DNA of 64,000 nt from Basidiobolus meristosporus CBS 931.73 (Eukaryota; Basidiobolomycota; Basidiobolomycetes; Basidiobolales; Basidiobolaceae), in NCBI GenBank assembly GCA_002104905.1, contig MCFE01000172.1, positions 79,667-143,666 on the forward strand, read 5' to 3'. Below, in pieces: positions 1 through 64,000 of this stretch. Below the pieces are notes generated by a model. That model was not told the DNA's origin. It searched no databases and worked only from the letters and a program-made list of their open reading frames with translations. Position 1 is the first letter of the stretch, and every line of letters begins with the position of its first letter. The translations under genes and the position numbers were made by a program.

Positions 1-352
1 GTGTAGAGTGGCCTCAATTTTTGGAAGCCGCTGAAGTGGCTTAAATTTAAAATCAAAGGCAGCGTTTGTAGGATATATGAATGATAGTAAGAAGTTGCAA
101 GGACACCAACAAACTTCTCCGAAGTCAGATCAATTCACCTGGCTAATTTCCCAAAATTTGGACTGATGTGAATGAAAACCGCTTTTCGGTGTTTTACTTT
201 ATTTCAGTGAATATATTCTATGAGTACTTACAAAATTGTCGGCTCCAAAGAAGAACGGATGGTCGGTGGGAAAAAACTAATAGAGCAGAATGAAGGGTAC
301 ATAAGAAACTGGGATGCGTTTGATCCTATGTAGCGGCGCTCATGGGTTGAGG
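1..352. other. Left-edge intergenic sequence
   Basis: No coding pattern or RNA gene is recognisable here. It lies just downstream of the histidine kinase stop codon, so it probably contains that gene's 3' untranslated region. Confidence 0.5.
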
Positions 353-3300
353 TTAGTTTTGGAGATGGAGGCTGCTTAGTGCAGTTCCTCTGGCCACCTC
401 TGACATCACTTTGGTTAGGTTGTCTTTGTGGCATGGTTTGGTTAAGCACATGTCCATTCCAGCAGCTAGACATTCCTCCTTGGTCTTCGACTGGGCGTCT
501 GCAGTTAACGCAACAACCGGAATCCTACGCGGCAGAAGGTTTTCTTTTTCAAAATTACGGATCCTACGAGTGGCCTCGTATCCGTCACAGAGCGGCATCA
601 TCTTATCCATAAATATACATGCAAATCCGTTGGGCTTATCTTTGTAGGCGTCCACAACCTCCAGCCCATTATTAGTTACAGTCACATCGTAGCCCATTTT
701 CTCCAGCATCCGAGTAATCAGCCGCTGTGCTACAAGATTGTCTTCAGCAACCAAAACGTGCATCCCCTTGCTACCCTTTTCGTTGGCCGATCCATTCTTC
801 GATCTGGAGCCCTTGTCCGCAAGGGAAATCTTGGCTTTTTTCCGGGGTGTATGGCTGGGACTAACTGCCGTAGCGGTGGTGGCGGTAGCAACCGCGGGTA
901 GGGAAAGTGGAACGACGGGAGGCGGGGCGGCTGTAGAAGTTTCGTCTACATAGTCAAGGTCGAACATCTCCATGACGCTCCTCAACAACTTAATTCTTCT
1001 TACCGGCTTTGTGATACGCCGGATTTTGGCTTGTCGTGAGCCAGGGAGCTCGTATTCGTCAACTTTCACGGATGATGGATAGGTCAATATCATGATTCTA
1101 AGGTCACGGATTAGATCCCAGCTGTCGGTTTCGGTAAGCTTCTCCCAAAGCTCGTTATCAACTATTGAGTCCAAGATCATTACATCGAAAGGTTGACCTT
1201 CGGCTGCCGCGCTTTTTATCTTATCCAGAGTCTCCTGCGTGCTCACACAGGTAACACAATAGAATGGAGTAAGGTAGTTAGCAATCATCGTGTTGATACA
1301 CTGGTGGGAGTTGATCAAGAATTTAGGGTTCTCCTTAAAAGTACGGATCTGTGTGGTGAGAAGTTCGACCTCGGGAGCGCTCTTAATCGATGGCACAGAT
1401 AACGACTCTTTCTTCAATGTCGCTGTGAACCAGAAGTTAGATCCCTTCTCCTTCTGACTAATCACACCAATCCGGCCCAGCATCAATTTGACAAGTTGAG
1501 AGCAAATGGACAGTCCTAGGCCCGTTCCACCATACAATCGCGTGGTACTTCCGTCTACCTGGGAGAACGGTTGGAACAAATAGGCTTGTTCTTCAATGGT
1601 CATACCGATGCCCGTGTCCTCCACCTCTATCTTCAGAACGATGTCTTCATCACTTGGCGATTCTTGAATGATATGGCACCGCACTACGATGTATCCTTTA
1701 TGCGTGAACTTGATTGCATTCCCCAACAGATTAAGTAAGATCTGTCTTAGCCGGTTCCCATCACCAATTAATATATTGGAGATATTCGGATCGACGTAGA
1801 ATGCCACTTCAAGATTCTTCTTACTGACCAAGGTGATCAGAAGCTCGCACACGTCTCCCAAGAGATTTTCTATATTGAATGGTAACATCTCTAGTTCTAC
1901 CTTACCTGCTTCAAGCTTTGAAAAATTCAACAGGTCGTCTACCACTTGCATCAATACATCGCACGATTGTTTGCACATTTCAATGTATTCCAATTGCTCC
2001 GCATTCAGTGGAGTATCCAGGAGGAGTGAGAGCATACCCATCACTCCAGAGAAGGGTGTGCGTAATTCGTGAGACATATTAGCCAAAAAGTTGGATTTGA
2101 GACGTTGTTGTTGCTTCTGCTCGTCAATATCAGTACACATGCCGAACCATTTAATTGGCGTACCACTAGAATCCTTGAGCGGCATGGCTCTGATAATGAA
2201 CCAGCGATAAGCTCCACTGGCTCCCCGGATTCGGCATTCACATTCTAGCGTGAGGCCCTTTTGCAGACATACGGAATATTGCTGCTGGTGAATCTTCAAG
2301 TCGTCCTGGTGGATGCAGCTGGTCCATTTTGAGGTGGTTGCTTCTTCAAAGCTTTGCCCAGTATAGTTGCACCATGATGAGTTAACATAGTCAATGGTAC
2401 CATCAGGATGGGCCGTGAACACTTGACATGGGATACATTCCAATAATAGCGAGTAACGTCGTTTACCATCCTCAACGTGGTAGAGCGCTTGTTTATGGCC
2501 GTTAATGTCCATCCACATGCTATACCAAGTATATTTGCCATACTCGTCGCGTACGCAGACGTGCCGACCTAAGACCCATCTGTATTTTCCATCTCGTGAG
2601 AGCATTCGGAACTCCAGGTCACAGGGCTGTAGCTTACGAATAGACGATCTCCACTTGCTCATCATAGAATCTATGTCTTCTGGATGTATGAACTGGGACC
2701 AACCCCATTCCAAGAACTGACGTGAAGTAACACCAGTGAACTCCTCAATTTTGTCGTTTACAAACCAGCTGGATCCATCCCTATCGCCAATCCACACGAC
2801 ACACGGCAATGCGTTTACAAGAGTCAAGTAATGTTTCTTGGCCTGCTCTGTATCTCGCAGTTTGATTTGGATAGAGCGTAGAAGGGAAGCATTCACGAAA
2901 CACAGTGCGATATGCTTGCACAGCAGCTGCATTTTCTGTAGGTTGTATTCCGCAACATCAGTATTTTCTATGTATAATGCACCGACCAGGTTGTTCTTAT
3001 GAATCAGCGGAAAGACTACTGCATTGAATCTGCCACCTATCGAGTTTCTCGTAATGTATTCCTGATCCTTTTTGGAGATGCTCTCTGGAAGTTCGTTGAG
3101 CATGTAGTCGAAGAACTCTACTGATTTGCTTGCAAGTGCCTTGTCCACAAGTGAAGCGCATACAAAGTTTACATCGTTGTATGGAATGGTGGGGCTTAGC
3201 ACGAAAGAACCTTCGTCATGAGCCCATTTAGCAGTAACGGATAATTTCCCTTCATCAAATAGAATCAGACTCCCAGAGTAGATGGGGACATAGTGTAGCG

Positions 3301-6300
3301 TTTGTTTGAGGATCTGTTGGATCAAGGCTTCATACTCCAACTCCGAAGATATTTGCTGGAGCGTCTCAACAAACTCGACCATCATCTTATCCGCTGGTAG
3401 AGTGTTATCCAAGGATGGTGTAACTTCAGGTTCGGTAGAGGTCGATGTGGAGGTAAGCTGTGTGGCAATGCTATTGCCGTGTGAATCATCTGTTTGGCAC
3501 GCTACAGATGCAGTACAGACAATACCGGAAAGAGCTGGCAAGCTAGATATCCAATTGTCTTGCATACGTTGCAGCTGTTGAGCCTTCTCGTAGGCACCCC
3601 ATCGACTATATGTTTTGATGGACTGGTCCAGAACTGTCATTCCAACCGTAACATATCCTCTTCGGAATAAAAATTCTGCATAAAGTTCGTAAGCAAGTGC
3701 CTCGTAATGGACCAGTTTCAACCGACGTGACTGTTGTGCTGCTTGTTCGTAAAAGTCCATCGCTTTGATAGAATCCCCTTTTAACGCAGCCAGCTCTGCG
3801 TCTACAATTAGGAAGAGAGCAGTATGTGCACCATACACTTGGCCAAGTATCCATTTTTCGGTAATCTTCTGGTTCTCTAGGATGGTTTCTAGAGCTTCTG
3901 CTACCTGGCTATCATTAAGCTGCCCTTTACGGATCAAGGCGGCGAGGGTGAGGGAATGAAGACAGACAGCCCATTTCCGGAAGTTGTCAATGGCAACTGT
4001 ACTATCAGGGAGTTCTTTGCTTCGTCGAACTGCGTCTAATGCCTCCTGGTAATAACCCAAGAAATAGAATGCGATCACTCGGGTTCTCAGATGCCATATG
4101 AGCGAGTGGTTAAACCTGGGCTCGCTGATCATAACGTGGAGAAGATTCTCTTCAAAGAATTGACCGTCGTCGAAGATTAGGTTCACTGAGCCACGAATGC
4201 ATTTCCCTTGCAATGCTAGCACAAGTCTAGAAATGCTAGTAATAGCATATGTCAAGTTGTTGTCTGGGTGCAGTTTGAGCAACTCTAAGCTGCTTGCTTT
4301 AGCATCCTTCAAAACGTCGCAAAGTGGGAATCCTAAAAAGAACTTATTGATGGCAGCCATGCCAGAGGATAACGCTGAAATTTTCATATTGCCAGCGGCA
4401 ACTGCCAACTCTTGTGATTGTCTCAAGAAGGTCAGTCCATGGTAGGGATCATTCTTCATGTGGTTTGTATATGTTGCAAAGAGCATATATACTTTGGCTT
4501 TGATATCTGGCCCTGCGAATTTCTTGGCCACACGAAGTCCGAACTCTCCACATTCGTAGGCGAACTCTCCCTTCTCAAACATCTGTGCATAATGTGCACC
4601 AAAGTAAGTGAAAGCCTCACAGGAATGCGCACTAAGTCCATGTTTCAACGTCAATTTGATCATAATAGCAGTGATAACTATATGCAAATGACGAAGCCAG
4701 AAGATATACGGTGAATGAAGGGTTGGCGTCAAGAAATCCATTAAGATCAACACCTGTGGTTGGTCACACCATTTAAGGCGCTCCTCCAACGTCTTGATGT
4801 TGGCTAAGAGAGGCTCATTCTCGACTTCCTCCACAATAGTGTTCACCTCAGCCTCCGAAGGATGCTTGTTAACCTCAAAGCCAAACTCGTGCAAGCATTT
4901 TAAAATTGTCTGTATGGCCTCCTCGAATTGATTGGTGGACATCTGTACTTCATAAATATGTGTATATACTTGACACTTATGAATCAGAGTCTTCGCCTCC
5001 GACAATAATTGATTTAGCATCTTGGAAGCTTCTCCGAACTCCTGGCAAACGCTAAGCATTTCCGCGCATTCGAGCATTAGTGAAAATGACTCCTCATATG
5101 AGCAATCGATTCTTTCACTCAGGGAAGAAGGATCCAGCAAGGTAATGGCTTTCTGATAGTAAATAAGCGAGTTCTCTAGTGCGCCAAGAGCTTTAGCTTT
5201 GGCACCGGCAGCGGCCAAACACCTTCTATAATCGGAACGATCCTCAAGCTGATTGATAAGGTTGAGCGCCTGTGTAAAATGATCCGCAATCTGGAAGACA
5301 TTGATATCGTTTTGCTTCAGTAACAACTGTCCAATATTTAGGTGAAGTCGGCTTTTGGTGTCCTTATCCAATAGCTCACGAGAGGCTTCTTGAATGATGT
5401 CGTGCAAGAAGTAATACCAGTCTTCTCCAGGAAAGTATCTAATAAACCCTTCATCGATAGCAATTTGCAGTAGCTCCTGGGTGGGAAACGGCGGTTGGAG
5501 CAGGGAGTGCAATAAGTGAGCTCCAAATGTGTGACCAATAGTACCGGCATAAGCCAACAACGTTTGTAGATCTTTCTTGATATTGCGAAGGCAACGAACC
5601 AGCAAATTAAAATCGATGACGTTGACGATCTTGCTGGCAATATCATCTAACTTCCAGTCCCAGCGCTTAGTGTCGTAGTTGAATTGGATACGTTTCTCAC
5701 GGTACAGGGCAATAAGTATTTGCGATAAAGCAAATGGATTCCCTTTGGCAGTAGCACAGCAAGCTACTAAAGAATCGATAGAATCCACTTCTTGAGAGAC
5801 GGTGTCTGCAATGAACTTTCGGACGTCCAACTCGCGCAAAGGAGCTAATGGAATCTCGGTCACTTTGACATCGTGATTAATCAATTCTTGAATCCATTTA
5901 TTTTCTCTATCAGCCTCTCGCCTAGCTGCGATCACTAATAGTCGTCCACAGTTGTTCTTCATCAGATATGAAAATAGGCTTAGCGTTGCTCGACTGGCAC
6001 ACTCCAATTTGTCCAGGAAACACGTCAATGTGATATCAAGGTTGGTGATTGCTCGAACCAGACTAAGGTAAGTAGTACAGAACCGCATATGTGACTGAGC
6101 AGGTGGAAGCGGCTCTACTGGAGGGTGGTGCGTACCCACTACCATTTTCAGCTCGGGAATATCGTCCAATAGTATACTAACGTTGTTAGGGATTTGGGTC
6201 ATAATGGAGATTCTCAGTTTCTGAAGCTCCTCGTCGGAACATTTGATGATTTCCTTGATGGTGCTTCGCAGGCATTGTGTGATCGCACCAAGGGGATAAT

Positions 6301-7504
6301 GGCGCTTACACCTGCAAGATACAAAGATACCATGTTTCCAGGCCTTGTGTAAAATGGAGTTGACAAGCGCGGTTTTTCCGATTCCAGCCTCACCAGTAAT
6401 GACAACCAGCTCTGAAGTTTGACGCTTCTCGTACACTTGATGGCACATCCTCTCGAGAATCGTACTCAACTGTGCTCGCTCCGCTTCACGTCCGTAAAGC
6501 TCATTTGGAAGCTGTAGGGAAGGTGGAAAATCACTTTTACCTAATTCAATTTGGGTGTTTTGCCAACTTTCAAGGCTATCCGAAGATAAGACAAGTGATT
6601 GAACCGCTATGAAATCCGCTTTGAGTCCCGTTACACTTTTATATGAAGTTTTAGGTGACTGTGTAAGGAATAATAAGTCAGAACCACGTCCACATTCATT
6701 TAAACGGATAGTACTAACCAGAAGTTTAACAAATATATCAGTTAACATGGTAGGATATTTACGAGACTCTACAAAATCTTGAATGATTCTTTTTGAGAAG
6801 AGCATTGTGTTTTCGGCCATGGGAGTCTTCTCTGTCAATGCCTTGTATAGAGAGGAGCCTTCACAAGATTGTATAACCAAGTTAGAATTAAAAGGAACAA
6901 AGTTAAAGAGATGCCAAATCAACCAAAGAAACATACCCAGATCTAGGATATCGGTATTACAATCGAGAAGGCCTTTATGGGAGGAAAAACTTTTTACCCT
7001 ATCTAGCACCGTAGATGTAATATGCATCTCGCTCTGTATGGAGCTAGTTTGAGCGTGGCAGAACCCGGACATCTTCATGGTCTTGGTTGACTCGTCCCAA
7101 AAGAAGCTCTTACTGCTAATACTTCCATGAACTATTCCAAGAGAGTGAATCTTCTCCAGGCACTCACAGCAATGTATGGCTAGCTCTAGAAAGTCTTGTA
7201 GCGTTTTCGGATGATATGTTTCTAGAGGGATCCCAGATTTCTCGATAACGGCTACACTCTCACTGTCTTCTGTCTGAACAATCTCTATCAATCTCGGGAG
7301 TAGATTAGGTCCAAAAGCGTTCTCAATAAGTTCTGAGAAATATCGGTCCCTCTTAAGCTTTTCCTTGGACGAAAAAGCCTTTACCCACACAACATCCTGT
7401 GTGCTGTTGCTTCGCGCCTCATAAAGAATGGAGTTGGTATTGTGCGATAGTTCTTCTTGCAGAGTGTAACCAGGAATATCATCCAGCTCAAAATCCCAAT
7501 CCAT
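353..7504 (-). CDS. Hybrid histidine kinase, Mak2/Mak3 (group X) type
   Basis: A single uninterrupted frame of 2383 residues; the start is the first ATG in frame (MDWDFELDD). Domain order: Ser/Thr-kinase-like region (about 10-290); AAA/NACHT-like ATPase with Walker A GEAGIGKT near 373; long helical TPR-like region (about 600-1330); GAF (about 1390-1550); two PAS domains (about 1565-1690 and 1700-1820); HisKA with H-box SHELRTP, phospho-acceptor His near 1810; HATPase with N-box near 1925 and GTGLGL near 2000; receiver-like region (about 2058-2181); C-terminal receiver with phospho-acceptor Asp in FMDKMMP near 2300 and Lys in LTKPC. This layout is that of fungal group X kinases such as S. pombe Mak2/Mak3, which sense oxidative stress and signal through an HPt protein. 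The N-terminal kinase lacks the catalytic Asp (VHGSISS in place of HRDxxxxN) and has SGF in place of DFG, so it is probably a pseudokinase. The first receiver-like region lacks the acidic N-terminal pair. Confidence 0.93.
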   Translation of the reverse strand: MDWDFELDDIPGYTLQEELSHNTNSILYEARSNSTQDVVWVKAFSSKEKLKRDRYFSELIENAFGPNLLPRLIEIVQTEDSESVAVIEKSGIPLETYHPKTLQDFLELAIHCCECLEKIHSLGIVHGSISSKSFFWDESTKTMKMSGFCHAQTSSIQSEMHITSTVLDRVKSFSSHKGLLDCNTDILDLGMFLWLIWHLFNFVPFNSNLVIQSCEGSSLYKALTEKTPMAENTMLFSKRIIQDFVESRKYPTMLTDIFVKLLVSTIRLNECGRGSDLLFLTQSPKTSYKSVTGLKADFIAVQSLVLSSDSLESWQNTQIELGKSDFPPSLQLPNELYGREAERAQLSTILERMCHQVYEKRQTSELVVITGEAGIGKTALVNSILHKAWKHGIFVSCRCKRHYPLGAITQCLRSTIKEIIKCSDEELQKLRISIMTQIPNNVSILLDDIPELKMVVGTHHPPVEPLPPAQSHMRFCTTYLSLVRAITNLDITLTCFLDKLECASRATLSLFSYLMKNNCGRLLVIAARREADRENKWIQELINHDVKVTEIPLAPLRELDVRKFIADTVSQEVDSIDSLVACCATAKGNPFALSQILIALYREKRIQFNYDTKRWDWKLDDIASKIVNVIDFNLLVRCLRNIKKDLQTLLAYAGTIGHTFGAHLLHSLLQPPFPTQELLQIAIDEGFIRYFPGEDWYYFLHDIIQEASRELLDKDTKSRLHLNIGQLLLKQNDINVFQIADHFTQALNLINQLEDRSDYRRCLAAAGAKAKALGALENSLIYYQKAITLLDPSSLSERIDCSYEESFSLMLECAEMLSVCQEFGEASKMLNQLLSEAKTLIHKCQVYTHIYEVQMSTNQFEEAIQTILKCLHEFGFEVNKHPSEAEVNTIVEEVENEPLLANIKTLEERLKWCDQPQVLILMDFLTPTLHSPYIFWLRHLHIVITAIMIKLTLKHGLSAHSCEAFTYFGAHYAQMFEKGEFAYECGEFGLRVAKKFAGPDIKAKVYMLFATYTNHMKNDPYHGLTFLRQSQELAVAAGNMKISALSSGMAAINKFFLGFPLCDVLKDAKASSLELLKLHPDNNLTYAITSISRLVLALQGKCIRGSVNLIFDDGQFFEENLLHVMISEPRFNHSLIWHLRTRVIAFYFLGYYQEALDAVRRSKELPDSTVAIDNFRKWAVCLHSLTLAALIRKGQLNDSQVAEALETILENQKITEKWILGQVYGAHTALFLIVDAELAALKGDSIKAMDFYEQAAQQSRRLKLVHYEALAYELYAEFLFRRGYVTVGMTVLDQSIKTYSRWGAYEKAQQLQRMQDNWISSLPALSGIVCTASVACQTDDSHGNSIATQLTSTSTSTEPEVTPSLDNTLPADKMMVEFVETLQQISSELEYEALIQQILKQTLHYVPIYSGSLILFDEGKLSVTAKWAHDEGSFVLSPTIPYNDVNFVCASLVDKALASKSVEFFDYMLNELPESISKKDQEYITRNSIGGRFNAVVFPLIHKNNLVGALYIENTDVAEYNLQKMQLLCKHIALCFVNASLLRSIQIKLRDTEQAKKHYLTLVNALPCVVWIGDRDGSSWFVNDKIEEFTGVTSRQFLEWGWSQFIHPEDIDSMMSKWRSSIRKLQPCDLEFRMLSRDGKYRWVLGRHVCVRDEYGKYTWYSMWMDINGHKQALYHVEDGKRRYSLLLECIPCQVFTAHPDGTIDYVNSSWCNYTGQSFEEATTSKWTSCIHQDDLKIHQQQYSVCLQKGLTLECECRIRGASGAYRWFIIRAMPLKDSSGTPIKWFGMCTDIDEQKQQQRLKSNFLANMSHELRTPFSGVMGMLSLLLDTPLNAEQLEYIEMCKQSCDVLMQVVDDLLNFSKLEAGKVELEMLPFNIENLLGDVCELLITLVSKKNLEVAFYVDPNISNILIGDGNRLRQILLNLLGNAIKFTHKGYIVVRCHIIQESPSDEDIVLKIEVEDTGIGMTIEEQAYLFQPFSQVDGSTTRLYGGTGLGLSICSQLVKLMLGRIGVISQKEKGSNFWFTATLKKESLSVPSIKSAPEVELLTTQIRTFKENPKFLINSHQCINTMIANYLTPFYCVTCVSTQETLDKIKSAAAEGQPFDVMILDSIVDNELWEKLTETDSWDLIRDLRIMILTYPSSVKVDEYELPGSRQAKIRRITKPVRRIKLLRSVMEMFDLDYVDETSTAAPPPVVPLSLPAVATATTATAVSPSHTPRKKAKISLADKGSRSKNGSANEKGSKGMHVLVAEDNLVAQRLITRMLEKMGYDVTVTNNGLEVVDAYKDKPNGFACIFMDKMMPLCDGYEATRRIRNFEKENLLPRRIPVVALTADAQSKTKEECLAAGMDMCLTKPCHKDNLTKVMSEVARGTALSSLHLQN

Positions 7505-8517
7505 ATTGATCAGGAAAGATGTTCGGTGTATAAGGTGACGTCTATAAACTATATAAATTACCGTCAACAGGAAAAGGTATCCTGCCTATACGATAAAACG
7601 ATGAGGAATGGAGATGTCAAAACCAAAGTAGAATGGTTACACAGCCTCTATGTTGTGTTGTAACAAGAGTTGGGTGATGAAGTACTTTGATGTTTGTAAA
7701 GTGTATTTCACAAAAGACGAGTAGATTAGGTACTTCGAAATAATGAATGAACGAAACCAAATTAAAAGGAACACATTCTTTGAAGTTTGCTATTATTTAA
7801 ATAATTTTCTGTGCTAAAATATTCAGGATAACACGGTCGAGGAAATCAGATTTTTTGGATCAGTAATAATTTGAATACATGAAATGGAAAATGCTTGCCG
7901 GCACTAGCTGAAGTAAATTTTAGTCACCAACGAGGTCAACCATCAGTGTACACGATCAACTTCGAAGCTAACAAACAGACTACAAAGGGCACCTCCATGT
8001 GTACTACCGATTATGTTGCCAGTGGTGTCAAATTGCCCTTTATTTGCGCAGCCATTTTACGCTGCACCAACCTACATTCCCATCTCAGCTAGTCACAAAC
8101 AATGTTTTTGGCTCCTCATACTACCAATGTCTTACATAGAAGTTGAGGCTTTGATGTACTAACAAACCAAAAATAGCCACTAAAGATTCCTAAGATTGAA
8201 AACCTAATACACCAATTCGGTAGGAGAGCTATCATGATTGGCTTAAAGGGCAGGTTTCTGTTGCGCAATGAGGTTGCACACTCACTCATAAACCCAATTT
8301 CCAGCACCTTCTACTGGGCCCATTAATGGTGTTATGAATTGGCCCGCTTATAAATATAATACAATAATTTTCTCTCAATAATAAGACAGGAAGTTAATCA
8401 ATTTCTTAGCAAGATGAATAAGCATAGGTTCCCACAATCACATGTAACTCGGTTTTCCTTAAACAGCGCATTTGGGCAGTTGCCTTCTCATTTAATTACA
8501 TTAAACCAAGTGGAACT
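7505..8517. other. Intergenic, divergent promoter region
   Basis: About 1 kb between the divergently transcribed histidine kinase and J-protein genes. It is AT-rich with poly-A/T tracts. No ORF with family similarity and no RNA gene was recognised; presumably both promoters lie here. Confidence 0.45.
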
Positions 8518-9208
8518 ATGAGTATCAATGCCATATTCGAGGCCATGAAAGAGAAGGAAGGTGACAACTTTTCACACTTGTACGAAGTTCTAGGTTGCGA
8601 CATGAGTAGCACAGTAAGTAAAGAGCATGAATCTCACTATCATCAGTTTTCTGAGTAGAATTAATTTCTCAACCCTACCCTACTACAAATCATAAAGAGC
8701 TCTTATTCTACTTTTTAAACCAAGCAAGAGCAAATCGCAACAGAGTATAAGAAGCGGGCATTAAATCAGCACCCAGATAAAAATCCGAACGGGGGTAAGC
8801 AACTTAGCGGAGCTATTCAATGTTGATGTCTACTTAGCTCCCTATTCTAAATGACACCATAGAATTGGAGTTCGTTCAGCTTAATCGAGCTTACGAAGTA
8901 TTACGAGATCCACAGAGTCGAGAGAAGTATGACGCCTGGAGGGTTAGTGGAATTCAGATACCTTATCCAAAGTGGTTAACCTTAAGCGAACATGGTCAAG
9001 TAAGCAAAATCTACTCTACAAAGGTCGTATTGCCTAGTTCACCAAATCCAATTGCATAATATAGTCGTTACATTGGAGGAATACCCCCAGATTAAGTACC
9101 ATCACTGATAGTGAACCACCAAGTCTAGTGACATCGAGCTTCAACAAACCCACATATGGTGATGAATCAGACGATATATATGCAAAGTTTAGAAATTACC
9201 AAATCTAA
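8518..9208 (+). CDS. DNAJC12-like J-domain protein
   Basis: Four exons: 8518-8613, 8725-8794, 8863-8999, 9065-9208; 148 residues. The J domain (about 20-90) carries the essential HPD in NQHPDKNPNG, and is followed by EKYDAWRVSGIQIPYPKWL. That stretch matches the DNAJC12 signature in which a YDxWR segment is followed by a conserved P..xW. The C-terminus DDIYAKFRNYQI matches the conserved DNAJC12 C-terminal LRKFRNYEI motif. J-proteins stimulate Hsp70 ATPase; animal DNAJC12 is a co-chaperone for aromatic amino acid hydroxylases. All introns have GT-AG ends and the frame is kept across all three junctions. The client in this fungus is not known. Confidence 0.88.
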
Positions 9209-9568
9209 GCTTTTCTTGCCAATAAAAGGCTATCAATGCAGTGTCTTGCAGTGATTGCATGCTTGTAGACTCACTTGGTTAGAGAATTGATCAGTCAATA
9301 TAGCAGTTGCCACTACCCATATATTTCTACAATTGAGTAAACACAAGTTGATTTACAGTGATTGTCGGATTTTGGGGGCAGCTCTGTCGATGTCACAGGT
9401 ATATCATCAAAAATGAAATCATCAATGATCAATGACTATGCAGTAAAGCTTGATGTAATTCTATTGTAAATATAATATGTTACCCAGGGTAGCCACGTCA
9501 AGTATTTTTACATTTTAAGTGTGGGTCCAAAAATTGTTACATACTACCTTACTTTACTCCTGAACAAT
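9209..9568. other. Intergenic, nothing recognised
   Basis: AT-rich spacer between two genes on the same strand. No ORF or RNA signature was found. Confidence 0.4.
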
Positions 9569-10057
9569 ATGCGTGTCGTAACTAGAACTGAAGGTGAAGA
9601 AGTCACTGGCTCTGCCATGACCAGGTAAGGTTCAACATTGTCTTCCTTGTTGACTGTTTAATGACGACTGGTTTCCGGAAACTGACCCTTCATTACCGTC
9701 TCCAGGGGATTCTTCGGTGCCCTTAAGTATGCATCTGTAGCCACCTTTGTCGGTATTTTTGCCAATGCAACTTGGCCTTACTTCAACCGACTACCTACTG
9801 TGCAGAAAGTACTCCTGCTCACTTGAACATTGATCCAGTAAGCCTCACTAACCTGGAATCTTTAGGGATGGCTATTAACCGCCATCACATTGGCAGGCTT
9901 TGCCAATGGCTCCGAAGCCGCTTTAACCGGTTTCGAGAGAAAAAATCGCTCCCAGCAAATCCAGGAGGCCAACCGCAAACGCTACGAGGCCTTGTACGGA
10001 AATGTAGATCAACCAGAAACAACAACAGTAAGCAACGGTCCAGAACCCTCACAATAG
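9569..10057 (+). CDS. Small two-helix membrane protein, Rcf2/HIG1-like N-terminal domain
   Basis: Three exons: 9569-9624, 9706-9808, 9866-10057; 116 residues. The N-terminus MRVVTRTEGEEV, then a hydrophobic helix (GALKYASVATFVGIFANA), a short basic loop and a second helix (GWLLTAITLAGFANGSEAA) ending in FERK. The order (short basic start, G-rich helix, P-x-F-x-L, second helix, acidic-Ala-(F)E) resembles the N-terminal half of Rcf2/Aim38, which associates with respiratory supercomplexes in the mitochondrial inner membrane. Rcf2 of yeast is about twice as long, and the second HIG1 half is missing here. The intron before exon 3 starts with gtactc, a weak donor, but the frame holds and a CTAAC branch site is present. 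The family call rests on pattern memory only. Confidence 0.5.
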
Positions 10058-11558
10058 ATGGAAACTGAGGCCATGGATTCCGGTCTCTGAGTGAAATCCT
10101 GTATAGTGCTTGTTCATTCATATACAGTAAACTAGCGTATCAATTTAAATCACGATCGTGTTGTGTAGTTTGAAGGAAAATTGTTACTATCTAGATTATT
10201 GTTTGAGTGCTATCCAACTGAACAATATAAAGTAATGGGACGCTGTTTATTGAAGAATGTATATATTGTACTCCAAATTAGCGGATGAATCAGTAGAGTC
10301 GATTGTCGACACCACTCCAGAAAGTTTCCCAAGTCTATGTATTATTACTTGGGCGATAGATGCATGAGCAGTGAAAGTTTAGTCTGGGACTGTTTTGGAT
10401 ATAACCAATATGGCCACACAGCCATGGTTTCTGCACTGAAAAGAATATGAATATTACGAGTCCACCAACAAGCCGAAATTGATTTCCAGGGCAGCAAAGC
10501 ATCGGACAATAAATTTACTTTTTGGCTGACCGGTCTTTGAATGCATTCCAAAGAGGATGTGGTTTCTACAGAAGGCAAGTGGTAAACCCAACGTATCAAT
10601 TCACAGTGTGAGGTAGCATTGGGAAATTCGCCTTTGCTGATCTCTTATTGTCCCTAATTAAGAAAGCTAACCTAAAAGAGTATAACTGTAATTAGCTGAT
10701 CAGCCCATCGGTCATAAATAGCATCAATACAAATGTAGTAGAGAAAATCCAATAACGTGAAAATCACCAAATAAAGAAGAGTTGAGATGAGGATCAGGAA
10801 GAGCATATGGCAAGGAGGCAACTGAGCACCTACAGATTTTGCAACCATTTAGACATCCACTTTGTAGACATATGAATTTTGTCATATTTGCATGGATCGT
10901 ATGCTCTCAAATAGGAGTCATTTATACAGTGTAAAGAGGATTGAGATTGATACATGCAAGGTTGATATGACTGACGAAGGTGTTTGACATTCTAGTATGG
11001 GGAGAGGTACATACTGATTGATGGGCATTTGTCTAAGGGATTTTTGACTGACCAATATAACAAAGTACCATGATGTTGAGCGGAATAGCAGCAAGAGCAT
11101 TACGATCCGTCCGACCATTATTAGGGGCGATCGGGAAGGAGATAGATTAAATCAGCACAAGCATGCAGACGCTGGTACTGCCCCAAAGGGATACGTAGTG
11201 GATTAATTATACGCAACATGTACCAACCATAGCGCTAAACCGAAATTTCTTCATGGCGATCCTCTGGGCATTTGTAAAATATAGAGTGATTCCCCTAAAC
11301 GCTGCCTAACGGTTTCACCTTCCATGTCGATGATGTACTTTTGGTGAATATATATAGTGCGATGAGCCTTTTCAAGCCATTGTGAATAGAAAGCATCTTA
11401 TCGTGAGCTCATCTCATCATCATTGCCTCTTTCGTACATATTCCTCTCATAAGCAAGTCTATCTTGGAGCGGAAAATCTACAAAGATTGATCTTCCCACT
11501 AATATATCACTGCCTCATCTTATTTAGTTCACAGTATATTTCTTGACATCTGCTCAGT
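10058..11558. other. Intergenic, unresolved
   Basis: 1.5 kb without a gene I can support. The minus strand has scattered hydrophobic or Trp-rich open stretches (about 10345-10625 and 10700-11118), but they do not join across plausible introns without hitting stops. The right part must contain the promoter of the following chs7 gene; a TATATATAG run sits near 11347. Confidence 0.35.
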
Positions 11559-12793
11559 ATGGTCGAGTTTGGTAGTTTCGAAAATATCTGCCGCACGATA
11601 TCTCTCACCGTATGTCCTTTGGTTGGGCCAGTGGATCGCCGGACAATCCCCTCGTGCTACTCGCGAAACATAGATATAGTCGGTTTTATCCTGTTCCAGC
11701 CAGGTAGCTCACCAACCATTTTCTGCTAGCCGAATTCCATTCTAACCGCAATATAGGGACGTTCACAGTGTACATGATTGCATTGATTATGACGGCAATC
11801 ATGATCTACAATATTAGAATGAAGTACACGGCAGTTGGTAAGTCATCCTCTTACACATGGATGCAGATCTGGATACTAACAAATCATGGCACCGGGATGT
11901 AGGGAGAAAGGAAATGGTTCAATTTTTCTACCTCTATGCCGCAACAGTGATCATGGAAATGTTGCTGATTACTGGGATCATACCTATTGGAAGTAGAGTA
12001 TATCCGGTATTTCAACTTCACCCGAGTGTTCAACCCCAACGCCAATACTTACCAGGCTCTCCGTCACTTAGTGGTTCACCGCTGTACACATGGCCTTAAT
12101 ATCTACCGCTATTTGGTGTCTACTTTTGAATGGTTTCGTAGGCTTCCAGTTTGCCGAAGACGGGACCGCTCTATCTCTCTGGGTAAATATCTGCTTAATC
12201 CGTGTGAAATGTAGGGCAAATCTCTAACCGTATCAAAGTCAATACGGATCTCCTCTCTTATCATATGGGGAGGCGTGTTTGCCGTTTCCGTACTTACCTT
12301 CAAGCAGTATCTTAACGCCACTGTTCCGCTCACCCTATGGGTCATCTATACGGTGTTGAATGGCGCGGCAATAGCCATATATTTTATTTTGCAGGTGATT
12401 TTAGTGGTGAGAACTCTCGATGATTGGTGGCCTTTAGGTATGCGTTTTTCAGATGTGTAGATATATATGTATATATATGGTTTTTATTCATTAATTCCAT
12501 CAATGACAGGCGATATTCTGATAGCTGGATTATCATTTGTTGCTGGTCAAGTAGCATTGTTGGGATTTTCACACGAGATCTGCGAGACAACTACTCACTA
12601 TTTGGACGGCCTCTTTTTCGCTGCCGGAGCCACTCTATTCTCTGTTATGATGATCTACAAATACTGGGATTCTATCACCAAAGATGATTTGGAGTATCTT
12701 ATTGACTGCAAATCAGATCAATGGGAAGTTTTAAACGGGGTGGTAGAAGAGGATCTTGCTTCTAAAAAAGCCCGACAACTAGAAATAGAATGA
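11559..12793 (+). CDS. chs7: Chitin synthase export chaperone, paralogue A
   Basis: Six exons: 11559-11703, 11757-11837, 11903-12006, 12072-12182, 12239-12437, 12510-12793; 307 residues. Chs7 is an ER membrane chaperone needed for chitin synthase (Chs3 class) to leave the ER. Family landmarks in order: FGSFENIC start, CYSRNI, the TAVGRKEM loop, [23 protein letters not shown], the DWWPLGD loop, HYLDGLFF and [16 protein letters not shown] near the C-terminus. About seven hydrophobic helices fit the known topology. Intron positions after the GRKEM, IIP and LSLW blocks match those of paralogue B at 15233-16370; A has one extra intron inside the WPLGDI codon block. The acidic/basic C-terminal tail ([15 protein letters not shown]) is unlike that of paralogue B. 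Confidence 0.93.
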
Positions 12794-13135
12794 TCCCAAC
12801 CTAGGGAGAATAATAAAAGGATGGTTTTTATCTAGCTAGTGCACCATTGGGACAATGCAGTAGATCTCTCCGCCCACTATGCTACCTATGGGTAGAAACG
12901 TAAGATAATCAAGTGTCGAACCCAGATCGTCAGGATTCGAGGGATCTTTGCAAGTAAGCAGTCATAGATGAAATCAAATATATCTTCTTTATCCATTTAA
13001 TTATGAGAAAACGGTACTGTTGTATGCAGGGTGGAGTAATGCTCCAAAGATCACCACCTACTTAGGGGACTTTGGCTGTAAGCGTACCGACTCGATCACC
13101 TACATATAATATATGTATATATGATTAGAGATGCT
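12794..13135. other. Convergent intergenic spacer
   Basis: A short spacer between the 3' ends of chs7 A and the 162-aa gene on the other strand. Nothing recognised beyond probable 3' untranslated sequence. Confidence 0.4.
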
Positions 13136-13740
13136 CTAGAGTAGAGGCAGAGCTTTTCCGTAATATACCAGCCCCTTCTTCCAGATTTGCTCGTTAGAAA
13201 ACACAGTTAATCGGCACGTCTTCCAGCTTCTGTTAATCAAAAGCGATTGTGGGTGCACAAGGTAAAACCAATTATCATTCCTATGCTGTTCCAGAGCTAC
13301 TTGGTGTAGATGGTGCTCATTTTCGCTACCCTGCACTCCCTAGAGAGACGGAGTGTTACATATCCAAATTCAGAGTGAATAGAAGGGGATCAGCTATACC
13401 TCGATTTGGCAACGAAATGTAATATATGTTAGGTAGAACGAGTCCTTGGCAAACTTCAACTTCCATACAATATTGTACTCTCCCTTAGGAATGCCGTTAA
13501 TGGTGCCACTAAGCTGCGGTGGTATAAAGGCTGTTAGGAAAGCACGAGTGCTTGATTTGATGTGAAAGCAAACAACCTCGAATTTGTATGCCTCCTTGAG
13601 AACCAGGCATGTTCTTCGGGAATATAGGATTAGAGGTGCAAGCGTCGTCAAATAGCAAAAAGACTTTACTTGTTGTTGTGAATTTCACACTCGGATTTCA
13701 CCATGGATTCTCCTTCATATTTCAGGTCAGAAGCGCCCAT
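13136..13740 (-). CDS. Hypothetical protein, 162 aa
   Basis: Not recognised. Three exons on the minus strand, 13740-13670, 13613-13400 and 13339-13136, joined in frame by GT-AG introns. The start ATG (MGASDLKYEG) lies at the head of exon 1. The protein is soluble, without signal peptide or membrane segments, and looks beta-rich: alternating aromatic/hydrophobic strands such as YNIVWKLKF and FYLTYITFRCQIE, then an HHLHQVALEQH segment and W-F-Y-L-V. The pattern is faintly reminiscent of the sugar-binding-like PP2 domain attached to some F-box proteins, but no F-box is seen and I do not claim homology. It sits between two chs7 paralogues. Confidence 0.6.
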
Positions 13741-15232
13741 GATTGTCAGTTGACCTGACAGTACGGAGCAGATGTGGGTTTGAGTGATTCCGAAAAGCAA
13801 AGGACTGAATCGACTTTACTTTTTTCTTTATATACATGTCTTGGGTAACTGCTGGCGTATTTATGGCCAAATCGCTGCCTAGATTCGTCCGATCAATACT
13901 CGCACAACATTAAGCAGCCGTGGTTAGTGCGTACCGTACTAGATAGTTCCATAAAGAATCATCGGACAAGAGTGTTGCAAAGGATTTGCTAGTCTACAAG
14001 ATTAGAGGTTAGGTATATGAACTTTTTGATATCCTGCAGATCCATCCTCGATGGTTCGGGATGCTACAGATACTAGAGAGAATATTGTCAGACAGATACC
14101 ATAGCAAGTTGTTGGAGATTGTCATAATCAAGGTGGAGCAGGATGTTCAAAATTGAATCACAGGGCAAAGATAGGAGTAAGCTTGGGTGAGCTGGGTCGA
14201 GGTGAAATCGATAGGTCAGCTAGCGGGAATACATATCCTGATATGATGCAAAGAAACCAAACTCACCGACGGAATTGCTGGGCATTGTGGGTGGGTTGGC
14301 TGTTCTACAGTATGAACACGACGAATTTATAGTTTGGTAACCGCAGAGAAGTCAAGATCACCATCGAATATGGCTCATCATTAGAGGTAGCAATTATGCC
14401 AGAATATGTTGGATCAAGATGCTGACATCTTTCAGAGGCCTAATCACCGTTGGTGATGTCCATATAACCGTTACCCAACCTATTAACGACCGCAACCTTC
14501 AGTAATGTTTTAGACAGAACAGCCACTTGATTGGTCGGCACAGCACAAGTGTACGATTCTCGTCATTATTATTGAATGAATACATCACAATTGCTCGAAC
14601 TTAGTTAGGGCGGGGTGAGATGGTCAAGCACATACACCGAGGCTAGTTGGTATGAATCAAGTTTGGTCAACCTCTTGCTAAATACTCGCAACCCCTCCTC
14701 ACATATACCTATCTGTCCCGTGACTAGATTCCAGATGGTGCATGCACTTTCTATCCCGCCTTCTGGTGTACAAGCCAATTTACATAACTGGCACCAGATT
14801 TAATAAATTTGTTAGTCCATGACCGAGTCTTCCAGTAGGAAGGAACGCAGCTACCACAGCTACTTATATTATACCAATACAGATCACGAATAATATCGAT
14901 TCCTGCTGCTTCCTACCATACCAAATGGGGATATGCGCCACTAACGAGAGCCAAAACCAGGCTTCGCGTTCTCTGTGAACAAGATAAGATCTGTGGAGAC
15001 TGAGATGACCGCGAATGAATAAAAAGCACTCTATTTATAACGCTTAAAAACCATCCACTGATTGGAGTGCGGTAAGAAGAATCAACCTCGATATAAGAGC
15101 ATGGAATCAAAGACTAAGGGCTTACTAAATGCTAAGAAATGTACAAAGTCTGATGTTACGATTGAAGTTAACTACAAGATGATCCAGCAAAATGACAAAT
15201 CGATGATGATGCTGTTTCAGATCAGGGGGTCT
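13741..15232. other. Intergenic, nothing recognised
   Basis: 1.5 kb between an unrecognised minus-strand gene and the 3' end of chs7 B. Only short open frames without family features are present, and I see no repeat or RNA gene. Confidence 0.35.
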
Positions 15233-16370
15233 CTAGCATCCTACAGTATCGTAACTACCCAGGTCATATTTTGTGTCCCACTGAGGGGCCTTTCCACCCA
15301 CCGAGAACTCAAGATCCTCCTTAGTGATTGAATCCCAATATTTGTAGACCATCATCACCGACACAAGGGTACACAAGACACCAAAGAACATCCCGTCGAT
15401 ATAATGGGCCGCATGTGCACATATATCTTCAGAGAAGAAATACAGTATAGCCTGGCCAATCACGAAAAACAGCATGGCAAAGAGTATATCACCCAGAGGC
15501 CAGCGATCGTCAAGAGTCTTGAGCACAAGAATAAGCTGAAGGACAAAATAGATGAAGACTCCGGCACCATTGAATACGAAGTAGAAGATCCATAGCACCA
15601 ACGGGTTGGTAGGACTAAGGAAGCCAACCAAGTTTTTGAAAGTGCCAATCGCAATGAAGTAGGTTAAGGCAAAAACTGCCAACGAGGACAACCGAATCCC
15701 CTGGAGAACGATGATTAGGAATGATGGTCAAACTTTAAGACATAATCATTGCCTACCCATAGCGAAAGTGGTGTGCCATCCTCGAAGATCTGAAAACTGA
15801 CCAGGCCATTAAACAGCAGACACCAGACTGAAGCACTCAGTAGACCAACATGGGCCGCCACAAACCACTAATGGAGTAGAAGGATTAGTGATGTTTGAAC
15901 AAGAGTAGACAGATGGGTAAACCTACAGGCTGCAGGGCGGATGAGGAAGGGATGATACCAGATACTACCACCGCCTCAATGATTGTAGTGAGTACATATA
16001 GAATGAAAAACGTGACCATCTCCTTGCGACCTGTTGAAAAATAGGGGATTAACAAGTATCTAACCGCGAGCACTCCATGTCATCTTACCAACAGCTGTAT
16101 ATTTAGTCTTGATGTGGTAAATCATAATAATGCTCATCATCAGCACGATGATATACACAATCAATACAGCTAGTGTAGAGTGTTTATGAGCGATGGCAGT
16201 ATCAAGCTACCCGGAGTATCAGACATACCAGATTCGAAGAAAAGTTTCCCAGCAAACTCAAAGTTACGTGCGTAGCAACGTGGCTCTATCCCCATCCCGT
16301 CAGCACCCAACAAGGAACACACAGTTAGTGGCACCTCACGACAAGCATCGTCGAAACTTCCGAACTTCAT
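15233..16370 (-). CDS. chs7: Chitin synthase export chaperone, paralogue B
   Basis: Five exons on the minus strand: 16370-16229, 16169-16089, 16030-15927, 15867-15757, 15700-15233; 301 residues. Same family landmarks as paralogue A: MKFGSFDDAC start, GIEPRCYARN, TAVGRKEM, WCLLFNGLVSFQIFEDGTPLSLW, KTLDDRWPLGDI, HYIDGMFF and [19 protein letters not shown]. The last block is closer to canonical Chs7 than in paralogue A, so B may be the more conserved copy. The first four introns interrupt the same codon blocks as in A, which supports duplication of an already spliced gene structure. Predicted ER membrane chaperone for chitin synthases. Confidence 0.93.
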
Positions 16371-17680
16371 ATTCAGACTGAAGTGTAGGGTAAAAGAATT
16401 ATGTGAGAGATCCAACTGAGGCGAAGTATCGTTAGAAAAGAATCAATGGAGAGGAGGGCAGTCACTAGTTCTCTATGTGCAGGGTGTCTGGAGATCTTTA
16501 TATACTAAGCCGATGGCTTGGCCACCTCAAGGCCATTTCCAATTCCAGATAGAAGGCGGGTTTTTGTAACATAAACTAACAATTCGCCCAATGGTAATAG
16601 CTCTCCTCGTAAATCAAAAACACCAACTCCCTCCACAATCACGGTATTTTTAACATTGGCGAGGCCTTCTATCTGAATATCCATGCATATCTAAGAATAC
16701 TTGATTCATAGCCCGCCCTTTGTTCCCCGAATATTATGGATTGAAACGCTCGAGTGGGGACATTCCCAGTATAGAAGGTAAACGAATCGCTGATCAACCT
16801 GAATCAAGGAATCCTATGCTCCGCTTTTAATGAAGAATGTCGGTGACGCGTGCTGTCTGAATCATAGCACACCACCGCTTTGCTACAACCATCGTCCACC
16901 ACCCATGCCCATCAGTGCAGGCTACTTCGAGAGCACACCTAGTAGTACGACTAGAGCTTCAAAGCTGCCTGTCCTGGAGATTGTTGGGTAAACGTGGACT
17001 GACTGAATAGCAAGTAGTTTATCGGATTTGAAATGGGCTTGGAAATGCCTTAGAGGTATTAAGTTGTAAACACCCTACGAGTGTGATTGGGCCGCTATAA
17101 ATAGTTGGGCAAATTATTGGGGTGTCTGGAAAATGGGCTAGAGGAGGGTCAACTGTGCATTGGCAGCTACTGATCCAGAGTTCTCGATAGAGAGAAGAAA
17201 CCAAACCAATATCAACTGAAAGAAATACTGTTGGACCCAGATGGATCTTATCTCAGCTATAAGATACCGGAATGAGTCTCCGCCTCAGTCAACAGCACGG
17301 TGCGAAATGGAATAGCTGGCTTCTCGAAAGTGCGTGCGTAAAGAAATGATGCCAATGTTGGATCATTAGTTAAGCTGGTTCAGCATGGTCAAGAATGAAA
17401 GTTGTGAAATCCCAACTTTGCATACAATTTAATCAACAAACGTGACCGTGTATTTATGTCGGCTCATGTGAACAGCTGTGAAACCTCATTAGCAAATACC
17501 TACTGATGATCTAGGATCCTCCGATAAATCTCTAGCAGTTGGTGTATCCTATCGGGGCTAATGGGAAAGGGAAACCCACCTCGAACGAGATCAAATTTAC
17601 CAAATTGATCCATGGAGGTCTCACGATATTGCTTATTTAATTGCTAATCGGGTATGAGCACACTCATTTTCACTTGTAAT
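16371..17680. other. Intergenic, divergent promoter region
   Basis: 1.3 kb between divergent genes (chs7 B leftwards, isochorismatase-fold gene rightwards). A TATA-like TTTATATACT lies about 130 nt upstream of chs7 B, near 16497-16507. No further gene was recognised. Confidence 0.35.
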
Positions 17681-18427
17681 ATGTCTGCTACGCCTACACG
17701 CAACATCGCCAAAATCTGCCCAAGCTCCACTGCATTCTTTGTATGCGATATCCAGGAGCGCTTCCGTAGCTTTATTCACGCTTATCCCAACGTGATCTCT
17801 ACTGCCCAGAAGATGGTGATATTCCTTCTGCATCCATATGCTTATGCACTTTTTACTCATTCATTCCTTGCCAGATTACTGCCGCAAATCACCTCGATAT
17901 CCCGATCATCGTAACTGAGCAGAACCCAAAAGCCCTGGGAAAAACTGTACAAGAGCTAGACATCTCCAAAGCCAAATGTAACCTAGGAAAGTCTAAGTTC
18001 TCCATGTTTCTCCCTGAAGTTGAGACTCTCCTTAAGAATGACTTGAAGACCAAATCTGTCGTCTTGTTTGGCATCGAGGTAGGCCTGCAAGTGTCTCATT
18101 GACGAACCCCCTCCGCTGGAGTCTAACCAAATGCACCTCAATATCTAGTCTCATATTTGCGTTCTTCAAACATGCCTGGATCTCCTTGAGCAAAATTACG
18201 AGGTGTACGTCTTGGCTGATGGCGTTTCCTCTATGAATTACCCCGAGATCGATATTGCCCTTGCTCGTATGCAGCAAGCTGGGGCCACCATTACTACCTC
18301 TGAATCTATTCTGTTTCAGTTGGTAGGAGATGCCAAGCATCAAAAATTCAAGGGTATCTCTGGCTTAACGAAGGAGTATCAAAAAGCTACAAAAGACAAC
18401 AAATTGTTATTCAAGTCCCGCATCTGA
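17681..18427 (+). CDS. Isochorismatase-fold cysteine hydrolase (ISOC1/2-like)
   Basis: Three exons: 17681-17815, 17875-18078, 18149-18427; 205 residues. The N-terminal [10 protein letters not shown] carries the conserved Asp of the family. [13 protein letters not shown] supplies the next conserved block, and [16 protein letters not shown] contains the nucleophilic Cys. LADGVSS and the [15 protein letters not shown] segment follow, as in animal ISOC1/ISOC2 and their fungal homologues. No signal peptide is present. The length matches the ISOC2 group (about 200-210 aa). The substrate is unknown; members of this subgroup are usually annotated only as mitochondrial or cytosolic hydrolases. Introns have GT-AG ends and keep frame. 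Confidence 0.88.
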
Positions 18428-18797
18428 GTCAGAAAACAAGCTACATCCATACAATGAATCTAGTGCCCACAATAAAGTCCTAGATCGCAACATCTTTCTA
18501 CAGATGTGTATCATTGACGATTTATTTGCAATTCTTGGCTTGACAGACCACATGGTAAAATCCAGATTAATCAGCCATCTGCAACTGTGAGCTTATGGTG
18601 GGACCTCTTTCATCATCAATTAATCAAAGAATGACTTCAACTATTAATTTCTCTATTAATACGACTTATCAAACTAATCACTGGATAGGTATACCCTCCG
18701 GTGACCAGTGACGTCACATATAGGTCAGAGGCGAATGTCAATATAAACACGAAGTAAGTGCGATGGTAGTAGAATTCAGTTTGAACGCCAGAGTATA
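18428..18797. other. Short intergenic spacer
   Basis: Spacer between two genes on the plus strand. AT-rich, with no recognised element. Confidence 0.4.
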
Positions 18798-19637
18798 ATG
18801 GGTAATCGGGCTTTCGACGCATGCTATAACCCGGAGGAAATCAACGTTTTCGTTTCCTTCAACTTTGTAACCTTCATAAGCTATCTACTCGTGGTAGTGG
18901 TAGGCGGCACCCAAGTGTTCCTTTACCTATCCAAGAAATATCAGTGGGAGCGCCAGGACAAATCACCAGTAGGCTTCCTTCAGGACATTCAGGACGCCTT
19001 GATTTACAATGTTGTTTTGTTTCTCTTCGGGAACTACAGTCATACATTCTCAATTTGGACTGTGCTTGCTTTCTTTGCTGGATTGATCGGCTTTGCCTTG
19101 CTTGGCGAGCTACCATTCCTTAAAGTGAGCCTTGTAACCTGGCGCACCTGGTCTCGTGAAGCATGGATGGTCCACATCGGCGGAGTTGGTATTGTGTTTA
19201 TACTAGCAATATACCACTTTGTCCAGGCCTACTATGCGGGTATTTTGAGCCTGTACTTCACTGGCCTGCTTGTAGGCCTTGGGTTGATGGTAGCAGGGCC
19301 AGCCGTCAACTGGTATGAGGAGTATCGTCGACGAGAAATCGCCTACGTCACCCCCACCATTGATCCACCGACGCAGAGTGACAAACAGGAAGTGGCAAAG
19401 CCGACAAATGGCGTAAGCTTACGAGTCACCGAAAAGGAGATCGCCAGGGTCAAATCTTGGCCAAAATATCGGGTCCATCTCCATCACTGGCAGATATTTT
19501 ACCTGTTGGCGTTTTTCACCAGATTCCCTAGTGTGCTGGGCCAGATATGCTCTGGGCTTGTGCTGGGCATCTTTATGCATGGAGGCTCTGCATATGGGTT
19601 TGATCCGTTATTGGAACAAGAGGGGGTCTCTTACTGA
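18798..19637 (+). CDS. Multispanning membrane protein with HLHHW motif
   Basis: An intronless frame of 279 residues starting at ATG (MGNRAFDACYN). Six to seven hydrophobic helices are visible: about 18-40, 70-95, 98-118, 125-150, 155-175, then a hydrophilic loop about 178-225, and further helices to the end. The C-terminal part has a His cluster (VHLHHWQIFYLLAFFTRFP) followed by GIFMHGGSAYGFDPL. The spacing of HxHHW and a later HG recalls metal-binding membrane enzymes but is not a canonical desaturase or hydroxylase triad. I do not recognise the family with confidence and assign no function. The loop contains many Thr, Pro and Lys residues and is probably cytosolic. Confidence 0.75.
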   Translation: MGNRAFDACYNPEEINVFVSFNFVTFISYLLVVVVGGTQVFLYLSKKYQWERQDKSPVGFLQDIQDALIYNVVLFLFGNYSHTFSIWTVLAFFAGLIGFALLGELPFLKVSLVTWRTWSREAWMVHIGGVGIVFILAIYHFVQAYYAGILSLYFTGLLVGLGLMVAGPAVNWYEEYRRREIAYVTPTIDPPTQSDKQEVAKPTNGVSLRVTEKEIARVKSWPKYRVHLHHWQIFYLLAFFTRFPSVLGQICSGLVLGIFMHGGSAYGFDPLLEQEGVSY

Positions 19638-20382
19638 CCCACAGCAACCCCTGCTCTTTTATCAACAATTGCATGATTTTGTGAATATGTATCTTCTCAT
19701 TTCCTTCAAGCTCCCTTAGCTACACTTCTCAGAGCTCACCCTACAATGCAAGTACATACGATATCCAGATTTTACAGTAAAGTGAAGCCATTTTAGGCCG
19801 CATAGCAGCTGTTTTACCTTGATGTGTAGTCTAGTATTCCCGTGGCCAGCACGATTGCCCTGCGCCATAGCGTATTCAGTTTAGTCATCACAATAAGCGA
19901 CCTTCCTAATTGAAACATCCAGCGCTGCATCTACTCGAATTGTTTTGATTGAATAAGGAGTAATGGTATGGTAGCAGTTCCTTCTCATCACCCTCGCATG
20001 ACTCGCCACTGTATAATACCATGATTATTGAAGAAATTTCGCGTGAGAAAATGGAGTTCTGTCAATAATTCATGAGATTCTTGAACACAAACGTAAAACT
20101 GTTTCTAATCACATGTGATTATCATCTACTAGCCTCGTTGTCACGCATAAACATGTGCTTTCTCCTATTATTTATAAAACTATTCATCAACCTTCGAATG
20201 TCAGGTGATGTTGACAAATGAGCCGTTCAGAGCTCATGAGCAATCACCTCAATGATTGGCATGCGGCTAGTCACACAGATCATTTGGGAGTGACTACTGC
20301 TCCAACTATTTTGAAGGATCAGTGACTGGAATATGGCTTATTTAATGTGGATTCAACTCTAAGCATCCTGTATCTTCCAACA
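19638..20382. other. Intergenic, nothing recognised
   Basis: About 0.75 kb between two plus-strand genes. It presumably holds the acyl-CoA oxidase promoter; no ORF or repeat of note. Confidence 0.4.
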
Positions 20383-22710
20383 ATGAGCAACCCATCATCA
20401 TCAGCCTTTTCTCAGCATACCTCCAAGTTCCCTAAAGCTTCTTTTGATCTAGAGGAACTGAATACCATCCTGGAACCTGACAATCGCAACAACCGTAAGG
20501 CGTTGAAGAAGTTCATGATTGACAACCTAAAGCTCTATACCCCTCAATATGATATATCACTTGAACAAGAGCGTGAGTTGGCTTTTCAACGCCTAAAGCG
20601 TATTGGAGAGAAGGGTTTCATATCCGTATTCGACTTTGAGAGGAACCCTCTGAATGTGTTTGCTGGTATATATAGTCCCTGAATCAGTAGGCAGGTTCCT
20701 CACTAATCGCTCTATGTATTGAATAGTACACGAAGTTGTTGGCTTAATAGACGGAGGAACCGCCACCAAGCTCACCGTCAACTATAACTTGGTAAGCAGC
20801 CGCATGACATTGTCGCACGAATGTGGCTAACCGGATTTCGTGACCGACCTTTGGTTTTAGTTTGGAGGTACCCTTCTTAAACTCGGAACTGAGAGACACC
20901 GCTATTTGATCCCCAAAATCGACACTTTGGATTCCACCGGTTGCTTTGGCCTTACTGAGCTTGGCTATGGCAACAACGCCATCGAGATGGAAACCACCGC
21001 CACGTATGACAATAGCACTCAAGAGTTTGTCATTCACAGTCCTTCCACCAAGAGTCAGAAATTCTGGATTACCAATGGGGCAGTGCATGCCAAGTATTGC
21101 ATTGTATTTGCCCAGCTTACTGTGAACAACAAGGCGGAAGGTAAGACAGGGTGCTGCATTTTACTATTGGATGCACAGGCTGATCCAGTAGATTTTAGGC
21201 ATCCACTCGTTCCTGGTTCGTATTCGAAACGATGACTCAAGCGTGTGCCCAGGCGTCACCATCCGTGATATGGGGCGCAAACAGGAGTTGGATGGAGTAG
21301 ACAACGCGTTGCTCTCTTTTGATCATGTCAGGTAAGGGATTGACTAGTGCGCTACAAAGGCATTTCTGCCCACTGACTAGTTTGGCGACAGGATCCCTCG
21401 AGAGAATCTATTGAACAGACATTCGGACGTGTCAGCAGATGGCGTATTTACTTCGAAAATTGAAGGCCGCAGAAAGTGAGTACTCGATTTACATGAACCA
21501 CAGCAATTGAGCCATCCCTTACCCTTACCCTCACAGTCGTTTCATCAAGGTTGCCGACCAACTTCTCAGCGGCCGTCTCTGTATCGCTGCCATGAATCTG
21601 TCCAGTGCGAAGGTTGCCTTGAATATTGCTTTCCGATATGCCGCCACCAGACTCACCGTTGGCCCTTCGGGTAAATCGGATACCCCCATCTTGGCTTACC
21701 AACTCCAACAACGAGCACTAGTGCCACTACTCGCTAGAGCCATCGGCTTGAATATCGGTTTGACCTATGTCAAGAACATGTGGATGAATCCTGATACTTC
21801 TCACGCGGAGGTGGTTCGTCTATGCTGTGTTATCAAGCCATTGATCACTTGGCACAGTGAGCGTGTCGGTAGCGTGTGTCGTGAGAGATGTGGTGGCCAA
21901 GGTTACCTGAAGGCTTCCAGATTCTCGTCAACTATTGGCTTCGCTCATGCGGTAGGAACTCTCCAATCCAGTTCAAGTGACTTTTCAAACTAACGCTTCC
22001 TTGTAGGGCATCACTGCCGAGGGAGATAACTCGGTGTTGATGCAGAAGGTGGCCAAAGAGTTACTTGATGCGGTCCGAACCAAGAGTGCCAACCTATCGG
22101 CCATCGTGAACCGTAACAAACCCAGTACCTGGAAGCTAGACTCGCTTAGTGATTTGACCGACTTCATCCGACTCCGGTCGGACCTGTTGATCAAGGAGTT
22201 GAGCCAGAAGATGGCGACTAAGGTAGGAAAGGGCAAGACCATCTTCGAGGTGTGGATGCTCCAAGAATCTGACCTGATCCAAGCAACCTCGCGTGCATAT
22301 GGTGAACGGGTCTGCATGGACCAATTCATGCAGACGATCGATAAATCCAAGGGATCTCTCAGGTTTGTAACCCACCCCCCGTTTTCAATCTCACCCTTAC
22401 ATTTTTGCTCATTCCTACTTGTTGATACAGAAACATCCTGACCGACATCGCCTTCGTCTTCGCATTGGACATGATCGAGAGTAACCTTGGTTGGTACATC
22501 ATCAATCAAGTGTTCAGCCCATCCCTTGGTGAACGTGTTATCGAGCTCAACAAGGAGAAGATCGCCAAGCTGGCGCCACAAGCATTGAATGTGGTGAGCG
22601 CCTTCGATATCCCCCAGGAATTAGTGTTCGCGCCCATCGCCCTGGACTGGGAACGATTCAACGAATACGATAACAAAGGGGAAGTGACCCAATTCCAGTC
22701 CAAGTTGTAG
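20383..22710 (+). CDS. Peroxisomal acyl-CoA oxidase
   Basis: Eight exons: 20383-20665, 20727-20791, 20861-21140, 21199-21331, 21392-21475, 21537-21951, 22007-22362, 22431-22710; 631 residues. It catalyses the FAD-dependent first step of peroxisomal beta-oxidation, making trans-2-enoyl-CoA and H2O2. Landmarks: [11 protein letters not shown] (flavin/substrate region), [17 protein letters not shown], the [10 protein letters not shown] block, [20 protein letters not shown], the RCGGQGYL motif and [11 protein letters not shown]. The protein ends in QSKL, a canonical PTS1 peroxisomal import signal. An in-frame ATG 36 nt upstream (20347) is a possible alternative start that would add 12 residues; the chosen start gives a typical N-terminus. 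All seven introns keep frame. Confidence 0.95.
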
Positions 22711-22835
22711 GGACCGGAAGGTGAGGAAGATGATGAATGCACAAACAACCTGAGTGTTTAATAAGCTTGCTCTCCGGAGTCACATGTATTTAATATGACG
22801 CAAACGAAATAAACTCAGTACAAATAGATTGGAGG

Positions 22836-23261
22836 TTAGGGGACGCTCAGTCCCATCAGTCTATCATAGACCCGGTCGTACTTAGCGTCGAATTTTGTCT
22901 TCATCCTAACATAGTACCGCTTGTCCGAGGCCACCACTCGGTAGAAGGAACCACCCTGGTCACCGGCCAGCAGGGTGGTCTGTGCATTTACCCAGATCTT
23001 CTCCCTGCTACGAACTGTTACGTAGATGGAGCGCATTTTCTGGAAGGTCGCGATGAGTTGGGTGGTTCCCCGGATCTGACCTGTATTGAGCACTTGCTGG
23101 ATGGCGTTTAGGTCGGAGGTCTTGTTAGCGACCGCGCTCTTCAACATCTCGAACTGCTCGTGGTAGGTGGTGATAGCATTGTCCTGAGACCTGACAAGGA
23201 CCAACCCAATCACCAACAACAACACTGCGAGGAAAAGGTTCTTACAACGGCAGATGTACAT
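22836..23261 (-). CDS. Small secreted or signal-anchored protein, 141 aa
   Basis: Not recognised. Intronless frame with an N-terminal hydrophobic core (about residues 8-25, NLFLAVLLLVIGLVLV) preceded by basic residues and followed by RSQDN, a plausible signal peptidase site. The remainder is helical and charged (HEQFEMLKSAVANKTSDL; FDAKYDRVYDRLMGLSVP) without Cys. It converges with the acyl-CoA oxidase gene, with stop codons about 125 nt apart. Base composition is GC-rich compared with the surrounding intergenic DNA, which supports coding status. Confidence 0.6.
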   Translation of the reverse strand: MYICRCKNLFLAVLLLVIGLVLVRSQDNAITTYHEQFEMLKSAVANKTSDLNAIQQVLNTGQIRGTTQLIATFQKMRSIYVTVRSREKIWVNAQTTLLAGDQGGSFYRVVASDKRYYVRMKTKFDAKYDRVYDRLMGLSVP

Positions 23262-24879
23262 TTATAAATGGACCCCACTTCGGAGGGCTTCCCTTTAAAT
23301 AGGATCTTCCCTTGAGGTTGTCAATCCGCGGACCAACCAGATCCTAGAGCTCCATTCAGAGCAATTGGTATATATATCTCCCTATGCCAATGGGCGAGTG
23401 GAGACGTCACCTATATCTGGGAATACGCCAGCTTTACTCCGTCCCAGGAGCGGGTCGGCATTGCCTCGCACATCAATCCCTCCTAGGGCTTCACTATCTG
23501 GCGCAGGGGAGGGGGAGGTGAGCAGGACTTAGATTTGAGAAAAGTGGGTGCCAACTGAGGTCTGGCTGTTCCACACGAGAAACGGCCTGTATGTGAATTG
23601 GGCCAAGCTTGCTTGGGCACCAATGAGATTCATGTCCTAGTGCGACCCCAATGTCCTGACCGGTTGAATGTAGATCCCTGGGTAAGCTTTACCGGATGAA
23701 AGTTGCAATAATCACGGTTGTCGAAGGGATCGTCCATTCGCCATCGATTTCGCTTGTGGAAGGTTTTCGGCGTAGGGCTATTGGCTTCCAAGTCCAAGAT
23801 GCTGTTCCCAGAAAGGAAGGTTGACCCGGATTCGAGCCAAGTCATCTTCACATGGTAGGCCTCTTGGGAGAACCCGACGTGACGCCAGTTTCAGTAAAGT
23901 GAACTTGACAACTTCTGCTAATGATACTCCCACTCCCTCAAGTAGTCAGGTCTAGTACCCCCTTTGGGGGCTTCATGCTGGACAGGGGACAAGTACGAAC
24001 TTTATCATACCAGAGGCTAGTTAGCTCTATCATGCTAATGCTACAGAGTCGTTGCAGCTCTAGCCTCCGGATTAGAGGTGGGGCTGGCTATCTGCTCCTC
24101 ATTCCCTAACCAATTGAGTGACTTTTGTCTGCGTTTGGTCATTGGCAGTAATTACGATGATGGCTACATCCCAATGAAGAGCGAGTGTGCAAAGCTAGCA
24201 TGCGCGTTCCAAGGTATCTCGTATCTGCAACAATTAGCCGTGTTGGCCTCCCAATCCGAGGCTAAAGTGGTAGATTGATCCATGAAGGTGTTGCCTGATT
24301 TGGTAGATCTTCAGGTTACCACCACGCTGCCACTAATTACTTCTATCTCAACTCCTATTATCTAAAAGTGAAAATACACATTTTACTGCCATCGCCAAGT
24401 CACCTCTAGCACCTTATATTTTGGCATAAATGGGGAATTCGTGTTTCAATGCTCGAAAGCAGAGCTCAATGGACCTGAAAAGCCTAGAATGGGCTAGGGG
24501 GCGCTTACCTGAAGACGTCCTCGACAAAAAGTTATTTCTCAAAAGAATGTAGGGTAAAAATGCCGAAAAACTGAACTGTGGACTCACCGATAATTAACGA
24601 GTGGGCCTAAACATCAATACATTAAGGAAATATAGTATTATGGCACTTGGGGATCTCAGGGCTCTCAGTTGGTATACCTTAGTAAAAAGTGAAGTTAAGA
24701 GATGTAAATTCGGGGTACTTTGTTTACAACAAAAGTGCCCTTAGGGTAACCCTACCATTGGCAACTAGTTAACCCAATGAAGTTTAATGATACCGCCAAT
24801 GTGAATTATGCAGTACTAAACATAGTCACATACTTCAAACAAACCGAGACGTCCTTAACCATCTACATCACACCATCCA
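23262..24879. other. Unresolved region, possible broken gene
   Basis: GC content is higher than in other spacers. The plus strand ends in a good-looking open stretch, about 24050-24278 (RVVAALASGLEVGLAICSS, later GSNYDDGYIPMKSECAKLAC), with a possible acceptor at its head, but upstream exons cannot be joined with confidence. A minus-strand open stretch lies at 23690-23851. Either an intron-rich gene I cannot parse or a decayed one. Confidence 0.3.
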
Positions 24880-24887
24880 TATATAAG
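24880..24887 (+). promoter_or_regulatory. TATA-like element
   Basis: TATATAAG lies 40 nt upstream of the epoxide hydrolase start codon, a position compatible with a core promoter and a very short leader. Consensus match only. Confidence 0.35.
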
Positions 24888-24926
24888 GTACTGTCCACTA
24901 CTCCACATGATTCCCAGTTTTAAAAG

Positions 24927-26092
24927 ATGCATAACAGTATTGCGCCCTTGTGCTACCTGATTTTACACTTGACCACGCTCTGCCATGATGTAGAGTCGAT
25001 GGCAGGTTCAGTATCGCCTAGCTCCTTTCATCATCGGTATGATCGAGTGAACGGGATAAGATACCGTAAGTAGATTCACTTTCTCCATGACAGCCCTCAA
25101 TAACATTTGGCTTGCTAGACTACGTGGACGAGGGGCCAAAGCATGGACCCACTGTCCTATTGATGCACGGTTTCCCCGATGTAAGTAGGGATTTCTCAAC
25201 GGCCAGTCAACTAACCACGACTAACCGTGGAATCTAGCTTTGGTACGGGTGGAGACACCAGATCAAATTTCTGGCAGGGCAAGGGTATCGCGTGATTTGC
25301 CCTGACTTGCGTGGCTACGGTCAAACAGATTCCCCACACAGTCCGCCTATCGATATTCGTACCTACGGTGTGAAGAGTGTGGCTGACGATATGCTCAAGA
25401 TACTCGACAGGAATCATGTGGACAAGTTCGTGGTAATTGGTCACGACTGGGGTGGCTATCTCGCCTGGCGACTCTCTCTGTTCTACCCATCGAGACTATT
25501 GGGTGTTGGTAGCTTCTCGACCCCTTACTTCCCGGCGACAAAGGGGTTCGAGCCGCTTGAGACCATCGTCAAGAAAATGCCTAGTTTGAGTTACCAACTG
25601 GTGTTCAGAAAGCCTGAGAGTGACCAGTACTTCGATGACCATGCGGAGCTAATTCTTCGCGGCTTCTACCAGCGGAACAGACCTCAGGACGATGTAGTGG
25701 GATTTATGAAGCATATTCATATGCTCCCACCGGATGCGAAGAATGTTCAGCCAAGCCCATCGAACTTCACAACCGAGGCAGATATCAAATACTATATTGA
25801 TCAGTATACTAGGCGTGGATTCCACGGCGGACTCAACTACTACCGTACCACTCAAGTGAATTGGGAAGATACGAGAGAATTGTCGAGTAAAATCAATATT
25901 CCTGCTTTGATGGTCACCTCTGGTCACGATCCAGTACTGCCTCAGCAACTAACTGCTCATATGCCCCAATTTATCCCACATCTGACCCAAAGACACATAC
26001 AGAACAGTTCGCATTGGATTCTCTTGGAACAACCCGATCTGGCCAACTTGTATATCGCCGAATTTCTTGAAAGTCTACCCCTCAAGACATAA
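24927..26092 (+). CDS. Epoxide hydrolase, alpha/beta-hydrolase fold, probably secreted
   Basis: Three exons: 24927-25065, 25119-25180, 25238-26092; 351 residues. The oxyanion motif HGFPD is followed by LWYGWRHQ, then DLRGYGQTD and the nucleophile elbow GHDWGG with its catalytic Asp. A lid-domain RRGFHGGLNYYR contributes a ring-opening Tyr. Asp in SGHDPVLP and His in SSHWILLEQP complete the triad. This arrangement is diagnostic of soluble epoxide hydrolases, which convert epoxides to vicinal diols. The first about 20 residues (PLCYLILHLTTLCH) are hydrophobic and look like a signal peptide, so the enzyme may be extracellular or in the endomembrane system; most family members lack one. No PTS1 is present. 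Confidence 0.9.
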
Positions 26093-26790
26093 AAGGCAAT
26101 ACAATGGATAGCTTTTTAGAGTATCTACCTGAAATAAAGCACCTTAACCGAGGTTGAACAGCGATGAGAATAGTATTCAACACTCGTAAATAACGCTTGT
26201 GCTATTGTATCAGCCAAGAGGGTTTTCAGGGTCCAACAGCTGAAGTGGAATACTAAAGTAGGACGCCACCCTAGACACCCAGATGATACACCTAGATCGG
26301 ATCTGTCAAATGATGGATCATATTACTTTAACCCCTTCCCATGACACGGCAATAGGAGCAACTTCAAAGAAACCAATATTGATGAGATATGCCATATATA
26401 TACAGTGGGAAAGGGTATCCCAAGAACAATGGTAACTATGCTTTAATTTTGGAATTACTTGTATGGTTAAGGCCCAATCGAGATGGCATCTGAAATACCA
26501 TCCGCCTTCGGTACCTCTGAATGTAGCTAGCTTTCTGCATGCCGCGGTGAGTGAAGAAGTACGTGGAATCATTAAAACTACAAGGTTTTTTACGTTGTAC
26601 TAGCAGTACGGCCTTTAGATTCGTCCACTTTTGCTGGTGATGCTGTAGATGGACCTGGAGTAGAATGTAATAAAATAGACCGTGTTCGAGTATACGTTTG
26701 AGCCGGCTTCAACAAAATTCATGTGGTTTAGGTATATTTTGATTTATGGTTCGAGCACGTGTCTTCTGTAGAACGACCACACAGCAGCAG
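26093..26790. other. Convergent intergenic spacer
   Basis: About 0.7 kb between the 3' ends of the epoxide hydrolase and coiled-coil genes. A minus-strand open stretch at 26318-26572 shows no family features. Nothing else recognised. Confidence 0.4.
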
Positions 26791-28648
26791 TTAACTATTA
26801 GGCTTCGCAATCCACGTTGCTCCGCTCATTCTTTTCCAGGCCGCCCGAAACCCGGTTGCTGTGCTACTATTCGTGCTCTCAGTCTTCGATCGTCTCGTAC
26901 GAGTAGCCGAGGGGGATGTTCGGATGATTTTTGGATCGTTCTCGTTGGTCACTGGATCAACCACAGTGTTAGAACGCACCCTTAGTGGCGCCGGTGTAAC
27001 CACAATGGCAGGCGGCTCTTCCGGCGTGTCGATGGCTTGCTCAGATTCAGGGCCTTGATAGTCAGAGGCCAACAGCTCCTCGAGCTTTCCACTCTCCATG
27101 ATTCGGGTCAGTATTTTGTTAATGTAAAGGGTTAATCCTTTGTTTTCTTCCCGCAGCAAGCGGATCTCTTCGCGTAATATTTTCAACTCCCCTATAGGGT
27201 GGAATGGTTAATACGTGTTGTCGAAAGGATGGCTATCGAAGATAACTCACCACTCGCAACCATTTTCTCAGTGAACGGGAGTTCTGGCGACGGAGGAGCT
27301 GAATTTAGTAGTTCAATATCTAGTGTACTACAACCGTTTACCCCGAGATTTTTCCCGCCTTCCTCATCCTCCAATGTATCTGGAGGGCTCTATGGAACAA
27401 GGTTACTGGCGTGACCTTAGATCAACCAACCTGCATTTTTACGAGAATACCTGTAATCCGCGGTTTAGAGAAAAGTTTCCGGAGATGGTTTTTTCGTGTA
27501 ACAGCATTTGAAAGGATTCATTCTCTTCCATTAAGGTTAGATTCATCTCCTTCAATTGATCTCTCTCAGACGTGAGCTCGGTCATCTGCCCATTTCTCTC
27601 TAGATCTCGCTGCTCCAATCTTCTTATTTGCTCGGTTGCTTCCTCCAACTTCACTCTAAGGTCGGTAATCACTGTATCGCGATGACGAATGGTTTTCTTG
27701 AAATCTTCAGACTGGGCTTGGGATTTGGGCTTTTTTGACGTAGAAGTCGCCTGGACATTCAGGTGAACCACCCCAGGAGCCCCCGGCGTGTAACTCGATC
27801 TGGTGCGCTGAGTAGACTCCCGAGGCATAGTGGAATTCGATTGAGGCCGCGAGCGCGCCACTTGTGGAGAAACGCGGCTTTGATGACTCAGGAGAGATTT
27901 GACTTTTTTATTTAAGGATTGTACCTTCTCCGACCATTGATTCCTTTCAATCTCGAACTCCTCATTCTCCATCTCCAGCTTCTTCTTCGCCTCCCGCTTG
28001 CTTCTTAACAGCTCATGATTTTTCTTTGTTAACCAGGAGATCTCCTGCTCCCGGGCTAGGATCTGCGCTTCCAGATGGGTGGATGTATCCCCGGCTTTGA
28101 TTAGGTCTTGATGAAGTTGATGGTGCTGCTTTTTTAGATATTGATTTTCCTCGCTAGTCTTGAGGTTCTTTTCGTTAGCTTCGTGGAGCTGGATGATGAG
28201 TTCGTCCCTCTCTTGTTGGATTCGCTTTTGAATCTCTAGGTCTGTCAAAATGGGCCTTAAGTGCCCCTGAGTGGAGTTCATGGAACTTTCAAGCACGTGC
28301 TCGTATTGCCAAGCTTGGCTGGTGAAGGCTTTCTCAAGGGGATCACGTATAGGACTATTGTGTTTTTGAAGCAGGTAGGAAGCGAAAAAGAACAGGCACA
28401 CAAGGGCCGATGCCAAGGCTAGATGAGTGGATATTATTCCGGGCAGGAATTGAAAACCCAAAGGCTTTAGATTGTCTGTGCTGATCGGAGGATAAACAGA
28501 ATGGCCTGTGGATGATTCGGCAAACTTGCAACAGTGGGCACCAATTTTGAATGCTCGGATAGGAGGGTCGTAGGGTGGGTGTAGTGGTGGAGCAAATGGA
28601 TTTGTTGATTCGAGTAATATACCGTGACATAGAGATATTTAGAGACAT
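26791..28648 (-). CDS. Membrane-anchored coiled-coil protein (fungal 'M protein repeat' type)
   Basis: Four exons on the minus strand: 28648-28623, 28480-27451, 27389-27251, 27191-26791; 531 residues. An N-terminal membrane helix (about residues 20-42, LALASALVCLFFFASYLL) is followed by long heptad-rich coiled coils (about 75-200 and 260-345). A Ser/Pro/Arg-rich spacer separates them. The downstream blocks LTLMEENESFQMLLHEKT and REENKGLTLYINKIL resemble fungal proteins annotated 'M protein repeat protein'; their function is not established. A basic, Ser/Thr-rich tail ends the protein. The 5' end is the least certain part: intron 1 (142 nt) is longer than its neighbours, and its sequence is open in the downstream frame, so an unspliced or alternative start is possible. 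The last three junctions are well supported. Confidence 0.75.
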
Positions 28649-29533
28649 CGGGTTGGGAAGGTTATTTGCATTTAACCAATTGATTGATGTCGAGTTAAAA
28701 GAAAGTATGGTTCCAATCTAAAGATGTGCTTGATCTAAGAAACCCTTTCCAACTACTCAGTGGCTCTTATAAATAGTCAGGCCAGATGCATTGCCGATGA
28801 TATTACATCCGGCTGCTCCATGTACTTCTGACGGACGATCACAAGGAAGCATTTTAGTGGCTCCTCTTGAAAGACCGTCTTTTTGCATTCTCCCCTGAGA
28901 TTTGGTCCAACCTTTCCTGACCCAGCCATTGTAGATCATTGAGTTTCATCGAATATTATTCTTTCATAGATTGCTGTGATGAGACTGAAGCTATATGCAC
29001 CTCTTTCCGACAGCATATGCATCTTCCAACTTCCACTTGACATCATGCCAACGCTCATGTAATATGGATCCCAACAGCAGGCCTCTGCCCCTTAGCCATA
29101 TGATCACTGCAATCAAGGATCAAAGGTGCCAGCCAGTTGTCCAGCATAGCGCTACATTGCAAGCGGCATTCATGAGGAGGTGGATTATATCAATGCAACA
29201 TTCCTAACTGGTATGGGAGATTTCGGTAATTTATCAGCCTGGCGAAGTCTTATATTTGGAAAGGGGTTGATATAATACTACGTAAGATCACATGCGAGTT
29301 AGAAGTCAGATAAGAGATTTGAAGTCAACACAGTCTCTTGATATAGCACCAAACAATGGTGTGAGAACTCGGATATAGGAAAGCTGATTCTAATCAAAAA
29401 CTACGAAAGAAAGAGTGTATTTGAAAATACGAATAGGCATACAGCTATAAGCAAGCATGACTCCGTCAATAAGTGATTCCAGTGTGCACTTCAATAAATC
29501 CTGGATCAATTAGTCGTCATCAACGCCAGCACA
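28649..29533. other. Intergenic, nothing recognised
   Basis: About 0.9 kb upstream of the coiled-coil gene and downstream of the Mei2-like gene. No coding or RNA signature was found. Confidence 0.4.
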
Positions 29534-31935
29534 TTAGCAGTCCGTCTCAAGCGGTGACCAGCACGCAGTATTCCCATGATTGCCAGGTGCGTTCTGGGAA
29601 GAGGGGAACGGTTCCTCCACACCCTTCAAAGAACCGGAGCTGTGGAAGATTTTTGGTTGATAGGTAGGATCCTTGTCCATCACGCTATTTCATTGAGATT
29701 AGGAAGACTACTTGGTGAGAGTAGATTAAAAGAACCTTGCCTGGAATTGCGGAACTTCTCCACTAGAGCCATTTTGCCTTGGATATTAGCATACGATATG
29801 TGGCATACCTTGTCCGAATTAAAACGACCCCTGGCAAAATGTTAATATCTTCCGGCATCAATAAAGCCTGTAGAATGCTGACCATTTACGACCTACGCGT
29901 TTCTCGATGAAGCTCACCACCGCGCTGTCACTCTGTATTAGTAAAGCAGCAACAAGCCTTGGTGATCGAACAACTTACTTGACGTCAATAAAGTTGATGA
30001 AAGCGTAACCAACATTGCAGTGATTCTTGAAATCAATACGAAGATACACGAAATCATATTCCCCTTTGTGCGTCTCGTCAATGCACTCCAGCAGCATTTT
30101 CTATTGCAAACTGTGAGATATTGACCATCACGATGAATGTTACCATTCAATATAAGCGTACCTGGGTATATTTGTTGGGAATATTTCGGATCATGAATGT
30201 TGTTCTGTTATCAAGGCCTAAAATGTAGAAAATGCCATGAGATTAGGCTGCCGGACTAAGAGACTGCACGGCTTTACCTTGCGTAATTCTCCGTACATCA
30301 ACTTGGTTTCTTGAGGGTACGACGTTCTCGCAAGAATTCGAGTTTGAAGAATATCGGGGCATATTTGATGGAGAGTGCGAAGCAGCCAGATAGTTCTTGT
30401 TAGGCTTGAGCTGCCACGTTTTAGACCAAATGTTAGCCTTCGAATCAAAAGCTTTCCCCAGAGGTATTGGCGACACCAATTTGAGATCACTTGGTTTGCT
30501 GGACACCGGCTGGAACGGTTGAGCAGGATAAGGCATCCCTGCTGAAGTAAACTCATAGCTTGGAGGTGCTGTCATTCCATGTGCATCCAGTTTACCGTAT
30601 ATGCCATTGAACATGACTGCCTCATCCTTTCGCTTGTCCAAGAGACTTTCGTTTAGGAAGGCGTCATTACTCATATCCCGGCAATCATGGTAAATGACGA
30701 TTCTATCGATGGGATCCTCAGTTGGACAAAAGCTAACTTGATATTGAATGCCATTGCGATCCATCCGATGCAGCTTCTCCTCAGCCGCCACTGCGGTTCT
30801 GACGTCATAAAACTCCACCACTATGCTGGATTTATAGGGAAGTTGGCTTATCTGTCGTATGTCACCGCAGGATTCCAGGATCAGCTGCATGTTGGAAGTA
30901 AACTGATTTGGTGGATGGAAAGTCAGAAGCAGCTTTCCATCAAAATCACATATATGCTTGAACGAGCTAAAGAGCGCAGTACTTTTGACCAATTTGGACA
31001 TTCGAACGAAATTGATGGCCGTATGTTCTTTAATCTCGCTTGCCCTTAATTGGTAGACAGCCGCAATGGCGTCACGTAGATCATAGTAGGCCACAATTAT
31101 CATTCCGAGATCCTGGACGCGATCCGTCAGCACTTGCCACACTTTGCCTGAGCTCTAATTGAAGATTTTCCGTTAGTGTTAGTGAACTTTGGATTGCTAC
31201 CAACCAGGACACACCTTCAAGAATTCCAAGTCCGCGGGGCTGATCCCCTGAGGTAAGAGATTCACAGAGACAAAATGAGTAGGCGATGAGCTATAACAAG
31301 AGGATAGGCCATGGATGTCATTCAGTGCAGGCGAGCCAAACCCCTGCATCCGCCCTGGAAGGGGCTTCCCATTGGTAAGAAAAGTCTCACAACCATCTAG
31401 ACGGTCTGTTCCTTCATAGCCTCTCCACACCTTCGCTTCCTCCAGGGACATTTTGCTTATCTGTTCCTCTGAGGTCGGATGAATTGGATTAGAATCCAGG
31501 GTCTGCCGGTGAGCCACACACGTTCCCACTTACCAATACCCCAATCAAGTGACTTTTTCTCGGAATGCTGCCTCCCTTTTGGATTTGGGAATATAGATGC
31601 GGAAAATCTTGAGTATGTGCCTGGGTTGTGCTTGGTCTTGGCTAGTGAATCAGTACTAATGTCTTCCCCAAACGTGGGTATAAAGCCAGGCATCGATGGC
31701 TGCTGAGGAGGGGGTGGTTAGTGGCAGTGCTATCTGGAGAATGGTAGTGGGAGGTCACCTCAAGGAGCTCAGTTCCGGTTCGATTGTCGGCGCATAATGC
31801 GAGCGCTGCGGTCGAATGGATCTCATCACTGCCTCTAATGGCGTTTTCGTTTTTTTCTACAACTATGTCTAATGGTTTTTGGGGGGAAGCCTGATTTCCA
31901 GCATGGCTGCTGATGTCAATGGTGGCTGTAAGCAT
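29534..31935 (-). CDS. Mei2-like RNA-binding protein
   Basis: Nine exons on the minus strand: 31935-31759, 31702-31534, 31468-31215, 31154-30278, 30217-30162, 30100-29979, 29924-29883, 29830-29741, 29684-29534; 645 residues. Two degenerate RRMs (about 165-245 and 255-325) precede the diagnostic C-terminal Mei2 RRM: GLDNRTTFMIRNIPNKYTQ, then KMLLECIDETHKGEYDFVYL, IDFKNHCNVGYAFINF, GRKWGRFNSDKVCHISYANI and MALVEKFRNS. This third RRM binds meiRNA in S. pombe Mei2, the master switch into meiosis; plant AML proteins share it. A role in meiosis or sporulation is inferred from the family. The N-terminal about 60 residues are Ser/Asn rich and less certain. Most exons are under 200 nt, and all eight junctions keep frame. 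Confidence 0.93.
29685..29740 (-). other. GC-AG intron in the Mei2-like gene
   Basis: This 56-nt intron begins with AG|GCAAGG rather than GT and ends in AAATAG. Both flanks encode conserved Mei2 sequence (VEKFRNS before, SVMDKDPTYQPKIF after), which fixes the junction. The remaining donor sequence is close to consensus, as is typical of GC-AG introns. Confidence 0.75.
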
Positions 31936-32409
31936 TGTGATGGAATGGGGTGGATTTCAAAATTCAAACAACTGGAGAGTTGCTTATGACAGTAGAATTT
32001 TAGGCAAAACTTCGGATTGCGCAGGGTCAGGATCAGCTAGATTTTGCACTGATACCACGATGTCTGTACTTGGAAGTATCGAAGGGCCAAGTCTAGAGCA
32101 AAAGGATAGACAATGCCCAGGATGGGAGGCCATCTTTTATAAGTACACCTCCTGTCTAACTAAATCCATGGTTATGTATGCTCTTGGATTCTGATGATTC
32201 TATCCGACATTAACCGGGGCCAGTGTTTGCGGTCTAAATTTGAAATGATCTCATAGTGCCGTCGGCCTCCTGTTGCAGATTGATTTTTAGCCTTGGTAGT
32301 TATTGGGCTACCAGTTGAGGATCGGTGATATGCCAGATATTGGATCCTCCTAGATACAAGGCATGCGGCAATCTATTGAGCTGAACAGTGAAACGCAATC
32401 TGGTGAGCA
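31936..32409. other. Intergenic, upstream of the Mei2-like gene
   Basis: Probably contains the Mei2-like promoter and, on the left strand, possible additional exons of the 32410-32700 ORF. Nothing is firmly identified. Confidence 0.3.
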
Positions 32410-32700
32410 CTAGGTGGGGCTTTCTGGAACATCTAGATCCGTACTCAATGGCATCCCGATGCTTGGAGACATGATAAAAACAATTATTGGAAACTTTGTT
32501 TCTCCTTTTACCCCTTTCCACACAGCCCCTTTGCCTCCAGCAATTCCTACACTGGTGCCGTGGTGATTGGATTCGTGCTGACACTGCTTGACCCTCAGCT
32601 GAGCATAGCTTTGTAACAGCGTTCGGCCGCCGTCCCGTTGCTGCGTAAGTTCTACCGGATTTGCCAGGATATCGTTCAGTTCGAAAGACATGTTAGCCAT
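32410..32700 (-). CDS. Hypothetical short ORF, uncertain
   Basis: Not recognised. An open frame from ATG (MANMSFELNDILANPVELTQ) of about 96 residues. The first half looks like an ordinary helical, hydrophilic protein and contains a Cys/His-rich patch (CQHESNHHG). The second half, after about residue 56, is less convincing, and a GTAGGA donor at that point suggests the frame is only a first exon. An alternative downstream frame has clustered Cys and Arg (CRNCWRQRGC). No homologue is recalled. It is transcribed in the same direction as the Mei2-like gene. Confidence 0.3.
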   Translation of the reverse strand: MANMSFELNDILANPVELTQQRDGGRTLLQSYAQLRVKQCQHESNHHGTSVGIAGGKGAVWKGVKGETKFPIIVFIMSPSIGMPLSTDLDVPESPT

Positions 32701-34581
32701 CCGGATCCCCCTATTCACCCCAACGTCTGTTATTGTTTATGCAGCTATAAGGGTTAGTCGAGTATTAATCTACCCCGCTCCATGCACTTACGTATCCTCG
32801 CATCTGATTCCTTGCCCGCAAAGGGTTATACTCCTCTCAACTTAATCCGATGGGTGTATGAATGAAACTAATAAATTGTACATGGGGGCGGGCAACACCG
32901 GACTTGGCATATGGTTTAGCTCTTCCTATTCAGCCGCTCCATCCAGAAATAATAGGATGTTTCTCCTGGTGTAATGAGTTTCCAATAATGCAGCTGTGAA
33001 TGGTAAATTGGACTTACTGCCACCCAACGAGAAGAAAGCCGAATGACATCCGCTCTGGCGAGGTGAGTTGACAATTGGCCGAGTGTCACTGCTTAGCTCG
33101 TGCCTTCTAATGGCTTACACATATCTATGTCCGTGGTAAAAAGCAGTGACCTAAATGCACCACATAATTGGTAACGGTCCAGTGATTAGGCGCATCGTAG
33201 TACAGACAGCCTCACTTGGATCCCATCTAGGATGAGGCTCTTTTATGGCTACCGTTTGATGTCTTCTTATACCCGTAAAAGACGATCGAGCCATGCTTCG
33301 ATTACGTATCGTTTCACCTGAGCTATTGCTCAAGATAGGCGTGATCTCAAGGGAAGACGGTGACGTTTAGAGCATTCAATATTCGGGTCCCCCCTCTTGA
33401 CTCTGCTCTGATAGACTACTGCTCCACGCCACAATTCGGCCTGTGCTAAAAAGACTACATTTGCGTTAATTATGAAAACCATGTCAAACAGATTAGAAGA
33501 ACGCAGATAGCCCATCGGCACTCGTACTGCAATCATCAGGGACTAATTAATCTGGTGTGTCAGACACCAACGGTCTCTTATGGGATATTAAGACGATGCT
33601 TCTTGTGTACATTGCTGCTAGGCAACTGGTAGCTACCTAAACAGAAATAAGAATAAGTAATCTATGTACCCGTGTGAAACCCCATGATCATACGCTCTGC
33701 ATAGATATTTCTAGGCAAATGTTTGGCAACCATATGATTCGGTATCACCATATCCTAAGCAAGCAGTCAGCTCCCCCGCCAATAGACTTCTGAGGGCCAT
33801 GTAATAGATCGTCGCTCATGTAGATCATCGGGTACACCTCCTACACAAGATATCACGGATACATACCAAGCCAGGCAAAACGAGAATTAGTGCCAATGCC
33901 AACATCTAGGGAAACTAAACCCACTTGAAAAATAACCAGTTTGCGAATCTAATGCGAATCCATGCTGTGGATGAGATGAAGCAATCGAGGAGGCGAGATG
34001 CATAACCATTCTCACCTCTGCTTCCCAGTTTTTTGTAGTTGGCCAAGCCATATTCATTTGTAGTAAGCGAATTTACCAACAACCTAGGTCTCAGTCATCG
34101 CTCATGTTACTCTATTGTATGTACCTATTTGGGATTTCTCCAGTGTTAGACATAACCTATCACTTGGACTCCTGATCTCAAAATATTACCTAATGCTACG
34201 TTGTTAATTTTGATGATAATTTTTGATTTTGTGATATCCATCAGGTCCTTCCTTCTGATTGCCTCTCAACTCATATATTCAGCCTGACTCCTTGCGGCTG
34301 AACAGTCCCATTCTTCCTTAGTTGCTTCGGATTCGTAAGCGACATATTGGTCTTCGAACACAAGTGTATTGTTACTTTGGCAATAGATTCAGTTTTGGTG
34401 TCACCCCGTTTGCCCCCACCCTCCTGATGTTAGGCAATGGGAAAAGCCTAGACATTATTACGTAGTAAATCGTTGCAACACCACCAGTAAATTTAAATCA
34501 CGTTTGGACAGTCCTTCCGAGTACTAGATCCTAGGATAAACCCAATTAGTAGCAACCCCTCGCGTAAATTCCGGTTGCATC
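32701..34581. other. Intergenic, unresolved
   Basis: 1.9 kb without a supported gene. On the minus strand between about 33330 and 34000 there are exon-like open stretches bounded by plausible splice sites (for example around VYPMIYMSDDLLHGPQ), but I cannot assemble a complete frame or recognise a family. The right end should carry the MAPKKK promoter. Confidence 0.3.
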
Positions 34582-37500
34582 ATGACCCAACAACTCCCCG
34601 CCAAACCGGAGTTCGAAGGAGCACAAGATCCCCTGGAAGAGGAATACGCCAAGTGGAATCTGGAGTCAGTGCTCAACTGGCTAGAAGAAAACGATTTTGG
34701 AGAATACAAACAAAATTTCGCTGGTAACCTCCTCTAGTCCAGCACGCTTGTCTTTCTTTCCGTTTGCTTCGTATTCACTTGGGTCATTTTCCGTTCAGAT
34801 AACCAGGTTTACGGGAAATCTTTTTTCGAACTCACCCATAAAGCCTTGAAGAACCTTGACATTCCTACCATCACTGAAAGGGTTAGGCTATTGAATGCTA
34901 CCAAGAAAGTGGGCCTTCACCGTTCTCGTAGAAACCGTAGTGACTCTGTAATGGAAGGTTTTATAAAGACACGTCAGCGTATCCTCAACTAATCTCTTGA
35001 TCTTATACAGGTTCAAATCAACACCGAAACACTTCCTGAATCAGACCAAGAGCCTTCACAACAGTCTGATCTTACTCCGGATGGTGAAGAGCGTCGCACT
35101 GAGGATTTATTACAACGAGCCACGTCCCAATATCGCCACGCTTCTAGAGAGGCTATTCGCACACATGAATCTCGTATCGCCAGTTCGGATACTGGTCAGC
35201 ACCCTAGTAACGGTACGCAGTCTTCCAGCAGAGGAAATGGTAATGGATCTCTGGGGATCTACGCTAGCTCTCAAACCTTTCAAAACACTAACTATGAATG
35301 CATATCTGCGGAAAATGCTCCAGCCCCCTACGTACCAGTTATCAGGCCTAGAGGTTCATCGAAGGAATATTTCCAAAACTCGACCGTACACAATACTACT
35401 TCTCCCTCGCCTTCATCACTCGTTTCTCACGGTGCCGCCACCATCGCGATCACTCCCAGAAGCTCTTCAAGAAATATTCGCTTCTTTTCTTCTTCACCAA
35501 GCTCCACTGCTGATACCCACAACCCATCGCCTGTGAGTATTACCGATTCGAGTAGCACAGTTAGCGAGTATCCATCCATCCCACCCCGTGGAGAATCACT
35601 GGGCCGCTGGCGAAGTAAGAACTCCCCCATCAACACGTCTTTACCTTCAGCCTCCAGCATGGGACCATCAACGATTATACCCACCTCTTCAACAGCTTCT
35701 TCCGCTGTTGGCACAGCATCACCCGCCAAAGAGATCTCTCCGAGCACGACTTACTTCCTAGGATGGACTTCTAAAACGCACAAAAAAGCCAAAAGCTGCC
35801 CGGTATGTATGCTATATGGAAAACTCACAAACGATCTGGGTTGCTAACCGGTCTTGCCTTTAGGATGACCTCATACCTCCTCAGGTGCACTATCAACCAT
35901 GTTCGGGAACTGGTTACAAAATGATAACTAATGTTTTTTTCGCATGTAGAAAATCATACGAGTAAGGCAAGAGAACAGCCCCGTAGTTCAAACGATGAGT
36001 ATGATCCACCTAGGTACCCCCCAGCTTCTATACGAGCGGATATTTCATCGGCTCAATATTACCGACGATTGGGAGCGTTACCTGGTTTATGCTTGTCGAC
36101 AAGGAAGCTCAGGTAAGCTAACTTTCAAGAATGTTGCCGACCCACCGGCCTGATTTAACTAGATTGTGTTGTCAGTGGGAAAGCCGATTGACAAAAAAGA
36201 GCTGTACGAGCTCTGTCAAGAGGCGGAGATAACTGACCCCATCGAATTGGTAGTTTGTCGCAGCGATACGGTTGACCCTGACCCTAGTCAGCCGCAACAT
36301 CATTCTGGTGATGCCAGGTACTTGTTCCAGACACCCCTCCACACCGCCTCACAGGCACGTCACCAGAACGAAGAAAACGATGTCCCCTTGGGAGTTTCAT
36401 GCGACCTCCGACCGCAGCCGTCACAACTTCAACGAATAAGCAAGATTCTACATCAGGATCAAGCATATACCGATCCCGCGGCTAAACCACCCTTACCTAC
36501 CACTGACGCCTCTCGGCAAAACTCTGCCAGGCACAAGTTACACCGTAGAGCTTCTAGCTACGGAAGCTTGCACGAATTAGCCAAACCTAAAGAGTCGATG
36601 CTAAACACCAAAACCAAAGCAGACGCTTGCCATTCCGACTTATGGTCCAAACCGCCCACCCCTAGTGCCACCACCCCGCCCGAGAATGGTAGTAACCTTT
36701 TATTCAGAGTGGCCCCCGTAAGCACCGAGCCTACCCCGTCCCAAAATGGACCAGCTTTCGGAGAGCGCCCTTCGGCCGAGCACATCTCCCGAAACCTCGA
36801 TTTCTATTTCCCCAACCACGATCTGGACCAGCCCATCATAGAAGCTGCGAATGGGAGTGGGAGTGTCGAGCCAAAGCACGAAAAAACCCCGGAATTGGTT
36901 CACAAAAAGACTATCCGTGGGATCGTCCAAGAGGCACGAAGGAATTCCATGCGTAACGGTCAGCCTGTACGTAGGAAGAGCACCAAGCTATGGGGGAACA
37001 AGGTCTCGGAAGTCCCCAAAACACGGGATGTCGAAAGACGCAATTGTCAGGTGGCCATGGATGAAAACAATCAGCCCGTACTTCTAAACAAGAAGAACAC
37101 TCAGCCTTGGGCCACAGGTATGTTTCTTCCACAACCTCAGTTCACTTGATCTCTGGGCCCTGAACGCTTTTTTGTATGTAATGGCATGTAGCATCCAAGA
37201 TACAATGGGTTAGGGGGTCGCTTATTGGCAAAGGCTCTTTCGGAAAGGTTTATCATGCTTTGAACGCAGTGACCGGTGAGATGATCGCCGTCAAGCAAGT
37301 GGATGTACCCAATATGTACCAGTCGGTCCGTCAACAGAAGGCAGTGGTAAGTGCAGCATATAGTCGCAGGAGAGTAACTAGATGCTCACTCTCAAAACGC
37401 TCTATAGGCTACTCTCTATGCAGAGATCGATCTCTTGAAGAACTTGGAGCATGAGAATATTGTTCAGTACTTAGGTAACAATTGACAATACGAAGTCCAC

Positions 37501-38664
37501 AAGGCTCCATACACTAACTACGAACAACACAGGATTTGAGGTGAACGAGAACACCATCAATATATTCCTCGAGTACGTACCCGGTGGAACAATAGCCAGT
37601 GCTCTAGTCAGACATGGCGCTCTCCCAGTGAACGTGATTAAATCCTTCGTGAGACAAACACTCTTGGCGCTAGAGTATCTCCATGAGCGGAAGATATTGC
37701 ATCGAGTAACTAATAGAACGTTTGGATGGTTTCATAATTCCGCGAGCCCTAATCCCACCGGATTTCTTGTAGGATATCAAAGGTGCAAACATACTAGTCG
37801 ACACGGATGGCATCTGCAAGATCTCGGATTTTGGCATCTCCAAGAAAAACGGTATTTTCCTTCTCCTGGCTGATTCGACTCCTAGATGCACTCAAACCCT
37901 AGACTTTTGTTAGATGATCGGATCGCCTACACCAGTGACTCCCGGATGTCTCTACAAGGGTCCATTTTCTGGTAGGAGCATGATTTACCCTTGGTGAGCC
38001 ACCCTTCACCGCTAATCAGGTTGATGTTGATTGTAGGATGGCCCCAGAAGTGATCAAGAATAACGGGTACAGCGCGAAAGTTGACATCTGGTTCGTGTTG
38101 GTATGGATTTGTAACTGGCCGGCATGCTTTAACTGACCGAAATTTTCTTCCAGGAGTCTCGGCTGCCTGCTGATTGAGATGTGGTCCGGGCAGAGGCCTT
38201 GGATGCAGTTCAACGAGATCGCCACTATGTGGAAGGTAACTCTGACTCCAGATGAGCATCCCTCCATTCCTTAAGCTAAACAACCATCCATAGCTTGGTA
38301 CCATGCAAGGCCCACCCCCTCCAGAGAATCTAACCCCAGAGGCGCGAGACTTCTTGGAGAAATGCCTGACTATGTATGCTTCTACACCTCGTAACTCACT
38401 CCCGCATATGTCAACTCACTAATATATACCTAACCCTCTAGCGATCCAGAAGAACGACCAACCGCCTCGGAACTTCTATCCCATCCGTTCTGCCAGATCG
38501 ATGGGAATTTCAAATTTACTGATTTCTTCACCATCGACCCCAACTTCACGCCCAACTCCAATACCAAGACCAACTGGACTTCGCTGGCATCTGAGAATCC
38601 ACAGGAAATCTTGGCCACGCAAGACTCCAGTCCCAGTCCCACCGAAACCACCCACCAGTGTTGA
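34582..38664 (+). CDS. MAP kinase kinase kinase, Bck1/Mkh1-like, with SAM and RA-like domains
   Basis: Fifteen exons: 34582-34723, 34799-34947, 35011-35802, 35864-35884, 35950-36112, 36176-37117, 37192-37346, 37408-37474, 37533-37705, 37773-37851, 37914-37971, 38037-38090, 38154-38235, 38294-38373, 38442-38664; 1059 residues. SAM domain about 20-90 (WLEENDFGEYKQNFA, LKNLDIPTITERVRLL). A long Ser/Thr/Pro linker follows, then a ubiquitin-like RA/RBD-type segment about 365-450 (KIIRVRQENSP to IELVVC). The kinase occupies about 735-1015: IGKGSFGKVY, VAIK-type AVKQVD, HRDIKGANIL, DFGISKKN, SLQGSIFWMAPEVI, VDIWSLGC. The SLQG(S/T)xFWMAPE block and GEMIAVKQV favour the Bck1 (cell-wall integrity) group, while SAM plus RA is the Ste11/Byr2 layout. 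Exon 4 is a 21-nt microexon and is the weakest part of the model. Confidence 0.92.
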
Positions 38665-39539
38665 CATCTTCATCCTTATTACCTCCTTCCCTCTCTCCCC
38701 CTCTTTTACTCATCTACATGACGGTGGTAGCAACGTAAATAGTAATGGAAGTAGCCTACCTCATGCTACCTACCACTTGTATTTTAAGTCTCGGTCCACA
38801 TCGCCCCGGGGCTATCCCTGCTCCCCAAGGGATTACTAACCCTAGCCTTGGCCTTAGCCCTAATCCACATCCTCTTCCCTCAGCGCGAGATCAGTTTGCT
38901 TCATCACTCCCCACAATCGGGGAGTGATCGGCGCCCGAGCCAGCCTTATTGTCTCAACTGGGGGAAGAGGGTTCAAGTTGGTGGGAAACTAAGGCGAAGC
39001 CGGAGCAAGGATTTACCATGATGTACTTATTATTATAGAATTTTTGGGAATAAAGTTCACTCCGTTTGTGGGAGAAGGACTTCGGTGGTTTGCAGGGAGA
39101 GGGAGGACCGACCGTTCATTCCTGGGCATCGCGCGGTGGTGATGGTGGTGGCGCTCAGTTGCAGAAGAAAGTAGAATTTATTATCCGTTCTAAGGGTACC
39201 ATTCACAGACTGATGGGTTGGACCATGTAGCTAAGTGGATGGGAGCAGATCAAAATCCAGGTTGGAATGGGATATATGTGTATATATAGCTGAAGTAGAT
39301 ACATGATTCGTTGAAATAACACTGTAAAGCAAGCTGAAGAAAGCAGGATGGGGATTAGATTTGGGAGGGGAATCCATAGAACATCCCTCACAAATGGCCA
39401 TTCGTTGAGGGCGCCATGGGTCGTAGTGGCCAGAGTATAGATTAATATAAAGTACAAGTAGGACTCGGAGAGAGTAGGGACAAGTAAAAGGAACAGGAAG
39501 CGGGGCTCCGTTCCAAGTCGACACCCCGTCCAAAGAGAA
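38665..39539. other. Convergent intergenic spacer
   Basis: About 0.9 kb between the 3' ends of the MAPKKK and a transporter gene. It contains pyrimidine-rich tracts (38680-38710) and probable 3' untranslated regions. No gene was recognised. Confidence 0.4.
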
Positions 39540-41039
39540 TTATTGCCCCTGGATGATGTCCAACAAGGTCTTCCCGGTCCCGGTCACCAGGGCCACCAAC
39601 CCGAAGCAAACCAATACTATTGCGGCAACATCGAAGGAGAGTTTTCCGGTCACCTGCTTGGCAGTGGTGGGTGCGACCAGTGGCTCGGTAGTGGAAGCAT
39701 CAGGGGCGACTCGAAGTCTCAGGAAATCGAATTGCTTACGGCGGAATGTGGCCAGATAGATCCCAGCAGGAACAAGATAGGCCAGGCCTGTGGCGCTGAA
39801 GGCACCAATGAGCTGATAGACCTTGCCAAGATTGGTAATGGAAAGCCCAACGAACAGGACGAACGTATAGAGCCCCATGGTCACGGAAAGATGCTGAGTA
39901 GAGGTTGGCTGCATATCTAGATCCTCGAACCCGAGGAGAACGTTCAAGGTGGATCGGGCAGGATAGAACAACATGGGATAGGTCAAGAACATGGTGATCA
40001 CCAGGCAGAGTCGGGCGAAATTGATGTATGGATCGGTGCTGGGGAAGTTCTTGAAAATGTTATCTTTCACATCGCTTCCAAATGACAGGTAGCCAATGAG
40101 GGCAAACGCGGTGTATATCAGGAATGCCCCTGCGATGGCAGACTTGGTGGTTTTGGACCACCTCTTGTCAGTTGGGTTGCGCAAGTCCATGAAATTCATG
40201 AAGCACGTTTGGGTGCATACAAATGCGAAGCTGATCACTCCGATGGCCGGGAAAAGGTTATCACCTACGAAGTTGTACTCGACCGTGTGTTTCCCGGCAT
40301 AGTATGGCGCACGTACGGCTACGGTTAATGAAATGATCGGAAGACACAAGATGGATATGATGGAGAATTTGGCCAAAGGAGCCATCGAGCGCCAGAAAAG
40401 CAGCGGCAAAATGAACAGGAAATTCGTGACAAGAATAGCCCCAGCGCGACTGTGGAGAAAAGTGAGGGAAGGCAAGTAGATGGAAGCAAGCAGGGGAACG
40501 GTATCCCCGATAACTGAAAACGGTCAAGATGAATCAGCCTCTGAGCCAAGAAAACTCGATATACAAAGGCAACTTACTGATAACATAACTGATGGTACTT
40601 CCTACACTTTGGGTCCATATCACCAGGTTCAGAAAGTAGAAACCAACATTTCCAAGAGTTTTTTTGGCCAACAAGTGGAACTGGTATATCCCAGTGCGAC
40701 GACCAGCCTGGACCAGAATTCGCAAGGCGAAATCGTTGATCACTGCCACAAATATCAGGACAAGAATGCCCGCAAAGAAGCCAGCATCCTTCAAAGCGAA
40801 AGGTAGCCCCAATATACCGGAGCCGATAATGGTGTTGAGCAAATTAAAGGCCACTATACGTGTGGGTCCTGATTAGTCATGGGTTCAGTGGGTGGTAAAG
40901 AGAGACACTAACCTTCGGTGATGCTGGACTCGCCACTACCTGGTTGACTAACCTCTGTAATTGGGTTAACCTCGCCACTGCTTACAGAGTTTGCAGCAAG
41001 ACCAGTGTCCGGCTTGGTTGGTTCTTTGGCAGTGTGCAT
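39540..41039 (-). CDS. Amino-acid transporter, AVT/SLC38-like, paralogue A
   Basis: Three exons on the minus strand: 41039-40913, 40868-40578, 40513-39540; 463 residues. A hydrophilic acidic N-terminus (about 45 aa) leads into the hallmark first helix (NLLNTIIGSGILGLPFALKDAG) of the amino acid/auxin permease family. About eleven membrane helices follow, with LPIISLTVAVRAPYYAG, SFGSDVKDNIFKNFP and FYPARSTLNVLLG as conserved blocks. Members of the AVT group move neutral amino acids across the vacuolar membrane by proton exchange; substrate and location are inferred. Exon 1 has the same length (127 nt) as in paralogue B, and the second intron interrupts the same I-I-G-D-T codon block, showing common origin. 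Confidence 0.92.
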
Positions 41040-42955
41040 TCCACTTCTAGGATACAAGAGATTGTGACTCAGAGGGGAGATACTCGCTTGGTTTATATTC
41101 GTTTTGTGTACACCAGTAGGAACTGGATTGGTGTTTCCAAATCAAGCCAGAGCTTCATGGACTAGAAGAATGATCGATCAACAGCATTAATAGGGAAACA
41201 CTAAGCTATATTCTATGTTTTAGTGGCTGGGGTAGCACACGCCTAAGATTGCACAGAGCTCTCCTCCAATTCAGTCGGCCAGAATGTGGATTAGTTATGT
41301 TGTGCTATGTGCACTAATGCATTTCCAAACATAAACGACACATCATAAACGCCGTGTCGGGAGCTGGAATTGGCGCTCGAGAGGTGAGTCCATGTGAACA
41401 AAGGGGATTAACCCAATGTTGCGGCATAGAAGGTCTTGCTTAGCAATACTTCGAAGGGAAAATCGATTGGTCCAGGGGCCGCAGCCGAAGCAAGCTTATG
41501 ATTAACGATATTAAGCTAGGCTTCAGCAATCAAGCCTAGTCATGCAAGAATTCCCCCGTATCACCTCATATTGATTGGGGCGGCTTACTTTCACTAAATC
41601 AATATTAATAATGTACATTCCGAGGCTCAGATGGGGTGGCCCCATATTTCTGAGCTTCAGGTGTTCTAATAGGGTACACCAAGCAACATATACGGCTGCA
41701 AGGAATATTACCAGACGGCTAATGAAATCTACATAGATTAATGGCTGGCACTATCTGGCATGACCAGCAGCCGCATGCCAACATTGGTGTGCTGATTGGC
41801 ATCGTGTGATATATAGGCGATATACGGGTATGTTTCAATCTTAGTGATGACTCATTGTTAGTACGCGTATCTGGTGCAAAGCAATGCCAGGATGGTGCCA
41901 TCCAGGGATTGAACATGGCTTTTAGCCTCAGGATTGCATGGCCTGCTAGACAAAACCACGGTATAGCACAGCCGCCGATAATCCCGAAATGAACAGAGCA
42001 ATTTATGGTCGCTACATAGGCCAACATCCACCCAGCGCTTGTGATATCCAGCCTTCCAAAAGCAGATGCTGCGAGTTACTATTTATGTGTGGTTCGTCTC
42101 GCACAACACAAACATAGAGGGTTCAATCAACCGCCGATGCTGGATTGGGTCGTTCATTAAACTTTACCCCTGTCAATCATCTTCTCAAATAAGAAAAACG
42201 CCCCAGATTTACCGGGTACTTTAGTGTGGGCGGATGCGGTCACACCTTCTTAAATATCAGCTGGAAGCTTCGCCACTACAGCGTCAAGATACCTGGGCTT
42301 TGTATCAGCCTATTATTATTGAGCATGAGTGAATAGTCTTTTCTAGAGATCATCAGAAGAGCGTTATTTCTGCTGTTCTGCAGTGGTAAAGTGACTTGTA
42401 CATCCTCATTTATTCCAAATTCAGCTCCAGTTTCGAAAATACGTCCTTCGGCTTGGATAATGTAGTCTTTCTACCCGCAAATACCAGTACTGGTACTACT
42501 GAATAATACTTTAGCTCCGTCCATAGAGTGTGGATTGCACAGATATGTTCACACCCACAACAATCACGTGTTCGATGGATGTCTCCCGTGATCCTTTTGG
42601 ACAGGGAAGAGCAGATGAGCGTATGGCTCTGGCTTCAGCTGATTCGAAACCTCGTTTCTCAGTATGTCGATTATAGCTTTTGTTTATTGAAGGTTGTGAA
42701 TAATATGGCTCTAGGATGAGTGAAGTATAACGGTACTTTGATTTATTGCATTCATAAACAGATCCTACCAACTGGCTAGCTTGGTTAGGTTAGTTAAGAC
42801 AACATGGCTATGTAGTACATATGAAATCAACAATTATAATAATACAAATTTGTAGCAATTTAAGCGAATCGTGCCTGTCGGTGAAGCGAAGATTGCCAGC
42901 GAACAACTAGACCTTGCCAACACCGGCTACGATCTCTGACACTGTGAAAGCACGA
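41040..42955. other. Intergenic, nothing recognised
   Basis: 1.9 kb between two tandem transporter genes. It should contain the promoter of paralogue A and the 3' region of paralogue B. No gene, RNA or repeat was recognised. Confidence 0.4.
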
Positions 42956-44605
42956 CTATTTTCCATTCAAGATGTCACTAACCGTGTGGGCGGTCCCAGC
43001 AATCAAGCTAATCAGTCCAACTATAAGTAGAACGCCACATCCAACTATGTCCAGTAAAGAAAAATCGCTTCCTTCAAGTCTCGAGGCAACAGGGCCTGGC
43101 TGACCGGGAAGGAGTGGAGTTTGAACGGTTGCTTCATTGTCTTTGTCGCTTAATCTATCTACTGTGTGACGAAGCTTACTCCATATCAACCGAGAGTTCC
43201 AGAATGTCGCCAAGAAAACTGCAGCTGGAACAAGATAGGATATCCCAGAGGCACACAAAGCTGATATCACAAGAATTACTAAAATGACAACAACACGGAC
43301 ATAAGCGAATTTCCATCTTACCTCCAATCACTTGGTAAACCTTGCCCAGATCGTGGATCAGGCAGGAGAGGAAGACAGAGAGGATAAAGAAGACTACGCT
43401 GATGGTGATATGTTCAAATCTGGTGGGGATTCTGGTGGGCGTTTGGCACTTAGTTACAACGTACACTATCTCGCGAGCTGGATAGAAAAGCATCGGGAAA
43501 GTGAACAATAAGGTTACAAATAGGCAGAACCGAGCAAAGTTGATATATGGATCATCTGCTGGGAAGTTCTTGAAGATATTGTCTTGAATGTCACTGCCAA
43601 ATGACATATACCCTACTACGGCGAACATAATATACAATCCGACGGAACCTATGACGGCGTTCCGAGTGGACTTAAGCCAGCGTTTGTCGGTGGAGTTCTT
43701 TAGAGATGCAAAGTGTAGAAACGCCGATTGATTGACGACGAAAGCAAAGCTCATGACACCTGAGGGTAGTGGGCGAAATGAGTGACAGGGATAGATACAC
43801 ATGCTCAATCAATCACATACCAATGGCTCCAAGAACGTTATCCCCGATGAAATCATAGGAAATATCATGCTCTGCTGCATATTTTGGGGCGCGAATAGCC
43901 ACCGTCAAAGAAATGATTGGTAGGCAGCATACAGACACAACGGAGAACTTAGCAAGCGGGGAGACCGTTCTGAAAAAGATCAAGGGCGCTATGAATATTG
44001 TGGAAAATAGAATGGCGTACACTCGGTTCTGCAGAATCTGGATTCCAGGAACGCTCATCGCTGCCAAGGGCGGGATGGTATCTCCGATGACTTCCGTACA
44101 AGTTAGTATCTTTTTGGAAGGCGAGAAGATAACCTCGGCCACTTACTAATCAGGTATGATACACAACTACCGATACAGTCGAACCACACAATGAAGTTCA
44201 AGAAATGATACCCCACTTGCCCAAGTGTCTTTTCGGCAAGATATGGAAATTGATATACACCCACTTTCCTTCCACTTTTGATCAAAGCGTTCATGGAGAA
44301 ATTTGTCAGCGCAGCAACACTTAATAAGATTACAATCCCCGCAAAAAAGCCTCCCTCCCTCATGGCGAACGGAATTCCAAGAATCCCACTGCCAATGACC
44401 GAGTTCAAGATATTGAAAGAAACTATGTTTTGATGAGTTAAGAAGTGAGCTGCGGCAAGAATAAGCGTCTCTAGATACCTGCAGTGGTACTAGAGGTTCC
44501 AGAATTCGGGACTGTATCCGCATCCTGTGTGCTTCTAGACTTGATTTGCTCTTCGGTTGAGCAACCACCCACCGAGGAAGTTGAGTCTGAAGCATTCGCC
44601 ATCAT
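42956..44605 (-). CDS. Amino-acid transporter, AVT/SLC38-like, paralogue B
   Basis: Five exons on the minus strand: 44605-44479, 44422-44147, 44090-43821, 43759-43322, 43260-42956; 471 residues. The start has two adjacent ATG codons (44605 and 44602); the first is used. Same family landmarks as paralogue A: SFNILNSVIGSGILGIPFAM, IIGDTIPPLAAM, LPIISLTVAIRAPKYAA, SFGSDIQDNIFKNFP, FYPAREIVYVV. A hydrophilic Ser/Thr-rich N-terminus of about 42 residues precedes the first helix. It has two introns absent from A (in the GAIG|GVMSF and VIGG|ALCASG blocks), so A has lost them or B gained them. Predicted vacuolar or plasma-membrane amino-acid transport. Confidence 0.92.
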
Positions 44606-47117
44606 GAAGAATAGGATGCGTGCAATCAATGGTGAAGCGACTTGAGATTATAAAATTCTGAGTTCAAATAGCTCAGGAGTACAAATAGCAAATTTCAAGC
44701 AGATTACAAGAGTCACGAGGTTTGATCAAAAGCCAGAGCAATCAATGTTTATATGCCAGAGTTTCATGGGACATGGAGGCCTGTGAGCTAGTAGGTCAGA
44801 ATTAATAAAGCATGATTCAATGTCTCAATGTGCCCGGATAGCCATGCGTCACACTGGGAACAACCACATGATGCCAGTATAAGAATATTGGCCAGTACAC
44901 GAATAAGCTCACGCAAGATGAGATGCAGACATATGGAAAGTAATTTTGCGAACAATAGAGATGACATGGATCGATTCCCTATAACTCGCTACGATAAGAG
45001 ATTTTGACTCGTATGTAAGCGCAAGTCTACCTCCTGAAACCCAACCTAGTCCTTTGATAGCAGAGCGGTTTTAGAATACCACCCAAGCTATCTTGGATCA
45101 AGGAAGGATCTTAAGCGAGATATCCTGAAATGGAAGACCATCCCAAAGCGGAACCCACACTCTACGACCAGCTTGGTAAGCACCTTGTGTGAGTCTGTTC
45201 GGGGAACGGTAACATACTTGCAGTTGACCGCATCTTTATCGAGTCACAAGAGTATGCAGTCTCCAACGCAGAATTACGCACATAGGTAAGCCCCATCGAT
45301 TTCGGTATAAATATAGACAATCATGCTGGGTCAAGATTGGGGGTTTCCGTGGTACTGTGCCAAATCTTGATGGCCGTTGGTCAGTTGCTACTGGCATATT
45401 AGGAAAATTTACCAAATAGATGGTGACTGTAAAGTACACTACTGCGGGTAACCTATGAATATAGACATGATCAAGGGACAACTAATGCGGCCTCTGGTAA
45501 GGCTGCTCAGTAGTCTAGGCCGCTTGGACTTGCTTGATAAAAAAACCCATTGCATTTCATATATGTCGGGTCTTCTCGTTCTAAAGTCAGTTCTTTGGAA
45601 TAAACTTGAATTCCAAATGCTTTTGCCAATATAAAGATTGCAGGGCAGCCGCGTCTGATAAGGTCCAGGAACTGTCCTCTCCACCTTATTGGTGATGGGA
45701 TTTAATGTGCGTAGATATCAATGGTTTATTCAGATAATAATCTGCGTAGCAATAATGGCAGGTTGCCTGATCCAACCGGCCCCCAAAATAATCCACCCTG
45801 CCGCCAGCATTTTCACATCACATTGAGAATAGTATGTGTCGTTGCTCGTTTTATTCGGGATGAATTGATTGGTGGGTTGGCGCATCAGGATGACCCAAAT
45901 TTCTTAGTTATCCGGCGGTGAAGGGACTCCGCTGGTATCTTGATATATCTTCTACTGAAAACGGAAGACCAACACTTCCCAGTGGGCAGGGAAAAGGAGG
46001 TACATTACGCCGACGTGCTCAAGATGATTAACAAAAGACTGTTCAAAAATTCAGCTCATCAAGATTCCCCCCGACATGCGAAGTAAGTCTCACCAACTTG
46101 ATAAGCGCTCACACACCATATCCCACACCTTGACTGCCAAAATAACGCCTTGTATTGTATAGTCACTTTACTGTATATTTCCCATATCCGGAAATATACG
46201 ACATAGTATTTCTTTTAATGGGCTCAGTATATACACTAAACCGAGACCAGATAAAGTCAAATTGGAAATTCTCAGCAATTGCCACCAATGGATCTGTGGT
46301 TATCGTTGAAGCGGGCATTAGTCCTGTATCACGCACCTATCGATCTTCTACAGCAAGATCATTTATATTGTTTGGTTCATTTGGTGATGGTACAAGCATT
46401 GTTATTAATCTCGTTTCGTGAGAACTAGAAATACACCACATGCCCAACAAGTGGAGCTTGGGTGGCAATTGGCCGCCGATTTTTCTTCACTTCCCCTGAT
46501 TTGTCCCGAAGCTCTCATAAAGGAAATCAAGGGAAATTGTTCTGTAGCTGATCGAGGGATTATCAGTATGCTCAGTGAAGAATCAGCATGAACCTTTTTG
46601 GTGATGAGAAATTTTTGACAAATTGCGGGATATACTTTCCCTGACGTTATTGAATACCCGCCATTTTAAATATACCAATGCCGGTACAGCTGGGCTATTT
46701 TTCCTGAGCCCTTATCGTGATCATGCACATAGAACAGTAGGGAGAAGGGTGAGTGAATTCTAATCAGTCTTACTGCTCCCTGGATATGTGGATTGCATTA
46801 TAGTGAATAGGTTCTATTTGAATATCAAGGGTTCTTTTTCGAGCAAACCGATTGTTCAGCCATATCCCCTCCGTGAATCTCGACCAAATCGTCCTGGGTG
46901 TACACAGAGTGCATGCACACACGTCAATAAAAATGGTTAAGACTTCTTTATGGCTTCGCGTGTACACAACCATAAACAAACAAATCTATCACCACGCGAA
47001 CCCTGCCAATCATCGCCAGCTATAATCTGACAAACCTATTGGCCAATGAAAGATCAGTAACCAACCATAAGCCTGAGAAATGTTGACAAATTGAATTGAA
47101 AGCCGAGACGAGAGTAC
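44606..47117. other. Large unresolved intergenic region
   Basis: 2.5 kb. A short plus-strand ORF with one intron at about 45130-45290 (MEDHPKAEPTLYDQL, then VDRIFIESQEYAVSNAELRT) ends at a stop that directly precedes a strong GTAAGC donor, as if the codon had mutated. Further exon-like pieces follow at about 45990-46080 and 46165-46421. This could be a decayed gene, but the pieces do not identify a family and I do not annotate a CDS. Confidence 0.3.
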
Positions 47118-47125
47118 TATATAAG
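47118..47125 (+). promoter_or_regulatory. TATA-like element
   Basis: TATATAAG lies 135 nt upstream of the MADS-box start codon. It is a consensus match in a plausible place for a core promoter. Confidence 0.35.
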
Positions 47126-47259
47126 AATTCTCAGTCTCTGGTAATAAGTAATATTTCGCAGTATCCAATATCCATTAAGAGTTTCTTCCACTTAAATTTC
47201 CTTAAACACAGTGCACGCATACACCACCCACACTCACTGACCAGCACTTCACCACCAGC

Positions 47260-48575
47260 ATGGGCCGTAAGAAGATCAAGGTCTATATCTTCTTTCCTTT
47301 CTCGAGTATGTTGCACATCCTAATCTCCCTCCTACAGATCAGGACCATTGAGAACGATCGCCAGAAGACTGTGACATTTACCAGAAGAAGAGGGGGATTG
47401 ATTAAAAAGGCCCACGAGCTTGCAGTTCTCTGTGAATGCAAGGTCGTTCTTCTCATGTTCGATTCCAAGGACGAATGCCATATGGTAAGAGTATCTAGTC
47501 TCCTCGCAGCGATGTCCAATTAAGCTAACCATGGCCCAAGTATTCTTCTGCGGAGAATCCTGATGAGTTGATCGGTAAATACTATAGCAAAGAGTTCCAT
47601 TCGGGTGAATCCAAGAAGCGAAAGTTATCCAGACTTGAAGAGTAGGAGATATTTAGCATATTAATCGACTGGTCATTCACTGACAACCCCACTAGCCCTT
47701 TTGCCGCCACCAATCTCGTGCAGGACAGTTTGGCCGATACCAAGCCTGTGGTCAATGAGTACAAGATAACGACGAATGGAGAAGGGTCCGAAAATATCCA
47801 GGTCAAGCAAGTCAAAGGCCCATCCAGCACCATGAACAATATCGGGATTAACGGGCAGCAATGTATTACATTCGAGCCTATAACAACAACGGCGGATGAC
47901 TTTATCCAATCGAATTCACCCATACCATTTAGCAGTTCCTGTGTATCCTCGGTAGCCGATGAGTCAGATGACCCACCATCTGATATTCTTCCAGATCAAC
48001 TTGCCTTTGGAGAACCCGATGCTGTGGTTAACACTCAACCAACAATACCTGCTACACCGTTCTTGAATATACCTGCAGTTGGGTCTTGTGTTTCTACCGG
48101 AGATGGGTTAATTTCTAACCTGACCCAACCATTTTGCTTCAAGCCTAATAGCTATCCCACCGCCACTCCCGGGAATATTGCTGATATTGTAGATCTATGT
48201 GGAAGTGCTACGACCTCACCCGGATCGGAGTCCCCGCCTGAAATGTTCCATATGTATCCCTCGAATGGGAATCATCAAAGGGCCGATTGCTTAGGTAAAT
48301 ATATGGTTTCCATAGCTGCCACGAAAATTTTAGAAAAGCAACTAACTGTTCGATATAACTCAGTAGAATTCGACCCGAGCATGCCACCCTTTCCAAAGGA
48401 GGTGCACCCGGTTCCCATAAGTGTTACAGGCTCAGCTCAATACTCTAACCAACTGGGTTACTTTCCAAATTTTGATCCAAACTCGATCAACCTTTGGGGG
48501 TGGCCTGGGGGAACGAAGGGATCGTTCAATCAAATGGTGTCGCCACTGTCTTTTGATATCTCCAAAGAAGGTTAA
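47260..48575 (+). CDS. MADS-box transcription factor, MEF2/Rlm1-like
   Basis: Four exons: 47260-47280, 47338-47484, 47541-47641, 47696-48575; 382 residues. The MADS domain occupies residues 1-60: MGRKKIK at the very N-terminus, then IENDRQKTVTFTRRRGGLIK and KKAHELAVLCECKVVLLMFD, followed by YSSAENPDELIGKYY. The K-K-A-x-E-L-(A/S)-V-L-C-x-C pattern and the absence of an N-terminal extension place it nearer the MEF2/Rlm1 branch than the SRF/Mcm1 branch. A basic patch (SKKRKLSR, about 80-88) may be a nuclear localisation signal. The rest is Ser/Thr/Pro/Asn rich and probably disordered. Rlm1 is a target of the cell-wall integrity MAP kinase in yeast, so a link to the Bck1-like MAPKKK in this window is conceivable but not shown. 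Confidence 0.92.
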
Positions 48576-49685
48576 ACCTTTGCAATCGTCCTCTACCTCT
48601 ATTATTGTTATCCCCTCCCTTGTATAGTCTTCCGCTTCGTTTCTTTAGAATACCCCGCCAGCCCAATCCTCCCCTTTGCTTTCATCGAATCATTGTTACA
48701 TTTTAATTATCATCTAGCATAAATATATTATCCATTCTCCCTCCCCCCAGTTAGACGTATTCCCAATATCCAAAATTATACAGTTGTTGGTACTGGTCAG
48801 GTGCTTGGACGTTATGGATGCATGCTACAACTTCTGCATAACATATTTTATATTTCATTACATGTTATCTAATGTATCTATTATAAAACACCAAGCAATT
48901 GATGAAAACGTTAATGCTCCTTGGTATTTGTAGATCACTGAGTATAAGGGGGATGTTAGTTCGGATATGGGCGTAGGTCATGATAATTCGTCTTTGAATT
49001 TAGCGATTGTTTATTGCAACTCGTTGACATTCCATGCCACTCTTCACTGTTCCCGAGAGTGCGAGTGGAAAGTGAACTTGCCTCAAAGCTGCGGAACAAC
49101 ACTAACTACAGCTCGACTAGGATTACAGAATGGGCTTCGTGGATGTAGTTTGACCCAAGAGACATCACCCCTTTGAAACTACTGGCGTACAGTAATAATG
49201 AACTGCTATGTACAAACTGTTACTCAGAGTGAGTATCCTCGGTTAATTGTTTGATCTGAATCATCTGAACCTCTATATGCTGAGACATATAGCCAGTTTC
49301 TCATCTCAAGCTAAAGGATATTCAACAAGATTTGGCGAATGATCAAGTGTCGGATGGGTTTCAACTTCGGCAAACGGATGTGTTTCATAGATAATAATCA
49401 TGTGCTAAAGCCCTCAAGTTTGAATTGCTCATTATTACAAGTTTGCTTTATTCTATGTCGTTAAAATAAGTGTTTAGAGGTTGATTTGATGAGCAAGCTA
49501 GTCCTGTCCAATAATCCAACCGGTACGCTTACTCAATAATGCAAATGTAGTGGCACATGCCAGCCATCATGACTACTATATCAGATCCCAGGGGGTTTAC
49601 AATTAAGGAGTTGTAATGCATTACAGACTCTGCATAGGACAGCTAACGGATCTAACAGAAGAATAATATACATGTTTAGGGGTGT
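48576..49685. other. Convergent intergenic spacer
   Basis: 1.1 kb between two convergent genes. Nothing recognised beyond probable 3' untranslated regions. Confidence 0.4.
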
Positions 49686-50465
49686 TTACTTTCTTTCACT
49701 GCGAAGGGTTTCAACCATCTTGAGGATACTGGCTTTTGCCAGAATGAGCGCTTCACCTCGTTTGATATTCTCTTTCAGCCGGTCAAAAAATGCCATTTGT
49801 GTCCCATCTTTGAAGCTTTCCACATATCGACAGCCTAATTCATAGCCTGGATTTAAAATTTTCTTGCCTTCAAAGGAGATTAATCAAGTATTCTAGATTT
49901 GTCCATTGGTGATTTCTTCAATACTTACAGTGGTCTCTGAGGAGATATAGAGAATTGCTAAGATCAATTCGTGTTTCACCTTGCACCCGTGTTAGTTGGT
50001 TTTGAACACTGGTGTTGTTAGGACTTATTTGAGTATGCTGGTTATCACTACTCTCGGAATACTGAAGACTAAGGGCCTTTAACAAGTTCCAGCTCGTTTG
50101 ATCCTTATGAAAAGTTTAGTTGAAAGCTTACAAATACGCGATTGATACAAATATTTTACCTCTTCTCTCAGTAGACATAGTGATTTGCAAGAATCTTGAC
50201 CATCCGATCCTTTAGAGCACCATTTGATGCACTTCTCGATAGATTGCTTTGAGGCCCTTTCTCTAACATCATAATTGGCGTGGTTTGAGGTTTGATTTTG
50301 TGTTTGTGATTCTTCGCTTAATAGATGGTCAAAGGAATTGGCAGGAGGCTCGGTTGTAAATGTGGGAAGTGCGGTAAACAGAGTAGGCTCATCAAATCTT
50401 CGGTTTGATTTCGAATGTCGAGATTGAAAAGGGTTTTCCTTTTGATGTTCCTTTGTTGAAGACAT
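49686..50465 (-). CDS. Twin CX3C protein, unknown function
   Basis: Three exons on the minus strand: 50465-50160, 50103-49929, 49867-49686; 220 residues. The start is the ATG of MSSTKEHQKENP. The first 75 residues are polar and probably disordered. At about residues 83-100 lies IEKCIKWCSKGSDGQDSCKSLC, a twin CX3C motif (C-x3-C-x9-C-x3-C). The C-terminal half has two helical segments, including SFKDGTQMAFFDRLKENIKR, and ends in basic residues. Twin CX3C motifs form disulfide-bonded helical hairpins in small Tim proteins of the mitochondrial intermembrane space, but the spacer here is shorter and the protein much longer, so targeting is only a suggestion. All junctions keep frame. The family is not recognised. 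Confidence 0.65.
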
Positions 50466-52770
50466 GATTGTTGTGAATGTGAGGATGATATGGTAAGGTT
50501 GGCTTACCATCACTGCTTTTATAAGATAGAGATTCTAGATCAAATCAGGACTGCCTTGCGCCATTATATATCTTTATATTGATGATCACTGATAATAATT
50601 GGTTGATCGGGGACTGATCACGCCTCTTTTCAGTTGCTTTCACGGTGATTGTGTCATCGTATAGTAGGTTGGCAATAATCGGTATTATCAGATCACATGA
50701 CTTGTGGAAGGTGTGAATGTTTTAACCAGAGCCCGCTCTGTCATGGTTCCAGGGCCACAAAGAACATGGACAAATCCCTGCCATATACAGTGTGGTGGAA
50801 AGACATTATCGACTATCTACGGAGGAGCAAATCAAAGTTGGAGCAGAAGCATTTGAAACAAGCTGAGGCCACACAGGTATTATTAGGTATGGGCTAAATT
50901 TATGCTTATACGCAGCGCATCTGGTTGGCGAATTGGTCGGAAAAGCTGAGCTATTTCGCAGTCGTAGAATAACATATATTGGGGACCAGGGCGTTTAAGC
51001 CAATGCCCTAAAGCATCCTCTCGTCCATATGATGTAACTGATGGATAGCTATGTTCAATCAATTCAAAAATCATCCCGCAACAAAGTCCAGTTTGGGATG
51101 TAAATGGTATCAAACAGTGATCATAAACATGGACACCGGCCTCGGATGTTACACCAATGGTATGCTAGAAATGCGCGGTAGACTTTACACGAAATGGAAA
51201 GAACGGATCAGATGGGTCCTCTGATCCTGGTCGGGGTTGATCCAGATTTGCACCATTGTCATCACACCAAACTTAACATTGATAAGCCTCGTTCCATGCA
51301 CTCACCAACGAATGTCAGCATATACTCGACAAGGAGAAGCAGTGTGAAGCAGTGTCTGTAGATCATGGATAAGGAAATGCTCTTTACACCGGGGGCTATA
51401 GGTATTGGCTCACAGGTGTCACTCAGTGAAACATCTATTGAATGGTCCTTGAAATGTAAATCTCTTCCGAAGTGGAAGATTGAGCACAATGTGATGAGGT
51501 CATATCGTCATTAGCATACCTCGTCTACTTACACTGCTGTGCCGTGAATTAGGCAAGTGCTCTCTTTGGTCAAACCAGTGACAGCAGCCATCACCACTAC
51601 AGGAGATGGGGCTCTGGTTGGATGCTCTAGCTTTTGCATGTGAAGGCGCTCGCGGGCTCTTTTGAACTGAACGCTAACCCACCGGATTGGGATTCTGGAT
51701 ATGGAATTCAATAGAAAATGCATTGTTGCGTGGTGTGTGTCAAAGCGAGCTTCCAGAGCTTCATTATTTGTGATGTAATATGATGCAATCCGCCATGCGT
51801 ACATACCTTGTATTCCGGTAGATAAAGGATCCTTGCGGGGTCTAATAAAATAGCGAATACAAAGCTTCAAAGGTCCACTCGACAGGGCGCCCGTGAATGG
51901 TTGCATCACCATACTCCCTGGTAACCTTGAGTACTTGGTATTCGAGGCTACATCACTCGACCTGGCGCTTAATTAAATGCTGTCGAATCATGGTATCTTG
52001 TTCCGAATACGGAATCTCAAGCCGTGTGTGGGTGATTTGCATTACTAAAGACGTATTTGTGATTAACTCTAGAATGCAAATCGTGATATTCATCAACGAG
52101 GGGCCAATCAATAGAATAAGAGATACTTTGGGGATTCCTGCTCATGGGGAACCGCAAGTACGGGTTGAAGTAGCTATTACCACGGCAACCAGCCAGACAC
52201 CATGAATCCGCATCATAAATGATGGAAAGCCTGGAGCTACCGGGACGACCATAATGCACACTATCTGATAGCTTCAATGGGGACAGAGCCTCTATAGACT
52301 TTCCTCTGCCTGAACAGACAGGTCGGCTAGTCATACATATTCGCTTCTGCCTTCATATATTTGTCATACGTAACGTGAGAAACATTTGTGAGGCCAGGCT
52401 TGCCCTCTCCATTCGACATATCCCGTTGCACAGCACCTTTACACATTCCAGAGTTTTTCAATGCTGGTGTATGAAGGGGCCAGATACGATCAATAGATAC
52501 ACGATAATAGCAGTCGCACAGAAAGCATACTGCCTCACTGTTAGATACCCTCTAATAATGGAACCACCGCCATTCAATAATTACAGGCCGATTAATCAAT
52601 TTTCCGGAGTCGATAGCACTGCATATTCCTGATACTTGCATAAACGATATCTTGCTGAACATCATTTATTAAGTGAGAGCAATCCTAGACTTCGAATTGT
52701 TTCAATGAGTGCATTACTGTACCATCACTGGGGACGGCTTTTGTTGATGACACATAGACCAGGTAGATGA
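50466..52770 (-). other. Unresolved; possible multi-exon membrane-protein gene on the minus strand
   Basis: 2.3 kb. Several minus-strand open stretches carry convincing membrane helices in order: AFCATAIIVYLLIVSGPFI near 52500-52545, GVWLVAVVIATSTRT near 52190, SLILLIGPSLMNITICILEL near 52080-52140, and MIYRHCFTLLLLVEYMLTF near 51310-51370. They are separated by hydrophilic stretches including a 127-codon frame at 51529-51912. Splice-like sites occur between them. This resembles a seven-helix receptor or another multipass protein, but I could not assemble one continuous frame, so no CDS is claimed. Confidence 0.3.
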
Positions 52771-53178
52771 TTAATTGGCCTTCTTGCGGAAAGAACAGCC
52801 TTCAGTCAAACGAGCACGACCACCGGTAGGTTGGCAAAGAACGGTAGCGCAAGATCCGCAGAGGACGACAGTTTGAGCATGAGAGAAAACAGTAGTAATG
52901 TTGAAGCAACCAGGGCACTTAACGTCCATGAAGTAAGAGTTTGGAGATTGCACCAAGCGCTTGAGCTTGTGAGTATTCTTCTCGTGCTCAACAGTGGGAT
53001 TAAGGAGATCGACAGCCAACTAAAAACAAAGATTAGTTCACGATATTCCTCTCAATCCATTCAAGGAATCTATTCCATCCAGCCATCGACATCGGTAAGA
53101 GCTGGTGGCGGAGGCTCTATCGAGCCCGCCGCCAGTTGGTACTTAATGCTGCTGACCAAAAAATCTACTTACGACCAT
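52771..53178 (-). CDS. rps27: 40S ribosomal protein eS27
   Basis: Two exons on the minus strand: 53178-53173 (ATG plus one codon) and 53019-52771; 84 residues, the same length as eS27 of animals and fungi. The sequence follows the family almost residue by residue: [60 protein letters not shown]. The four Cys (CPGC and CGSC) form the zinc-binding site. It is a structural component of the small ribosomal subunit. The intron (153 nt) directly after the second codon is a common arrangement in fungal ribosomal protein genes. Confidence 0.97.
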
Positions 53179-53250
53179 GTTTTACGATTGTACACCTGGA
53201 AGGACCGCTGAACAAGCGAAAAAGAAAGAGGTTTTCTCAGCCATAATTTT

Positions 53251-53257
53251 TTTTATA
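53251..53257 (-). promoter_or_regulatory. TATA-like element of the eS27 gene
   Basis: TATAAAA on the minus strand, 73 nt upstream of the eS27 ATG, followed by a pyrimidine-rich stretch between it and the start codon, as often seen in ribosomal protein genes. Consensus match only. Confidence 0.4.
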
Positions 53258-55422
53258 CAGCGCCGAGGACTATACCATCCGCTATATTGTTATTGGGTGG
53301 ATTGAAGTGGGGAGGGACCTTGATCTACCAGGATCAGTGATTTTCATCCGGAACAGATTGCAATTGAGTTGACGTTTATCCTACTTGGCCAGATACTGAG
53401 GGTTTGGCCAAGAGTGGGAAGCCATATTGGTACAGGGCGACGGCAGCATTTAATGTGCGCCTGGTGATTGGTGACTCTTGAGACTCTCGTATTTTGAGTA
53501 CATCATGTACTATTTTCTACAGAAACTGAAGTCATAGACATGCATCGGAATAGCAAAGCCATGGCCACAGTAATATAGAAGAAGCGGGTGATGATTGGGC
53601 AATCGAAACATGTAATATCATTGCATACATTGAGGGGATAGCATCATTACTTAACTGCACGATTTTCTATAGAGCATATCGACTGCTTCATTGATGATAA
53701 AGCTCCTCATTGCTAGCCAATAGACCAGGTGTGAAGTCAGAACTAAGACTGAGGCTTCCGATCGTCGCAAATTTGATGGTTTTCAAACACTTGCCTAATA
53801 GGGTACGAATTGGTATTGCGGCATGCATACGAATCGAAACCGTAGTCGTAAACCGTTTTTATATTTGCTGTTCTGAGAATCAAATCATGGTTGCGTACTC
53901 CAGAGGTGCATGCACTTGGACGAAATCAACCAACAATAGGGTTGCGAGTGGATATGTTTGCTAGCCTGCTGGTTTCGTGAGTTGGCCATACTTGTTGATT
54001 TCCCTTCATTCTGTTCCTCCACATTATGGCGAGATTCGGCACCTACTTCGGTGACAACGGAGATGTATTACCTGTCAGCTTCCTGATGGTTTTAGCCAAC
54101 GCTTATAATCTCGGCGGAACCCGCCTGTGTACGAAAACCCATAGCTCAATGACCATCACTTGCAATAAACCGATGATGTAACAACTCGGCTGTAGTTGGC
54201 TCATAAAAATATCTTGTAGCCCTGATGGATCGATCTCTCGAAATGTACTCCATTGTCACCCAAGGGACTTGGGATTAAACGGAGAATTCACTTCCAGCAG
54301 CCCCTCATTTCACGGCGTTTCATATTAGTGTTGCACTACAAAAAGGAATCAATATCCTTATTTGGATGGGTTAGTTGGTGCACTACATTTTAAGAAATTG
54401 CCCTTCTGCTAAGCATTTGGGTGATTTATCGAATGAGTGGTACTCAATGCTCAATTTACATGGCACAGATAGGACATGTAACAAGGGGCGAGGGACATAC
54501 TGCTCTGGAATAAGTGCTACAGGAGAAACGCCGGCATTCCGAAGTTGCTCATCAGAAGGAAGTGGATATGCTTATGCTTCTCCCAGAGTGAATCTAAAAT
54601 ATCCCAAAGCCAAGCATACCTCTTTGGTCTCTTTCAGTTCCTGCTTCGCAGCTGGTTTGCCAAGAGAATATCCTACTGGAATTGTAAGCAACGCTTCCTA
54701 TTATTTGTCATCTGAAGAGGTCATGTGTAGGTATTCTACCCTGTGTCCCCAACCCTGCCAAAATTGTTATGCTCCTATGTCTTAGATTAGAATATATTCT
54801 TGGTTTAACTTGGGGTATTTCCCGAAGTCAGCTGGACAACACATGGAAACATTTCGAAGCTACGAATAAGGTGTCCACAATTGCTGGGCACCAATCCAAT
54901 TGCAGTGAGGGAGGATGTCATATGTATGAGTGCTATTGGCATTCTACTATCAGATCCGTTATTTTCAGTCGTGATTTGCCGACATAAGTTGATGGATCCC
55001 TATCCCAATGGGGAACCATTCACCAATCAGGAGCTTCATCGCATTGATTCTCTGCTGGCTTTAAATTCATCTCTTGGAATGCCTCGAGTGGTCTGCTCAT
55101 ATCTTAATTTCGTTTCGTTGCCTAACCCTTTATTATTACGCGGTACAACTCGGCCACTTCACCGAGAACGATAAGGGGAAGAACCTTCTATTTTCTAACC
55201 TGTTGAACACGCAATATTCTATTGAGTACATTCCCTAAATTTTGTATATAGTAACCTCGTAATTACACAATCTTTGGCTAGTCTGTTGAGGTAGCAGTCA
55301 TTCCGCAAAGAATACTTCGATTGGTCGTCTGTATTCCTTTGGCACTTGCCAATTGACCCTACACCGTAGAAATTCCCTTTCAGCCACCTTTATTGCCCTT
55401 CAACTTTACAGTTTACCTCAAT
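53258..55422. other. Intergenic, unresolved
   Basis: 2.2 kb. Plus-strand open stretches occur at 54375-54785 (136 codons, Ser/Tyr/Cys rich, LSNEWYSMLNLHGTD) and 54881-55174, but neither shows family motifs and I cannot link them. They may be remnants of a gene or chance. Confidence 0.3.
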
Positions 55423-56031
55423 ATGTTGTTTCAAAAGTCGCACTTAAATGCAAACACAGTCCGTCCCTTGGTGACACGTTCTACCCGTCAGAATTCTTCT
55501 CGCCCAACTATCAACACTCCAGTTAAACAGTTTGGTACTACTTCTAACGGCCCTAACGCTTATTCCTCTACGATGTTGGGATCAGTTCTTCAAAGATTTC
55601 GAGGCTCTCTAATGGGACGAAACCCCTCTACTGGGATATCTCGCCTCAATAATGAGACTCGCTCACGTTTTCATACCGCCACAGCAGAATCCTTTTATCC
55701 GCTTCCCTCCAACAACTTGTTTGGGGAATTTTTCAGACCGAACTCACCATCATATTATGGCAGCACCACAAACCCTACCCTAACCACGTATAATCTACAG
55801 CCTCAACAGAGTGAACCCGAGGCTCCATGGGAGGATTTTACGCTATACGATGATGACGGCGCTGCCGGAGAATTCAGCTGGGATGTCGCGAGTTTTGCCC
55901 CCGCCCTATTTGCACCACTGGCTGAGGTCATAGCCTCAACTATCTCAAACTCAAATGAGAGCAACAAGCCCGCTGATAACGAGCAGGAGCAAGGGAGTGA
56001 GGACCCTGACAAATTCTTTGAGAGATTGTGA
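55423..56031 (+). CDS. Hypothetical protein with mitochondrial-type N-terminus, 202 aa
   Basis: Not recognised. Intronless frame from ATG (MLFQKSHLNANTVRPLVTRS). The first about 100 residues are rich in Arg, Ser, Thr and Asn and nearly free of acidic residues, compatible with a mitochondrial presequence or a disordered basic tail. The C-terminal half turns acidic (EAPWEDFTLYDDDGAAGEF), has one amphipathic Ala-rich segment (FAPALFAPLAEVIASTISNS) and ends in an acidic tail (QEQGSEDPDKFFERL). The frame is open upstream of the ATG without another ATG, so the start is reasonably fixed. Confidence 0.6.
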   Translation: MLFQKSHLNANTVRPLVTRSTRQNSSRPTINTPVKQFGTTSNGPNAYSSTMLGSVLQRFRGSLMGRNPSTGISRLNNETRSRFHTATAESFYPLPSNNLFGEFFRPNSPSYYGSTTNPTLTTYNLQPQQSEPEAPWEDFTLYDDDGAAGEFSWDVASFAPALFAPLAEVIASTISNSNESNKPADNEQEQGSEDPDKFFERL

Positions 56032-56045
56032 TTCCGAGAGAGTGC

Positions 56046-56065
56046 GAGAGAGAGAGAGAGAGAGA
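56046..56065. repeat. GA dinucleotide microsatellite
   Basis: About ten GA units, just downstream of the preceding stop codon, in the presumed 3' untranslated region. Confidence 0.8.
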
Positions 56066-57431
56066 CAGGAAGGAGTACTTTCATTTCATTTACTTGACAA
56101 TGTAAGCCTATTTTTCTGCAATTCCCTCCGGGCCAGTCTGTAGGCGTACGTTTTCGTATTTGCAATAGCAACCGAGTGACTCACATGATTACAGTTCTTT
56201 TTGTATATTCATGTAGAAGATTCTGTTCAAACCCGGCGTCTTGTTGTATCAGACTCTACCAGGCAAACGAAGACTTGTTATAGCGAATTTCTGGACTCTC
56301 GAAACACCAGTTATTTCTACAAAAGGACTTTTAAATATTGTTGAGGCTTGCCATACTCTGATAGGATAGACTCACTTAAGTAGGATACTCGCTTTAGAGT
56401 AAAATTTCCCTCATACTGTTATGATTTTTATTACCGAGATATATAAATGATGTGCAGAATGCCAATTTAACATGCTTAAGAATGTTAAAGAAATTCTTTA
56501 TGAATATTGATATATAAAAGTATAACGGTCCAATCAGTTGAGTATGAGTGTGATTATGTAGGAGCGTGGCTGTCAAAAAATGGGGATTTGCACAGGTCAC
56601 AGCTAGACACTGTTATATATCACATCTCTGCGTTGTGATGATCAAGTGATACACTATATAAATAGCCAGTTCTGACAAACTAGCGGTAGTAGTTTGGTGC
56701 CTTATCATATGCCGATCAACTTGCATAAATCAATATTGTGATGAAGATCGCCATTCTTTGAGGTAGTGTAAAACCAGATAGCTTAGTTCGATTAAATCAA
56801 ATGGGTTCCACTTGAACCCAAGAGTTTTGAAACTAGAGTCCAATCATCGAACACTCGCTATTTTGTTCAACAATAACAACAAATGGTTCAGTGAAAAGTA
56901 CGTAGCAACAATTTCCTCAACAGACACAATGTATCAAAAGTCACTTGCAATCAAACATCGACCTGCACCAGACTCATGCATAGGATAAGTAATCCCTCAT
57001 GAGGGAGTCAACAGCAGCCCATACTGGCTCAATACCGGCTAACTGCCGTTCACAGCAATCCAACGATCGGGACATTAATGGTACAGTGAACGCAAATTCA
57101 AGAGGTAGCATGCACCAGACTACATGGACTTCAACACCGTCTTCGGCATTGCTACATGATTAACTATCTGCTCCTTTCCAGCAGTTTATACGGCCAGATA
57201 GGTACTCATACTACAAGGACCTGTAGGGATGAAACAAGGTTTGTCTTCCTGGGTATCAGCAATGATCTATGAAACACACTCAAGATGAGAGGCAGCTTTT
57301 GTATGCCGAGTGTCGTTCGACTGGGCACATGAAACTATTGGATTGTTTGAAATTGCGCTCCACCAGGTACAAATATGGCCGTGCCCCAGCATATACCCAC
57401 TGTAGCCGAGTCCCTCTCGAAGTAGTTCAAC
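56066..57431. other. Intergenic, nothing recognised
   Basis: 1.4 kb upstream of the flavoenzyme gene. No ORF with family features, no RNA gene. Confidence 0.4.
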
Positions 57432-59114
57432 ATGCTGCAAATGACCAAAAGGACCCAGCTTCTTGCACTGCTCGGTGCAGGCAGTTTGTTGTGCTCCGTT
57501 GCCGAGGAGGCTGTCAGTCCAAATCTCCCCGGAAAGTACGTATCCTGGAATCGGTACGTGACATGTAATAGTCAAAAGATGGCGCAGCCCAGCAACGTCT
57601 TTGACCTTCAACGTATTGTACGGAATGCATACAAAAACGGAGGGCATGTAAAGGGGGTTGGTCATTTGCATTCATCCTCGGATATCATCTGCACGGACGG
57701 TATTGGTGTGAACTTCGACAAATTCAAAAAAATCAAGATCCATGAGGACCAACAGTCAGTTACCGTTGAAGCTGGGGTCAGAGTCTACGACCTTGTGAAA
57801 TATCTGAGCGAGAACGGCGTAGGGATAGCCAACTTTCCCAATATCGGAGACATATCGGTTGCTGGCGCCCTTGGCACAGGAGCTCATGGCTCTTCGCTTA
57901 TCCAGCCTAGCACCATGAGCGATTTGGTCCTTTCCATGAGAGTGGTGACTGGTACTGGTGAGTTGAAGACCATCAAAGGCGACTTGTTGGATGCCTTCCG
58001 TGTGCACATAGGCGTAGTTGGACTTCTCTACGATGTCACACTCAAGCTTATTCCCGGCTATAAGCTTCATGTTCAAAACTATCCTGTGCCTGCAAGTAAA
58101 TTGCTCGATGGTAGCATCGAGGCCATGGTGCCCAACTATGACCTGTTTCAGGTGTGGTGGTTCCCAAGCACTGACACCGCTGTTGTATCAAACGGAACAT
58201 ACGTGTCGGATGCCGAGCCTGGGAATGATAAATGGAATTTCATCACTTCTGCAGATCCGCAGGATGTCACTGGAATGGTCGACACATTTGAAAGTGTGCA
58301 GGCCGCTCGTGACGTAGGCAAGATTTGCAAGATGGAAGCTGAAGCGGAGAAATCATTTTGGACCAAAGTCCCAGGCAAGCCGGCGATCTATTCAAATCCT
58401 CAAGGAGAACTCCGGAATCCCGCAGTAGGATTCCCGCATGACATGATGTCTCAAGTCTGTAGTCCATGTTCATGGGATGGAAAAGTGAACAAGATTCCAT
58501 TTGACCTTCGCCATATCTCCATGGGCGTCCCGTTAGAGCGCTTTAAAGAACTGGTCCAGGAAATCCAGAAGATTCTGGACAGGTTCCCTGCTTGCTTTCC
58601 ATTCAACGGTATCTGGTTCCGATTCAGCCCAGCTTCTGATGGCTGGATGTCCCTCTCTTACGGTCGCAAAACGGTTCATATAGAATTCCTTACTCCTTGC
58701 CGAGTGAATAAAGACAGCGACCCTAAACTTGGTATTGAGGCAATCCAGCTCATTAGCCAAACCCTAGTGAACAAGTTTGACGCACGGCCACACTGGGGCA
58801 AGAATGGGCATTATTATTTCTCGCACAAGGTTCGCTCTGCTGTTCATCCAAAGCTCAAGGAATTCGGCCAACTTGCCAAGTCACTCGACCCGCGTGGTGT
58901 ATTTAGCAACGACTTTACAGATCGTATCTTCCATAGTAATCCCTCAAAGCTTGCATCAACAGTCAAGCAATGTGCTTTAGAAGATATCTGCCTCTGCTCG
59001 CGTGATACTGATTGTGCATATGGCCAAATTTGCGTAAAGGAAAACGAATATAGGTACTGTACTTATAAGGAGGAAGGATATAGACTGGATGATGCTTTCA
59101 CTGAAGCCTTTTAA
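57432..59114 (+). CDS. Secreted FAD-linked oxidase, aldonolactone oxidase (L-gulonolactone/arabinonolactone) family
   Basis: Intronless frame of 560 residues. A signal peptide (LLALLGAGSLLCSVAEE) is followed by a PCMH-type FAD-binding domain: the GVGHLHSSSD loop, VTVEAGVRVYDLVKYL and ISVAGALGTGAHGSS. The C-terminal aldonolactone oxidase domain has the diagnostic RPHWGKNG block and LDPRGVF. The enzyme class oxidises aldono-1,4-lactones to ascorbate or erythroascorbate-type products with O2 or cytochrome c as acceptor. The His-containing GVGHLHSSSD occupies the place of the flavin-linking GHS motif in related enzymes. The last about 50 residues form a Cys-rich tail (six Cys in CALEDICLCSRDTDCAYGQI and the following CVKENEYRYC), suggesting disulfides and an extracellular location. 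It is the last gene before the terminal retroelements; lack of introns is unusual among its neighbours. Confidence 0.9.
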   Translation: MLQMTKRTQLLALLGAGSLLCSVAEEAVSPNLPGKYVSWNRYVTCNSQKMAQPSNVFDLQRIVRNAYKNGGHVKGVGHLHSSSDIICTDGIGVNFDKFKKIKIHEDQQSVTVEAGVRVYDLVKYLSENGVGIANFPNIGDISVAGALGTGAHGSSLIQPSTMSDLVLSMRVVTGTGELKTIKGDLLDAFRVHIGVVGLLYDVTLKLIPGYKLHVQNYPVPASKLLDGSIEAMVPNYDLFQVWWFPSTDTAVVSNGTYVSDAEPGNDKWNFITSADPQDVTGMVDTFESVQAARDVGKICKMEAEAEKSFWTKVPGKPAIYSNPQGELRNPAVGFPHDMMSQVCSPCSWDGKVNKIPFDLRHISMGVPLERFKELVQEIQKILDRFPACFPFNGIWFRFSPASDGWMSLSYGRKTVHIEFLTPCRVNKDSDPKLGIEAIQLISQTLVNKFDARPHWGKNGHYYFSHKVRSAVHPKLKEFGQLAKSLDPRGVFSNDFTDRIFHSNPSKLASTVKQCALEDICLCSRDTDCAYGQICVKENEYRYCTYKEEGYRLDDAFTEAF

Positions 59115-59314
59115 TAAATGAAGCGATATGGGAAGTCTGGCTTTCTAGATGCCAATTATAGCTTCCATATCTGCTCTCAACATACACTGTGCCATTAGTA
59201 GGAATAGTCCGAGACATATCAGCTGAACGTACTGTATGCTAATTTTAAGTTGTATTGGGGCTAGCGCAGATGGATAGCCACAACAGCTAGGGAATTACTT
59301 AAGGGGGGAGACAG

Positions 59315-59328
59315 TCACCAACAGGTGA
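59315..59328 (-). repeat. 3'-terminal hairpin of retroelement copy 1
   Basis: TCACC/GGTGA inverted repeat with loop AACA on the plus strand, lying 12 nt from the element's 3' end and next to the AATAAA signal. The same stem occurs in copy 2 and in the distal SINE-like element, where the loop differs (AAGT). Confidence 0.8.
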
Positions 59329-59362
59329 AATCTTTATTTCAGTTGAAACAAAGAAGCCAGCG

Positions 59363-61402
59363 CTACTGTTGTAGCTTTGATACAAGAGTGTGTAGCTGAG
59401 GGGAATTTGTAGGTAAGTTAATAAGAAGTGATGATAGTTCTTCAGTGCTCAAGACACTGTTCACTGGGAAGGGGGGTAGCAAGAGAGGTAAGAATGACTT
59501 GTGAACAACATTAATGAGGGGAATGTGATAAGGGTTGATATTCATCTTAAAGGGAGTGTGCTGCTGCAGATATTGCTGCCAAAGGTCTGTCAAGTACTTC
59601 ATGTAGGCCAGCTTGGGTTTTTCTGACTGCAGAATATAGTGTGCAAACTTCTTGACTTCAGGATCTCCAAGTATAGTTCTCCAGCAGGAGCCAGGTGTTG
59701 TGTGGTGTGTTCTCTTCCAGGCCTTAATCAGTGGGTTGCTGCAGTTGTGAAGTCTGAGGTATAATCTGGTTCTAAGGTAGAGAAGTCTGATCTTATAGGG
59801 CATAAACCCAAAAGCACCAAGAATAGCATGTCTGTAGGGGCATTCAGGCAAATGAGGCACCAAGGAGGTAATGCACCATACTGCAAACTTGTCAAGCTTA
59901 GTGCAGTCTCTAGAAGTAAGAGAGAGAAGTGGTAAGCCAAATTCCAGGACAGGGAAGACAAACTGCTTGAGTAGAAGGAGGCAGCTGGGAGCTGAAGTTG
60001 TAGGAGGAGTAACAGCCAGTAGCTTGTGGAGTGCCTGTCTTGCCAGGATAATTCTCTTCTTCAGGTGTGCTCCAGAGTCTATTCCAGTAAGAAGGAAAGG
60101 AAAGCCAAGATATGTAGCAGAAACCTGAGCAGGTAGAGTGGAGTTCTCCAAGTTGATGGGAGAGCCCAAAGGTACTGTCTTTGCAATGGAAAGCGGGAGA
60201 TTATTCTTCTGCAGATACTGGTGGATGGTCTGGGAGTCTTGTTGCACATTGGAGGAGGATATTCTGATGTCATCAGCAAAGAGAGTAACCAGGCAGTCAG
60301 CTGAGAGTCTTGGGAAATCATTCAGGAAGATGGCAAACAGTATAGGACCAAGCACAGAGCCTTGAACCACTCCATTAGGAACTGAGAACACAGCTGATTG
60401 CTCACTTGGGTGCAGAATTCTTGCTTGTGGATCCAGAAATAGAGACCTGACAAGGAGGGTGAGAGAGGTACTGGAGAAGCATTGCAACTTGGACCAAAGC
60501 AGATTTCTGTCAACTGAATCAAAGGCCTTAGTAATATCAAACAGAACTGAGGGATACTTGCACTGGAGAGAGTGATCTTGGCTAAGTATGACTGCATATT
60601 CCAAGGAGAGGCCAGGAACAAAGCCAAACTGTGCAGGATGAAACTTGAGGGAGTCAGAGTAGAGCTCCTGAGCAAGCAGAAGCTCAAACACCTTTCTGCA
60701 GGTGGGAAGCAGAGATATTGGCCTGTAGGAGCTAGGATCCAGGTGCTTTCCTTTACCCTTGTACAGTGGGAGAACATTTGCAAAGGACCATTCCTCAGGA
60801 GTAGAAAGCTGGGCTGAGCATTGTTGAAACAGTGGAAGCAGAAGTGCAGACATGGCCTTGGTACTAGTCTTCAGAAGCTCATAGGAGATTGTGTCCACAC
60901 CTGGAGCAGTAGAGTTGGGAAGCCTCTTGAGCACATTATGGTTTCTCCTTTGATCAAGTGCAAGTGGGATGGGCAGAGTCTTGAAGTCAGGATGAAAGCC
61001 AGGAGTTGAGTACTGCTTTGTAGAGAAGAAGATGTTAGCCAGCTGTTCTGTTGAAGGTAACTTCCTGGAGGAGGGCCTCATTGCCCTGTAGAGTCTTGAT
61101 ACTGTTCTTGTTATAGAGTTGGAAGATTGCAGAGGCAAAGAACTCATAATATGATCCCAGAGCTGAGTATGCAGAGTGTGGTGAATTGCCTTGGAGTGAT
61201 GTATTGCTGTCAGGAGGAGTTTCTCTGTTTTTGGGTTAGGGAAACTCAGGTAGCTTTGTTGCAGGGCTGAAACAATGGATTCCCATTTTCTTGAGGTAAC
61301 AGCAGTAGTCTTGCATGGCAGTGAGAGGGAGGCAGACACCAGAATCAGATGCTTCACAAAGAGCCAGGCATAGTTGAGATCATCTGGCAGAGAAAGTAGC
61401 AA
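59363..61402 (-). CDS. Non-LTR reverse transcriptase, N-terminally truncated by the element break
   Basis: 679 codons, open through the truncation point, so no genuine start codon is visible (the first codon is TTG at the junction). Reverse-transcriptase motifs in order: NSTAPGVDTISYELLK; LYKGKGKHLDPSSYRPISLL; DITKAFDSVDR with a catalytic Asp; GVVQGSVLGPILFAIFLND; LFADDIRISS with the catalytic FADD (about 60266-60290); then a thumb region and a C-terminal extension of about 250 residues. No CCHC knuckle or restriction-like endonuclease motif is seen in the C-terminal extension. Any apurinic-type endonuclease would lie upstream, in the lost part. The family cannot be narrowed beyond LINE-type. 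Intact downstream of the break. Confidence 0.92.
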   Translation of the reverse strand: MLLSLPDDLNYAWLFVKHLILVSASLSLPCKTTAVTSRKWESIVSALQQSYLSFPNPKTEKLLLTAIHHSKAIHHTLHTQLWDHIMSSLPLQSSNSITRTVSRLYRAMRPSSRKLPSTEQLANIFFSTKQYSTPGFHPDFKTLPIPLALDQRRNHNVLKRLPNSTAPGVDTISYELLKTSTKAMSALLLPLFQQCSAQLSTPEEWSFANVLPLYKGKGKHLDPSSYRPISLLPTCRKVFELLLAQELYSDSLKFHPAQFGFVPGLSLEYAVILSQDHSLQCKYPSVLFDITKAFDSVDRNLLWSKLQCFSSTSLTLLVRSLFLDPQARILHPSEQSAVFSVPNGVVQGSVLGPILFAIFLNDFPRLSADCLVTLFADDIRISSSNVQQDSQTIHQYLQKNNLPLSIAKTVPLGSPINLENSTLPAQVSATYLGFPFLLTGIDSGAHLKKRIILARQALHKLLAVTPPTTSAPSCLLLLKQFVFPVLEFGLPLLSLTSRDCTKLDKFAVWCITSLVPHLPECPYRHAILGAFGFMPYKIRLLYLRTRLYLRLHNCSNPLIKAWKRTHHTTPGSCWRTILGDPEVKKFAHYILQSEKPKLAYMKYLTDLWQQYLQQHTPFKMNINPYHIPLINVVHKSFLPLLLPPFPVNSVLSTEELSSLLINLPTNSPQLHTLVSKLQQ

Positions 61403-61404
61403 AC

Positions 61405-61413
61405 TTAGGGGGG
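61405..61413. repeat. Telomere-like junction between copies 1 and 2
   Basis: TTAGGGGGG separates the broken 5' end of copy 1 from the 3' end of copy 2. One telomeric hexamer plus extra G residues. Confidence 0.7.
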
Positions 61414-61420
61414 GAGACAG

Positions 61421-61434
61421 TCACCAACAGGTGA
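61421..61434 (-). repeat. 3'-terminal hairpin of retroelement copy 2
   Basis: Same TCACC/GGTGA stem and AACA loop as in copy 1, at the same distance from the element end. Confidence 0.8.
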
Positions 61435-61566
61435 AATCTTTATTTCAGTTGAAACAAAGAAGCCAGCGCTACTGTTGTAGCTTTGATACAAGAGTGTGTA
61501 GCTGAGGGGAATTTGTAGGTAAGTTAATAAGAAGTGATGATAGTTCTTCAGTGCTCAAGACACTGT

Positions 61567-63218
61567 TCAGTGGGAAGGGGGGTAGCAAGAGAGGTAAGAA
61601 TGATTTTGAACAACATTAATGAGGGGAATGTGATAAGGATTGATATTCATCATAAAGGGAGTGTGCTGCTGCAGATATTGCTGCCAAAGGTCTGTCAAGT
61701 ACTTCAGGTAGGCCAGCTTAGGTTTTTCTGACTGCAGAATATAGTGAGCAAACTTCTTGACTTCAGGATCTCCAAGTATAGTTCTCCAGCAGGAGCCAGG
61801 TGTTGTGTGGTGTGTTCTCTTCCAGGCCTTAATCAGTGGGTTGTTGCAGTTGTGAAGTCTGAGGTATAATCTGGTTCTAAGGTAGAGAAGTCTGATCTTA
61901 TAGGGCATAAACCCAAAAGCACCAAGAATAGCATGTCTGTAGGGGCATTCAGGCAAATGAGGCACCAAGGAGGTAATGCACCATACTGCAAACTTGTCAA
62001 GCTTAGTGCAGTCTCTAGAAGTAAGAGAGAGAAGTGGTAAGCCAAATTCCAGGACAGGGAAGACAAACTGCTTGAGTAGAAGGAGGCAGCTGGGAGCTGA
62101 AGTTGTAGGAGGAGTAACAGCCAGTAGCTTGTGGAGTGCCTGTCTTGCCAGGATAATTCTCTTCTTCAGGTGTGCTCCAGAGTCTATTCCAGTAGGAAGG
62201 AAAGGAAAGCCAAGATATGTAGCAGAAACCTGAGCAGGTAGAGTGGAGTTCTCCAAGTTGATGGGAGAGCCCAAAGGTACTGTCTTTGCAATGGAAAGCG
62301 GGAGATTATTCTTCTGCAGATACTGGTGGATGGTCTGGGAGTCTTGTTGCACATTGGAGGAGGATATTCTGATGTCATCAGCAAAGAGAGTAACCAGGCA
62401 GTCAGCTGAGAGTCTTGGGAAATCATTCAGGAAGATGGCAAACAGTATAGGACCAAGCACAGAGCCTTGAACCACTCCATTAGGAACTGAGAACACAGCT
62501 GATTGCTCACTTGGGTGCAGAATTCTTGCTTGTGGATCCAGAAATAGAGACCTGACAAGGAGGGTGAGAGAGGTACTGGAGAAGCATTGCAACTTGGACC
62601 AAAGCAGATTTCTGTCAACAGAATCAAAGGCCTTAGTAATATCAAACAGAACAGAGGGATACTTGCACTGGAGAGAGTGATCTTGGCTAAGTATGACTGC
62701 ATATTCCAAGGAGAGGCCAGGAACAAAGCCAAACTGTGCAGGATGAAACTTGAGGGAGTCAGAGTAGAGCTCCTGAGCAAGCAGAAGCTCAAACACCTTT
62801 CTGCAGGTGGGCAGCAGAGATATTGGCCTGTAGGAGCTAGGATCCAGGTGCTTTCCTTTACCCTTGTACAGTGGCAGAACATTTGCAAAGGACCATTCCT
62901 CAGGAGTAGAAAGCTGGGCTGAGCATTGTTGAAACAGTGGAAGCAGAAGTGCAGACATGCCCTTGGTACTAGTCTTCAGAAGCTCATAGGAGATTGTGTC
63001 CACACCTGGAGCAGTAGAGTTGGGAAGCCTCTTGAGCACATTATGGTTTCTCCTTTGATCAAGTGCAAGTGGGATGGGCAGAGTCTTGAAGTCAGGATGA
63101 AAGCCAGGAGTTGAGTACTGCTTTGTAGAGAAGAAGATGTTAGCCAGCTGTTCTGTTGAAGGTAACTTCCTGGAGGAGGGCCTCATTGCCCTGTAGAGTC
63201 TTGATACTGTTCTTGTTA
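61567..63218 (-). pseudogene. Non-LTR reverse transcriptase, truncated and frameshifted
   Basis: The frame corresponds to copy 1 residues from RLYRAMRPSS onward and retains all visible catalytic motifs, including FADD. A 1-nt deletion at about 61601-61610 shifts the frame after INVV, replacing the last about 40 residues of copy 1 with a short unrelated tail. The N-terminus is lost at the telomeric break. The copy may still encode an RT core but not the full C-terminus. Confidence 0.88.
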
Positions 63219-63249
63219 GGGTTGGGTTAGGGTTAGGGTTGGGTTAGGG
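63215..63249. repeat. Interstitial telomeric tract with TTGGG variants
   Basis: About six telomere-like units, a mixture of TTAGGG and TTGGG, between the broken 5' end of copy 2 and the 3' end of the distal element. It ends in a run of G residues at the element boundary. Confidence 0.85.
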
Positions 63250-63258
63250 GGAGGAAAG

Positions 63259-63272
63259 TCACCAAGTGGTGA
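63259..63272 (-). repeat. 3'-terminal hairpin of the SINE-like element
   Basis: TCACC/GGTGA stem with loop AAGT. The stem is identical to those of the LINE copies; only the loop has changed. Confidence 0.8.
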
Positions 63273-63328
63273 AATCTTTATTTACTTATGACAAGTATCT
63301 AAAGAAGCCAAGTTAATCTGAAGTAATT

Positions 63329-63447
63329 CCTAGAAAGCTAGGTCTGAGAGATATCTTCCTGGTAAGCCAGGTCTGAGAGTTGAGAAGCTGAGTGGTACTA
63401 TATTTCCTAGTTAGCTAGGTCTGAGAGAGGTTTCCTGGAAAGCCAGG
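63329..63447. repeat. Four covarying hairpins in two pairs
   Basis: Perfect 5-bp stems with 4-nt loops at 63329-63342 (CCTAG/CTAGG), 63358-63371 (CCTGG/CCAGG), 63406-63419 (CCTAG/CTAGG) and 63434-63447 (CCTGG/CCAGG). Each is followed by TCTGAGAG or a close variant. The TAG-type and TGG-type alternate, about 29 nt apart within each pair, and the pairs are about 77 nt apart. The A-T to G-C change in the stem occurs on both arms each time. Confidence 0.85.
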
Positions 63448-63693
63448 CCTGAGAAGTGAGAATCTGAATATATCTGAGCTAAGTTATAATGGTTTGCGGT
63501 AGCTAAATTGTGGCCGGAATGGCCAGTAGACTGGGGGAACTGAGATGAATTTCTGGGCGATCACTGGCCAAATTTACTAGGCAAATCTGGCCAATTAGCA
63601 TTTCAAGGATTTCAGCCAATCAGAACCTTTACTTTGCCCGATGCTTGATCAAGCCATCTCCCAATGAGCACACATCAATTTATTAATCAAATT

Positions 63694-63766
63694 TTGCTGG
63701 ATCCAGGATTTGAACCCACAACCATGGGTATGGAAGGGTTAGGGATAACCACAAGGCTAAGTGTTC
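63694..63766 (-). other. tRNA-like region (degenerate Pol III internal promoter)
   Basis: On the minus strand an A-box-like TAGCCTTGTGGTTA (63759-63746) is followed 43 nt later by a B box GGTTCAAATCC (63716-63706), the spacing of a real tRNA. The acceptor and anticodon arms do not fold properly, so this is not a functional tRNA; it is more likely the head of a SINE. Confidence 0.55.
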
Positions 63767-63768
63767 TT

Positions 63769-64000
63769 GGTTAGGGTTAGGGTTAGGGTTAGGTAGGTTA
63801 GGGTTAGGGTTAGGGTTAGGGTTAGGGTTAGGGTTAGGGTTAGGGTTAGGGTTAGGGTTAGGGTTAGGGTTAGGGTTAGGGTTAGGGTTAGGGTTAGGGT
63901 TAGGGTTAGGGTTAGGGTTAGGGTTAGGGTTAGGGTTAGGGTTAGGGTTAGGGTTAGGGTTAGGGTTAGGGTTAGGGTTAGGGTTAGGTTAGGGTTAGGG
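63769..64000 (+). repeat. Telomere, (TTAGGG)n
   Basis: About 38 tandem TTAGGG units running to the window edge, G-strand 5'-to-3' toward the edge, so this is the right end of a chromosome. Two shortened or irregular units occur, near 63790-63800 and near 63985. Confidence 0.97.

What the first reader, a model, noticed from the sequence alone, without database searches (positions are those of the whole stretch)
59301..63772. Head-to-tail retroelements at the chromosome end, all with RNA 3' ends facing the centromere
Seen: two LINE copies and one SINE-like element in the same orientation, each 3' end proximal and each 5' end (truncated in the LINEs) distal, followed by the telomere. Known: Drosophila HeT-A/TART and some terminal elements of rotifers and Giardia have this geometry because element RNA is reverse-transcribed onto an exposed chromosome end. 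Inference: this fungal family extends or caps ends in a similar way while telomerase repeats are also present.
Basis: partly seen in the sequence, partly recalled or inferred. Interest (0 to 1): 0.9.

Follow-up and report, generated by a model that had tools for sequence, protein, structure and literature searches.

The report
Telomere-capping retroelement guild in a fungus
In this fungus, many chromosome ends carry stacks of jumping genes that nearly all point the same way and seem to be copied straight onto exposed ends, working beside ordinary telomere repeats much as fruit-fly telomeres are built.

Summary
Two LINE copies (59303-61404, 61408-63218) and a SINE-like element (63247-63769) lie head to tail, 3' ends proximal, before terminal (TTAGGG)n. 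The genome is probably Basidiobolus meristosporus. The LINE 3' 35-mer occurs 603 times, the SINE tail 458, related tails (families B, C) 360. Of 156 listed hits in contigs over 40 kb, all have the 3' end proximal and 155 lie within 20 kb of a contig end (lengths interpolated); a separate list of 42 gave 2 exceptions in 36. Junctions carry almost no telomere: median stub 9 nt (LINE, 76) or 11 nt (SINE, 25), against at least 155-235 nt at 11 true ends. In 20 of 23 comparisons an intact homologue runs on through the break without a telomere repeat. Best explanation: RNAs with a shared 3' hairpin and C-run tail are reverse-transcribed onto broken or eroded ends, and telomerase caps the result (a telomerase domain is encoded; integrity not shown). 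The LINE's endonuclease is APE-type, unlike that of fungal MoTeR/FoTeR/Cnl1. Two partner families show only an ORF1-like protein, as HeT-A does. New variant of a known kind; the mechanism is inferred.

The parts
59303..61404 (-). LINE copy 1, 5'-truncated; RNA 3' end at 59303 (G-run 59303-59308), joined to non-telomeric DNA (AATTACTTAA)
   Evidence: RVT_1 in frame 59363-61420; flank 57400-59290 single copy apart from 71% paralogues
59303..59345 (-). shared 3' tail: AAATAAAGATTTCACC - loop - GGTGA hairpin and terminal C-run
   Evidence: MFE -9.6, z -2.42; 26 invariant columns, one copy of each of five families
61405..61410 (.). single TTAGGG unit at the copy 1 / copy 2 junction (last Gs shared with the copy 2 G-run)
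61408..63218 (-). LINE copy 2, more strongly 5'-truncated; RVT_1 in frame 61567-63243
63215..63249 (.). interstitial telomere-like tract with two TTGGG variants between copy 2 5' end and SINE 3' end
63247..63769 (-). SINE-like element, 3' tail shared with LINE; tRNA-like A box (63749-63759) and B box (63706-63716) seen by eye with one mismatch each to recalled consensus; no tRNA match by ARAGORN or Rfam
63769..64000 (+). terminal (TTAGGG)n, end of contig

Best explanation
The window shows one end of a guild of telomere-terminal retroelements: a LINE with an APE-type endonuclease (family A), a second LINE (C), two families in which only an ORF1-like protein was found (B, D) and a SINE, all with the same 3' RNA tail. 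Shown: location, orientation, shared tail, very short telomeric stubs at the 3' junctions, and breaks in non-telomeric DNA at junctions. Inferred: the LINE reverse transcriptase uses the 3' OH of an exposed end that has few or no TTAGGG repeats as primer. The G-rich end anneals to the C-run of the RNA tail, and cDNA grows outward. It often stops early, and telomerase or another element is added to the new end. The stub is either 1-2 repeats made by telomerase before attachment, or is copied from the RNA's own 3' end.
For: Position and orientation: 39/39, 54/54, 62/63 listed hits in contigs over 40 kb. 9 of 9 contigs with listed long telomere tracts carry element hits; of 20 contigs taken from a random draw, all 5 telomere-bearing ends carry elements next to the telomere. 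Stubs: LINE median 9 nt, range 3-31 (76 of 79 junctions; 3 had no clear G-run), SINE median 11, range 3-37 (25 of 25); terminal tracts at least 155-235 nt at 11 ends. Breaks: 23 broken/intact pairs, 20 clean. Independence: 105 junction sites in 48 contigs have 104 distinct 60-nt contexts. Very short copies (roughly 16-40 nt) followed by a stub and the next element (L034, L045, L052, L081). Shared tail. APE-type fold of a relative. Telomerase domain.
Against: The endonuclease domain is kept, which would be odd if it were never needed; one catalytic-type Glu is Asp in the family, but Asp may still work. Two of 36 copies are internal or reversed (C558, C726), and 20 of 144 hits in short contigs are nearer the other end. 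One break (L010) lies in a GGGTTAGGG that the intact copy also has, as a cut at an internal telomere-like site would give. Insertion at the base of a telomere, or loss of repeats after insertion, would leave similar stubs. The window's own flank has no intact allele. Several broken neighbours are themselves elements, whose ends could be ordinary 5' truncations. The tail hairpin is only weakly better than shuffles outside family A (z -1.0 to -1.6).
Confidence: 0.62

Rival explanations
1. Site-specific insertion: the APE-type endonuclease nicks TTAGGG repeats near the base of a normal telomere, as SART1/TRAS1 do inside telomeric arrays, and the distal tract stays in place.
For: APE-type fold of relative P0004 scores alike against TRAS1 EN, R1 EN and APE1; TTA directly precedes the G-run in 62 of 76 LINE and 20 of 25 SINE junctions, a constant register; MoTeR1 was seen inserted one repeat from an rDNA-telomere junction (PMC7367193, passages).
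Against: Random insertion in a tract of 155-235 nt would not give stubs of median 9-11 nt and maximum 37 nt; 6 of 76 LINE and 1 of 25 SINE junctions have no TTA unit; breaks lie in sequences that have no telomere in intact homologues in 20 of 23 pairs. It survives if cutting is confined to the innermost repeats of telomeres that had healed those breaks.
Confidence: 0.25
2. Assembly artefact: contigs simply stop in repeats, so any repeat appears at contig ends.
For: 3 of 20 sampled contigs end inside an element (C13, C113, C364), and contig orientation is biased (566 to 37), which is probably an assembler effect.
Against: A repeat that merely stops assembly would be found in both orientations relative to the end; here orientation is nearly uniform. 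A telomere tract lies distal to the elements at the 11 telomere-bearing ends read, though 6 of the 11 are the window and loci fetched for a LINE match.
Confidence: 0.04
3. Passive spread: a few ancestral insertions were copied between chromosome ends by recombination or break-induced replication.
For: Break-induced rearrangement of ends is described for MoTeR strains (PMC7367193, passages); the 40 best copies are 99% alike over 500 nt of 3' end; one junction context is shared exactly by two contigs (C29, C726) and four more pairs are near-identical.
Against: 104 distinct 60-nt contexts among 105 junction sites, attached to different sequences with different truncation points; copying would repeat junctions. 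It may add copies, but cannot make the junctions.
Confidence: 0.09

Closest known systems
MoTeR1/MoTeR2 (Pyricularia oryzae), FoTeR (Fusarium oxysporum), Cnl1 (Cryptococcus)
   Same: Fungal non-LTR elements at telomeres beside TTAGGG repeats. For MoTeR (PMC7367193 passages): head to tail, 5' end always distal, 5'-truncated copies, a non-autonomous partner sharing the 3' end, short TTAGGG tracts between copies
   Different: They form the CRE clade with a restriction-like endonuclease (FoTeR paper section 18); this one has an N-terminal APE-type endonuclease. Here there are at least five families, a SINE and ORF1-only elements, and stubs are nearer 1-2 repeats than 3-7 (FoTeR) or half to over 20 (MoTeR).
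HeT-A / TART / TAHRE (Drosophila)
   Same: Outward cDNA growth geometry, terminal stacking, 5' truncation, ORF1-only element presumably mobilised by another element's reverse transcriptase (Drosophila side recalled; inferred here)
   Different: TTAGGG repeats and a telomerase domain are present here; a SINE takes part; phylogenetic clade not tested.
SART1 / TRAS1 (Bombyx mori)
   Same: APE-type endonuclease LINEs at telomeres together with telomeric repeats
   Different: They insert into telomeric repeats, the two families in opposite orientations (PMC10088271 passages); here stubs are tiny and orientation is nearly uniform over five families.
Athena and other telomeric Penelope-like elements (rotifers, other eukaryotes)
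   Same: Association with chromosome ends and telomeric repeats
   Different: Those are endonuclease-deficient Penelope-like elements (title of a cited paper; rest recalled); this is a two-ORF LINE with an endonuclease.
LINE/SINE pairs with a shared 3' tail (stringent-type LINEs, e.g. UnaL2/UnaSINE1; recalled)
   Same: Shared 3' hairpin tail between LINE and SINE
   Different: In the lists seen here the pair is nearly confined to chromosome ends.

Membership tests
CRE-clade telomeric LINEs (MoTeR/FoTeR/Cnl1) | restriction-like (REL) endonuclease in place of an APE-type one | tested here: not met
CRE-clade telomeric LINEs (MoTeR/FoTeR/Cnl1) | telomeric, 5' end distal, with TTAGGG at the 3' junction | tested here: met
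HeT-A/TART/TAHRE | terminal attachment geometry with 3' end proximal | tested here: met
   exceptions
HeT-A/TART/TAHRE | Gag/ORF1-only partner element | tested here: met
   In the copies read (two B, two D) an open frame 36% and 29% identical to LINE A ORF1 (163 and 154 alignment columns) lies next to the 3' tail where ORF2 would be; no reverse transcriptase frame seen there
HeT-A/TART/TAHRE | replaces telomerase | tested here: not met
   telomerase RNA-binding domain in two adjacent stretches at C880 (one with an in-frame TAG, so integrity not shown); TTAGGG tracts at ends
HeT-A/TART/TAHRE | Jockey clade reverse transcriptase | not tested
SART/TRAS | APE-type endonuclease | tested here: met
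   (TRAS1 1wdu and R1Bm 2ei9 tied with APE1; a shared fold only)
SART/TRAS | insertion at a fixed position within telomeric arrays | tested here: inconclusive
   register TTA-G is constant in 62 of 76 and 20 of 25 junctions, but arrays are absent: stubs of 3-37 nt and breaks in non-telomeric DNA
Penelope-like elements | GIY-YIG endonuclease or none; not a two-ORF LINE (recalled) | tested here: not met
   ORF1 plus EN-RT ORF2 in L094
SINE | pol III head from tRNA/5S/7SL | tested here: inconclusive
   two box-like motifs by eye; no ARAGORN or Rfam tRNA match
SINE | 3' tail shared with a partner LINE | tested here: met

The most novel reading that the evidence does not exclude
A HeT-A-like end-healing system works in parallel with telomerase: RNAs of five families carry their own telomere-priming tail (hairpin plus C-run, perhaps with a short CCCTAA seed), and the LINE reverse transcriptase seals broken or eroded ends directly, after which telomerase finishes the cap. 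A SINE and ORF1-only elements supply much of the end DNA. This would be an intermediate state between telomerase-only and retroelement-only telomeres, running on hundreds of ends.
Probability: 0.35. Interest if true: 0.9.

Novelty: new variant of a known kind. Interest (0 to 1): 0.78.

Why it matters
How a lineage could move from telomerase to retroelement telomeres is an old open question. Here both systems seem to act on the same ends in one fungus, with about 1,400 tail copies and an estimated few hundred telomere-bearing contig ends to study. The LINE's endonuclease type differs from that of the telomeric fungal LINEs in the papers I read. The 3' junctions can be read as a record of broken ends and how they were healed.

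Tried and rejected
Window flank as an empty-site test: 57400-59290 has only 71% paralogues at C1150 and C628, so no intact allele was found.

tRNA origin of the SINE: no ARAGORN or Rfam tRNA match. The only weak hit was SNORD22, E 1.7, taken as chance.

Forward/reverse counts (566/37, 426/32, 320/40; telomere 3191/35) were not used as evidence, because contig orientation comes from the assembler: in 20 sampled contigs 0 left and 5 right ends have telomere. Only orientation relative to contig ends counts.

Limits of the counts: distances use contig lengths interpolated from 60 known lengths in size-rank order (monotone), so single distances may be off by some kb. Only the first 100 places of each pattern search were listed (100 of 603, 458 and 360). 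The contigs over 40 kb in these lists are all large (about rank 1-200); middle-sized contigs are seen only. Short contigs (61, 46 and 37 of 100) were left out of the distance counts because both ends are near; in them the 5' side is the farther end in 9, 4 and 7 hits, 20 of 144. The 20 sampled contigs were taken by hand from a random draw of 60, passing over some already seen. Terminal tract lengths are minimums: L023's tract was cut by the locus edge, L097's is broken by one letter, and contig ends may be cut. Junction sites come from loci fetched for LINE matches plus the 20 sampled right ends; sites under 120 nt from a locus edge were skipped, and repeats of a 60-nt context were dropped before the stub counts.

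Of 23 broken/intact pairs, I set aside L090 and L011 (5' parts of telomeric elements compared with each other) and L010 (break in a GGGTTAGGG also present in the intact copy). Apparent resumption distal to the element was element sequence in the intact partner, or lay in the opposite orientation (L010, L030), or was a related LINE (L012).

A clade-level tree of the reverse transcriptase was not made, for want of named reference sequences. Papers: FoTeR abstract, outline and sections 18 and 19; PMC7367193, PMC8381367, PMC4700185 and PMC10088271 passages only. Starnes 2012, Gladyshev 2007 and other primary papers were not read (recalled or seen as citations). Claims that something is not in print rest on searches (listings only) in an open-licence library.
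Full report
What is in the window. The last 4.7 kb of contig C394 (143,666 bp; window = 79667-143666) holds two near-identical LINE copies (98-99% over the pieces compared) and one SINE-like element, all on the minus strand, then (TTAGGG)n to the contig end. Both LINE frames match RVT_1. Copy 1 joins non-telomeric DNA near a FAD/ALO-type oxidase gene (57426-59114); copy 2 joins the truncated 5' end of copy 1 through one TTAGGG unit; the SINE joins copy 2 through a 35-nt telomere-like tract.

Organism. Two of the best protein matches are named, and both are Basidiobolus meristosporus CBS 931.73 (P0002, 94% over 36% of the query; P0005, 63% over 60%). The genome is 89.0 Mb in 1,311 contigs, which fits my recollection of that assembly. 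The handle itself is unnamed, so the species is probable, not shown.

Genome-wide test. The exact 35-nt LINE 3' end occurs 566 + 37 times, control 0; the SINE tail 426 + 32 times at up to 2 mismatches; the B/C tail 320 + 40 times. Contig order follows size rank, so lengths could be interpolated from 60 known ones. Among the first 100 places listed for each, in contigs over 40 kb, 39 of 39 LINE, 54 of 54 SINE and 62 of 63 B/C hits are within 20 kb of a contig end, the last at 21.8 kb, and all have the 3' end proximal. With random positions and strands the B/C list would have a probability near 10^-58; this is rough, since stacked copies are not independent and the 21.8-kb hit was counted as inside. 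Among C1-C302, 71 contigs have 207 listed hits; 55 have two or more, of which 54 are uniform and one (C291) has hits at both ends. A separate BLAST list gave 34 of 36 in contigs over 40 kb; C558 (97 kb inside) and C726 (10 kb from the end, reversed) are exceptions. In short contigs 20 of 144 listed hits are nearer the end on their 3' side.

Telomeres. The 102-nt perfect repeat matches 3,191 + 35 times, overlapping. Eight fully listed tracts average about 11 matches, so telomere-bearing contig ends number very roughly 280, with wide error. The 9 listed tracts lie at contig ends (7 by known length, 2 by interpolation), and all 9 contigs carry element hits. In 20 sampled contigs, 5 right ends and no left end have telomere, and all 5 carry elements next to it: LINE 5' ends in C413 and C516, truncated LINEs in C677 and C724, family B in C318. 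A telomerase RNA-binding domain matches in two adjacent stretches at C880, over the family cut-off; one holds an in-frame TAG, so a working TERT is likely but not shown.

Junctions. Among 79 LINE 3' junctions, 76 have a clear G-run of 3-10 (mode 6). The telomeric stub is 3-31 nt, median 9; 47 of 76 have one TTA unit, 6 have none. Twenty-five SINE junctions have stubs of 3-37 nt, median 11. Eleven terminal tracts are at least 155-235 nt. So elements were not added at random places in normal telomeres. The junctions are mostly independent: 105 sites in 48 contigs have 104 distinct 60-nt contexts, with four more near-identical pairs. Of 100 junctions with 420 nt of proximal sequence, 57 follow family A or SINE sequence and 43 follow other DNA, including other telomeric families. 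For 23 of the 43 an intact homologue lies in another fetched locus; in 20, homology stops at the stub and the intact copy has no telomere repeat there. Several of these broken partners are themselves elements, whose breaks may be plain 5' truncations. Some copies are only about 16-40 nt long before the next stub and element (LINE A in L034 and L052, C-like tail in L045, D-like tail in L081), as expected if reverse transcription aborts at once on an end.

How it most likely works. The tail is what the five families share, so the LINE enzyme probably recognises it and mobilises the others. A G-rich 3' end pairs with the C-run, which would explain the variable G count, and cDNA grows outward, which explains orientation and 5' truncation. 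Ends with few or no repeats are used. Whether the stub is made by telomerase first or copied from RNA is open. The chief rival, cutting at the innermost telomeric repeats, cannot be excluded because the endonuclease is kept and the TTA-G register is nearly constant.

Relation to what is known. Telomeric retroelements beside telomeric repeats are known: MoTeR, FoTeR, Cnl1, SART/TRAS, Zepp, GilM/T, Athena. MoTeRs share orientation, stacking, truncation and a non-autonomous partner, and one was seen one repeat from an rDNA junction. New here, against the papers read, are the APE-type endonuclease in a fungal telomeric LINE, the ORF1-only and SINE partners, the number of families, and an early-diverging fungus. 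I found no paper on Basidiobolus telomeric elements in the library searched.

Corrected were the copy identity, the telomerase and ORF2 integrity, the independence of junctions (new), the short-contig exceptions (new), the sampling, the telomere count and the SART/TRAS position row (now inconclusive).

Noticed in passing
L092 and L094 (C413, C516), 5' part of LINE: Tandem monomers of about 100 nt at the LINE 5' end, one in L092 and about three in L094, plus a TTAGGGTTAGGG inside the 5' region.
   Followed up: partly
L021 (C558:95977-99474): An internal LINE/family B stack 97 kb inside a 218-kb contig, with a telomeric stub; a relic of an end fusion or a chimeric contig.
   Followed up: partly
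L020 and L027 (C726:58787 and 65687): Two LINE 3' ends facing each other 6.9 kb apart near a contig end; the reversed one shares its junction context exactly with C29:18148. Unexplained.
   Followed up: partly
L034, L045, L052, L081; C2:259984-260258: Element copies of only about 16-40 nt between two stubs; also three LINE 3' ends spaced exactly 120 nt in C2.
   Followed up: partly
whole assembly G000: Telomere-bearing contigs are nearly all oriented with the telomere on the right (3191 to 35 overlapping matches), probably an assembler effect of unknown cause.
   Followed up: partly
window 57426-59114: The last gene before the elements is a FAD/D-arabinono-lactone-oxidase-like protein with two 71% paralogues elsewhere (C1150, C628).
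   Followed up: partly
P0002, P0005 (K493DRAFT_353650, K493DRAFT_348252): Public gene models of Basidiobolus contain repeated LINE pieces, so some annotated host genes are element fragments.
   Followed up: no
3' tails of all five families: The tail holds AATAAA about 36 nt before the end, yet no junction shows a long T-run that a poly(A) tail would leave: of 105 sites 78 have two Ts, 8 three, 1 four.
   Followed up: partly
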